From positions 16,997,911 to 17,061,910 of the forward strand of contig OX463786.1 of assembly GCA_949825025.1 (NCBI GenBank): a stretch of DNA of 64,000 nucleotides, in the 5' to 3' direction. The position numbers were made by a program, and so were the translations under genes. The stretch is from Siphlonurus alternatus. Lineage: Eukaryota; Arthropoda; Insecta; Ephemeroptera; Siphlonuridae. Under the pieces are notes generated by a model. That model had not been told where the DNA came from. It made no database searches and saw nothing but the letters and a program-made list of their open reading frames with translations. Shown in pieces: positions 1 to 64,000 of the stretch (the first letter of the stretch is position 1; every line of letters starts with the position of its first letter).

Positions 1-1291
1 ATTCTCAAGTTGAAATACACCCTCTCCAGAATTACACTTACGACCTGCTTCAAACGTAATGTGACCTCCACGATAGCCATAACGTCGGATGTACATGAAT
101 GGCCAGGTGAACAGAACTCTGTCATTTGGTAATGGTGCTCGGAGTTGAAGGGCATTCTGCGTAACTACCAGCGTGTAGTTGAAGTCTCCGAGACCGCAGC
201 GGATTGACGTCGGAGTGGGAATCACCTTGACGACAAATATGCCTGCGGAAATGTAAGTTGTAGTAAAAATAGTGACCAGAGAAACTTTGTGTCTAATGAC
301 CAGAAACTTGACCATAATTTAAGAATCTTCCATGTTTAGTTTCCTAGTAAGGTAGCACCACTGTCTCACATAAACAATATGAATTGTTTATATTAATTAT
401 AGTAAAACACTGTAGTTAATAATTCTACAATGAATAAGTGATACATGGGAGGTGAACCATCTTCCCGTGCCACAAACTTAATATTTCCAGGGATTAGTCC
501 CCCCCCCCTCCCCCTTAACTCTTCTCCCATTTTTGCTCATATTTATTTATTTATTTATTTATTTAATTTCTTACAAAAGATTGGAAGAACAAGAAATAAT
601 TGCACATCACAGTGAAATTATTTTAATACATACTAAAGCATACCTCGGGGCCTATGCATATCTGACTAATGATGATTACGTAGATTTGATATTTCCAAAT
701 AAAAAATGAAATAATGTAGGCAAGTAGATTATTCTCACCTTCTCCTGACGAGCAGTATAGATCATTGTCCTCTTCAATTTCCTCGATTGTATGTGTCGAG
801 CTGTCGTCTTTGAATGCCACAGACTGGAACGCAGCAATCCATTCTAGCATTTCCTGCTCGAATAACGTGGCAAAGTCTTGCGAACCGCTTTTCGTGACAA
901 CCTAAACATTACATAGTTGCATTAATATCAAGGATATACAGTGATAAATTATAAATATTACCGTAAAAACATTTATTTGATGTTTTTGTGGATTTGGAGA
1001 AATTTTAACACAATTTTCAAGTGTTAAAATTGTTGTTGATTTATTTTTCCAAGCCTCTTCTTCCGTTTCAAATATTTCAATCCTTTCAATGCCATGTTTG
1101 CTTGACTTGAATAACTTACAGTATTTCTTATGCCAGGATTTCTGTAAGGAAATGATGATATGAATATTAATACACACAGGCATGACAGCATCATGACCAC
1201 AAAGTGGTTGTTTTTTTCATACCTTTTTTACAAGAATTCCATGGGGTGGGAACAGTAAAAATCCTTCCTTAAAGGGCGTTTCAACCTCCAT
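1..1291 (-). CDS. Dok: Dok-family docking protein (PH + IRS-type PTB), 5' part
   Basis: Four exons join in phase: 1291-1223, 1141-962, 901-739 and 242-1 (continuing off the window), giving the first 218 residues. Each junction has GT/AG. The ATG at 1291 is preceded in frame by a stop and opens a PH domain (roughly residues 7-110; motif KKSWHKKYCKLF, then HGIERIEIFE). The last exon opens an IRS-type PTB domain, with RCGLGDFNYTLVVT, WPFMYIRRYG and FEAGRKCNSGEGVF, all typical of Dok proteins. Dok adaptors bind phosphotyrosine on activated receptors at the membrane and recruit Ras-pathway regulators. FRS2 proteins also have this PTB type but lack a PH domain, so Dok is the better call. A transposon begins only 112 bp upstream of the start codon. 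Confidence 0.9.
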
Positions 1292-1394
1292 TTCAAACAC
1301 TATTGATAAATCATATTACAATCAGAATTATACTTAGAAAATTAACAATATTTTACAATTTACACCAACTTCCTTGATCACTAGCTCACCACAG

Positions 1395-1403
1395 ACAAAA
1401 ATC
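1395..1403. repeat. 9-bp target-site duplication, left copy
   Basis: The sequence ACAAAAATC lies directly against the left end of the long inverted-repeat element and is repeated exactly at 7579-7587 against its right end. A 9-bp duplication is typical of Mutator-like transposons. Confidence 0.88.
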
Positions 1404-1832
1404 GGACGTTGCTAGGGACAAGGGACCCTTGTCTCGAATCGGGACAAGGCAGTGTTCCGCGCATGCGCACTACGTAACTCTAACTGGCGGCATATTATGC
1501 AGTTTTATGCTGCCTTGTCCCGAAGAAAAAGACTCGGGACACGGCACTTTCAAGCCGCGTGAATATGCTACAGCAGCAACATGTTATCTGCCGCGCGTGA
1601 CGCCGTGAAGTTATCTGAATTAATATATATACACGGGAATTAAAATATAAAACATCAATAAACACTTTAAAGTATTATAATGATATTATAAATTAATATT
1701 ATTAATGAGATATATATGTTAATTTTATATAATATATTATATATAACAATTAATATATTTAATTAATTCATCATGCATGCTGGAATCGATCGTCCGGCAT
1801 ATGATACAATATAATTATACTATATATTTTTA

Positions 1833-1916
<84 letters not shown>

Positions 1917-2003
1917 TGGGCGTATATTATAATAATTAATTTATTCTCTAGCTGTTATATAGGCATAAAAATATACATAATATATAAACATAATACATTA
2001 TTC

Positions 2004-2036
<33 letters not shown>

Positions 2037-2330
2037 CATTTTAATTGTATTGAATATATATTACGTTAATTGGAATTTAACTGATCATGGCAATCATCAA
2101 GATATATATATTTCATGTATATATATATATATATACAGTATATATAAATATATATATATATATATATTAAATGCTTGAAGATTTTTTATAATTTTAATAT
2201 TGTATAATAATATAATATATAACCAATTCATTATTTTTATTTTAATTTATATATATTCATGCACATTAAAATATAATACATCGTGTATTAAATTAATTCA
2301 TACAGTTGCAATGACATATCATATTGTTAA
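1404..2330. repeat. Left terminal inverted repeat of the Mutator-like element
   Basis: It matches the reverse complement of 6745-7578 along its length. The GC-rich outer 220 bases hold two hairpins: CCTTGTC..GACAAGG near 1428, and one built from TGCCTTGTCCCGA with its near-complement near 1511-1546. The inner 700 bases are very AT-rich. The left copy is longer mainly because an (AT)n run near 1834-1910 has expanded. Confidence 0.88.
1834..1910. repeat. (AT)n microsatellite
   Basis: This is an almost pure AT dinucleotide run inside the left terminal repeat. The corresponding part of the right terminal repeat (near 7115-7130) is much shorter, so the run expanded after the two arms diverged. 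Confidence 0.95.
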
Positions 2331-5300
2331 CTGCCTTCATGTCTCGATTGCAGACGTGTACCCGGCAGTCTAAAATAAAGCTATTTCAACGTTAAATCGT
2401 ATATGTTATAGCACTCCCGTGTCCCGAGTGGAGACACGGCAGTTTTTTTATATATAGTGATTTTCAATTTAATAAATTCTATTTTGACTGCCTTGTCTCG
2501 ATTGCAGACACGGCAGTCTAAAATAAAGCTATTTCAACGTTAAATCCAGGGGCGATCGGTCCATAGATGCGAAGAATGCACTGCATGACCAACACAGATG
2601 GGAATGATAGGATTTTTTTTATTGTCTTTTGGTGCTCCAAGCATATAATTTTCATTAGTTTGAATTTATAATTTTGAATAAAATCCCGCTGATCTTATTC
2701 TCGCTTATCTTCGTATTTTTTCGCGATTTAAGACTGCGGCCCGAGTGATCGCAGTCATCACTACGTCACTAGAACCGGATCTAGCCAATAGAAATGGCGC
2801 AAAATGAGATGGTGGGTGGGGTGGGCTATGGTAAAAATAATAGCTGGTGAAGCGCTGTATTCAGAGCCTCCTCAACCAATCAAAATCAGATGACGAGAAA
2901 CTTTGATATTCATATTCGAAAATATTTAATATTTTAATAAATAAATAAGTATGTTACTCTTTTAAAATAAAAATATCAATTATGAAATTACCACATTTAT
3001 TCTAATTTTTAAATTACCTAGTCTGTATAGTCTTATAGTCTCTAGTCTGATTTTTTTGATAGAAAAAATATTCTTTGCAAGCTAGCGCCATATATATGCT
3101 GTGTTGCAAAAACGAACTACTTAGTAGTTAGTAAAGTTCGCAAGCTAGTACGGAAGCGCACACGTCTGGTTATGTTCAGTGATGCCTGCGATGTATTTTG
3201 CTTGTGTTATGCGTGTCTTATAGTGTATAATTTAGGGAGTTTCTTTAAACTATGTGAAATATACCTAATATAATAAGTTGACAAATTTATTGATAGTTTA
3301 CCAAAAAGAGCGTCGTCTATATCTATATATGAAATTTTATATTTAGTAAGTTTGTTTTACATTGACATATGGTAGAATAAAAATTATACTTATAATTTAG
3401 GAGCAACGGAAAATGAGAAATAAGACTTTATAATTTGCACCGTTGATTAAAAAGAATGAAAAATATATACCTTTAAAAACATTGAAATTAGTAAATTAAC
3501 TTTTTTTTTTAGAATACGGCAAAAATATTAAAGAAACAAAAACATCATCGATGGTAGCTTCGGTTATAAAAAAGAAATCAAAGTTTTCATTGATTTTTAA
3601 TAAAATAATACTGGATTGATAATTTTAGGAATCATATAAAACTTTGAATCATGTTTCTGGAATGTTAATTTTGAACTTCAAAATTTATCTGCCACGCCCC
3701 TTTTTTAGAAAAAATCGCGCCTGCGGCGGGCTGTACGGGGGGCACGGCCCCCGGACCCCCCTTTGGCATTTTATTCTCGTCGTTTTCAATGCGCATGACT
3801 ATGTAGTAAGGTCACCGATCGCCACTGGTTAAATCGTATATGTTATAGGACTCCCGAGTGGAGACACGGCAGTTTTTTTATATAGTGATTTTCAATTTAA
3901 TAAATTTTATTTTGACTGCCTTGTCTCGATTGCAGACACGGCAGTCTAAAATAAAGCTATTTCAACGTTAAATCGTATATGTTATAGCACTCCCGTGTCC
4001 CGAGTGGAGACACGGCAGTTTTTTATATAGTAATTTTCAATTTAATAAATTTTATTTTGACTGCCTTGTCTCGATTGCAGACACGGCAGTCTAAAATAAA
4101 GCTATTTCAACGTTAAAACGTATATGTTATAGGACTCCCGTGTCCCGAGTGGAGACACGGCAGTTTTTTTATATAGTGATTTTCAATTTAATAAATTCTA
4201 CTTTGACTGCCTTGTCTCGATTGCAGACACGGCAGTCTAAAATAAAGCTATTTCAACGTTAAATCGTATATGTTATAGCACTCCCGTGTCCCGAGTGGAG
4301 ACACGGCAGTTTCTTTATATAGTGATTTTCAATTTAATAAATTTTATTTTGACTGCCTTGTCTCGATTGCAGACACGGCAGTCTAAAATAAAGCTATTTC
4401 AACGTTAAATCGTATATGTTATAGGACTCCCGTATCCCGAGTGGAGAGACGGCAGTTTTTTTTATAAAAAAAACATATATGATTTAACGTTAAAAAAGCT
4501 TTATTTTAGACTGCCGTGTCTGCAATCGAGACAAGGCAGTCAAAATAGAATTTATTAAATTGAAAATCACTATATATAAAAAAAACTGCCGTGTCTCCAC
4601 TCGGAACACGGGAGTGCTATGACATATACGTTTTAACGTTGAAATAGCTTTATTTTAGACTGCCGTGTCTGCAATCGAGACAAGGCAGTCAAAATAGAAT
4701 TTATTAAATTGAAAATCACTATATAAAAAAACTGCCGTGTCTCCACTCGGGACACGGGAGTGCTATAACATATACGATTTAACGTTGAAATAGCTTTATT
4801 TCAGACTGCCGTGTCTGCAATCGAGACAAGGCAGTCAAAATAGAATTTATTAAATTGAAAATCACTATATATAAATAACTGCCGTGTCTCCACTCGGGAC
4901 ACGGGAGTGCTATAACATACACGATTTAACGTTAAAATAGCTTTATTTTCGACTGCCGTGTCTGCAATCGAGACAAGGCAGTCAAAATAGAATTTATTAA
5001 ATTGAAAATCACTATATAAAAAAACTGCCGTGTCTCCACTCGGGACACGGGAGTCCTATAACATATACGTTTTAACGTTAAAAAAGCTTTATTTTAGACT
5101 GCCGTGTCTGCAATCGAGACAAGGCAGTCAAAATAGAATTTATTAAATTGAAAATCACTATATAAAAAAACTGCCGTGTCTCCACTCGGGACACAGGAGT
5201 GCTATAACATATACGATTTAACGTTGAAATAGCTTTATTTTAGACTGCCGTGTCTGCAATCGAGACAAGGCAGTCAAAATAGAATTTATTAAATTGAAAA

Positions 5301-6744
5301 TCACTGTATAAAAAAACTGCCGTGTCTCCACTCGGGACACAGGAGTGCTATAACATATACGATTTAACGTTGAAATAGCTTTCTTTTAGACTGCCGTGTC
5401 TGCAATCGAGACAAGGCAGTCAGAATAGAATTTATTAAATTGAAATTCACTATATAAAAAAACTGCCGTGTCTCCACTCGGGACACGGGAGTCCTATAAC
5501 ATATACGATTTAACGTTGAAATAGCTTTATTTTAGACTGCCGTGTCTGCAATCGAGACAAGGCCGGCAGTCAAAATAGAATTTATGAAATTGAAAATCAC
5601 TATATAAAAAACTGCCGAGTCTCCACCCGGGACACGGGAGTGCTATAGCATATACGATTTAACGTTGAAATAGCTTTATTTTAGACTGCCGTGTCTGCAA
5701 TCGAGACAAGGCAGTCAAAATAAAATTTATTAAATTGAAAATCACTATATAAAAAAACTGCCGTGTCTCCACTCGGGACACGGGAGTCCTATAACGTATT
5801 AACGTTAAAAATGCTTTATTTTAGACTGCCGTGTCTGCAATCGAGACAAGGCAGTCAAAATAGAATTTATGAAATTGAAAATCACACACTATATAAAAAA
5901 ACTGCCGTGTCTCCACTCGGGACACGGGAGTGCTATAACATATACGATTTAACGTTAAAAAAGCTTTATTTTAGACTGCCGTGTCTGCAATCGAGACAAG
6001 GCAGTCAAAATAAAATTTATTAAATTGAAAATCACTATATAAAAAAACTGCCGTGTCTCCACTCGGGACACGGGAGTGCTATAACATATACGATTTAACG
6101 TTGAAATAGCTTTATTTTAGACTGCCGTGTCTGCAATCGAGACAAGGCAGTCAAAATAGAATTTATTAAATTGAAAATCACTATATAAAAAAACTGCCGT
6201 GTCTCCACTCGGGACACGGGAGTCCTATAACATATACGTTTTAACGTTAAAAAAGCTTTATTTTAGACTGCCGTGTCTGCAATCGAGACAAGGCAGTCAA
6301 AATAGAATTTATTAAATTGAAAATCACTATATAAAAAAACTGCCGTGTCTCCACTCGGGACACGGGAGTGCTATAACATATACGATTTAACGTTGAAATA
6401 GCTTTATTTTAGACTGCCGTGTCTGCAATCGAGACAAGGCAGTCAAAATAAAATTTATTAAATTGAAAATCACTATATAAAAAACTGCCGTGTCTCCACT
6501 CGGGACACGGGAGTGCTATAACATATACGATTTAACGTTGAAATAGCTTTATTTTAGACTGCCGTGTCTGCAATCGAGACAAGGCAGTCAAAGTAGAATT
6601 TATTAAATTGAAAATCACTATATAAAAAAACTGCCGTGTCTCCACTAGGGACACGGGAGTGCTATAACATTTACGATTTAACGTTGAAATATAGCTTTAT
6701 TTTAGACTGCCGGGTACACGTCTGCAATCGAGATATGAAGGCAG
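2331..6744. repeat. Opposed arrays of a 146-bp hairpin satellite
   Basis: About 6 units run in one orientation (2331 to about 4473, interrupted by the nested hAT-type element) and about 16 in the other (about 4473-6744). Spacing of the marker GCAATCGAG in the second array is mostly 144-150 bases. Each unit carries two stem-loops: GACTGCCTTGTC, a 9-base loop and GACACGGCAGTC; and CCGTGTC, a 9-base loop and GACACGG. The stems are joined by AT-rich linkers. The outermost unit on each side is degenerate. The switch point near 4473 is a truncated unit followed by an A-rich join. Confidence 0.92.
2547..3827. mobile_element. Nested hAT-type non-autonomous element
   Basis: The element starts CAGGGGCGATCGGT and ends with the near-complement ACCGATCGCCACTG, giving terminal repeats of about 14 bp. 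It is flanked on both sides by the 8-bp sequence GTTAAATC (2539-2546 and 3828-3835), which is a normal part of the satellite unit it interrupts. CAG-type ends with 8-bp duplications are characteristic of the hAT superfamily. The 1281-bp interior has no long reading frame, so it is non-autonomous. A GC-rich stretch with runs of G and C lies just inside the right end (3711-3765). Confidence 0.85.
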
Positions 6745-7578
6745 TTAACATGCAATATGATGTCAACTGTATATGAATTAATTTAATACACGATGTATTA
6801 TATTTTAATGTGCATGAATATAAATTAAAATAAAAATAATGAATTGGTTATATATATATATTATATTATACAATATTAAAATTATAAAAAATCTTCAAGC
6901 ATTTAATATATATATACTGTATATATATATTCATGAAATATATATCTTCATGATTGATCAGTTAAATTCCAATTAACGTAATATATATTTAATACAATTA
7001 TAATGTATATATATATATGTATATGAATGTATCATGTTTATATATATATTAATGTATATTTTTATGCCTATATAACAGAATAAATTGATTATTATATACG
7101 CCCATTAATTATATTTATATATATATCGTAAAAATATATAGTATAATTATAATATTGTATGCCGGACGATCGATTCCAGCATGCATGATGAATTAATTAA
7201 ATATATTAAAATTGTTATATATAATATATTATATAAAATTAAAAATTAACATATATATCTCATTAATAATATTAATTTATAATATCATTATAATACTTTA
7301 AAGTGTTTATTGAAGTTTTATATTATTTTAATTCCCGTGTATATTTTAATTCTGAATATTAATTCAGATAACTTCACGGCGTCACGCGCGGCAGATAACA
7401 TGTTGCTGCTGTAGCATATTCACGCGGCTTGAAAGTGCCGTGTCCCGAGTCTTTTTCTTCGGGACAAGGCAGCATAAAACTGCATAATATGCCGCCAGTT
7501 AGAGTTACGTAGTGCGCATGCGCGGAACACTGCCTTGTCCCGATTCGAGACAAGGGTCCCTTGTCTCTAGCAACGTCC
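6745..7578. repeat. Right terminal inverted repeat of the Mutator-like element
   Basis: Reverse complement of 1404-2330, ending at 7578. The same pair of hairpins lies in its outer GC-rich part (7435-7565). An 83-codon ORF on the minus strand here is a by-product of that GC-rich end and has no recognisable protein features. Confidence 0.88.
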
Positions 7579-7587
7579 ACAAAAATC
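7579..7587. repeat. 9-bp target-site duplication, right copy
   Basis: ACAAAAATC, identical to 1395-1403, directly abuts the right end of the Mutator-like element. Confidence 0.88.
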
Positions 7588-8034
7588 ACAAAAACTGCAT
7601 AATATGCAACGTTGCCATGTGTCATTGAAGGCCACAGGAAATTCCGGCCATGAAATTATCTTTGAGTCACATTTCCAGCACATTTCTTATCACTTTTAGA
7701 GCGAGTTTGAAAATTAAATTTAATTAATATAAAACTTAATGTACTAATTTTATATAAATTATGTAGTAATGTGGAATAAAATATGAGAAATTTGTAAAAT
7801 AAATTATTTTTTACAGGCTTGATTTTATTTCAAAACTACGCGGCATATTTTATAAAATAAAATTTGTAATTACATTGAAATAGGAAAATTATTTAATGAA
7901 AATAAACTTAAATTACATAAATAAAAGTAAAAGATTACATTTTAATCATACAGAACTAGTTTTTATTAATTTAGCTTGAGGGCAAAGATTATCTATAAAA
8001 AATCTGGCAACGTTGCAATTGTCGTCTGCTAATC
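7588..8034 (+). promoter_or_regulatory. SRP72 upstream region
   Basis: About 450 bases of mostly AT-rich DNA between the transposon and the SRP72 start codon; it must hold the SRP72 5' leader and probably its core promoter. No TATA box in a convincing position was identified. A 17-base stretch at 7591-7607 repeats one found inside the transposon's terminal repeat (7476-7492). Confidence 0.4.
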
Positions 8035-11000
8035 ATGGCAGCTGGAAAGCAAGTGAATTTAAGTGCTTTATATGCGGATTTAAACCGCTATGGTGCTAAT
8101 GGAGATTATGATAGAGCATTAAAAACTTGTAATAAAAGTAAGTATATTTAATTTCATTTGTTGACCTTAACAGAATGGTCACAATTCTGAGAAATTCATC
8201 CATATGTTATGCCATGTCAACAGTGTCAACACGCCCCCTTCCACCTGCAAGTTTTGTGCTGTACGTGTTTATAATTATATAATAATGACAGGTTCAAGAT
8301 AAATTGGAGATAATTATTAATTTTAATGTTGCATTTGTATTTGCAGTCTATGTGCACAATCCTTGAACTACAATTCATTGAACAAAATTCTTCCTAACAC
8401 CATCATCAGCTGCACTGGGTTTTACCACTTATTAAGAGACCCCCTAAAGCAACTTCGATGGCTTACCAAAACTGCTTTGGCATTTATATTTCTCGTCGAT
8501 TTTGCATTTTGAAATATAGAGGGACTCATATATTACGGTACAAATCATGTGAGTGTATTATTACAGTGTTAAATTAATGAAACAAAACAAGGTTTTTCGA
8601 CGCTCTGTCAGTCCGACATTTCTATTCGCCACTAGCTCTACAGATGAAAAACAGCGTTGCAAACCGTATTGTGTGAATTGCACTATATTTTCTTTCCTTC
8701 GAATGCTATGAAAATGTAATTTCGACAACCACGATAAGGTATATAATATAAGCTTCGTTATTGCTCACTAAAAAAATATATTGCGCTGTTTATTTTCCAT
8801 GTATTAATATGCAATACGTGAAGTTTTAACGGCATGAGACATGTTTGTATTGTATTCAATATTGTTAGAGATATTTTTTCATGTTGGTATTTAAAAATTT
8901 GTTCCGCTAGGCTTGCACGAGTGTTTGTTCCAAGTTTAGTTCAATTTTTGCTATGTTGGTAGCACTGGTTTATTTTTTGAGATTGAGGTAGGTCGATGAT
9001 GCGGTTCACTCTTTTGCACTGCAGCTCACGAGTAAGATGCATTATGTAGTTACTGTTAACGTAAATAACGGGTGCTACCCGCGCTGGGACCCCTGCGGCC
9101 GGAGGAAGGTACACGTCCTGCGAATGCTGCGATGGTATTTCGCTATCTCCAATCATTTAATGAAAGTAAGTGATATTTTATTTTCAATATTAAAAAATAA
9201 AAATTTTATTCGTCGCTGTGTCTCGTACGTGTGTGTTTTTGTTAATTTCTTTCACGTGCGATTTTCGTTTAGTGAGCGATATAGAAAAAAATTATAATTT
9301 TTGCACTGAATCATGACGATCATATAATCGCCTTAATTACGTCTGAATTATTGGATTGCATGCCATCGATACCATTATTATCATAATGTACGACACTTTA
9401 AAATATTAAGTATTCCATATCGTATAATTATTGTATATAATATAATATATAATGAATATATTATTATACATACGAAAGTAATTTATTGGTTACATTTTTT
9501 ATATAATATGTCTATTTTTTTTTTTTTTTTTCCATTGTTCCTGAATGTTACAATTGTAATGGATTTTAAGACTGGTTCCATACATACAAGTAATATTCAT
9601 GCGACTTTAGCTTTTAGGAAAATAAAGTTTATATTTTATTATTATCATGTATATTACATATTATATTAAATTTATAAAACAATCAAAATACAGGTATGCA
9701 AGCATAAATTAAAATTCACTTGCATGCATGCCGCATTATTTTTACCTTTTCCTACGACGCGATCACTATTTTATAATTTTTACTATAGCATTTTTACACA
9801 GCGCTCCCTCTTTTCATGTAGTATATACTTTCATGCATTTAATCTTCGAAAAAGCTCGATTTAATTAAGTGATGATTTTTTTTCGATATTAAAAAAAGGA
9901 TGTATTATTATATTATATTGCTGTCACATTTTTCTCCATGCGAGTACACTTGCATGCATGCCGCATTATTTTTACTTTTTCACTATACGACCGAATTAAG
10001 ACACGATTATGGCAACATTACAGCGTGCGCTTTTATATACATGTGAAAATATACTTCGAGAAGCTCGATTTAAGTGATACTGTAAGTGATATTTTTCAAT
10101 AATATTAATAAAATATTTATATATTATCACTGTCACTTTTTCTTTCCACGCGCGTATACGTTACGTTTTGAAAAAAATTATATAATAGAAGTCATTGCAA
10201 TTTTTGCATAAATATATAAACATCGCCGCCTTTGCATCGCATCGTATATATACATATAATATACATATAATAGTATAAATTTAGAAACGGTTTTAAATGA
10301 AGAACCTACGAGTGCATGCGATGCGATATGAAATTAGTGTGCGCGTATACGTGTGATCGCATAGGTTCTTAATTTTCTTATCATATATATACGCTGCGAA
10401 ATCATGCGATCCTGTGTGAGGCAGCCCTTATGGCGCGAAGTGACGAATTCCAGCAGGAGGTGCCACACCTCCTCTGCAGCTGCAACTCCGACGACGGTGG
10501 TGGCATTTGTGGGGAGACCAAAAGGAGTATTTTTTTTTTCATGGGGGAGACCGGGGAAAGACGAACTGCATCAGTTTTTCATGTATTTTTTTTTTTAATA
10601 TGTATCGTGCAATGCTTTAACTCATACTATACCAGCTAGGTTGCCTTTTGCAGACGATCCGATTTTTTTTTGAATATTATGAATAATTAAGTTTTTATAT
10701 ATATTTCTGCATGCTTTTTTTTTACGTCACGTCACTTTTTTTTTTAAAAAATGTTTAATTTTATTGCAAGCGAAAATATCTTGTTTTCAAAAGTTCCTTT
10801 TGATGTTACTCACTGGATTTTGAGACATTATGCAGCGTTAGTACTCTCTTGCATGTGGAATAATTTGTTCATGCATTTAAATCTCCACAACAAAAAGAAA
10901 GAATCTTAGGATGGAAATGATCATGCGATGCATTATTTTAATATATTTAATTTTATTCAATGCAATGCAAATAATATCAAATTTTATAATTTATATGTAG

Positions 11001-14000
11001 TATTTAGTAATATGCATAAGTTATAAAAATTAATTAAAAAATGAAATATATTTTTGAACGCGAGTGTATAATAAATAATTATATATTTTTTTTTATTGGT
11101 CACTTAATTTACAAATCAACCAAGGTTATACGGTGTTTGCTTGGCTTTGTTGTTGTTTACATTCATCAGTAGGTACTTAGGGGGAACTGGAATCACTTGA
11201 TTTATTGCTCCTAATTTAACATATTTTTAATTTTTTTTAACAATAATTTATACGTAAGAAATGAATATACATAACTTGAACATATATATTTTTTTTATTT
11301 TACCTAGTTTCTTTATCATTATTCTTTGTTGTGCCGTTTCCCCCTCGTATTCAAAAGTCCGCGGGGAAAGCAATGGTCGGTGATTGGCTGATTTTTTTTC
11401 AGAATGTTAGGGTCAATATCAGTGCATAAGTGTCGTAAAATGGTCATTATTGACGTGAAATTTGGAGTCGATTTACATTTTATTTAATGATTTATTGTAT
11501 TTTTCACAGATATCATTGGCAAATATTGCATTTTTTTCCATTTACTTGACATTTCAATCTATCAAATAAAATAATTGTCAAAGGTGTCACAATCGTCATA
11601 TCGCAGAAAATAAATAGTTTTTGGTATGCTACTACCATGTTAAATAGGTGCTTTTTGCCTACATTCACGTGACGTCATGTTTTTGTGACGTATGGTGAAA
11701 GACCCGTATACACAATATATAACATACAAGCATGAAATGTTTATAATAATTAATATACAACATAATATAACAATATATTTCACCGTTATTATGAACTGCT
11801 TAAACAATCGCGATGCATTTTATTTTTGGAATTTTCTTATAATAGTTCAAGAATTTGTTGTTTAGGCAACTCGCCATACTTTGAAGCTGAACAAGTTGCC
11901 TATCCTTGTGGCGTTAATATTTCTCTTCATGAATTTTATAATGAGTAAAATTATTTGATTATTTTTATATAATATATTAGCAATAATAATTTTTTATATA
12001 TTAATTATATCAAATTCACATTGACGAGCGTAAATAAATCGCAATTTTTTTTTACTTTACGCTCTTCTATTTTTTTTTTTTTTAAATTTATTTTTTATTT
12101 TGCATTTCAGAGATGCCGGACCGTATTATTTACACTTTATACAATGCCTTCTTATAGAGCAGCCAGTGATTTATAAATTTTATAATACATATTATTTGAG
12201 TGGCAGGAAATTTTAATTCGCATCTTTGGGGGAAGGGGGGGGGGGAGTCACACGTTACAGCATGCAACATCACAGCTTCTTCATGGCCATGAAAGCTTCA
12301 AAGGAGACTTTACAGGGCTCCCTGCCACCGTGGTTCACAAGCTCACAGCATGGCTTGCAGCTAGTGACGCCACAATGTCTGCATGGTGGGCCATGTGTTT
12401 TAACACATGGTTTGCAAAGATAGGGGAAAACGGCAATGTTGTCAATTTTTGGTTCCTCTCTGCCTCATTCACTGTTGTCGTGTTGTTGTCAGTGACAGCT
12501 AGTGTGCACTTGACAACCGCGCTTGTTTACGTGCAGTAGCCATCATCCACAAAAAAAATGTCGTATCTCTATAAGCATGCTTTTGCCATTACATTTTGCT
12601 GTAACTTTGAGAAAATATTTAAGATTTTTGCGTTCACGTCGGTTTTTAAAATTTTGTAGAAGGTCATTTTTATATTACTTACAGGAATTCAATTTGATAA
12701 TTAAATAAAGTAAATAATTAATTAATTTTTGTTTAGGCAACTCGCCTTACTTCGAATCTGAAAAAGTTGCCTAATTTCGTGGTGCTAATATTTCTCTTTG
12801 TATTCGGGTTTGTGATTTATAATAATGTTACTATATTATATTATTATAATATTTTTATAATTTATAATGAATAAAATTATTTGATTATTAGCAATAATTA
12901 TTTTTTATATTAATTATATCAAATTCACATTATAGAGCGTGAATCGCAATTTTTTTACTTCACGCTCCTCTATTATTGTTTCTTTTTTTATTTTGCACTT
13001 TTCAGAGATGTATGGTGATCATGCATAAAAATTAGATAACATTCGACTTTAAAAAGACGCTTGTCGCCTCAGAGCGTGCCCGTGCCTCGGGACAGGCGCC
13101 TGGCCGCTATACGGGTCTTTCACCATACGTCACAAAAACATGACGTCACGTGAATGTAGGCAAAAAGCACCTATTTAACATGGTAGTAGCATACCAAAAA
13201 GTATTTATTTTCTGCGATATGACAATTGTGGTACCTTTGACAATTATTTTATTTGATAGATTGAAATGTCAAGTAAATGGAAAAAAATACAATATTTGCC
13301 AATGATATCTGTGGAAAATACAATAAATCATTAATTAAAATGTAAATCGGCTCCAAATTTCACGTCAATAATGACCATTTTACGACACTTATGCACTGAT
13401 ATTGACCCTAAGATTCTTAAAAAAAATCAGCCAATCACCGACCATTGCTTTCCCCGCGGACTTTTGAATGCGAGGGGGAAACGGCACAACAAAAAATTAT
13501 CATAAGAAAACCAGGTAAAATAAAAAAAATGTATATGTTCAAGTTATGTATATTAATTTCTTACGTATATATTATTGTTAAAAAAAATTAAAAATACGTT
13601 AAATTAGGAGGAATAAATCAAGTGATTCCAGTTCCCTCTCAGTACCTACTGCTGAATGTAAACAACAACAAAGCCAGGCAAACGCTATATATAATTATAT
13701 CCTTCTTGGGACGCGCGTAGCCGCCCGCTTGGGCCGTGCGAGCGCAGTACGTATGAGCGACCAGGCTCCAAGCGGCCGCGGCGCGAGCACGTCCACATGG
13801 ACGCAGAATTTGGAGCTGACCAACAAACTGTCCAACAAGCTGTTGCAGCAGCCGATATAATTATGGGAGACTATGGGATAGAAACCATATAAAAAATTGG
13901 AGTTCAAAGTCTCAAAAAAATTCTAGTTTTATGCAATGAAAGATGCATATGTGAATGCTTTGGAAGGGAATTTTTTATATTTTTCTAATTATTTATGTAT

Positions 14001-14216
14001 TGTTAAAATTGGTTCATATATAAAAAAAATATGTGTTTTCACTTCTTCAATTTCGGGGTCCCCCCTTCCCGCCCCTTCCACGTTTCGCTTTCCCGGTTTC
14101 TTCCGATTATATGAGTAAAATTATTTGATTATTAGCAATAATTCTTTATTATATTAATTATATCAAATTCACATATTAAAGAGCGTAAATCGCAATCTAT
14201 TTACTTCCCGCGCTTC

Positions 14217-14251
<35 letters not shown>

Positions 14252-17200
14252 TTTGCATTTTTCAGAGATGCTTGGTGATCATGCATAAAAATTTTATAAC
14301 AATCGACTTTAACAAGACTTTTGTCGCCTTAGAGCATGGCCGTGCCTCGGGACAGGCGCCTGGCCGCTATTTCCACAACATTATTATGTTGCATTATTTT
14401 TACGTTTTGACTATAATAATACGACCGGATTACGACGCGATTACTATTATATTTTACAACATTACAGCACGTGCTCTGACATGTAAAAATATATACGCCG
14501 AGAAAATAGATTTAAGTGATAAGTGATTTTTTTTTCAATAGTATTAAAAAAATATATATTAATTTATTAATTATATTTAATCGCTATCACTTTTACGTAT
14601 TATTTTGAAAGAAAAATTACAATAGATGTCATTCACCTTGCCCTGTGTTATTCTTATGGGGCACGGTGATTAACAAGGCTGCAAAGGGAAATTTTCCGAG
14701 GCGACGACTGTACACTTTATCAAGTTTTTTTTTTACCTAGAAGACTTCTTTCTGTTCGCGAGCAACTTATAGTGGCGGGTCAACGTGTACACCGGGGGGT
14801 GCTTGGTATGGTAGAGAAGGCGTTATAAAGTGTGATAATTGATACGTTGCAGGGGTAGAATGAACAGTCTGTTGTTTCTTCCAGCGTAAGCTAGTATATG
14901 GGAAAACGCGAACTATGGAGTTCCTTAATAATGCAGTTGCAGTCACATGGGGGAGCAGAGCTGAGTGGGGATGCATGTAGAGCAGTGTTACAGCCAAAGA
15001 CTTCCGGAAGTCTTTGGTTACAGCATGCAACCATGCAGCTAGCTAGCTAGACCACTGCAGTATGATGCCACAAAGTCTGCATGGTGGGCCGACACATGGC
15101 CCACGCTCCCCTAACCGATGAAACGCTGACGTCAGAGTCATGTACGTGTTTTGGACAACTGCAGAGGAGCCGTGACTACAATGCGGCGGCGATCATGCAT
15201 AAAAATTATATAACATTCGACTTTAAAAAGACGCGTGCCGCCTCAGAGCGTGGCCGTGCCTCGGGACAGGCGCCTGGCCGCTATTTCCACATAAATATCC
15301 TTTTTGGAGCGCGCGCAGCCGCCCGCTTGGGCCGTTCGAGCGAAGTATGAGCGAGAAGGCTCCAAGCGGCGCGGCGAGCACGTTCATGGACTCAGCAGAA
15401 CTTGGAGCTGACCAACAAGCTGTTGCAGCACCCGATATAATTTATGGACGGGAAATTATATAAATGCATGGGATAGAAACCATAAAAAATTGGAGTTCAA
15501 AGTTTCAAAAAAATTCTAGTTTCAATATAAGATGCATGTGAATGCTTTGGAAGGGAGTTTTTATCTTTTTTCTAATTATTTATGTATTGTTAAATTTGGT
15601 TGATATAAAAAAAAAAAATTGTGTCTTCACTTCTTCAATTTCCGAGGCTGCTCTGGCTGCCCCCGCCAACTGGCCAAATTGGCGCTAGGGTGGGGGAACA
15701 TGTGTTCTGGCTGCCTCCGCCAGCTGGCGCTAGTGTGCAGGACATGTGTTCGTAATACCAACTCTTTAGTGAAAAATCAACCAAATAAATCAATTATAAA
15801 TAATTATTAAAATTAATAAAAATTCATCTCTCAAAGTGTTCATTTGCATCTTATACATTGATTCTAGAATTTTTTTGAGACTTTGAACTTCAAGGGGGTG
15901 GGTCTCTTAAGGTGGTGGATGACCCTGCACTGCTGCACCAGCAACCAGCATTGAGCATGAGGCATATTATTATGTATGCATACACTGGAGGCCAAGCTAT
16001 ATGCATACCTCCCATCAAACACGAGTGCCGCCAGCCTATGAAGTAGCGTAAAGTCAAGTGACGTTGCAACATAGTGCAGCGCCGCTATTGTTCAGCTGCA
16101 GATGCTTATACCACCAAAATGGCAACGCTGCACTTTTTCATTGGCTCGCGGCATCCCTTTGATGAGAAACTTAGCGTGGCCTTCAGTGTACAGTCAACAC
16201 CAAATCTAATGCGAAAAACTCGGGGATTCCAGAAGCAACTCTGTGCTCGTAAGGGCCGGGACCATTAGCTAGCATACAATGATGAGGGTTGGTATTATGG
16301 TAACCTTTGATCTTGTTTATGACTTAAAGAGGAGTCAGCGAGTTGAGTGCGCAGTGCATGACGGGAATGACGTCACGCACTATATATGTGCATACGAAAA
16401 AGTTACGTCGGCTCCTCAAAAGCTGCGCAGTAGAAATTTATGCAAGTTGCGCAATACGAGCATCTGCTGAAGTTATATAGTGTTGTTGATCCCGTTGATC
16501 CAGTCAGCTGTTAACCCGTAGACCGCAACATTTGAAATGAAAATTTGCCTCGGATTTTGGTATTGTATCAGAATTTTCTCAAAATTTTTATGAAGGGCTA
16601 ATAAAGGTTATGACTTTTTCTGATTCACCATAATATGTTCTATCTTAGAATATTTTTTAAACACATTTTACGGGAGATTGCGAAAGAAATTAAAGTTCGA
16701 ATAAAAAAGAAGCCACGTTTTTCGAGCGTTAGCATGGAGTAGATGGACGAAGTCATCGACCTTTAGACCCAAATGCTCAGAATTTTTACGAAGGACGGTC
16801 TCAACTGATTTCAGATGCTTATTTATAGTGCTCCAAAGTAACTTTTTACATGCAAGAGAATGAGCTTTACCATCGGTCAATTTTTCGCTCACTCTACTTT
16901 AATTACACTTTTATTTCTCTCGTTGTTCCCTTAAAACCAAGGAAAAGCAATAAAGTAATTCATAAATGTCTTAAATAACATCAAAGATCGCCAAGCTGTC
17001 AACCCTTATCATGAGTGATCATCATCGGCTCATCATCGTGATGGTCCCAGCTCTTACAAACAGAGAGTTGCCTCCCCGAGATTTTCGCATTAGATTTATG
17101 GAAGGCTATTTTTATTTAAGAACTTGTACATATTGCATACAGTAAATTCATGGCTTCATGGTTCTCCAGGCTTTCTTCATCACTAAAGTATTTGGCTCAT

Positions 17201-17784
17201 TGATATAAAGTAGAGGTGTCTATCCTGACTAAGGTTTTCCACTGTTCCCTCAGTCTCACCTCAGCAAATGCTGGTACAAACAACAGGTCATGGCCACCAT
17301 CCTTCCCCTCTCTTATCCCTACCCATTACCCCGCCTTGAGCTACAAGCTCATAGGGGTGTATCCTTGTAAAAGAAAAATAAAATACTGTATGCACTGTAT
17401 TTATACATGCCTACGCACAGTATACATTTTGCCTTGAGGTAAGCAGATTTGAGTCACAGCATTGCTGATGCCAAGACAGCTCAAGCTATGAGCATAATAT
17501 TTGCGCATTGTTGCCATCAAAATTTTGCTTTGTTGTTAATCTTTCATCCTGCTTTCTTTTTTCAGTTCTGCATGAATTTCCAGAGGAAGAAAAAGCCTAC
17601 CATTGCAAAGTTGTAAGCTTCATTCAACTGTCAAAATTTCAAGAAGCTATTCAATTTCTTGGGAAGAATGCCAAGCTTGCTGCGTGAGTATAAAATACAA
17701 TACTGAAGGTGCATATTGTATGATAGCTTCTACTTCCACTTCGTAGAAAATCATTAAATTGCTGATAAGAAGCTAATTTGTCAT

Positions 17785-17835
<51 letters not shown>

Positions 17836-18416
17836 CTTATCTATCATTAAAATTTTTTTTTTTTTTTTTATTTACTGTACTTACAGTATTTTTTCCACTC
17901 TATGAATATTGTACTTTGAGTTTGTTTGTTTTTTCTTCGTTGATTCTGACAGAATTTTCAGTGGTGTGGTGTTCTATTTGTTATACTGTATACTGTACTA
18001 AAATGATATGTTACGTTATTTCAGGGGACTGGTGTTCGAGAAGGCGTACTGTCAATACAGACTAAACCAGCCCCAAGAAGCTCTGAAAACCGTCAACGCT
18101 GTCTCAAACCTCACCCCCAAACTGAAGGAGCTTAAGGCTCAGATCCTCTACCGTTTAGAAGAGTAAGTTATTTTAAATTAATATTTTCTGATGTAAATTT
18201 GCTAATAAAGATTTTATCAAAATTTGATTTCTGTATTTGTAGTTGTGTTATACCCGTTACCAGACCTCTGTGATTTATCTGATGATTTGTTTCAGGTTTG
18301 AGGAGTGTTTTGACGTTTACCGTGACATCATCAAGAACACCACAGATGATTACGAAGATGAGAGGGAGACAAACCTGGCAGCCGTCATCGCAAATCTCGC
18401 CATCGAGGGATCTGTA

Positions 18417-18452
<36 letters not shown>

Positions 18453-21400
18453 CACAAAAATTTTACTCGTTAGCATCCAGACAAAATTATATTGAACTGA
18501 ACACATTCTTAAGTTTAGTTCAAACCTGCAACCGAGTATTAACATAATTTTCTTGTGTGCATATAATAGATAGAGTGCAAAGATAAGCTACTCTGATCTT
18601 TTTATAGTTGGGGAAACTATTTTAAAACTTTTTTGAAAGTACAGATCATTTTCTGGCAGCATCAGGCATCTCCTTAATCAATTTTCTATCTTTTATTTAT
18701 GATTAATTTGACATTCATTGACTTACAAATTGATTGACAGACTCGGGAGCTACCGTCCCTGCGAGAGAGCACCTATGAGCTGACCTACAACGCCGCGTGC
18801 CGCCTGCTTGGTCGCGGCCAGCTGCCTGACGCGGAGAAGAAGCTGCGAGCTTCCGAGAAGCTCTGCCGAGAAACTCTGGAGGAGGACGGAGTGGCTGAGG
18901 AAGACGTGGAGGACGAGCTGGGCATCGTCAAGTGAGTCAGGGCTGCCAACCATGGGGGGATTCTCATGGAGTTTATATTTACTGTAGGGATGTAGGTTGG
19001 GTTATTAGTTCTGCATACAGTAAACACTTGTTATTACGTAACTTGTTATAAGGTAAAAACTCGATATTGAGTAACGGAATAAAGGTCCCATAAAAAATAA
19101 TTAGTATTGCAGGTATAGGAAAAACTTTGATATAAGGTATACTCAATATAAGGTAACCTTAATTTCCTGGGTCCCTTGACTTGACGTAATAACAAGTTTT
19201 TACTGTATTAGTTACTTCTTGAACTTGTATGCAGTACAATACTTAGATTTAAGGCTTATTGAAGAATGTACATAATGTATCAACATACGGTATTAGCAAA
19301 ATAGGTTTACTGTGTGAAAATTTAATTTATTGTATTGCTAACATGGATATATAATATATAGTAGTTATTATTCAATTAAAACTGTTTATAATTCTGGATT
19401 GTCCAGTGTATTGTATGCAATATGTAGTTAGTGTAGTACTTAATAATTACTATTTCTAATTTTTATAAACCCTTGAGGATTTGCAATCACTAAATTTTCC
19501 TTATTTTTGTTACAGAGTACAACTTGGTTATTGTTTACAATCGCAAGGCCGTGAAAAGGAAGCTCAAGCAATTTACAATGCAGCATTGAAACAAAAACCA
19601 GACGATATTGCTCTCGTTGCCATCGCTAGCAACAATCTTGCTACCCTCAATCGAGAACAAAACGTTTTCGACAGCAAGAAAAGACTTCGTTCTGCCGCTG
19701 CTGATGGGCTTGAAAACAAGTTGACGACACGTCAACGCCGGGCGATTGCCGTCAACCAGTGTTTGTTGTCTGGGTTGACAGGACCAGCTGACCAATGTTC
19801 TACGTTATGTGAGAAAGTGACCAAGAGTCATCCTTCAACGGCAATAGAGTTAGTCTTGGTCAGAGCAACGGCACTTGCTAGAGAAGGAAAAGTGGCTGAG
19901 GCAGCTAAGTTGTTGCAAGAACAAGCTAAACAAAATCCAGATAAGAAATTAGATCTAAAGTTAGCAGCTGTACAACTTTTCCTTGTTGAGGTGTGTATTA
20001 AATTGATATTATGTGTAGAATAATTGTTAGGTTTTAGTAATAATGCCACTTGTTATTTTCCAATGGTACCTTTAAAATGTTTTTACACTAAAAAATAAAA
20101 AAAAATGTCTGATCAAGTAAAAACATATAAACAGTACACTGCTTTTATAAATAGGAACAAGTTTTTTAGTTATTAATTTTTTATATATTTTTTTAGATGC
20201 TGATTTGACTAAATTTGATTAACAGTCATCACAGTCCCAATGATATTCTTCAAATTTATATCTTCTGGGATTATTATTACATTACATGATAATAATGTAA
20301 TACAAATTTAATGTTGTTTATGTTTATAACACAAAAAATTCAAAAACTTGATCCTAATTTGCATTTTTTTTTTCCTTTTTTTTCTTTTTTTACATTTTCT
20401 CAAAAATTAAATTATATATATTTTTTTTTATAAAATTAACCCAAAGAGATGAGAACAATTTACTGTCTGCTACGGATGATGCCAGTAACTCTTAAGTAGC
20501 ACAATGATTTTCTAAAGAGCTTATGTAGCCAAATATTCAGTGTTCTCAGAAAATAAGTGTTTAGAAAGTATTGGCACAATGTCAAATAATTCTTAATAAA
20601 TTTTCTTCCATTTAGCTCCCAATTTTACATTTACAAGATTTGTTCGTTAAATTTTTTAAATGTACTGAATGTGTTATACTAATTAAGTTTTGTAAATATT
20701 TTAATTGGCTTATTTCTTCAGAATTATGAAAATAAAGTGTAATTAAATAAAATTAAAAAATGTAAATTGAAGTTAAGCAGAATTGTAAGAGAACTAAAAC
20801 AAAGTAAGAAAAGTATATTAATATGCCTACCTGATTTTGGAAGCATATTACGCTTTTAAATAACATTTTCTGACTGCTTACTTACTGGCAGAATCTACAG
20901 TAAATTGTTAAAGTCTTCATAAGAAACACTTGTGTGGACAGGAATATTTCACGAGCTCAAACGCTGTGTCTTGTTACTCAGGGTGACCGTAAGGGAGCAT
21001 GTGGTGTCCTCCGTGACCTTGGGGAGGCGACCTTCAGCGCGGGGGTGGTGAGCGCCCTGGTGACCCTCCACCTTGCAGACAACGACCGGACGTCAGCCTC
21101 GGCAGTGCTCAAGGATGCAGTCGAGTGGTACCGCAAGAACAAGGTACAGTCAGCTTTTCTTAGAGCATCTGCAGAGCTATCCAAAGCTAATTGTAAAATT
21201 AGCATACTGAATTGTTCCCAAATGTTTTTATCACAACCAGTTTGACCAATTTGCTTCAAGTTTTCTAATTTTCCAATGCACATAAACCTAAAATATCGAG
21301 AAATGGTCTGAAAGTGCCCCCAATATTTAATAAAACTAAAATATATTCACCATTTACAAATAAATAAATAAAATAAATAAATAAAATAAATAAATAAAAA

Positions 21401-23083
21401 AAAAAACAGTCTAAATTTACATACCGTTTTGTTAAAAATACAACTGTCATTAAAATTGGATCATACTGTAGCTAATCATGTTTTTTTCACATATTTTAAT
21501 CAGTGTTGTAACTGGACTGTAACAATGTTCCACAGAAGGGCGGCAGTGGTTCTGCAGACCTCGGCATGTTGTGGCGGCAGGCGGCTGACTTCCATCTCCG
21601 GGGAGGGGAGCCAGAGGTCGCAGCTCGAAGTCTCGAGGAGTTGCTACGCCTCAACCCTGCAGACACCAAGACCCTGGCACAGCTGGTCATCGCCTACGCT
21701 CAGGTAACCAAACGTAGTCACATAGTTTTCTCTACAATCTTTATTATTTAACATATAAATGTTGCTATTTTAATATTGAATTTCTCTCGATTACATGCAG
21801 TATCCTTCATATTGGAATGTATATGAGATATACATATGTACATATGAGAAATGTATATGTGTATTAATATGAGATGTTGTTTTGCAGTTTGACCCAAAGA
21901 AGGCGAAGGAACTCAGTAAGAAGCTGCCTGCGGTGGGCGAGCTTGCCCAGGGTACAGACGTTGATGCCCTGGAGACCTCTAGCTGGATCATGGGCACCAA
22001 GGTCATCAAGAAGGTCACCAAGGTCGAGCAGAGCCCAATGACCGGGTCAGTACCAATCTAGCACCAAGGCGGTGACACTAGAATGTTAATTGCTATTGTA
22101 ATTTTACCTTGTGGGTTAATCCAGTTTATTTAAATTCCCTCAATTTTTCTTTTGTATTTTTTTTAACTAATTTTTTGTAAATTTCCAATTTTTTCTCTGG
22201 TGGTTTCAATTATTATTAGTACAGTATGGTATGCTTGTTACCATTACAAACATTGTTAAAACTTAAAAATTGTAGATTAACAATTAAAAATAAGTACTAA
22301 TTGTGGTTACAGAGGCGACACTGGTGACAAGAAGAGCAAGAAGAAACGTCGCAGGCCGGGCAAGCTTCCCAAGAACTACATCATTGGTGAGGTGTCTGAC
22401 CCTGAGAGGTGGCTACCCAGGTATGAGAGGTCTGGATACCGTCGCAAGAAGGACCGCAGGGTCAAGGAGGTGGTCAAGGGATCACAGGGGACCACCGCGG
22501 GAGCCAGCGATCAATAGTAAGTAGCGAGGGATGGTTAAATGTCAGGCACGAAGCATTAGACCATATTTAGAACCAAATTTTATCATTTAATTCAATTTCA
22601 GTCATTTGTCAACTTAAATTACTCAAAATGAAGTCTTAACTCTTTGTAAATGCCTACAGTACTGGTTTTTATATTCATCTCTGTATGTCTATTATGTATA
22701 CATATACAGTGCTTTTAAAACAGAATGAACTTCAGAAGAAGACAGAGCTTTTCTTTTCTTTTTTAATGTATTGAAAATAATTTAAAATAATGTGAAGTTG
22801 TGAACTATTTTCAGACACAAAATAAAATACTACAGTACATTAAAACAAATTGATTGCTACCTTAATTTATTAGCATAATTTGTGTACTGTTTTTGTAAAA
22901 AAATGAAACCCGCATAATTAAAAATGTGTTCTAATTCGTCTCTACTTTTTCAGTGACATGTCTGGTCGCAAGGCCTCCCCAGCCACCCCCAACAGCCCTG
23001 AACAAGGTGCCATCCCCAAACAACCAGCTGGCGCTGGGAGAAAACCTCAACAGAAGAAAAAGGGAAAGAAGGGAAAATGGTGA
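8035..23083 (+). CDS. SRP72: Signal recognition particle subunit SRP72
   Basis: Eleven exons join in phase into 620 residues: 8035-8137, 17566-17683, 18025-18162, 18296-18413, 18741-18931, 19516-19990, 20982-21143, 21536-21703, 21888-22045, 22313-22516 and 22954-23083. SRP72 pairs with SRP68 on SRP RNA and is needed for targeting of secretory proteins to the ER. The N terminus matches the family (LNRYGANGDYDRALKTCNK), followed by TPR-like helices. The motif NVFDSKKRLR lies in exon 6. The C terminus has the lysine/arginine-rich RNA-binding segment with GKLPKNY and SDPERWLP (about residues 526-545), ending in a basic KKKGKKGKW tail. Length is close to the vertebrate protein (about 670). Intron 1 is 9.4 kb and packed with repeats; the others are short to moderate. 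The ATG at 8035 is the first one that fits the family N terminus. Confidence 0.96.
11132..11706 (+). mobile_element. 575-bp non-autonomous element, copy 1 (TATAC duplication)
   Basis: It starts GGTGTTTGCTTGGC and ends GGTGAAAGACCCG, flanked by TATAC on both sides (11127-11131 and 11707-11711). A second copy lies inverted at 13112-13684 with a different flanking duplication, which fixes the ends of the unit. There are no clear terminal inverted repeats and no reading frame. The sequence near the CCCG end includes CACGTGACGTCATG, a CRE-like palindrome. Confidence 0.75.
13112..13684 (-). mobile_element. 575-bp non-autonomous element, copy 2, inverted (CTATA duplication)
   Basis: Reverse-complement copy (573 bp) of 11132-11706, flanked by CTATA at 13107-13111 and 13685-13689 (TATAG in the element's own orientation). 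It interrupts a repeated module: the sequence GGCCGCTAT, which continues uninterrupted at 14364 and 15279, is split here. This shows it is a real insertion. Confidence 0.78.
13690..14065. repeat. Duplicated segment, copy 1
   Basis: Matches 15297-15640 with many small differences: GCCGCCCGCTTGGGCCG, GAGCTGACCAAC, GGGATAGAAACCATA, TTGGAGTTCAAAGT, GAATGCTTTGGAAGGGA and TTCACTTCTTCAATTTC occur in the same order in both. The preceding module (13017-13107 and 15192-15285) belongs to the same duplicated block, split in this copy by the 573-bp insertion. Not coding. Confidence 0.8.
14994..15017. repeat. 24-bp perfect palindrome
   Basis: The 12-base half CCAAAGACTTCC is followed directly by its exact reverse complement with no spacer. 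It lies between modules of the intron 1 repeat cluster and may be a rearrangement joint. Confidence 0.85.
15297..15640. repeat. Duplicated segment, copy 2, with inverted arm at 15790-15890
   Basis: Second copy of the block at 13690-14065. The part around 15495-15570 is also present in reverse complement at about 15800-15890 (CTAGAATTTTTTTGAGACTTT), so this end forms a foldback of about 75-90 bp arms. Confidence 0.75.
15900..17565 (+). other. Remaining SRP72 intron 1, no gene seen
   Basis: Apart from short AT-rich and GC-rich patches, nothing recognisable was found. A CRE-like TGACGTCA lies near 16367. Short ORFs here lack any protein-family features and sit inside an intron bounded by good splice sites. 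Confidence 0.5.
17783..17841. repeat. (TTTA)n microsatellite
   Basis: About 14 tandem TTTA units in SRP72 intron 2. They encode a spurious repetitive peptide on the plus strand. Confidence 0.95.
19018..19205. mobile_element. pogo/Tigger-like MITE, copy in SRP72 intron 5
   Basis: The 188-bp element has ends CAGTAAACACTTGTTATT and its near-complement ending TTTTTACTG, flanked by TA (19016-17 and 19206-07). CAGTA ends with a TA duplication are typical of pogo/Tigger members of the Tc1-mariner superfamily. A related copy in opposite orientation lies at about 26382-26553. Confidence 0.8.
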
Positions 23084-23087
23084 AGAC

Positions 23088-23093
23088 AATAAA
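23088..23093 (+). promoter_or_regulatory. SRP72 polyadenylation signal candidate
   Basis: AATAAA occurs five bases after the stop codon, with others at 23105-23110 and 23223-23228. The later ones are more plausible for leaving a normal 3' UTR. Confidence 0.5.
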
Positions 23094-25620
23094 TGCTTGT
23101 TTTCAATAAAACTTATTTACACTTTATTTTTTTTTCGAAGTGTCTTATTTTACAATTCCAGCTGTATGAAAGAATTTATTATTGTTTATCATACATTTTA
23201 GTAACAGTGTATTTATTTTGAAAATAAAATTTATAGGAAACTTTCAGATATTTTACAGGAGATCAGAAATGAATCAATTTATAATTTTTATGATGTAAGT
23301 ACAGTACATAAAACTTGTGAAATATTGCCTCAATTCATACATTTTTGAAAGGAACATTGAAACATAGGAAAAAATATTGAATTTTTAATATAATTTTGAA
23401 GACATTACAAATATATGACATGCAGTGTATAGTACTAATTTGATTATAAATTTAGAAGTAATATAATAATATGGAAATTAAGTATTTAAGTATAAGCTTA
23501 ATAAAATGATACAATGTCAGTCAAGTTTAATTAAAGAAAAATTAATTTAAAATCAATTTTTTATTGTCAATGAAGTTGAAATTATAGGCAAATTAATTGT
23601 ACTCTGGATTATACTAGTTATATTTCTGAAAATGTGTGGCATACATATTATCAACAAAGATTTAACATAATAAAATACACAACTAATTTTGTTATACTAG
23701 ACATGGGGGGAAAAAACTAAACAGAAATAAAATTCTTGGAATACAAATTAAGACAACTGATGGTGAGATCGAACATAGTATTAAAAAGACATAAAAGTAG
23801 CAGCTTATATAAATAGGACACTAATTAAAACAAGAAGGAATTTTGTGAAGAAAAAGAAATAAGAAGTTTAAAATGGTTCTATCTTGTTCATGTGTTTTAT
23901 GGCCATATAGTTTAACCAAAGTTTCAGAAGCTCATGTTTTTTTGGGTCAGTAGTTAAATTCATACAATGGAAACTAGCCAGTTTCTGCATTTCTATTGGT
24001 AATTCAAAATTGCAAATTTTACACATACTAATAAAAACCATTCTGCAAAGTTTCAAAACTGAATTACAAACAGAACACTTCTTGTTAGGGAATTTTAAAA
24101 TTAATTTTACTGTGTTGCTGCAGAAACTTGATCAACTCTCCTAACCAAAAGAATCTTTAGTCTGATATTTTATTATTTAGTCACAAAAATCTAAAAGGAA
24201 TTATTGTTTTTATCAATTTTAGCTACTGTATAAAAATACATAAAAATTATTTAAAATATCTTATAATTATAATTAAAATGTTTTAGTTTATATTTATAAA
24301 TATCGTCCATACAGCTGAATTGATACTACGTAGACACCATTAAAGTATTCTGCATGCAATAGTTGCAAAACCAATTGCTGTAAATGTCTGTCTTTTTCAT
24401 TGTCAGAGTACAGAACATAATGGCATTGTTGGTGCTAGAAGCCCCAAATTTTCCAATTAGCGGTAATTTTCCATTAGGTTACATAAATCAACAATTACCG
24501 GACAGACATTCCCCAACAATACTTCGTTTACAACAACCAACAAGCAGAAGACATTGTTACAAATCTAATACTATTAAATTGTATTAAAATGTTTTTTTTA
24601 AATAAAAATTTACATATACTGTATCTCTAATGTATTTTTTTTTTCTATGTATGAACACAATTACATGATTTTTGAAAATAATATATCTCTACAATATGAT
24701 TACATATATAATATTGTCATTATTGCACAACACTTAAAGCAATAATAATAATAATAATTCTAAAAACGATGATAACAATAATACAAAAAGTTCATGACGT
24801 TAATGAACTTCTTCTGTTGAAATATGTAAAAACAGAAATTTCTGTTTGCCGTCATAGAAAACAAATTAAACCTATGTATTAACATGGAGTCCAAGTTTTA
24901 CGGTAATTTTCTGGTAGAAATGTACTTCTTGCTTTTACTCATGACCTTTTCTGCCAATTTATAAACGTAAATAACCATCAACAGCTAAAATAGACTTGCA
25001 TTTTTTTTTGTTTTTTTTTACTAGAAATGTATGTTTTGTATGAATTTTATTAAAATAAAAATACAATTTGATGTTAAATATATTAAAATAGATATTTTCT
25101 ATTAAAATATAATAACAATTTTTTAATTATAATTTAATGGCATTTCTATCCAAAACTTGGCAGAGCTGAATACAGATAAGTGGAGGGGCATTGAAAAGCA
25201 TGCACTTAAAATATTTTCATTGGAAAAAGTTAGCATACAAAGTTCAGCAGCTAGTTCAGCAGATCTTGAAAATAGTTCCTGAATATTTTATAACATTTTT
25301 TCTTCTATAGCTAATATATATATGTTATATAAAGAATTATCATAGAATGTTCAGTAGCCATTCAATAGACCCTTTAAAGTAAATTGATTCTATCTAACTT
25401 GCTGCTGAACCTTATATGACAATTTCTTCCCTGGATAACATAAAAGAGTCATCATGAAAGATTCAGTAGCCAGTTCAATAGACTCCTGATAATAAGATGA
25501 TTTAATTCACTTTCTACTGAACCTTTTACAAAAATTCTTTCTATTGCAATTTAAATACAAGCCCATAAATGACCCCATCACAGCACATAAGCAAACTAGA
25601 CATAAGATAAACACTGACGA
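23094..25620. other. Tail-to-tail intergenic region between SRP72 and the R3HCC1-like gene
   Basis: Two converging 3' UTRs must end here; several AATAAA and TTTATT sites are present and the true ends cannot be chosen. At 24355-24560 there is a dispersed repeat (GGACAGACAT..ACAA..GTTTACAA..AGCAGAAGAC) that recurs at about 40790-40920 in an alpha-catenin intron. At about 25240-25540 there is an imperfect foldback family with AGCCAGTTCAATAGA, also seen at 34280-34360 and 39510-39690. No gene recognised. Confidence 0.55.
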
Positions 25621-25922
25621 CTACTTTCCCCCTATCGTCCCTTCCCAAGCTTCCTCACTCTGCTTGGCTGCCAGCCGTTTCTTTTCTGTAACAACACAAA
25701 ATAATGAAATTAGTCAATGGAGAAATGAAGAACATTCAACAATAATAATAGAGCATCTATGATGTATTGTCAGTTAACATAAGTAGAATCATAGAATCAT
25801 ATGTCCAATTTTTACTGTAGTTTAAACTGCATGGCTTTGAAGCGACAATGTGTCTCACTTTGATATAAAGACAGGGTGATTAAAGTAAATAATTTAATTA
25901 CATAAAAATTTAAATTTTAAAA

Positions 25923-25977
<55 letters not shown>

Positions 25978-28900
25978 AAACAAAATGTTGTTACTGACCC
26001 CTGGCCTCCCTGAGCAGTGTCCTCTCCTTCTCCCTTTCCTCCCTGCTGGTGTTCAGACGGACCCCCAGGGCACTGGACACGAGTCTCTTGGCCATGGCGG
26101 GGCAGGTCTCAGGTCGCGGACGGTACGGTTGTAGGAAGTCGGTGGAGCGCCGCGCCTTCTGTCGAGACTCGGCACTTGCCTGGGAGAGTGGGCGTAGTTT
26201 GAGCATTGGGTGGCCGTGAGCTAGCACCTCCGCGGCTGAAATCAGAAAGATAGGAATTTCATGTATCAAATCAATAATTTGAAATGATATTGTAATGAAG
26301 TTTCCATGACATACACAATTTTTACATGACATACTGTACACAATTTTCTTGTTAGTTTTAATTTTCATTCTTAAATTATAACAGTAAAAACTTGTTATTA
26401 CGTAAAGTCAAGGGACCCAGGAAATTAGGTTTACCTTGTATCAAGTTTTTCCTATACCTGCAATGCTAATTATTTTTGATGGGACCGTGATCTCCTTTAC
26501 TCAGAATCGAGTTTTACCCAACAACAAGTTGTGTAATAATGAGTTTTGACAGTACAGTATTACAATAATGAATTATCAACCTTAACAATTTTATTTTATT
26601 AATAAAAAGGATCTGTATAATGCTGAAATTTAGGTCTTTGGTATTTAATAAGATAAGCCACAAGTGTCTTCACAAAGTGTGATTGAACATGTACAGTACT
26701 GTATTAAAAATTTAAAATAATAATAATTTTAATTATTTTTTTACAATTTAAAACAATTTTTTAATTAAAAAATCAGAGTATTGTAGCATAATTTGGTACT
26801 TGCTAACCATTTTTGCAATAAATGAGACATTTATATTGTCCCAGAGACCATTAAAGACCTCCTTGTTTTATGGCTAGCTCCAGCAAAGCTCTATTGTTCT
26901 CTTAGGTTGTCCATTGTCTCCGCATCAAAACTCATTGATTACTCACCTATGTGTGAGTTGCTAAAGACGGAGAGAGCGTGGGTGTCATCGACCCACTTGA
27001 GCTCACAGCCGGCCCGACCCGCCATGGGCAGCAGGATGGTCATCAGGTCCTGCGTCTTGAACTCTGCAGGGAAGCCGTACACCTCCAGCACGTGCGAGTA
27101 GTCCCTTTCTGCAAGCACCGCCTCCCGAGCACTCTCGTAGGCCGAGTAGTCCGAGCTGGGACGTTCCACACGAACCTTCCCCACTGCTCGAGTCAACTGA
27201 GGGATGATGGAGAAGTTAATTACTTGGATGTTGTTGTAAAAAAAAAAAAAAAAAAATTGGTAAAATAAGTATTTTGAGAATAAAAAAATTATAGATTTGT
27301 GTCAAGGAAATGAAAAGAGCAAAGAATTGTAAGATTTTTTTAAAAAAGAAAAATAATTTATAATGTATGTATACATTACATATATAATTTTTGACAGGGA
27401 TCACCAGACATGTACTTTAAAAATACTGTCATATTCCAGCCAAGATTAACAACTCTTGCTTTGCAGTGGTAAAAAAATTAACAAATATTGATTGCAAATA
27501 CGGATAAATCAATTATTACTGATGATCCTTATGTTCCATGTACAGAAGGTTCATCAATAATAATTTATTATTTCTGATTGTGTATTTACAAACAAACCTA
27601 TGGCCTTTTTAACCCCCCCAACCCCATAATAACCCTTGGCTTTAATTTACTACGTGTAGCTTCTTTTCTTCTGTTAACTACAGAGCTGCATATTACAATA
27701 TTATTAAATTGAAATGAAATAAATATAAAAAAAAAACATCAAAAAAGTTAAATCTTGTCTACAAAATATAAAACATCCTATAATCACAGTGACAATTACC
27801 TCTTCCATGAGCGAGGGATCGAGACAGTCCCCATCTTCGTCAAACAGCATGTCCCAGGTACAATCATCTGTGCTGAGCTGAGACGCAGGAGAGGACTTCT
27901 TGCTGTCTGCTTTCTTAGACGATGATTTAGGCATCATTTCGTTTGCAACACAATCGTCATACCAATCAGTGGGAGAACTTTGAACTTTACTTTTGTCCAG
28001 CTTAGAAAGTCTCTTCTTTTCTAAACTCAGAGCTTTACCAAGCTCATCAAGCTCAACTACACTCGTCGTTGGGACCTTTTTTCTTACAGATTTTATTGCT
28101 AATGGTTCAATCTCTTTAATACATAACACTTGTGAGTTTTCTAATGACGGTTGTTTATCTTTTAATTTTATTAATTTCTTTTCTCGACTTAAAAATTTTC
28201 CTAATTCATCTTTTTCAACTCCAAATTCAATAGTGGCTGGTACAACTTGTCTAACAGGTGTTTCTGAAGGTTTAATTTCTACAGGTTGGTATGTTTGTGT
28301 AAAATCACTTTCAAATGTTTGAGGTTGTAAGCTTGGTAAACTTGTTAAATTAACTTCAGGTTGGTAATATTGTGGTGTAAAATTGTTAATACACATTGTT
28401 AATCTATCATCTGTAAATGGTGTAGTGTCTAAATGTGGTTCAACTATAATTTGTGATGACGGCATTGTTAAATTTGATTGTTCAAGATTTGTAACGGAAT
28501 CTACTTTTTGTTTATCAAAATGTAAATATTTTAATAAATTTTCTTGATCACATGATGTATTATTTTCTTGATTATATAATACAGGTTTATTTATTTTATC
28601 AGAAATATTTGTAATATTCAATTCAGTACTATTACGTTTATTTTTTTGTTCATTTTTATGAATTGATGATAAATTTTCTTTATGATTTTCATTAATACTA
28701 GGATTTTGTATATCTTCTTCTAAATTTAAATCACAATTTGAGATATCAGAATCACAAGATGGTGTTCTATTACTAGTTGCTAATGTAAAAGGTTCAGGTT
28801 TTACTGACGGTTTGTGGGATTTTTTACGAGGCGTCACCACGTTAGGGGAGGAATTTCGATGTCTTGACGCTTTTGGAGGGGAGGGTGTGACATCGGGGGA

Positions 28901-29855
28901 GGGAGGGTTTTGAGGAGAGTTCTCCGAGGCAAATCTTCGAGGCCTCGGAACGTAAACTTGAATGTCGGGTCGCCTCTGTCTTGCACTAAAACAAATAGAA
29001 TGCATCAAAAATTGAAATAAACAACCTGTATGACTTATTGTACACTTGGATAGAATGGACAACCTGCATGAAATTTTTCATTGCAGAAATGAATAGAGGG
29101 TACCAAATTATGCTACTCTGAATTTTTTCATTTTTCTTTTTTAGTCCCAGAACTATTTTTAAATAATTATTGAAAGTGCAGCTACACCCCCTGGAGGCGT
29201 CAATAGGCGTCTAGGCCCTATATTTTTTATTAAGGATTCAGAAGTGCCAAATTAGCTTACATTACTTTCAAATTTCAATAATTATGTAAAAATAGTTCTG
29301 GTACTCAAAAAAAAAAAAAATCAACAGCATAATTTGGTAACTTCTATTCATTTCTGCAATAAACATTTTTCATGCAGGTTATTCATAGTTCAAGTTATAT
29401 ACTGTCTATTTTTTTCTCCATATTTTTTAGCTCTTAAATACTATTAAAATCATGGCTATGAAGTCATAGTCATAAAAATATTCAAAACACAAGCAAAGGG
29501 GGAAAAAAAAAACGTTGCATGACTATGACATCACAGCGTCTTTTCCCGAGATTTTGAGAGTGTTAGAGGATTTTTTTTTATTACTATTATTTTTTTTTTT
29601 AGAATTTCAATTTTTTAGTTTTTTTAAACTAAAAAAATATTTAAGTGGGTGTGGTCACTGAAAATGCCCTGCTTTAATTTGTCACATACGAAAGTGAAAG
29701 CTATAGCCACACCCACAAGTTGACCAAGCGCTATGGAAGTTTTGGTGGCTCTCCCATGTATTTTTATTAATATATTCTAGCCTAGTGAACTAAACAAGGA
29801 CACAAATAAAAATTTATAATAAAAATTAATAATTTAAAATTAATTAAGTGAATAA

Positions 29856-29934
<79 letters not shown>

Positions 29935-30275
29935 AAATTGTTTAACTCTTTTTTAAAGTTTTTAACACTAAACAGTAAAAAATAAGCACCATAAAAATTA
30001 ATTTTACTCAATTAAATTATTAATTCTAATTTTAGCACTTACGAGGGCTTGGTTGTGCTGGTGTCTGTGTCGCTAGCGGCCTCCTGACCCTCCCGTGCCA
30101 GCCGAGCTGCAGGGGGACGGTAAATGTTGACTGCAGGCATGTTTCTGGTGCCTGCTGTGACAGAGGAACATGTTAGTACTGGAGTTAATAACCAGTGGCA
30201 CAATGTTACATTTTTTATGTGGTTTACCCCCCTTCCTGTTTCCCGTGGCTATGCCACAGTCAAATAGCTACATAA

Positions 30276-30362
<87 letters not shown>

Positions 30363-33043
30363 ACAAACAAACAAACAAACAAATATGTTCTATAATATGG
30401 GGCACTGATCTTTAGGCAAAGTATGCCTAAGTAACTGTACAAAAAAATTAAATAACATCATATCTTACTTTTAAATTTAATAATATTACTGTATGCATAT
30501 TACATTGTTTTAATCCTGCTTAAATTGTTAAATTCAATTTCAAGTAATAAATATAGAAATTAATAAAAAAAATAATAATAATAAAATTTTTTTTAAATAA
30601 ATTAATTACATTACTTTGTAACAGTACTGTGGATAAGTGTAGAAAGTAATTAAAGATATTAAAAAACTGTAATTATTATTGGTAAAACAGCTGATAAAAT
30701 AAATAATACCCTATTTATTTAACAAAAATAAAAAATAAGGAAATTCAATGTCAATGAACCTTACTATAGGTTGTTCATAAGGTTCATTTTTGCTTACCTC
30801 TTCTAGTTTGACTGCTCATATGAGACGATGCTGGCAAAGCGCTTGCACATGAACTCATCACACTTTCCCTGTAAACAACGTTATGTATTTGTAACTTAGC
30901 AACGTCAACAAAAATAACTTCAACATTAGTAATCATAAAAGAAGTCTATTCTTGTGTCCAGCTGATAATCTAAAAGTTTCAGAGTATGACAGCTTCAAGC
31001 ACCATCAAGCGACAGGGTAATTAGCAAACTCACAACTCCCCCCTCTTAATATTTGTCGTTGGCAATGGCTATGTGATGGTAGCGATTTTTAGGAACCACT
31101 GAACTCTGAAACATTTTAATTATAATTTGTCGAAAATATAATGATGCCTCTGATATTACCATATCTGACAGCAATAAGAGAGTACACTTATTTTTCCACA
31201 GTTTCCAAATATATACAGTGTACAGTATGTTATGAATCCAAGGCAGTAAATATCCTGTTATTTACATCATATTGGCAATAACGTGAATTAAATTTGTGGA
31301 ATGAAGGTCAGTCGATGCTGCCTCCATGCCAAAAATCTCATGACTTTACCCATAAGGCCCGACAATTCTTAGTTTCCCTTTGGTACAGTGCATTACTGCA
31401 TACAGTAGGAAAGCATATAAGAGCCATAGAGGCTTCAAGTGTTCCCCGGCGGGAAAATTTTCTCCATAAGCCTCCATGTTACAAAATTTTAATTCTTTCT
31501 CAGTAACTATAATTTAAAAGCTATTAATTTGAAACCATCTACTACCCCTCCCCCATTTAGAGATCTTCTGATGATGAATCAAGAAGTCAAGAACTTATTT
31601 TCTTCTAAAAAATTGTTTTAATGTTAAAAAACGATTTCATTTTTATTTTTTTTTTTTTTTTACATAGGTTTGGATGGGACAATGGAAACACTGCAAAATC
31701 AGCTGACTTGAAGCCTCTATTAACTTTAGATTTTAATTCAAGGTAAATCACTGTCTCAGACTTTGCTATATTCACATATTGACACATATCAAATAAAATA
31801 TGCAAAGTAATGTGGTAAAAACTTATGCAAGAAAAGTTAAATAAATAATTAATTCAGCACAAGGTGCAATATCATAAATTAGTTACCATGACAAATTTTT
31901 TTGTAGAAAACAGCATAATTTTTTTTAATATATTTAGTACTGTAATATAATCACACAACATAAAATAATATTTTTATGTTATGTAGGCATACATAATTTT
32001 AAGAACTTTTGCACTTAGTCTGAATACTGGAAGTATTATTATTATTAACCATTGGAAGTAGGAAGTAAATTCAAGCTTGACCAAATTAGAAATTGAGAAA
32101 TTTTACACCAATATAGCCATGAAAACTTATTGTGCAACACATGACTATGTGTATGCAAATTTCTATAATCCTAAAGTTACAGTGAGTTTTTATCAAAGGT
32201 ATTAGTACACTTGCCATATTTTTTTAACAAACCTGTAGAGTCATCAATTCCTATCAAAAAAATCAATAGGCTTTTTATTTTAGAATGTAGTCTCACCTTT
32301 CATATTGCTCCAAGAAGCATATAACTGTTCTTCTTTCATCGCCTTCACCGATAGAAAATGTTTTTAATTCTTTAAATTGTTCAACAGTTTTATGTATCAA
32401 GAATCTTCTATAATTATTAACTGCTGGAAATATCAGCACACTGAAACATCATGCAATAAACCAACACTTCAATGCTTTGCTGCAACTAAAAATCCACTAC
32501 TGCATACATTCTCTTAACTGGCTACATGCTTCCAACATACTTTCACTTCTCAGGCCAGCTAGAATTCAGTGAAAGTGTAACCTCAGTTATGACACTGTAG
32601 CTACGTATTAAATATTCTGATCAAGGCAACTTTATCTTCATTATGTATGTTATCTTGTTTTTGTTAAAAATTACAAGGACATTAAACCCTAAAGGTGGGG
32701 TCTTAAAAAAATTACAAAGTCATGGTAGGGGGTAGAAATTAAAAAAAAAGGGGGGGTTTAAAATAAGATCTTTTTTTATAAATTATATGGTCTAAAATAA
32801 TTAGAATTTTGTGTAAAAGTTGATGGTTAATATAATTATACGAAATACGTTCCCAAAATGGTTATTAGAGTTAATTTAATTAAAAATTAAATATGATAAA
32901 CATCATGCAGAGAAAATGTTGAGTTCATTATACCTGTCTTTTTGAAGTGTTTCTCTATGAAATTTATCAATATCATATATCACTAGATCCAAAAAATTAT
33001 TATCTTCTAATTTTAGATATCTACCATCCAATAAGTTATCCAG
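25621..33043 (-). CDS. R3HCC1L: R3H domain and coiled-coil containing 1-like protein
   Basis: Eight exons in phase: 33043-32934, 32440-32297, 30868-30798, 30154-30043, 28985-27800, 27196-26947, 26235-25999 and 25685-25621 (about 724 residues). Exons 1-2 encode an R3H domain ([38 protein letters not shown]), as in vertebrate R3HCC1. A long AT-rich exon encodes a polar, probably disordered middle opened by a basic [13 protein letters not shown] and closed by [19 protein letters not shown]. The last exons form an RRM-like unit ([33 protein letters not shown]), then [20 protein letters not shown] and a charged helix. R3H binds single-stranded nucleic acid; the cellular role of this family is poorly known. 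No in-frame ATG exists in exon 1: an in-frame TAA (33058-33056) precedes it and a CTG in good Kozak context at 33043 is the likely start. If that is wrong, the next ATG is at 30858. Confidence 0.87.
25919..25980. repeat. (AAAT)n microsatellite
   Basis: About 15 tandem AAAT units between the last two exons of the R3HCC1-like gene. Confidence 0.95.
26382..26553. mobile_element. pogo/Tigger-like MITE, copy in R3HCC1L intron
   Basis: Starts CAGTAAAAACTTGTTATTAC and aligns over its length with the reverse complement of 19018-19205 (shared AAGTCAAGGGACCCAGGAA and TATACCTGCAATRCTAATTA). The right end is more diverged, so the boundary is approximate and the TA duplication is not clear. Confidence 0.7.
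29061..29380. mobile_element. 320-bp foldback MITE
   Basis: Begins AACCTGCATGAAA and ends with the reverse complement TTTCATGCAGGTT. The arms, about 120 bp each, are imperfect. Its arms share ATTGCAGAAAT, ATGCTACTCTGAATTTTTT and ATTATTGAAAGTGC with the element at 54551-54866, so the two belong to one family. It lies just upstream of the acceptor of the long coding exon. A degenerate half-copy may lie near 26780-26850. Confidence 0.75.
29854..29935. repeat. (AAAT)n microsatellite
   Basis: About 20 tandem AAAT units in the R3HCC1-like gene intron. Confidence 0.95.
30275..30382. repeat. (AAAT)n(AAAC)n compound microsatellite
   Basis: About 21 AAAT units followed by five AAAC units; the minus strand reads through as a spurious repetitive peptide. 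Confidence 0.95.
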
Positions 33044-33497
33044 TTTTAATAATTTTTAATTAAATTTAATGTCGTAATAAAAATTTCATTGTAAAACACT
33101 TTCGCCAGCTGACGCTTTACTCAAGGACGTTTGTAAAATTTAGTTGCTTCTTTTTCCGCTTATTATTTTGTATGAGAATTTTTTCTATGTGGCAGCACTG
33201 TACATTTGATCCGAAAATGGCAGGTGCAACTGTTACTGCCAATTAAATTAAAATTTTCTAAATTTAGTACATTATTAATTTTTCATTTAAGTATCATTTT
33301 TTACTGTAAATTATATTAAAATATCACATTTTACACAAGAAAATATACTTTTTTTCATATTTGTTCAGTTGGAACTGAGGTATTATGGAAAATAATTTTG
33401 AATACAAATTCAGAGATTAGTACTTTTCACCTTGTTAGGTTTGCAATGGGAAATTGTCCTGTTTACACGACCCGTTAACTGTATCGGTGTCAATTTG
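33044..33497. promoter_or_regulatory. Bidirectional promoter region, R3HCC1L / alpha-catenin
   Basis: The R3HCC1-like gene (minus) and alpha-catenin (plus) are head-to-head. On the plus strand a strong donor (GTAAGT) at 33498 fits a non-coding first exon of alpha-catenin ending at 33497, spliced to the acceptor at 34525. Inference from splice signals only; the exon start is not visible. Confidence 0.45.
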
Positions 33498-34535
33498 GTA
33501 AGTGAATTTTGATATGTTTTGCTTATTTTTTGCCTATTTATCAACTAAAACATGTATTTCAATATTAAATCTACAATATTACATAATAATCATGTTCATT
33601 TTATTCGTTTTAAATGGAAATGAATGCGTTAAAAAATTTCTAGGCGTGTCTTCGGCTATGAGTCATTTTTAGCTTTAACTGTATTTTATTACTCTAATAG
33701 CCCTAATTATATTCTACTTTACGTTTATTATTGTAGAACTGATACATTAACGCATTATTTTTGTAAAATAAAACTTTTATTTGATGAAAATTTGATGTAA
33801 ATCTCAAAATGGCAGAGGTGACATCGGCTTTCTCCGAAACACGGGAATCGCGTCATCGCTGAATCAGAATCTTATCTTTCTCACGCTCCGTTATTTACTT
33901 TATTCATGCACCTTTCTACACTTTTTTTTACTACGAATGATAAAGATGCAATAATATATTATATGCGTGATGGTTTATAGATTTCTTGTTTATTAATTAG
34001 TCAGTCGAACACTTTTTTTTTTTTTTTTAATAAATAATGGCAGTCTATTACTTTCTCAATGTTTAGAAAATAGGGCAAGAAACGTTGGTATTTATAAAAA
34101 TTAAATTAATAACTATTTGCAGTTAATGAGGCTTTGGAATACTATGCATAATTCTATTGGAAAAGTTTCAATTTGTTAAGTGAAATCAATACAATCATAC
34201 TGCATGTTATATTGTATATATGTATGCATACAATAAGCATAAATATTATAACATGCAAATCACATTACCTTGCATGGAATGATCGGAAGCCAGTTCAATA
34301 GAATGCTGGCAATGAGCTGGTTCTATTCAACTGGATACTGAACCTTTAATGTCAATAATTCGATTGATTGGTTGGTATTTGGGGCAATTGACACATTTTG
34401 GTCATGTATGATATGCCCCCATGTCAATAATTCCTTCAATGGGTACGTAACATCTTTGCACCATACCTCTATTAGAATAATTCAGTGTTAAGCTATGTTA
34501 ATAATTTTATTTTATAATGTTTCAGAATTGACACA

Positions 34536-37500
34536 ATGGCAGCTGATCATTTTGGACCAGTTGCCTTAAAATGGGATCCCAAAAATCTGGAGATACGGAC
34601 AATGTCTGTAGAAAAAACATTAGAACCTTTGGTTCTGCAGGTAAATATTTGTCAACTGTCCATTTAAAAGTTGAATCTACTTTTTACAGCTTTCTTCATA
34701 GAGTCAACTGATTTTGCGATGTTCTCACCGTCCTATCCAAACCCATGTAAAAATCAACAATCAATTGCTTTTTTGGGCAAAAAAGAAATTTTTTAGAGAA
34801 ATATAAGTTCTTGATTCATATCAAAAGGTACCTAAAATGGGGGGAGGGGGAGATAGGAGAAGTTATAGTTGTGGAGAACAAAATTAAATTTTCTAACATC
34901 GTGGCTTAATTAACGTGGAGAAAATTTTCCTGTCAGGTTAAAAAATAAAGTATGATTTATTATGATCACCTCAAAATGTATGCAACACAAGTTTTTTTTT
35001 CTTCTATTTGCCATTGAAATACAATGCATACTGCATGTAAATCATTCTCAACCAGTTTTCTATCATTTCTATTATAATTATGATCAATAACTTTCTAATC
35101 TGAAGTTATCGTTTAATGACTAATGGAAAGCTGTTTGTTTTCTATTTGTATGATGGTGTATGTATACTGTATCAATTGTTAGTTTTAAATTCAATTCAGT
35201 GTGATATATCATGATATGCAGCTTAAAAAAAACACACACAAATACTTGACTTGACTTCTGCAGACTACTACATGCTGTTAGCCTGAGAACATTTTTGTTT
35301 TTAAAAACAGGTTCACAAGGGGTCATTGACTTATGTTTTGTGTGCACCAGGTTACAACACTTGTGAGCACCAAAGGTCCCTCCAAGAAGAAGAAAGGTCG
35401 TTCGAAGCGCGCCCACGTTCTGGTAGCTGCCGTTGAGAAGGCAACGGAGAACTTCATGAAGAACGGAGAGTTGATAGCTTACGAAAACCCGGACATCAAG
35501 CAGGAGATGCTGTCGGCCGTTGAGGAGGTTCGCAAGACAGGTTAGTATTGAGGTGGATGTACTTTATGACAAAATTGAAGTCCTGTTGGACTTAAATACG
35601 TATCAGTTATTAGTAGAGATAAGAAAATTCAGCACAAAGCTTTTGCCAAGAAGATGTAGATATTCCCTTTCACTTAATACCATTTATTTTCATTTATGCT
35701 ATGTATTTAATTCACCCCAGTTTCTATTAACTTGGAGATTGGAATTTCACTCTGTAATATCCCGATGTTGTCACTGAATCAATCTTTTTCCATTGGCTTA
35801 TGAAATGAAAGGGTCACATTTCATAAATAATTTAAAAAACGCTATCAGGTGAAATAAAATAATTATATGTATGTACATCCTTAGCCAACAGTCCTTTAAA
35901 GATAATTCTCTCCTTACCCTTTCCTTCCCACTGCAGTTTTTTAATGAAAAAAATGTAATAATCATAACAAAACTCTTGTTTTGCTCTGAAAACATCCAAT
36001 TTCTCTCTGTACTGCATAATTATTTCATACATTTTGACTGCATGTCTAACTATGACTGACATCTACAGGGGAGGCAATGAGCCTGGCAGCTCGAGAGTTC
36101 GCTGATGACCCATGCTCCTCCCTGAAGCGAGGCAACATGGTGCGCGCGGCTCGTAACTTGCTGTCTGCCGTGACGCGCCTGCTCATCTTGGCCGACATGG
36201 TGGACGTTCATCTGCTGCTCAAGTCTCTGCAAGTGGTGAGTCAGGGTCAAGTAGAGAGGGAACTATTCACTGACAAGTTGATATATACAAGTACTGAATG
36301 CTCTGTACAGTACTTTGTATCGGTATGTTATTTAATTTTTTGTCACTATCAACAATATGCATACTCCATATTTTCTCAATTTAAAAGTTGGATAAATTAA
36401 ATTACCTGGCTGATATTGAGAAGTAATTTCATTTACTTTTTTTTTTTTTTTTTTATGAGTATCTTCATAAAAACAGAGTCTAGCCATCCCAAAATCATTA
36501 TAGTGTAGTTCATAGACTGTGACAACGCCGAGAGCAGAGCAGGGGTGCTTAGTATTGTTTGTGCTGTCCCAAGGTGTACATATAGATAGCATTAGCATAA
36601 CATCATTTTTTTTTTGTTTTTTGTTTTTTGTAAATTCACTACATACAGTACATTTATATTTCAAGTTCACAATATTGCTTCCTTTAAATAGTCTTTTAAA
36701 GAGTAAAAAAAAGTAAAGTATCCCTTCTTACTGTGTCACTAAATGTGAGATGCTTACCTTTTATTTCTTGTCCAGGTGGAGGATGACCTGGAGAAGATCC
36801 GAGATGCCTCTAGTCAGCCTGAGCTGCTGGAGAGTATTCGTTCGTTCGGTCGCAACGCCTCGGAGCTGATGATTCAAGCGGCCAAGCGTCAGCAGGAGCT
36901 CAAGGACCCACAGCTGAGAGACGATCTCGCAGCGGCCAGGGCAGTCCTCAAGAAGCACTCCACCATGCTGCTCACCGCCTCCAAGGTACGAAATTGACAG
37001 AAAGGTTCAGGTTTTTCAGTTATGTAATTTGATAAAATAAGTAACAGGTTTCTGAATTACAGTATCTATTTGTATTTTGTTGAAAATTCGAGATTTTGCT
37101 GACTGATTGTCACTGACTTCATGTGTCATTTCCTTTTGAAAAAGTACTTCTTCCTTCCTGGTACTTTTGAACCACAGTACAGTACTTGAATACTTTTTCA
37201 TACAGTATTAAAATAATGGTTGTTATGTAAAAGACATTTTTCATTTCTCTCCCCCCACCCTTTTTTTTAATTTTGAGAAAATTTGTTAATTATTTATCTT
37301 TTTATTCTGATTTTTATTTTCTGTATTTTTATGGGAATCTTAAAACATACAGTACTGTATTTAAAATAGTAGCACTTAACACACTAACTCCTTGTGTAAT
37401 GAATTTATTATAATGTAATGAAAACAAAATGTCTTCCCCCAGGTTTATGTGCGTCATCCAGAGCTTGCTGCTGCCAAGGCCAACCGCGACTACGTGTTCA

Positions 37501-40500
37501 AGCAAGTGTGTGAGGCGGTCAACACCATCTCTGACGTCGCCCAGGGCAAGGGACCCAGCATGCCCCAGCAACCATACGATGGGCCTGGAGAGCTCGCTGC
37601 TGCTTTGGATGACTTTGACGTAAGATTTTCTCATTCTATGAAGAGTGTTCAGTGTGATTTTTGCTTCACACTAAGAGGAAAATATTTAAATTGTAAGAAA
37701 CTAGTGAAAGTACCATGCATGGTTAACACTGGATATATGACAATGAAGTTCCTGTAAATTTATATAATTCAATATTAAATAATACAAGAAAAATAGTTTC
37801 AAAGGAGTACGGTAATCATGTATGTATAAGCAAAAATGTTCAGTAAACTCGTAAAATTAAAATCCTTTTATGTTCATAACTTACTTTAAAACTTAATTTA
37901 TTAATTTTCCATCTACTATTCCACAACTTGAATACAAATTTCTAATTAAAACATCAGGTACAGATTTACGAAACGATAATTTCCTTACAGGAGCGCATCG
38001 TGATCGACCCGCTTGCTTACAACGAGGTCCGCACTCGCCCCTCGTTGGAGGAACGTCTCGAGAGCATAATCTCCGGTGCTGCGCTGATGGCAGATTCTTC
38101 ATGCACACGTGACGAGCGTAGGGAGAGGATCGTGGCAGAGTGTAACGCCGTGCGCCAGGCCTTGCAAGACCTGCTCTCGGAGTACATGTCTAACGTGAGT
38201 ACCGCTTGTCATGTGTGGGTGCTTTTAACTAGGGTGGCTAGAGGTACATGTACAAAGTTATAAAGATATACCCATTATTCGGAAGAAAAGGTGGAAAACA
38301 CACACACACACACATTTTTCTCAATTTTTGTATTATTTTAACTGGCATTATTTTTTCTAATTACTTAAAGGCAGCAATGTTGTTTTCCGTATGGCCTTCA
38401 TTGTTCTAATAGGAATTTTAAAAATTGAAAATGTGAGTTTTTTTGGCATAATTTTAATTGATAAATCGTCGCCTCAGAATGCAAGTCGCGTAAGTACAAA
38501 AAAATTTGATGGGACTTTGAGCTTTAAGTTATATTGAGATAAGGTTCAAAGTTGCATCAAAATTTTTTGTACTTACGCGACTTGCATTCTGAGGCGACGA
38601 AATGCCTACATGCTAGGGGTTTGCAACCTTCTTAAAATTATAACATTGAGGGTAGTCAATCATGACATTGGAATTCTTGTGGCCACATAATCAAAAGTTT
38701 TTATTCTTTACAATATACTACAGTACAGGTTTATGCAGAAATTGTTTTTGTGAATAAGCTTGGACTTCAAGCAAAGGATTTACTTTTTACATACTTCAAT
38801 CTTTATAAAGGGTGAGTTGTGGCCTATGTTTTCCTGCATTTTCAACTTTTTTGTGTATAATTTTTGGGTGTGTTTGGGTTATGGTGTGTCTATTGATTCA
38901 AAAAGAAGCAAATAATATTAACAAATACAGTGAATTCCTGTTTTTTTAAGTAAAATTATGTTACATAAATGTTATTTTCCACAACTTTTATTTAATACAT
39001 ACAGTATTTCTTATGTTGTTAAAAAACTGTTAATTGAAACTTGGTTACAGTATTTAAAAAAAAAAAAAAAAAAAAAACTTCAATTTTTCATTATTCTTTA
39101 TTTATTAAACACAAAGATAGTGTACAGTAATGATTTTTATGTGAACCAAGTTTCTACTGCTGGCATACATCATTTGCTGATTGCTGTGCATCATTTTTAA
39201 AAATTTCCAAATAATAAAATATGTTTTTGATTTACTAAAATAAATCAGTGGTTCTCGTTATAAATTGAAGGTGACGGTATACCGATGTGATTACAGCTTG
39301 AGACAGCCAGGCATCTGAAAAGGAGCGGGGTAAATATTTTGTTATTGTAGTGTGGTTTACCCCTCATCCTTAAATCTATAATCCTCTTATCTGGCTTTAT
39401 AATTACAATAATATATGTTGGCTGCACTAACCCACTGTACCACCTGCAATGGAGTGAGGTGGAGTGATTTTAGGTTTGCAATTAACTTTATTATCTGTGG
39501 AATGAATTGTTGTAGAAAGTTGGGTAGCCAGTTTAATAGAACCAGCTCATCATCAGGAATCTGTTGACCGGCTGCTGAACTTTCTATGATAACTTTTTTC
39601 CATGTTAGAAGGAATTTTCTAAAAAGGTGCAGTAACCAGTTTATTTTATTCATCTCAACACCAGGAACATTAAACTGGCTACTAAATTTCCTATTTTGAA
39701 CCCTTCTATGCAAAATAACTTGATTGCATATCCTTAAATGATCCCACCTCTCCCTACTGTACTACCTGCCTGATTATCAGTGATTGGCTAGGTCATGTAA
39801 ACCCACACCCCTCTTTATTGCACTCTATGATCTAGTCTCAGTAACTTTCACTGTCATTTAGAATGCATTGTTTGTTTTCTGAAGACTTCTTCAAAAAAGA
39901 GAGGACATACAAAAATTAAAAGAATATCAAGAGGCTTTAAGTCAGCTGATTTTGTGTTTTTTCCCACCATCCTTTCTGAACCTATGAAAAAAAGAAAATG
40001 AATGTTATAACAATTTTAATGGTTCTTTTATTAAATAGAATAAAGCAAGTCTTGTATTGTACTGCGTAGCTTATATATTTCGTCGCCTCAGAGTGCAAGT
40101 CGCGTAAGTACAAAAAAATTTGATGCAACTTTGAACCTTACTTCAATATAACTTAAAGCTCAAAGTCCAATCAAATTTTTTTGTACTTACGCGACTTGCA
40201 TTCTGAGGCGACGATTTGTCAGTTTCCTGATGTCTGTTTTGATGTATGAAAGTTACTGTGATTGATCATCATAGTCCCTTCACTTTAACTGTTAGATTGG
40301 ATTGTGTCAGATTCCCAAAACCTTTCTTCACTTGAACTGTATGTTATGTAACTCTTTTGATGTTTGCAGATTGACAAAAATGTATTCACCCTACTGTAAC
40401 GTTGTTATTTGCATTGCTTATCGTAATTGTTGTTCTATCTAATGTCTTACTTCTTTCAGCAGCGCTATAATATTTAGATTGTATGTATTATGTAGTGTCT

Positions 40501-43500
40501 TCTTAACGCAATGGTTGTAATGAAAACATTGTAAATTTCTGTCTGATGAAACACTTTTTCATTGTTAACCGTGGGACGATGAAGTGCCTAATGAAAAAGA
40601 AGCTGCATGGATTTTTGAATTGCATATTTAGACATAAAACCTCGAGTTATGTATCCTCAATTTTTTTCATATATAAATTTTAACCCTAGGTCGTCTACAC
40701 AATATATATGCAATAAAAAATTCCAGGTTGTCCATTCCGCCTACAAGAGAACACAATGTAATTTGTTTATATATTTAATGCTAATAACCTGCATCACTTT
40801 TACACCTATTGGCAATTTTTCCATAATTTGAATCAACAATGTGTTGATCTCATTGCCGGACAGACATAACTTAACAATGTTTTGTTTACAAACAACGAGC
40901 AGAAGACTTTTTTGTACCAGCTTTGATTATTCATACCTCAAAATCAAATCTGATAGTTCATAAATCAACCACTATGTAATTTAAATTATAAATGAGGGCA
41001 CCACCATACTTTTTATTGTGTGCTGTGCAAGTTATTATCAATGCTGGTATTTTGTTAGTTAGGATTTAGTCAACACAAATAATGAATATATAGTGATTGT
41101 ATTATGAATGTGTAATTGAGCACATAATTTTTCTAGCTGTAGATGTCTATTAGGTTTTTTGTGAGCACAATCAGTAGAAAATAATGCATTAGATTTAGAA
41201 TGATTAATGATTATTAATTGTTTGAAAGCAAACCAAGTAAAGCCAAGACATTTTTTTTTTATTCGAAAAATGAAGAAAATTTAATTTTACAGACATTTTT
41301 TTTTAAAGTTTTAATTGTTTAAAACTTCCTGGAAATTTGAAGTCAAGTAGGGGTAATTTGAGTTAAATATAATTATATTTCTTACAGAAGCTTAATTTTA
41401 CTCTGCACTAAAACCTGTTCAGATGATTACCATTACAATTTAACTTACATTTAAAAAGAAAAAAAAAATGATTGTTTAACTTTCTAGTATGTAATAGAGT
41501 TAGAGTATTCCTGGAGTATAAAAATATTAAGCTATATTTACATGGTACAATTTTTGGATTTTTTTTTTTATTGCAAGATATTGATAGAATATGTCAATTT
41601 ATAGTATTATATTTTATAATAACTTTATTAATTTTTCCTTTCCCTAAGCAACCTTTTTAATAGAGGTGTTTTAATATGCTGTGTCAGTTAAGCATGAGTT
41701 TAATATGCTTAAATTAGCTTTAATCAAGCTTTAAGCCTTAGTATCATCAGTGCAGCAATCCAATAAAATCTAGTTTCCTTGTGCCAAAAGTGTGTAAGCA
41801 TTTAAACATATTCATATTTGCCATTAATGTTTAATTGGCATGTCTTACATCAATGCTGAAGATGTGTTAAAAACCATCTGAAAAATTCCAACATTTTTTT
41901 TATAATTTTATTTCTAGTTCCTGAAAATTTTCAATATTTTATCCCCAGTTCCTGTGTCTAATTTGCAATAAAATATTATAGAAAATGTACCATGTAATAT
42001 TAGCTAGCATGTAAGAGAGAGATATATTACGATTGCTGGTCAGATATATAAACTAAAGACAGGACAGTGCAGAGAAAGGTCAGTCACAATACCCCATACA
42101 AAGATATGTCTGTGTCGCTGTACTGACTTTGTGTCTCCGTGTGTCGCAGATGGGCGTGAAGGAGCGTAGCGACGGTCTGGACAGAGCTATCGATCACATG
42201 TGTCGCAAGACCCGAGATCTTAGGAGGCAGCTGCGTAAGGCTGTCGTTGATCACGTCTCAGACAGGTGAGGGGGAAATTTATCTGAGTTATTCCACATCG
42301 TCATTCTTTCTCATTTCTATAAAATAAGCATATTTGAGATCATGGGAATCAAAGTCATGTATAATGTTCTATTTATGGGACATAAACAAAGAAGATAAGA
42401 AACTGAACGTGAGTTAAAAGTGAATTTAATAAAATCAATTTTACTATCAATTAATCAATCACAAATTAAGATTTAGGTTAATTCCCTTTATGTCTCTTAA
42501 TTGTGGGGGAGAGGGTGCTTACTGTACTGCTGTGTAAATTTCATTTAAATTTCAGTCTTAAAGAAGAATCCACTAGTGCATATAAATTTGTGGAGAGAGT
42601 ATTAAATATATTCTAATATTTTAAATGCTCTGTGTACATCTCTTCTGTCATATTCAGTATAAATTATCAGCATGAGTTTTATGATCATTTCAGTTTGTTG
42701 AAGACGAACACTGATAATCAAACATTATCTTATCTTCTGTTTGAGTAACAATGGTTAACATTTCAGCTTCCTGGAGACAAACGTGCCACTGCTGGTTCTG
42801 ATCGAGGCTGCTCGTGCCGGCAACGAGAAGGAGGTGGAAGAGTACGCTCTCGTTTTCACCGAGCATGCCAACAAGCTCGTTGAGGTTAGTACAGCGAGGT
42901 CGTCTAACAAGTGAACAAGTAGTATGAAAATCAGAGCTTTCTACTTGTCATTATTACCTACAAAAATGACAATATTTTTTGCCGTTATTTTATTTCGAAT
43001 TGGTATTGCTTGCCTATATGTTATACAAAATACAAGTTTTTACTAATTTCAGGACTAAAACTGTATTGGTTTTAAAATATTTTCTAAATTTTTCTGGTGA
43101 CTTGAATTTTATATGCCTCATTATTAATTAAAAATTTCAAACAAAAACAAATACAAATCATTTTCAGAAGTTTTTCAACCTTCAATTTTCATGCATTGAT
43201 TTGGTCAAATCGTGATTCACCTCTATTTTTGTGTTTTTACTTATTTTCCAAACACTGTAACTTTTAATTTAATTTTTGTACTGGTTATTACATATTAACA
43301 CTGATGATGTATGTTCAGGTGGCCAACCTGGCCTGCAGCATGAGCGGCAATGAGGATGGAGTGAAGATGGTGCGCTACGCAGCAGCCCAGATTGAGAACC
43401 TGTGCCCTCAGGTAATATATTTTCTGTTTTTGATATCAAAAATTTAATAGTGGAAATCAAATTTGTTGAAAGCATGATTTACAATCCTCAATGCACATAA

Positions 43501-44282
43501 CAGAGAAATTATATTTTTTGGTTTTCCTGAAAAATATACTTTATGGCTAGGAAATTAAAAAAAACAATCAAACAAGCATAAATAAAAAATAAAATAAAAT
43601 TGCATACCTTCCAGAAAATCAGAGTAAACAGACCGCTTAAATTTGAACCCTATGATAACCTCCAGTTGGTCTATGTGCCTGCTATTTAACTACTAGCTGC
43701 AATTAAAATATTTTAGGAGTTGGCAATATATTATAAAAATAGACCTTTCTCATTTCAAGTAATTTTTTTATGTCTTAAACAGATCAAATATTTAATGTCA
43801 TACTTTGATCACCAAGCCCTAACAATTCTCTACAAATGACCAAATCATTGTTTCTTAATTTCTCTCCAAGTGACGTCTCTAACTGTTAATCTGCCCAGGT
43901 GATAAACGCTGCCCGCATCCTGGCTGCTCGCCCACGCTCCAAGGTTGCTCAAGAGAACATGGACGTCTTCCGTGATGCCTGGGAAAACCAGGTTCGCATC
44001 CTGACAGAGGCCGTTGATGACATCACCACCATCGATGACTTCCTCGCTGTCTCAGGTGAGTGGGGAGCAGCCCATGTAGATGTACAGTAATGTGTTTGGT
44101 ATACTGTAGTTACTGTCAATTGTAGGACTAGGAATTCATTGTCATTTTTAAAAATGTAACCGCAAGATTTTCTCCTTCTGTGACTTCTCGATCAGTAAGG
44201 CCTTGCTGGTTATTCCTATCCTTTCCTTTAAAATATATATCACAACCGAAATGGTTTATTTTCCTTAAATTAAACATTTTTA

Positions 44283-44314
<32 letters not shown>

Positions 44315-44353
44315 CTGGCAGCTTGTGTCCAAATTTCAAACCATGACATACCT

Positions 44354-44409
<56 letters not shown>

Positions 44410-47400
44410 TTCTATTATTTCTACTTTCAGAAAAAATCTAGTTAGTTACTTAAGTTTGTATCTTCCTAGATACCTAATCTTATCGTAATTTACATTTTCT
44501 GCTTATAATCATACCAAGTTCGTGATTACTGTATTTTGTCACAAGTGAGTAGTGTTAATTGTTAATCATTTCAACAGAGAACCACATTCTTGAGGATGTC
44601 AACAAGTGTGTACTGGCACTACAAGAGGGAGACGCTGATACTTTGGACCGCACGGCTGGAGCCATCAGAGGTCGTTCTGCCCGAGTGTGTAACGTGGTGG
44701 GGGCAGAGATGGACAACTACGAGCCAGGCATCTACACAGAGAGAGTTCTCGAGGCAGTTAAGGTGCTTAGAGACCAAGGTACGTAAAATCAGGAAAATCA
44801 GTTCATAAAAATTTTGCTTCATATGCCTTGTTTTGTGATCCGGCGTTGCAAAAAATAGGGAAGGGAATGGGGGAAAAAAACTGTTATAATGTCATTTGTT
44901 TTGCTAGGGTAATTGTAGTACTGTAACAAAAAAATAAAAATATTTTGTTTCAAAGTTACGAAAAATTACTTATACGTAGTTGAAGGGAGAGAGGGAAAAA
45001 ATTAGTACAAAAATGAAACAAATTATGCAAGATATAGAAACTTTTTCATGAAAAAAATCTAATCTGTTCTTAATACTTAAAAACTCAAACTTAACAACTG
45101 CATGTAACAGCTCTCTCTTTGTACACTGAAGTCCAAGCTACTAATTTATCTAATTTTTACTGCTCTTTAATTAATTATATAATCATCAAATTCCACTAAA
45201 CTAACTTGTTTTGATATATCTCCTCAGTGATGCCGAACTTCGCCCAGCGTGTGGAGGTTGCCGTTGACGCTCTGTCGACAAACCCTCCCAAGGACGTTGA
45301 TGAGAACGAGTTCATTGACGCCTCTCGTCTGGTGTATGACGGAGTGCGTGAGATCAGGCGTGCGGTCCTCATGAACAGGGTGAGTTGTGTGACATTGTAC
45401 CGAAATTCAGGGAAAAGATGTCTGCATGGAAAATATGAGAACTACTGTTCATATTTACACAAGACAGCGCAGAAATAAAATGTCTAGACAAAATGGGAAC
45501 ATAGCTATTTACATGGTAACATTGCCCTGATAGGTCATACACAAAGGAAAGGTGATTAGAATGAAAGCACAATTGTAAAATATCGTAATTTTATTGGGCA
45601 AAAAAGGGACATTTTCTACTTTTATCTCAATACACTTCAGTTTTTATTATACTCTTCTATTTGCTGTAACTTGTGGAAGTCGATCTGCTAATGACTTGTT
45701 TATTATTAGGTGTTTTCTTGTCAAATAAATGAACCACAGTGATGTAACAAAGTACAATACATACAGTATTTTAAATTGAAATTTCTTACAAAAAGAAGAC
45801 AAAATTCCATTGTGTCTCATCAAGCTGTTTGTTGGAGATATTTTTAAATTTAAATTTCTAATGATGTTCGTTGTTGTTTCAGACTGACGAAGAGCTTGAT
45901 CCGGAAGACGTGGAGCTGGACGAACATAACACTGTGGAGACTCGCAGCAAATGTGAGTAGACGTCGGTGTCATTAACTTATTTTTATTGCTGGCAGAGTC
46001 TGATCATGTTTATTAATTCTAATGTCAAAGAAAATTAGTGTTTTGGGGGGAGAATTTTTTTATTTAGGAAACAGCATATTTAAACATAATGCTGTCCCTT
46101 ACTCTAGGCTATAAGGCTTTTTTAATAGTTCAGTAAAAATTAGTCTCTTAAAAGAAGATCCACTAAAAATTTTCCCTATTTTCTGTATCACCTTGCTTGT
46201 CAAGTAATATCTGAACATATTTCCTCCTCCAACCTTTAATTCTGCAGTCAACAATAAGTGTGAACTTTTACTTAAAATTTTATTTTAAATTTAGAGAATA
46301 TTTGTTTTACGTATGCAAAGACCTCAATTTTATTATTTACGCCATAATCCATTCCCAAAGTATCGTCCAGAAATGTTTATTTACCATCACTCAAGCCTTT
46401 TGCAAACATTTGTCATATTCTAACCTGACTTTCATCTCACAGCGAGCGTGCACACCGGTGAACACGGGGTTGATGAGTACCCTGACATTAGCGGGATCAC
46501 GACTGCACGAGAGGCCATGCGCAAGATGACAGAAGAAGACAAGCAGAAGATTGCCCAGCAAGTGGAGCACTTCCGCTCTGAGAAGCTCAAGTTTGACCGA
46601 GAAGTGGCCAAGTGGGACGACACTGGCAATGACATCATCGTCCTCGCCAAGCACATGTGCATGATCATGATGGAAATGACAGACTTTACCAGGTCAGTGG
46701 CTCTCCGTTAACTATTCATCGTGTTGTTGTCGCTTGCTTGCTTGCTCGCTTGCTTGCTTGCCTTTATGTTTGCAGTCACAATATAATTTGCATTGTAGAT
46801 GCCAAGTTTAATGCACATTAACTGCATTAGTTTGATGTAAATAGAAGCTTCAAGTTTTAACTGATTTTGCAGTATTCTCACTGTCTCATCTAAACTTATG
46901 TGTTTTAAAATTGCTGTTTTGGCATTAAAGCAAATTTTGTACAAGAAAATAAGTGGGAGATGTTTTCAAATTAATAGCTTTGAGAAAAAACAACAAATTT
47001 TCTAAGGTGGTAGCTAATAGAGACAATTTTCTCTCAAGAGAACACTTGAAGCCTCTATTGCAAAGGAAGTTAATTTACTTTCTTGAAGAAACAAATCAGT
47101 TTTCCTTGATAGTTAAGATTAAGAATAAAATAATAAAGTAAATAGAGTTAATTTATATCTAAACTGATTACAAAATATGAATCTGCAATTTTAGTTAAAG
47201 ATAGAGTGACATGGTAGAATGCTGTTCCCTTCAAAACAAAATGTCAAGTTGTGCAGTTTATTTGTGATCTCATTATTTCAAACGTAATTTACTATTTTTC
47301 AAAAAATGTCAACCTTTTACTTCACTTTTTTTTATTTGATTTATAGCACAAAGGTGTTAGAAAAAAATATGCATTGAAAATTAAGTTTGGTGGATAAGGT

Positions 47401-47934
47401 AGATAAAGAAAGAGAAAGTAGGGTTGGGAAGGAAGAGGAGAGAGGCATAGGCTTAATTTAAAACTAAAGGTTAATTTATGCTTTGTTTTTTTTTTTACTA
47501 ATTATAACCGCTTTTTATATTAATTTATTTTATAATTTGCTGATTCCAGTAGTTAAATCCTTGTTGTATGCGTCAACACTGGGTGTGTTTGTGTCGTCGC
47601 GTTGCAGGGGCAGGGGTCCTCTCAAGACCACCATGGACGTCATCACCGCGGCCAAGAAGATCTCGGAGGCCGGTACCAAGCTGGACAAACTGACCAGGAT
47701 GATCGCAGACCAGTGTCCAGAATCCTCCACCAAGAAGGACTTGCTGGCATACCTGCAGCGTATCGCTCTGTATTGTCACCAGCTTAACATCACTTCCAAA
47801 GTCAAGGCTGACGTACAGAACATCAGTGGAGAGCTCATTGTTTCTGGGGTGAGTAGTCTAGTGGGAAATTGTATTCTAAAACACAATATTTTGTACCCTT
47901 TGTGCCTACAAAATTATGAAGAAAATAAATCAGA

Positions 47935-47969
<35 letters not shown>

Positions 47970-50631
47970 CCATTTTATGCTCAATATTGAATTAAAGAGG
48001 GCGAGATCTTTTTAGTTAGGATTTTATTGTCCCTTCAAAACTCAGGCTTGCATAGCTTAGCAATCCATTCCAGCATTTGCCTGGTTGTGACTGAGGTAAC
48101 TATGACAGTTGATAGAGCATACCATACAGGATAGATGTTAAAACGTCCCAGATTTGTCATCTTCAAATTCTCATTTGAGAAAGAATTTATTTTCTTGTTG
48201 TTGCTATTTTACTTTCAAAAGAAAGGCGCCTGAAGTCTTCGTTCCTGAAAATTTCTTATTGAAAACATTATAAGATTTTTTTAATTTTTTTCTTTCAATA
48301 ATTTATTTCTTGCCTAGTCTAAAAAAAGTGTGTAGGACAGCATAATATAGATATTTTACTAACAGCTGTGTTCCCATCTTCCTTCTCTGTACTATCTTGA
48401 AGGCTTGCTGCCAGAATTTTTGCTAACTGACGCCTCATGTTACAGCTTGACAGTGCGACGTCGCTGATCCAGGCTGCCAAGAACTTGATGAACGCCGTGG
48501 TGCTGACCGTCAAGGCCTCATACGTGGCCTCCACAAAGTACCCTCGCCAGGGTACAGTCTCGGTGAGTACCAGGACAAGATGAACACTTTTGTGTTAGCA
48601 GATGTTATTATCTATTGGTAAACCTTTCTTCTAAATCCCTTTATGTCCCACAGGAGTGTAACCAGTTTTATTTGAAGGAAAGGCTTTAGATTATTATTAA
48701 ACAAAGGCAAAATCTGTAGCTATTTTTAGAGTATAATATATGAAGTCCCTGCGGTTAAATGGGTTTATAAGCCGTTACAAGTAAAGGTTAGTTCTTGTCT
48801 TTGGAAGTGAAAATGACTTTGAAAATAAACCCATTTAATCCCTTGGCTCTCAAATGCTGACAATTTTATTCTCTTCAGAAGATATTGTCCTCTGTTTTTA
48901 ATGCTCAAAAAAATTGAACTACACCATTACCAGTATTTAAAATTTATTAAATGCTATGTAATTAAATGAAGGAAGCTAAAAATTCCTGCATTTCTGAGAG
49001 ACTTTGAAAGACAAATTTGGGGGACATTCACAAAGCACTTTAACCCCCACTTTAGCCCCGATTTTTAACCTTGGTGCTAAACATGGTACTAAACCAGGGG
49101 CTAACCATGTTAAGCTCATAGCTTAGCACCATGTTTAGCACCAGGGTTAAAAATCGGGGCTAAATTGGGGGTTAAAGTGCTTTGTGAATGTCCCCCAAGG
49201 AGTTTTGTAGAATAGTGAGTTTTCAGTAGAACAAGAAGGATAGAGGTATTACAGTACATGAGCAATATTCTGCACATGTAAATTATTAATGTAAAGTATA
49301 TTCAGCCTGATGCCACGCCCACTTTCTCCCTACATCTCCCATAAGGATTGTATTGGGATATAGTGTAAAGTGAGTGTAGTGTGACATTAGACAATTTGTA
49401 CTGCAAATAGATGGTATGCATGTAACTAGAACATAATTACTGTACAGTAATGGGAAGTTTTACAAAAGCTTTCGTTCTTTTTTTCCGAACTTGTAGTAAC
49501 ATTTTTAGACTATCTCTTCCTGGTTATAGAAGTAAAATCAGCAGTTTGTCTCATTGCATGTTCATATTAGTTTATTTAAGTCAGTAGATTTGGCTTTTTT
49601 AGAGGCTATAATTTAGTACAATAAAAAAATAAATTTTACCAGATACTTGCGTGATTGTCAGTTTCAAGATATTGATAGAATTTTTCTTTTCTGATTGGTT
49701 AAACCTCTTGTTGTTCTGTTTGGTGATTGGCTGACGAGATGTTGTTCTTGTCCCGTCAGGAAGTGTCGGAAATCGGGTTTGAGAGACAAGAAGGATCGTG
49801 TTTCTATTTTCCTGTAACGGCAGCTCACTCCATTTTATACGGAGTCAATCTGGTATTTCACTGTCGAATTTGCTATTTTGCTGTGATGTCTTAACTAACA
49901 AAATTAATTCAATAAACATTATATTGGACAATTTTGTATGTGTGTTTATAGAAAGCTGAATTTATACTAACCTGTTTTTAGTTGTCTTCTTTTTGCTGCA
50001 TATTATTTACTTTTTTAGTTGTTATTGTCGTTTGATTTCTGAATTTAACAAGTTAATCTCTTTATATTTTCCAAAGCTTGATCTTATAAAGTTGACTTTA
50101 TTTTATATTGAGCTACTAAACAGATATAATTTAATAGAAAATAACACAGTTATGACTACTGAATTGATTTGCGTATTATTATTGTTCACTTTGTAAAAAT
50201 TCTTATAATTGTTTTGTTGTTTTTAACTAACTATCATATTGATATATTCATTATCAAACCAATGTAATATTAAGGAAATAAGTACAACATTTCTCAATTA
50301 CTTAAAAAAAAATATATATATACAAGACAAAACTCAAGGTTCTCTATAAAAAAAAAAAAAAAAAAAATGCAAGTTGGTTATTTCAGGGGTATGATATTAC
50401 ATTTTCAAGGTTACAATATTTTATGTTCTTCTTGTTCTAGTAATGACAATACTATTGTTGTTTCAGTCTCCTATTGTTGTATGGAAGATGAAGGCCCCTG
50501 AAAAGAAGCCCCTCGTCCGCCCTGAGAAACCTGAGGAAGTCAGGGCTAAGGTACGCAAGGGTTCCCAGAAGAAGGTACAGAATCCCATCAAGGCTCTCAG
50601 TGAGTTCCAGAGCCCAGCTGAGTCGGTCTGA
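34536..50631 (+). CDS. alpha-Cat: Alpha-catenin
   Basis: Seventeen coding exons, all in phase, give 910 residues: 34536-34640, 35351-35540, 36069-36235, 36776-36985, 37443-37619, 37991-38194, 42150-42265, 42767-42884, 43319-43411, 43899-44055, 44578-44778, 45228-45379, 45883-45952, 46443-46692, 47608-47848, 48446-48562 and 50467-50631. Alpha-catenin links the cadherin/beta-catenin complex to F-actin at adherens junctions. The start matches the family (KWDPKNLEIRTMSVEKTLEP). The N-terminal vinculin-homology domain (about residues 50-260) holds the beta-catenin-binding and dimer region (ADDPCSSLKRGNMVRAAR). The middle carries LEERLESIISGAALMADSS and the modulation bundles, and the C terminus the actin-binding domain (KWDDTGNDIIVLAKHMCMIM, LLAYLQRIALYCHQLNI). 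The ending FQSPAESV is of arthropod type. Intron 6 is the longest (4 kb). Confidence 0.98.
38467..38599. mobile_element. 133-bp palindromic MITE, copy 1
   Basis: Begins CGTCGCCTCAGAATGCAAGT and ends with its reverse complement; the arms are about 60 bp with a small loop. Flanked by AAAT on both sides (38463-66 and 38600-03). It lies in alpha-catenin intron 6, with an identical-length copy 1.6 kb downstream. Confidence 0.85.
40081..40213. mobile_element. 133-bp palindromic MITE, copy 2
   Basis: Same family and same length as 38467-38599, with the loop in the opposite orientation, flanked by ATTT on both sides (40077-80 and 40214-17). The 4-bp duplications differ, so these are two independent insertions. 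Confidence 0.85.
44189..44250. mobile_element. Half-copy of the AAGGCCTTGCTGGTTATTCC repeat family
   Basis: The sequence GATCAGTAAGGCCTTGCTGG followed by TTATTCCTAT matches one arm of the foldback element at 59069-59211 in a PGAM intron. It lies in alpha-catenin intron 10. Confidence 0.6.
44360..44405. repeat. (AT)n microsatellite with adjacent poly(T)
   Basis: About 23 AT units; a 27-base poly(T) run lies just upstream at 44288-44314. Confidence 0.9.
49017..49198. mobile_element. 182-bp palindromic MITE with GGGGGACATTCACAAAGC ends
   Basis: The arms TTGGGGGACATTCACAAAG.. and their reverse complement (..TGTCCCCCAA) pair over about 75 bases each, with a short loop near 49105. It lies in alpha-catenin intron 16. 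No target duplication could be fixed. Confidence 0.8.
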
Positions 50632-53600
50632 ATTCATAAAGATCATTTTCATCATTAATATGTATAAATTTGATCCTTATCATTTAATGTCATCTCAGAA
50701 TATCAGTGTTGTAAGTACTACACATTTTTCTTACAATTATAAACCTTATGTCTTATGTACATAAAGTCCATATTTGCATTAAAACAGTAGGACAATTGCA
50801 TTCTGAGAGGACTGTACACCGTCTAACAAATTTAAGATTCCTCTAAGGTATGAGTTTTTAAGTTTTGGGAAACTGGAGACAGCTGATTAAAAAACAAATA
50901 AAAATTAAAAGGGATCTTCAGATTTGTTAGATCATTTCATAATTCTGTGCAATAAGTTTATTATTTGTTTATTTTCGACTGCAGATTTTCATTTGTTCTA
51001 ATCAAATTTGTTTTGCCCTATTTTATAATATATTTATTATTTAAAAAAAAATGTCGGGCAGCTAGCTATTTTTGACAGCTATTTTTGACTATGCTTAATA
51101 TTTTTAGCATTTTTAAAGCAAATTTTACGTTTTAATATAGAAAATATTGTGGCAAGAGTTAGTAATTATTTCAATCCATCCCACGCCATATAATTCTGTA
51201 TTTTATATATATAGCTTAATTTCAAAACATAAATATTTTATTGTAGTTTTTAGTATGTAATGTAGATCAAACTAATAATAATAATAAATTATAATTTTTA
51301 TCAAATATATTTAATTTTTGGTTTAATAGATGTTTAAAAATTTTCATGTTATGTATAAGGTGTTCAAAATATAGATGTATGGGTAATGTAGAAAAATACA
51401 TAATAATTTTGCTTTTTAGTTGCAGTAATGTATAATGCAGTAACTAGTAAAAATAAAAATTGTATGCATGTAGCATTCCATAGTATTTTTTTATTTTATT
51501 TTAAAGTAGTGAATTTTGTTTCAGTATTTAAAATAAATAATATTTTTTAAAGAAGTTGTATAATTATATTTTCAAATAGATTTAATTATTATTAAATATT
51601 AAAATATAATATTAAACTATTTAAGTCACAATTTTAAGACCAAAAAAATAAGAATGGGATTTTTTTTAAGGTAGAGATAATTCGAATCAGCTGGCCCAAT
51701 GCTAAAAAAAATCCCATTCATAAAAATTATGAAAAAAATTTAAAATGTTTTCCTCTACATCCCCTATCAGTAGGTAAAATATCAGGTATACAAAAACGAG
51801 CTAGTTTTCGAGTTATTAATTTTTAAAGTTGACTAATTTAACATGGAAGTTCCATTTCTCCATGTTAAATTAATCAACTTTAAAAATTAATAACTCGAAA
51901 ACTAGCTCGTTTTTGTATACCTGATATTTTACCTACTGATAGGGGATGTAGAGGAGAACATTTTAATTTTTTTTCATAATTTTTATGAATGAGATTTTTT
52001 TAGCATTGGGCCAGCTGATCCGTATTATCTCTACCTTAAGCAAATATAGGCCTAAATTATTAATTTAGTATTTATATTATAATTGGTCAGCACAAGTACG
52101 TAGTGAATGAATAAACTGCATGATTTTCAATTGCATAAATGAGAAGAGTAGAAAAAATACCTCTGAATGAATATTTGTCATGACTCGTTTAATTTTCCCC
52201 ATGGCATACCGAGGAAAATTTAAAAATAAAAATTTATAAAACATTTTTCCTTATTTTCTTGTCATTTTTGCAATAAAAAATACATGTTGATTATATTGAT
52301 TATATATATCAATGATGTATGTGTCTATACATAATATTACCCTCATAATGGTGTATTGTGTTGTAATGTTGATGAAAGTGTCAACAATATTTTAAATGTT
52401 ACTTTTTTACTAAAATTATTGTATCCTAACCTTTTAGTTGAATTTTTAAACTTTAAATAATTTTTACACCAATTTAAGAAAAAAAAAATAATAGTTCTGG
52501 TATTTTTTCTGTTGAATTGGAATTGGGAAAAAATTAGTTGATTAAATAATTTATTCCAAATATTCCAATTTATAAATGTCTAAATTATAAATGGTTTCCA
52601 AATTTTATTAATAGTAGAATTCTAGAAATCTGCAATTAGATAAATGGATAATTTTCATTGTATACTAAAAATACTTTTGCTATACAGCCTTGAACCCAGA
52701 AATAAAGAAGAAGCCTTCCTCATAAGAGATCATATTAAATTCTCAAGGTTTTGAACAAATATAGGCTTTACATCTAGCATGCAGCCTTTATTTGTAAAAC
52801 TTGTGACACTTTTTGTTTTGAGGAGTCGTCTGTATCTTTCGGAAAGTTTCTGGTCAGTAAAAACTGTTCAGCTCTCAAAATTAAATAATTGAAATATCAG
52901 ATGAGCTTTAATTATGCTCTCCGTTCATTTGATTCATGAAATAATCATACTGTTTGTGCTCTTGAAAATTTCCTTGACAAATAGTTTTTATATTGTTGCT
53001 GTAGGTGAAGGATATTTTTTAAGGCAAAGAATGTACTTTATGAACAGACCTAATAACGTTCCACGCGTATTTTTATCCTCTAAACCTAAATATCTGTTTC
53101 CATTTTCAGTGTCTAATTTGTCTAAACAACCTAAATTAAATGTCAATCAAATTAAATAGAAAATACAATCCAAACATATCACACCCTAGAATTTCTCTAT
53201 ATATGGAATCCATCCTCACCCTATTAACGTTAAAAAAACAAACAAACAAAAAATCACTTTTTTTTTTCGGTGTAATTTTTTTTTTTTTTTTTTTTTTTTC
53301 AATGTTCTTATAAAATTATTTAAGGTCTTCATATATATGTGTTTTCAGACTTGTTACTAACAATACTAACTAATGGATATTAGAGTGATTAAATAATATA
53401 CTTTTTTTTATGGTAGAGCTTTAATGATGTATAAATAAATTAATATATTGATTCTAAAGATTCTTGTTTAATGCAGTAAAAAAAAAAAAAAAAAAACAAA
53501 AAAAATTGCTTCTACAATAATTCAGAAAATATTTTATGGGCAATATTTTGGGGGGGTGTAATCAATGGAAATGAAATAAGCTAGAAATGTTGGTTGATGT

Positions 53601-54085
53601 TTATTAACTAAATAAATATGTTGGTGTTGGCTACCATTGCAGTGCTGATTGAGTATAATTTCAGAAATCTAGTACAACATAATATAATGTATTAAAACAG
53701 TATATTATGCATCAAATACTCTACTAATATAAAAGTTGTTATTTAATTTGATATCCAAACAATTTATCCATATGTTTACATTTTTATATGTAATATTGAC
53801 TGTTTATTTTGACTATCTAAATCATGTATTATTATTGCAGCTATTTTCTATTATAATTATGGCATAATTGGGTCTATTTATATTAAAATATTATAGACTT
53901 TTGTAGTTTAAAAAAATATATATTATATTGAAGGGAAAGAAAACTTTTGTAAATTTTGTATAAAGTGCCTGTAGGACTTTGAAGATGATTTTGGTTGCTA
54001 TCTTTACCGTGTCTATTAATTCGCTTTTAATCTAAAATTCTCTGTGCCCTGTATGGTGATCCAATAAACCTTTTTTATGTCAAAT
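50632..54085 (+). other. Probable alpha-catenin 3' UTR and downstream DNA
   Basis: AT-rich DNA with no coding exon. A canonical AATAAA at 54063-54068, followed by a T-rich and GT-containing stretch, is a good candidate for the distal poly(A) site; earlier AATAAA-like sites also exist. If the distal one is used, the 3' UTR is about 3.4 kb and contains the 366-bp palindrome at 51670-52035. Confidence 0.45.
51670..52035. mobile_element. 366-bp near-perfect palindromic MITE (TTAA)
   Basis: Starts GGTAGAGATAAT and ends ATTATCTCTACC; the arms are about 175 bp and almost identical, joined at a short centre near 51850. TTAA lies on both sides (51666-69 and 52036-39), as used by piggyBac- and Kolobok-type elements, but the superfamily cannot be assigned. 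It is within the likely alpha-catenin 3' UTR. Confidence 0.82.
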
Positions 54086-54550
54086 ATAACATCTTTGTTT
54101 TACATAATTTAATATAATTAAATATTATGAATGCCAAAGTCTTTAATTTAGAAATACCATGAACTTTGAAAGTTTTGGTCTGTGGCTTTTCGTGACATTT
54201 TCATTTCAGCTCATCAGAGTATAATTTTTTTTTTTTTTCCCCCTATCTTTTAACCTGGCCCGGATATTTATATTACTGATTTTTTTTTTTTTTTTTTTTT
54301 TTCGATCAAAATTTTTTGTATGCAGCTTTAGTGAAAAAATTGCCATTTCTTGTATATGTATAATTAATTAATGTACCATGTACCTCGAAATATATTTTTT
54401 AATATGCATCATGCAAATTAAGGCTTCACCTGAGATATTTGGACGAAAAAAATCGGATCGACAGATGTTCTTGAAATTAATTTGGTACACTTACAACAAA
54501 ATTGTCCAAATACTGCTGATTTTTTTCAGATTTTTTTAACCGTTGGTTTA

Positions 54551-54866
54551 ATGGAGTACCGACCTCAAAATTTTTTATTGCAGAAATAGGGTGCAAAAAT
54601 ATGCTACTCTGAATTTTTTTAGATTTTTCTGAGACCGGGAAGTATTTTTAAAAAATTATTGAAAGTGCTGAAAAAGTGCCGCCTCTTGCCGCCTCTCTTA
54701 ATAAAAGATAGGACCCAAAAGGGACGTGGATTCGAACCCCACCTCGCCAAAACTTTTTAGCAATACTTCCCGGTCCCTAAAAAATCTGAAAAAAAAAACA
54801 CGAGTAGCATATTTTTGCACCCTCTATCCATTTCTGCAATAAAAAAATTTGAGGTCGGTACTCCAT
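54551..54866. mobile_element. 316-bp foldback MITE with a tRNA-like T-arm in its loop
   Basis: Ends ATGGAGTACCGACCTCAAAA and its reverse complement, flanked by TA (54549-50 and 54867-68), suggesting Tc1-mariner-type mobilisation. It is related to 29061-29380. The loop (about 54720-54745, minus strand) carries GTGGGGTTCGAATCCAC, a tRNA T-arm/B-box, without a visible acceptor, D-arm or anticodon arm. Confidence 0.75.
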
Positions 54867-54931
54867 TATAATTAATTTATTCAAATGTGAGTTCCGTATC
54901 CTTTTAATGTTAAATTTTTTAATCAACATTA

Positions 54932-55306
54932 CACAGAAAAGAGTTTGAGAGTGTAACTGCGATGATTGATAAGTTGGGGTGGGAGTTGCTGGAGGAGAGA
55001 AGGAGAAATTGTAGACTTGGTGTTATGTATAAAATAACAAGAAATAGTGAGGGTTGGAGGATCGAGTTGAGCTCTCGTATTAAGAGAGGTGTTTACATTG
55101 GAAGGAGTGATCACAGTTGGATTTTGTCGGCAGTAGAATTAAGTGATGTGGGAAAATATTCCTTCATTAACAGGACTGTAAGAGAGTGGAATTTGCTGAA
55201 GGCAGAAGTTGTTGAAGCGGAGAGTTATGAGTTGTTTAAGAGGGTTTTGAGACAAGCAAGAAGCCCTTCGCGAGCCACCGTGGCGTGGCCACATTTGCCG
55301 CGTTGA
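54932..55306 (+). pseudogene. C-terminal tail of a non-LTR retrotransposon ORF, 5'-truncated
   Basis: An open frame of about 124 residues resembles the segment after the reverse transcriptase domain of LINE-type elements: SVTAMIDKLGWELLEERR, MYKI, then SDHSWIL, YSFINRTVREWNLL and SYELFKRVL. No RT catalytic motif precedes it, and a stop lies directly upstream. The frame ends just before an (ATT)n run at 55309-55325, as some LINE 3' ends do. Treated as a dead fragment. Confidence 0.65.
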
Positions 55307-55490
55307 TTTTATTATTATTATTATTTAAAACGGCTTGAGATATTTTTTAAAATTTTATATGGATTAAAAGCTAATTTTTTGGACTATTTTTATGAATGTT
55401 TTCATATATTTTAAACTGCTGCATTGCTCGTTCTTGAAACTAGATGAGAAATGTGGCAAAACGCTCTCAGGGACTGTAGTCACCTAGCTC

Positions 55491-55653
55491 CCCTAGTCGA
55501 AAAATAAGAGTGCTAAGTGATAATTTGAGCAGTAGTCAAGTAGTTGACTACTTGTTTTAAGTAGTTGACTATTATACTTAAAAACAAGTAGTCAACTATA
55601 CTTGACTATAACTGCTCAAATTATCACTTAGCACTCTTATTTTTCGACTAGGG
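55491..55653. mobile_element. 163-bp palindromic MITE
   Basis: CCCTAGTCGAAAAATAAGAG and its exact reverse complement form arms of about 70 bp. The loop itself contains short TAGTTGACTA palindromes. It lies about 1 kb upstream of the phosphoglycerate mutase start. No target duplication seen. Confidence 0.78.
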
Positions 55654-56346
55654 TCCCACTCCTGCCGTCCTGCCGATTAGCATTACTAGGGCGCTACAGT
55701 GTTGCCAAGTTTTTTTATGGTGTGACCTTGACATAAATTCTCAGGTTATACATTGAGCTGAATTTATAAGGAATATAAAATTATACGTACTGCAGTACGT
55801 AATTATACGTAATAGCTAAAAGTAGAGATTTATATAATACAGTGTATAATTATATTCGTACAAGCTTAGAGAACTCCATGTATGAAGTCATTAATTATTA
55901 TTTAAATTAAAAAATTATGAAGTATTTTGTATTTTATATTGAGTACATAAAGGACCAAGAGATGGCGCTGAGCGCTGAAATTTTGGCGAGGATACAGCAA
56001 TACCTATAGCATTGGGAGAATCACAAAAACAACAAATTTGATATGAAATACATCTTTTACGAAGTTGAAATATTTTTTTATATTTGTCCGAACGTATTTG
56101 ACAACTAATTATGGTGTTGTCACTTCTGTAAAATTATACTGTGGCTGCTGAGAGAGCATTTACATGATTTTACAATGTTTAACATATACAATGGGCCTCG
56201 CTAGACGCACGTAGTTCAGCTGTTTCCCGTCAGTTTCCGCGAGGGGCGCTACTAACTTTATGACGTCAATATTCGTAGCATACGTTTGAAATTCCCACCT
56301 CATGTCATCGACATCGGTCATTGATCCTAAAACGTTGCCAGATCGC

Positions 56347-56479
56347 TTATTATAGGCCTGTTCGTAAACCCTGCTCGGTGTACACTTTCTGCACCCAATC
56401 GACCTTATGTACATGGGTTATAAGGTCGATTGGGTGTAGAAAGTGTACACCGAGAAGGGTTTACGAACAGGCCTTATAA
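56347..56479. mobile_element. Palindromic MITE just upstream of the PGAM gene
   Basis: Arms of about 60 bp (AGGCCTGTTCGTAAACCCT, CGGTGTACACTTTCT, CACCCAATCGACCTTAT and complements) surround a tiny loop. It ends about 135 bases before the phosphoglycerate mutase ATG, so it lies in or next to the promoter or 5' leader. Confidence 0.8.
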
Positions 56480-56615
56480 GTTGCGATTTTATTAGTGAAT
56501 TTGACAACATTGTATTCAAGGTCAGAATAGGTCGTCGTCGTCTGCTAAAAATCGTAGCACCGGTTGAAAATCTCATTTTTGCGTAATTTATCGCTTTTCT
56601 AGACCAATTTCCAGT

Positions 56616-59507
56616 ATGTCCAAGTACAAGATTGTTATGGTTAGGCACGGAGAGAGCGAATGGAACCAGAAGAACCTTTTCTGTGGCTGGTTTGACGCAG
56701 AACTAAGCGATAAAGGTGAGTGAAAATTATTTGACCCATCCCCTTTTTTTGAATCGAGAAATTGTTTTATGTTTTATATTAAAATTCTTACGTCTGCTAA
56801 CGATCTTAAGATTACAGGGCTTAGATGAAAGCAATACCGAATTGTAGGAGAACTGAACAAGGGTTTTATTAAAACTATGTATGCATATTAGCATAATATT
56901 ATATACTGTAGTCATTCTCCTCTACTTTGACCGAATACCCTTGAAAGGTCAGATGTCAGATTCTAGCAAGCATCTCTTTACAGCCCACAAACTTGATGTT
57001 TTAACTCATTTTTGCTATGTTTTCGGCAAATTATAATGCTAATATAATAGTTATAAATTATGGATAAATTATATATAGATTCCTCCATGGTTGGATACTC
57101 AAAAGACTTATAAAAACCTCCCCAAAATATTAGACATTCTGTACATATTATGTATAAATATATAAATATGGCAGATTTAAAAATTGGATAACTGCATGCA
57201 GTAATACAATGCTTAACCAAATGCATACATTATTAAGTCTTATTAAAAGCGTATTTATTTTGTTTTGAAGCTGACGGCCCTGAAATATCAAAATTTTTCT
57301 AATTTCTTAAGATTATATTATTCCCGCATGAGCATGACTACTGCAGGGTTAGCTACTATCATCAAAGATCTAAGTGTCTTATGGCCAGAAATTTGACCAG
57401 GAGCTTCGCGGGGTGTACCGCATTGGCACGGCCCGGGTAGGAAGTGAGCCGTGAGGTAACTCCCCGTGCTACATACTGGCAATATGGCTCATGCCGATGC
57501 GGTACACTAGCGGTGCCGTGCTCAGACCCCGCTTAGTTCTGCTGTTGCTAGTCAATTTTCTATCCATAAGACACGGAGGTCTCTACTGTCGAGAGTAGCT
57601 GTATTCTCTAATATACATAAAAAGGTTCTGAGAGATGCTTTCTGCTATTTTAATTACGTACATGTTATGCACTCTGCAGTATAAAACACTGTTGTCTAAT
57701 GTCTATAATTAAAGATTTCCAATTCAATCTTGCAATATTTTGACATGATTTTTCCTGCTAATTTACATTCCCTGTCTCAGGACGCCAGGAGGCGACTGCT
57801 GCCGGCAAGGCTCTGAAGGACGCTGGCTACCAGTTTGACATCGCCCACACGTCGGTGCTCACCCGCGCTCAGAAGACGCTGGCCTCCATCTTGGCAGAGA
57901 TCGGACAGTCCGACCTGCACACCGAGAAGACCTGGAGGCTCAACGAGAGGCACTACGGAGGCCTCACCGGACTTAACAAGGCAGAGACCGCTGCCAAGTA
58001 CGGAGAGGAGCAGGTGAGAGAAAAACTGATACTGTAATACAGGCTTCAAGCTGATTTTACGTTGTTCCCAACGTCCTACCTAAGGCTATGATTTTTATGG
58101 AAAAATTCCTTTTAGCTCATTATTTTTCCCAAACCTGAAGTATTTTAACCCCAGCCTAAAAATAAAAAATACATATAAATAAATTAAAAATCTAAGTTTA
58201 CAAAATCCTCCAAAAAACTCTTCATTAATTTGTTTTTCATTCCTCACAGGTCCAGATCTGGCGTCGTAGTTTCGACACTCCCCCTCCCGCCATGGAGCCT
58301 GACCACGCCTACTACAAGCAGATCGTTGAGGACCCCCGCTATGCCAATGGACCCTCCAAGGAGGAGTTCCCCAAGTTCGAGAGCCTTAAGTTGACCATCG
58401 CTCGCACCCTGCCCTACTGGAACGACGTCATCGTACCCCAGCTGAAGGAGGGGAAGAGGATTCTCATCGCAGCCCACGGAAACAGCCTTCGAGGAGTCGT
58501 CAAGCATTTGGACAGTAAGTTTAGCCAGGGTAGATTGTGAATGTTTAATAGTAGGTACCTTAATGAGTTTGTACGGTGAGTACAATTATGACCTGTTAAT
58601 TGGAAAAAACAGAAAGCTCATTATTGCACTTGCTTGATATAGCAGACAGATCATTATTGCAAACAATCTTGGGAAGACAGATAGCTCATTATTCCTTACG
58701 AAGAACGATTTATTTCGTTATAAAATATACAATATTCCTTACACTAGAAAAAGTATATTCCTGATATTTATGTACAATAGAATATGTTCTAAATTACTTG
58801 AAAATATTTTTTTTGCATACAGTATTTTAAAAATTCCTTGAATGAGAATTTGATTTTTTTTTTTTTTTTTTTTTACTGTGTGGTGAGTCAAATAAACAAT
58901 CAGTTTTTGTTTTTTCAGTATACTACAATTTATGAAGTTCTATTTACATATTAAAAAACTAAAAATATTCTATTGTTTGCAATCTTTTTTATGGTATTTT
59001 TTGCTCTTAGCTTTGCGTCTTTTGTTACAATAAAAAAAATATATAAAAAAGCACATGATACAGTATTTAAAAGTAGATGATAGGAATAACCAGCAAGGCG
59101 TTACTGATCAAAAACATCCCTGTCAATGAAAATCTCGTGGTCACAGGTTCACTTGAAAATTTATTTATTAAATGATAAGGCCTTGCTAGTTATTCCTATA
59201 TCCTACTTTCAATAATGTATCACAACCTTAATGACTTTAAATTTGAGAAAAATTATATTGCAAACTATAAATAAAAAAAATATACATTATTTTCCCTCTG
59301 TTTTTCTGCTCAATGTTCTCAAGCTCACTTCTTTTCACAGACATGTCCGACGAGGCCATCATGGCTCTGAATCTTCCCACCGGCATCCCTTTTGTGTACG
59401 AGCTGGACGAGAACTTCAAGCCCGTCGTGTCCATGCAGTTCCTTGGAGACGAGGAGACGGTGCGCAAGGCCATGGAGGCCGTCGCTGCTCAGGGCAAAGC
59501 CAAGTAG
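56616..59507 (+). CDS. Pglym: Phosphoglycerate mutase (cofactor-dependent)
   Basis: Four exons join in phase: 56616-56715, 57781-58013, 58250-58514 and 59341-59507, giving 254 residues, the usual length of animal PGAM. It interconverts 3- and 2-phosphoglycerate in cytosolic glycolysis through a phosphohistidine. Seen directly: VRHGES with the phosphorylated His11, [16 protein letters not shown] with Glu89 (the proton donor/acceptor position in this family), [11 protein letters not shown], and [10 protein letters not shown] with His187. The C terminus has [12 protein letters not shown] and [20 protein letters not shown], the flexible tail. All catalytic residues are intact. Exons are GC-rich against AT-rich introns. 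Poly(A) candidates lie at 59747-59752 and 60067-60072. Confidence 0.98.
57375..57574. mobile_element. 200-bp foldback element in PGAM intron 1
   Basis: Outer arms GTGTCTTATGG..AGAAA..TTGAC and the near-complement GTCAATTTTCT..CCATAAGACAC enclose a GC-rich interior with a second inverted pair (TGTACCGCATTGGCACGG near 57412 and CCGATGCGGTACA near 57497). Looks like a structured non-autonomous element; class unknown. Confidence 0.6.
59069..59211. mobile_element. 143-bp foldback MITE in PGAM intron 3
   Basis: AAAAGTAGATGATAGGAATA and the near-complement ATTCCTATATCCTACTTT are the outer arms, with CAGCAAGGC and GCCTTGCT inside. A half-copy lies at 44189-44250. Confidence 0.65.
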
Positions 59508-60066
59508 AGGGCAGCACCATCAATGCGGAACGTCACAGAATCAAGAGACAGTCTTAGGAAATATGAGATTGAGTTGTAGCAATTTTAGAATATGATAACT
59601 TGACTATCTCATCCAAAGGTTAAGAATTTGACATGAAAATTCTAATTCTTTCTTTTAAAAAGGAAATTACCAAAATAATTTGTCTTTCCAACTCGTCATA
59701 AAATTGCCTGAGAAATCTCTGTACTTTCTTTTCTCTCGGATTAAAGAATAAAAAGTTTTTCATGTCCATGAAAAAAAATTATTATTCCTTAAAATCAATT
59801 TCTAAAATCTGGAGTATATTTTACAGTAAGATTGTCTCTTTATTCTTCATAAATAAGAAAGCATTGTGAAAATAGTAAACATTTCTTGAACTGCATTCAA
59901 TATTTGAATTAAAGTATTTAAGAATTGTTTACTAAAAGTGTCTGTAAATGACATTAAAATAATAAGAAATCTCACACATACTTTTTGTAAATAAAAACAA
60001 ATCAAATTTTTGTTTACAAAAAGTTTAACAGATTTTTGTGTTCGTAACATGCCATTCAAGGCATTC

Positions 60067-60072
60067 AATAAA
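60067..60072 (+). promoter_or_regulatory. PGAM distal polyadenylation signal candidate
   Basis: AATAAA followed by a GT-rich stretch (TGTTGTGC and then TTGTTTTTTTGG). A proximal AATAAA lies at 59747-59752. The UTR between has no other feature. Confidence 0.5.
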
Positions 60073-60896
60073 TGTTGTGCAATTTAGAGCTTGTTTTTTT
60101 GGTACAGCAACGAACATAAATTTTTCCCTCTTCAATAGTGATAGATATAAAGCTGATAAAGTATGATTCCCCTATATTAGAAAAAAAAATGTAATTGTAA
60201 TGTAAAATTGCATGTTTTTATGTATTTGAAAACACTTAATTATTTACCGATTTTAATTTATTTTATCATTTTCCATAAAAAAAAAAATACAGCCTTATTA
60301 TTTATTATGTTGAAAAAAATCATATTTGTTATTAATTTATTTGTGGTACATACTCAATAAAAATGATAATGATTAATTTAAACTTCCATTGTTTTAATTA
60401 AAAAATGAAAAATCCTAATCAACAAAAAAATAATAATATAATCCAATTTAACTGTAGAGTATCAAAAAAAGCTGAAGGAAGCAAAAACCTACTAAATAAA
60501 AGCTAGTTAGCTGACATAGATAGTTAGGTATGTGTGCAAGAAAGTTGCAGAATGGCTATTATGGGGACATTTTTTAAGCTAAAGTAGTAGGAGCACAGAA
60601 ATCTGTTGGAGGTCTCTTCAGGTTTCATGCCCAGCTGAATGGCTAAAAGAATGAGAAGAAATATTAGGAGATCATAAAATATAGGAGCTTCGCTCTCATT
60701 CAGGGTAGTTTTCTTTCAGTATAGGCCATGGAGGAAATATTATCCTTGGTATAGGCCAAGGTTTTTGAACATTTCTACTAGGAGAACATAACAATCTAGG
60801 AGGTGAGACATGAAAATCCTTGAGGAGTCATTGAAAAATTTAAAATAAAGGATGAGATTAACATGTATTACTAGGAGGTCTCTTGTAAGATAAATG

Positions 60897-61811
60897 CCCT
60901 GCTGAAAATTCTTGAACAAGATCTTGTACAAGTCTTGAACAAGTTTTGACCAAGATCTTGAGCAATAATCTTGCCAAGATCTTGGCAAGATCTTGCGCAA
61001 GATCTTGGCAAGATCTTGGCAAGATCTTGACAAGATCTTGTGCAAGATCTTGGCAAGATATTTTCTTGTGGAAGATCTTGGTAAGATTATTGCTCAAGAT
61101 CTTGGTCAAAACTCAAAACTTGTCCAAGACTTGCACAAGATCTTGGTCAAAACTTCTTCAAGACTTGCGCAAATTTTGCCCAAGATCTTGAGCCCAAATA
61201 ATCTTATCAAGATCTTGCCAAGATCTTAGCAAGATCTTGCGCAAGATCTTGGCAAGATCTTGGTAAGATCTTGGCAAGATCTTGTGCAAGATCTTGGCAA
61301 GATATTTTCTTGTGCAAGATCCTGGTAACATTATTGGGGCTCAAGATCTTTCACAAGACTTGCAACTGATTTGTACTTGAAAAAATTTGTGTAAGTAAAT
61401 GCAAGATCTTGACAAGATTTTCAAGATTTGGTTGCAAGATGTGGTACCTAGTAGAAACCTCACAGTCGTCACATACATTTATCCATCATCTGAAAAAAAA
61501 TAAAGAGTTTAATTAGTTTTTTTCTGGTATGCATAGTACATAATAGTTTTCGTTATAAGTTCGGCAGTTGTCTTGCTGGTTTCCTTTCTGTGGATATTCA
61601 TCATCCTGCTTCATCTCTCCGCTCAGCGCACAATGAATCCTCTCACTCTATCCATGCACGTACGCAACGGCTAGGCCTGCGGAACCTGGGGATCAAAGAC
61701 ATATTTAAAGGATATTCGATAAAATTAGACATGCAAGATCTTGCTCAAGACAATTGCAAAAGGTATTGTGCAAATCTTACCCAAGATCTTGCTCAAGAAT
61801 TTTGAGCAGGG
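60897..61811. mobile_element. AAGATCTT foldback element
   Basis: Starts CCCTGCTGAAAATTCTTGA and ends with the near-complement CAAGAATTTTGAGCAGGG, with ATG on both sides (60894-96 and 61812-14). Between about 60915 and 61350 it holds some twenty copies of the palindrome AAGATCTT spaced mostly 11-12 bases apart, as two similar blocks. A non-repetitive part (61450-61730) shows no gene. ORFs here on both strands (repeats of DLAKIL-like peptides) merely translate the repeat. Confidence 0.7.
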
Positions 61812-61814
61812 ATG

Positions 61815-62430
61815 CATATTATATACAGTATATATTTAAATGCATGATTAACAATTTTTGTACTGTAAAACAAATTTAAACACTTCACTACTGTACAACG
61901 ATGTTAATTTAATACATATACAACCACAATTTATTGCATTAACTTAAATGCATGCATATTATATAATATGCATACACAGTATGCATACATTGCAGTACTA
62001 GTATACATACCTTTATCAACTTTATACAAACCAAATACTGCTATGCCATTGATTTATGCACACAACAGCCAAGTTTTGTCGAACTGGTATGGTTGTCGAA
62101 TCCTTGATCAGAATCCATCACATCCCGGCCATGTTTGCAAGCCGCTCAGCAAGCAGGAAGCAGGTCAAGCCATCGAAATGTCATTAAAAAAACAGACAAT
62201 TTTGTGTGAGCTTAACAATATATTAAACAAAAACAACTATACATAAGTTAAAGCTTACCTGGAACTGTGTAATAACTACTAATTAGCACAAAAACACACA
62301 AAATCTTAATGTTTCTTCACCAGCTTCAATTTTCACCAACCGTCCATCTTAACTGTTATAAAAAAAACGGTCATGCGCATTGCATTTGTTTCACATCGTC
62401 CACTTGCGCAGTCCACTTGCGCAATGAAAA
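61815..62430. other. No gene recognised
   Basis: AT-rich DNA rich in ATGCAT. A 92-codon ORF at 61968-62246 shows no protein-family features or codon bias. The segment separates the AAGATCTT element from the 142-bp satellite and may be part of one larger element. Confidence 0.4.
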
Positions 62431-63545
62431 CGCGCGCAAGATTTCTTCTTGCTCAAGTCTATTACTTGCAATGCTCAAGATAAAAAATCTTGGGGAAGAA
62501 AAAACTTTTTGAACAAGATTGTCATTTTAAACATGATGGTAACTTGTCCAAGAAATAATATTGAGATAAATATGAAAACATGTTGAAGATTTTTTCTTGC
62601 TCAAGATTAAATCTTGCGTAAGAAAAGATTTCTTGAACAAGATTGTCATTTTAATCAAGATGATAACTTCTCCAAGAAATAATACTTAGAAAAATATGAA
62701 AAATTGTGTAAGATTTTTTCTTGCTCAAGTCTATTACTTGCTCAAGATGTAAATCTTGAGTACGAAATGACTTCTTGAACAAGATTGTCATTTTAAACAA
62801 GACGGTAACTTGCCCAAGAAATAATCTTGAGATAAATATGAAAAAGTTTGTAAGATTTCTTTCTTGCTCAAGTCTATTACTTGCCCAAGATATGAAACTT
62901 GACTATGAAATGACTTCTTGAACAAGATTGTCGTTTTAAACAAGACGGTAACTTCTACAAGAAATAATCTTGAGAAAAATATGAAAACTTGTCTAAGATT
63001 TTTACTTGCTCAAGTCTATTACTTGCTCAAGATATAAATATTGCGTAAGAAATGACTTCTTGAACAAGATTGTCATTTTAAGCAAGATGATAACTTGTCC
63101 AAGAAATAATCTTGAGAAAAATATGAAAAATTGTTTAAGATTTTTTCTTGCTCAAGTCTATTACTTGCTCAAGATATAAATCTTGAGTACGAAATGACTT
63201 CTTGAACAAGATTGTCATTTTAAACAAAACGGTAACTTCTCCAAGAAATAATCTTGAGAAAAATATGATAACTTGTTTAAGATTTTTTTCTTGAGCAAGT
63301 TAATTACTTGCCAAGATGTTGTTCTTGCGTAAAAAATGACTTCTTGAACAAGATTACCATCGTGCGCAAGACGGCAACTCTAGCTCAAGAAATAATCTTG
63401 AGATAAATTCGAAAACACGAGCAAGATTTTCTATCTTGCAAAGAATATTTTCTTGCGCAAGTGAGTTTCTTGTTAAGATTGTGATCTTGCGTAAGAAATG
63501 ACGTCTTGAATAAGATTATTATCTTGCTCAAGATCTTGTTGAACC
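62430..63545. repeat. 142-bp tandem satellite
   Basis: About eight units. The marker TTGCTCAAGTCTATTACTTG recurs with its GCTCAAG at 62723, 62866, 63008 and 63150 (spacing 143, 142, 142), with diverged units on either side. Each unit contains CTTGAACAAGATTGTCATTT, ACGGTAACTT, CCAAGAAATAATCTTGAG and ATATGAAAA. The CTTG..CAAG pairs make each unit self-complementary in several places, like the AAGATCTT element to its left. Confidence 0.85.
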
Positions 63546-63689
63546 AAAAATATCTTATTTTGTAATTTTTTTCACATTTTTGGCTAAAATATTATTTTTA
63601 GAAGGATAATATCCAATAATAATATTACAGACCAGCACTCAACCCTGTTGCGCCTCTTTCTTGGTCTTCTCGTGTTTACTTGGCAAGAT

Positions 63690-63734
63690 CTTGTCAAGGT
63701 CTTGCAAAGATATGCTCAAGATTTTTGAGCAGGG
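63690..63734. mobile_element. Second terminus of the CCCTGCTCAAAA element family
   Basis: The sequence ATGCTCAAGATTTTTGAGCAGGG matches the right end of the element at 60897-61811. No matching left end is seen between 61812 and 63690, so either the satellite belongs to a larger element starting at 60897 or this is a truncated copy. Confidence 0.6.
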
Positions 63735-64000
63735 TGAGAATCAGATTTTTATTGTTATTTTTGTTTTATCATTTTCAGATTGAGCTAAAACAAAACTGGT
63801 AATTAATTATGATACCAATAAACTCTTCTGCCTGCAGCACTCGTACATCAAATCTATCTCTACTGCGTTCTTCTTGTGATTTATTTTTAATTACCTAGCT
63901 GTCACTCTCTATTTATGTTCCCTCTAGCTTTGTCTGCCAATCAAGCAATTATTAGATTACTTCTGGAAATTGCCAAAAATTAATTATACGTTTTTCTCCA

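Follow-up and report, generated by a model that had tools for sequence, protein, structure and literature searches.

A kilobase palindrome with almost no spacer is expected to be unstable. The question raised by positions 1404–7578 of the Siphlonurus alternatus DNA analysed here (64,000 nucleotides of contig OX463786.1; hereafter the window) is how such a structure, built from a satellite-like repeat, comes to lie inside what looks like a transposon, and whether the palindrome itself moves. The nearest SRP72 comes from a mayfly (72%). The first-pass annotation had described a satellite palindrome within a mobile element, and this was borne out; its interpretation was supported in part, the mobile unit being among the portions that stood. 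We read the locus as a non-autonomous foldback cut-and-paste transposon, likely moved by a Mutator-type (MULE) enzyme, which carries an inherited head-to-head palindrome, and give this reading a probability of about 0.75.

Ends and coding content of the element

The structure is that of a non-autonomous foldback-type DNA transposon of 6175 bp (1404–7578, no strand assigned), with exact ends flanked on both sides by the 9-bp target site duplication ACAAAAATC (left copy 1395–1403, right copy 7579–7587, both on the forward strand). The ends of the family begin GGACGTTGCTAG. Measured outside the arrays, the terminal inverted repeats (TIRs) are 928 bp on the left (type alpha; 1404–2331, forward strand) and 835 bp on the right (an alpha/beta mosaic; 6744–7578, reverse strand), matching the 0.8–0.9 kb first reported. 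The two differ by 9 mismatches per ∼827 aligned columns over the first ten alignment blocks, with numerous indels besides in TA tracts. A resemblance to the element in the right flank, near 7594, was discarded, its best alignment being low-complexity AT with a score that the top one of 300 shuffles equalled or exceeded. None of the 25 open reading frames of at least 110 amino acids in the window falls inside the element, so that the interior carries no transposase-sized frame, in line with the first description. Scanning the window for Rfam families and tRNAs gave no matches.

An inverted array of hairpin units

Between the TIRs lie two arrays of a ∼146-bp unit: six segments on the forward strand (2332–4466), split by a nested insertion, and 16 segments on the reverse strand (4473–6743). 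The 22 segments agree with the ∼22 head-to-head units originally counted; one of the forward segments is cut by the insertion, and the innermost segment is partial in both orientations. The centre had been placed near 4473, which is correct to within ∼10 bp, the mirror point being a palindrome at 4455–4474.

Each unit has two hairpins, giving ∼42 stem-loops in the element (more than 40 had been claimed). Both unit hairpins folded better than shuffled sequences (z = −4.5, 0/200 shuffles as good; z = −3.6, 1/200), as did one subterminal hairpin (z = −6.1, 0/200). The outermost 55 nt folded no better than shuffles (z = −1.4; 25/200 equally good). If transcribed, the array would form long double-stranded RNA, as suggested earlier: the predicted fold of 822 nt has an energy of −621 kcal/mol, compared with a mean of −174 kcal/mol for 20 shuffles.

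The nested insertion, absent from the earlier description, is a hAT-like element of 1281 bp (2547–3827, no strand assigned) without a frame of 110 amino acids or more. Its TIRs read CAG(G/T)GGCGATCGGT and it is flanked by the 8-bp duplication GTTAAATC (2539–2546 and 3828–3835). The left arm is therefore not a continuous satellite.

Copies of the element in the host assembly

A search of the host assembly with the end pattern (up to three mismatches) gave 122 matches, against two for a reversed-pattern control. Among the 100 of these 122 matches that were listed, there were at least 46 facing end pairs, spaced 4.1–17.3 kb apart with a median of 6.9 kb. Exact 9-bp duplications flanked 16 of the 26 pairs tested, in support of a mobile unit; three more pairs matched at 8/9 positions and seven at 7/9 or fewer, while mismatched flank pairings gave a mean of 2.4 of 9 and never more than 6. 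Copies lacking duplications had been named as a possible objection. Most of the tested pairs have them; the match is weak in L047 (5/9), L033 and L044 (6/9) and L032 and L038 (7/9), and no target duplication was found at L042 (2/9) and L050 (1/9). The family is thus mobile at unlinked sites with target duplications, as is a foldback element. The flanks of the copies differ immediately outside the same first base, so the ends do not extend beyond 1404 and 7578. When end matches were scored, the window's own included, 20 of 40 were identical over 157 bp, which points to recent spread.

We read 24 copies (23 whole and one at 79%), and every one contains both array orientations. Seven further large copies were sampled by slices: six show both orientations, and in one (C1:44918607-44930166) the slices contained forward units only. 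A 10.1-kb pair (C2:33529341-33539461) at first seemed to be a coding copy, since the outer 1.5 kb on either side is free of units; this was rejected, as both arrays are present (14 forward and ∼14 reverse units), far from the ends.

The unit was also counted independently of the ends. There are 1182 exact unit hairpins genome-wide, and the 100 of these that were listed (C1 to 13.86 Mb) all lie within four elements. Since 22 copies contain 423 exact hairpins (mean 19.2), 1182 would fill ∼61 elements, and the elements by themselves would account for roughly the whole genomic total. The satellite is confined to the element in what was sampled. As for the suggestion that the element is a vehicle spreading satellite DNA, within the sample the satellite was seen only inside copies of the element. 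Viral contigs, in a scan that may omit the window's own genome, contained neither the hairpin nor the element end.

Arm lengths, arm similarity and TIR mosaics

Arm lengths vary independently of each other, from 6 to 26 forward and from 3 to 29 reverse units in L031–L050. L051 has 12 and 5 units, respectively, the window copy has its 6 and 16 segments, and 55 repeats of 146 bp were counted in the part of L053 that was read. Long TIRs with tandem repeats of variable number, as in foldback elements, are thus a property of the family.

The inner units of the two arms of a copy are closer to each other than units are across copies in 18 of 21 copies, a comparison that mixes subfamilies and so inflates the between-copy distance. 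In L036, L041 and L047 the two arms resemble each other less than copies do on average. Sequence mosaics are present in the TIRs. Alpha and gamma TIRs are identical at 145 of the outer 150 positions, with six gap columns towards the inner limit of these positions and many indels and mismatches beyond them. The right TIR of the window copy has the beta base (A) at position 13 followed by an alpha-like stretch, and its interior is, by number of mismatches, closer to beta copies than to alpha ones.

Mirror junctions are common to many copies

Two junctions between the inverted arrays recur among the 24 copies read. Type A, located at 4455–4474 in the window (no strand assigned), is there the 20-bp perfect palindrome GTTTTTTTTATAAAAAAAAC, and its core occurs in 17 copies: 14 match a 28-nt pattern exactly, L043 is one base off, and L040 and L051 have the core only. 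Type B occurs in four copies (29 nt exact) and, through the stem, corresponds to the product predicted for hairpin self-priming, with one base differing just outside the stem. The junctions of three copies are neither A nor B. In the 21 copies with type A or B the arrays adjoin directly; the inter-array stretch is ∼586 bp in L036 and ∼3.9 kb in L042, and L033 also lacks a long spacer.

That such inverted arrays come from mis-joined or self-folded reads is extremely improbable. One large copy (L064) does have 1201 N in the middle of the element, a gap or withheld stretch, and some arrays may accordingly be hard to assemble; a count of six units tabulated for L064 was left out as a probable carry-over from the preceding entry. 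Against an artefact, the flanks of the window element are not mirrored, its arms are unequal and the hAT-like insertion is found only in the left one. Moreover, the type A junction recurs at sites with different flanks, and finding an identical inverted junction at sites that are not linked speaks against the assembly error that had been raised as a possible refutation.

A second alternative is that the palindrome arises anew in each copy: a single array would insert first and then be converted by some process of the host. The existence of at least two unrelated junctions, with three copies having neither, would fit with this, as would the similarity of inner units between the arms and the large copy with only forward units in its slices. 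A separate origin in each copy would leave unexplained the type A junction common to 17 of 24 copies and its exact 28-nt form in 14, and no copy of the 24 has a single-orientation array; we regard this alternative as very improbable. With one junction common to 17 copies and a second common to four, the palindrome is instead best read as inherited through transposition; what moves is apparently the large palindrome as such.

A motif common to the element ends and the array units

The motif GACAMGGCAG connects the element ends with the array. At the left end the GACAAGGCAG motif lies at 1443–1452 (forward strand), with others at 1510–1519 (reverse) and 1538–1547 (forward, one mismatch); at the right end it lies at 7530–7539 (reverse strand), with others at 7463–7472 (forward) and 7435–7444 (reverse, one mismatch). 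Allowing one mismatch, 83 of the 85 matches in the window are inside the element, compared with 2.1 expected for the whole window; six are in the terminal 150 bp of one or the other end and 77 in the arrays. A longer stretch at the left end (1427–1453, forward strand), mirrored at the right, resembles the unit hairpin at 22–23 of 27 nt, and none of 500 shuffles reached its alignment score of 34. Unit and outer TIR thus have sequence in common, as in Tetris elements. The inner TIR has no GACAMGGCAG motif; the array does not, in other words, simply continue the terminal sequence. For the earlier suggestion of amplified subterminal binding sites the motif link is strong, and the array units would most likely be such putative transposase sites in amplified form.

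Dozens of putative sites per copy could also act as a sink, titrating the partner enzyme and dampening transposition, with long arrays being kept because they limit damage. The 77 array matches and the 1182 genomic hairpins are in keeping with such a role; the arrays can equally be explained as neutral by-products of unequal exchange, and we think the sink improbable.

Transposase and classification

The element had been called Mutator-like. The 9-bp duplication and long TIRs favour this name; the lack of any transposase found with these ends does not. The search for an autonomous copy covered the 24 copies read plus slices of the seven large copies, and none was found. Frames were listed for L039, L042, L045, L052, L053 and L054, together with the long frame of L059; all were rejected as short, repeat-derived or belonging to nested retroelements, the L059 frame having a match to Pfam Retrotrans_gag (3.8e-4) that falls short of the cut-off for the family.

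The genome contains 28 MULE matches, including genes with long open frames. By eye, none lay within 100 kb of the end places (100 of 122 listed). Three of the 28 loci, from two families, were read (8.6 kb and 4.2 kb around two copies of a 569-aa MULE, and 5.5 kb around a 554-aa MULE); the stretches fetched, which need not reach the outer ends of these MULEs, showed no common end or motif. The window's inner TIR, which is AT-rich, aligned with the first 569-aa MULE locus at 81% over 273 columns (E 1e-53), and this was not counted as kinship because the match lies in TA repeats.

Membership of another superfamily (Merlin, P/Galileo-like or unclassified) is unlikely, though by no means negligible, there being no transposase linked to the family in the copies read. 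Elements of the P superfamily have 7–8-bp duplications, in contrast to the 9 bp here. The foldback form is described as having arisen within that superfamily, as Galileo (PMC3688188; PMC3169594). The 9-bp duplication and long TIRs suit MULEs, for which duplications of 8–11 bp are given (PMC6446971), and the MULE genes with long open frames also stand against another superfamily. We conclude that the element is probably of the Mutator type.

A proposed history of the palindrome

The reading we prefer, a foldback transposon with an inherited palindrome, would unfold as follows. A MULE transposase most likely acts in trans on the element. The 146-bp units most likely derive from duplication of subterminal transposase sites, the motif in the units being its hairpin form, and array length would shift through unequal exchange or slippage. 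The head-to-head form may have originated on rare occasions when an array folded back at one of its units, with the type B junction as the expected leftover of self-priming at the unit hairpin. Type A, judged from its bases, could have been a perfect palindrome at first, with a later loss of ∼37 bp to one side of the centre. The entire palindrome would then be passed on by transposition while its arms still change length and exchange sequence.

A wider reading, with the palindrome itself as the cargo of the transposon, is unlikely. If true, one rare fold-back at a unit hairpin would have produced an array with an asymmetric, and hence tolerated, centre, which was copied to dozens of sites with its arms forming a single exchange pool and staying alike. 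So many hairpin sites would draw in the partner transposase or titrate it, and RNA read across the centre would fold into long, near-perfect hairpins that could supply small-RNA silencing directed at the element's own repeats.

This genome holds dozens of kilobase palindromes in copies that are both recent and mobile. A base-by-base comparison of their centres makes it testable how long palindromes start, which centre is tolerated and how inverted arms exchange sequence.

Comparison with known systems

The FB and FB-NOF elements of Drosophila have the foldback form, inverted tandem repeats and 9-bp duplications seen here; their repeats are short, unlike the 146-bp unit. The duplication of Galileo, another Drosophila foldback element, is 7 bp long. 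Galileo has tandem repeats holding extra transposase binding sites, a model for the binding role proposed here, and belongs to the P superfamily, unlike our Mutator-type reading (PMC3688188).

Tm1, a Mutator/Foldback family of root-knot nematodes, has repeats of ∼14 bp rather than 146 bp, in runs of 1–9 per TIR. A Phantom-type MULE transposase is encoded by one of its copies, whereas no coding copy was found here (PMC3169594). Rehavkus resembles the present element in its 9-bp duplication and internal minisatellite; its TIRs are 26–400 bp, the minisatellite precedes the 3′ TIR only and the transposase has a PHD finger (PMC6446971).

A close parallel is Tetris of Drosophila virilis (PMC4079207). 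Its outer TIR domain reaches 866 bp, its inner tandem repeats are ∼220 bp (146 bp here) and vary in number between alleles, its duplications are 8–10 bp, and a 37-bp stretch occurs in both outer domain and repeats, comparable to the link between ends and units here; as here, neither a coding frame nor an autonomous partner was found. Tetris differs in that a middle domain separates its arms, and it also has an inner TIR domain; the arrays of the present family meet directly in 21 of 24 copies. Its repeats also form satellite arrays of up to 66 copies, and free arrays were not seen in our sample. A satellite-like repeat living, as far as sampled, only in a transposon would be a stage before longer arrays of the Tetris type. 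The best reading of the element is a Tetris-like foldback, probably of the Mutator type, without a middle domain.

Structure of the element

The foldback-type element at 1404–7578 is 6175 bp long and is bounded by two copies of ACAAAAATC. Its terminal inverted repeats (TIRs) extend for 928 and 835 bp outside the arrays and, over the first ten alignment blocks, differ at 9 of ~827 aligned positions, with further indels in TA tracts. The interior consists of 6 + and 16 − segments of a ~146-bp unit, in arrays that meet at a 20-bp perfect palindrome (4455–4474). Both unit hairpins, and likewise a subterminal TIR hairpin, fold better than shuffled sequences; the outermost 55 nt fold no better than shuffles (z −1.4; 25 of 200 equally good). 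The first-pass annotation had described a mobile element containing a satellite palindrome, and the ends, duplication, TIRs and head-to-head units were all confirmed. It had, however, overlooked a nested hAT-like element (2547–3827; 1281 bp; 8-bp duplication GTTAAATC) that interrupts the left array and has no frame of ≥110 aa. Joining the flanks of this insertion restores the unit reading, except for a 7-bp gap elsewhere in the same unit.

Allowing ≤1 mismatch, the window contains 85 matches to the motif GACAMGGCAG against 2.1 expected. All but two matches (83 of 85) lie inside the element, 77 in the arrays and 6 within 150 bp of one or other terminus, and there are none in 1548–2413 or 6660–7434. 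Over 27 nt (22–23 identical), the unit also matches the element's first 200 bp, scoring above all 500 shuffles; its matches to the mid-TIR, the hAT-like insertion and the two element flanks did not stand out in this way (489, 319, 330 and 69 of 500 shuffles as high, respectively). Therefore, from the motif distribution and the shuffle-tested matches, the element ends and the array have a common site that is absent from the sequence between them.

Other repeats are present in the window. Arrays of CAAGATCTTG-type palindromes occupy 60890–61811 and 62400–63740; inverted ends of CCCTGCT type delimit the first, where ATG is, by eye, a possible 3-bp duplication, and it may represent a further transposon family whose interior is rich in hairpins. 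At 11127–13691 there is another long-TIR element, whose two inverted 584-nt arms lie 1.4 kb apart and are 95% complementary; no clear target duplication was found there. Small, near-perfect MITE-like hairpins lie at 51705–52001 and 56354–56474 (11 nt between arms) and 49017–49198 (none).

Copies across the host genome

SRP72, assembled from window exons, has 72% identity to the mayfly Cloeon dipterum and ≤67% to the rest of the best 120 of 1158 proteins; following this comparison we take the host to be a mayfly. The first-pass annotation had proposed searching the assembly for other copies and comparing their unit numbers and 9-bp duplications. Across 455.7 Mb in 102 contigs, a 21-bp end pattern (≤3 mismatches) gave 122 matches (63 plus 59), against 2 for the reversed-pattern control. 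Among the 100 matches listed there were 46 facing pairs, including that of the window, and 8 single ends; the listed pairs span 4128–17273 bp (median 6922 bp; sum 364 kb). Another facing pair, ~18 kb apart, lies at C2:30013396–30031358.

Flanks were compared for 26 of the 46 listed pairs. The two sides were identical over 9 bp in 16; matches were 8/9 in three, 7/9 in two, 6/9 in two, and 5/9, 2/9 and 1/9 in one each. Control pairings of flanks from different copies averaged 2.4/9, with a maximum of 6. L042 and L050 have intact ends but no target duplication in their flanks; recombination between copies may have produced them. As a whole, the family is genuine, of recent origin in its spread and present in many copies.

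We read 23 copies whole (the window, L031–L050, L051, and L028 with L054 and L029) and 7.9 of 10.0 kb of a 24th, L053. Head-to-head arrays were present in all 24. Unit number differs between copies: in L031–L050 the + arm has 6–26 units and the − arm 3–29, varying independently, and the part of L053 read has 41 + and 14 −. Seven further large copies were sampled in 20 slices, with units in 15, only N in one and no units in four; counting L052, six of the seven have both array orientations.

A 31-nt hairpin gave 1182 matches (612 plus 570) genome-wide, against 0 for the reversed control. The 100 of these that were listed cover contig C1 as far as 13.86 Mb, and every one lies within the first four elements. 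Twenty-two whole copies hold 423 hairpins, a mean of 19.2, these copies being ≤9.1 kb, so that longer ones should hold more. Dividing 1182 by 19.2 gives ~61 elements, near the number implied by 122 ends. The hairpin total thus shows no excess, and free satellite arrays outside elements are not needed to explain it, although some may exist.

Junctions and exchange between arms or copies

Most copies (17 of 24, including the window) have the type A mirror junction, in one or other orientation: 14 are exact over a 28-nt pattern, L043 is one base off, and L040 and L051 have the core alone. Type B is found in four, exact over 29 nt. L033, L036 (with a ~586-bp spacer) and L042 (~3.9 kb between arrays) have neither. 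Since one junction recurs at separate loci, in copies whose duplications differ, the palindrome is older than these transpositions. The type B sequence follows the unit hairpin stem as self-primed copying would leave it, one base off just outside (GACTCCC for GACTGCC). Type A has the perfect 20-bp core, after which ~37 bp of unit is missing on one side; we infer that a once perfect palindrome lost this stretch by deletion between short repeats of AAC. Long palindromes are unstable, and asymmetric centres help.

Outer TIRs, typed in 22 copies (the window and L031–L051), fall into three types, alpha, beta and gamma. Nine copies are alpha/beta; among these, one has an insertion-broken arm and another carries the alpha base at position 13 of its beta arm. 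Three (the window, L032 and L051) have the beta base at position 13 followed by an alpha-like stretch, six are gamma/gamma (one L049 arm broken by an insertion) and four are gamma/alpha hybrids. The inner right TIR of the window has 8 and 3 mismatches to two beta arms versus 12 and 19 to two alpha arms, modest evidence that it is a mosaic. Such mosaics imply exchange, either between the arms or from copy to copy. Over the outer 150 positions, alpha and gamma have 145 identities, with 6 gap columns towards the end of this stretch and indels and mismatches further in, the pattern expected if an enzyme needs the end.

In 18 of 21 copies, divergence among inner units is lower between that copy's two arms than against the units of other copies, a comparison that mixes subfamilies and so overstates the effect. 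The exceptions are L036 and the gamma/alpha hybrids L041 and L047; in the other two hybrids, one of the arms has few inner units, one and two respectively. The outermost units are the most divergent (edge–internal 7.5% versus internal–internal 5.2%), resembling tandem arrays homogenised from within.

Relation to known elements

No transposase coding was found in the copies read. There are 28 MULE-domain matches genome-wide, several in 554–569-aa frames; the element end and motif were absent from the stretches read at three MULE loci of two families. The MULE with the 569-aa frame is present in several places, and the two of these that were read, L075 and L076, share 99% identity across 3.1 kb and contain a large TA palindrome. 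The probable assignment of the family to MULEs is based on its 9-bp duplication together with the form of its TIRs, the kind of evidence by which Tetris was likewise assigned (PMC4079207). Arthropod MULE TIRs range from 13 to 1193 bp (PMC13359780).

Among the titles and abstract openings listed by literature searches, none described an element made up internally of nothing but a head-to-head array, with a junction common to copies. Tandem repeats within the TIR are known from several foldback elements: Tetris (PMC4079207), Tm1 (PMC3169594), Galileo (PMC3688188) and, with a minisatellite on one side only, Rehavkus (PMC6446971). The present element is a foldback element of this known general kind, and its unusual feature, borne out by the copies read, is that the palindrome is heritable cargo.
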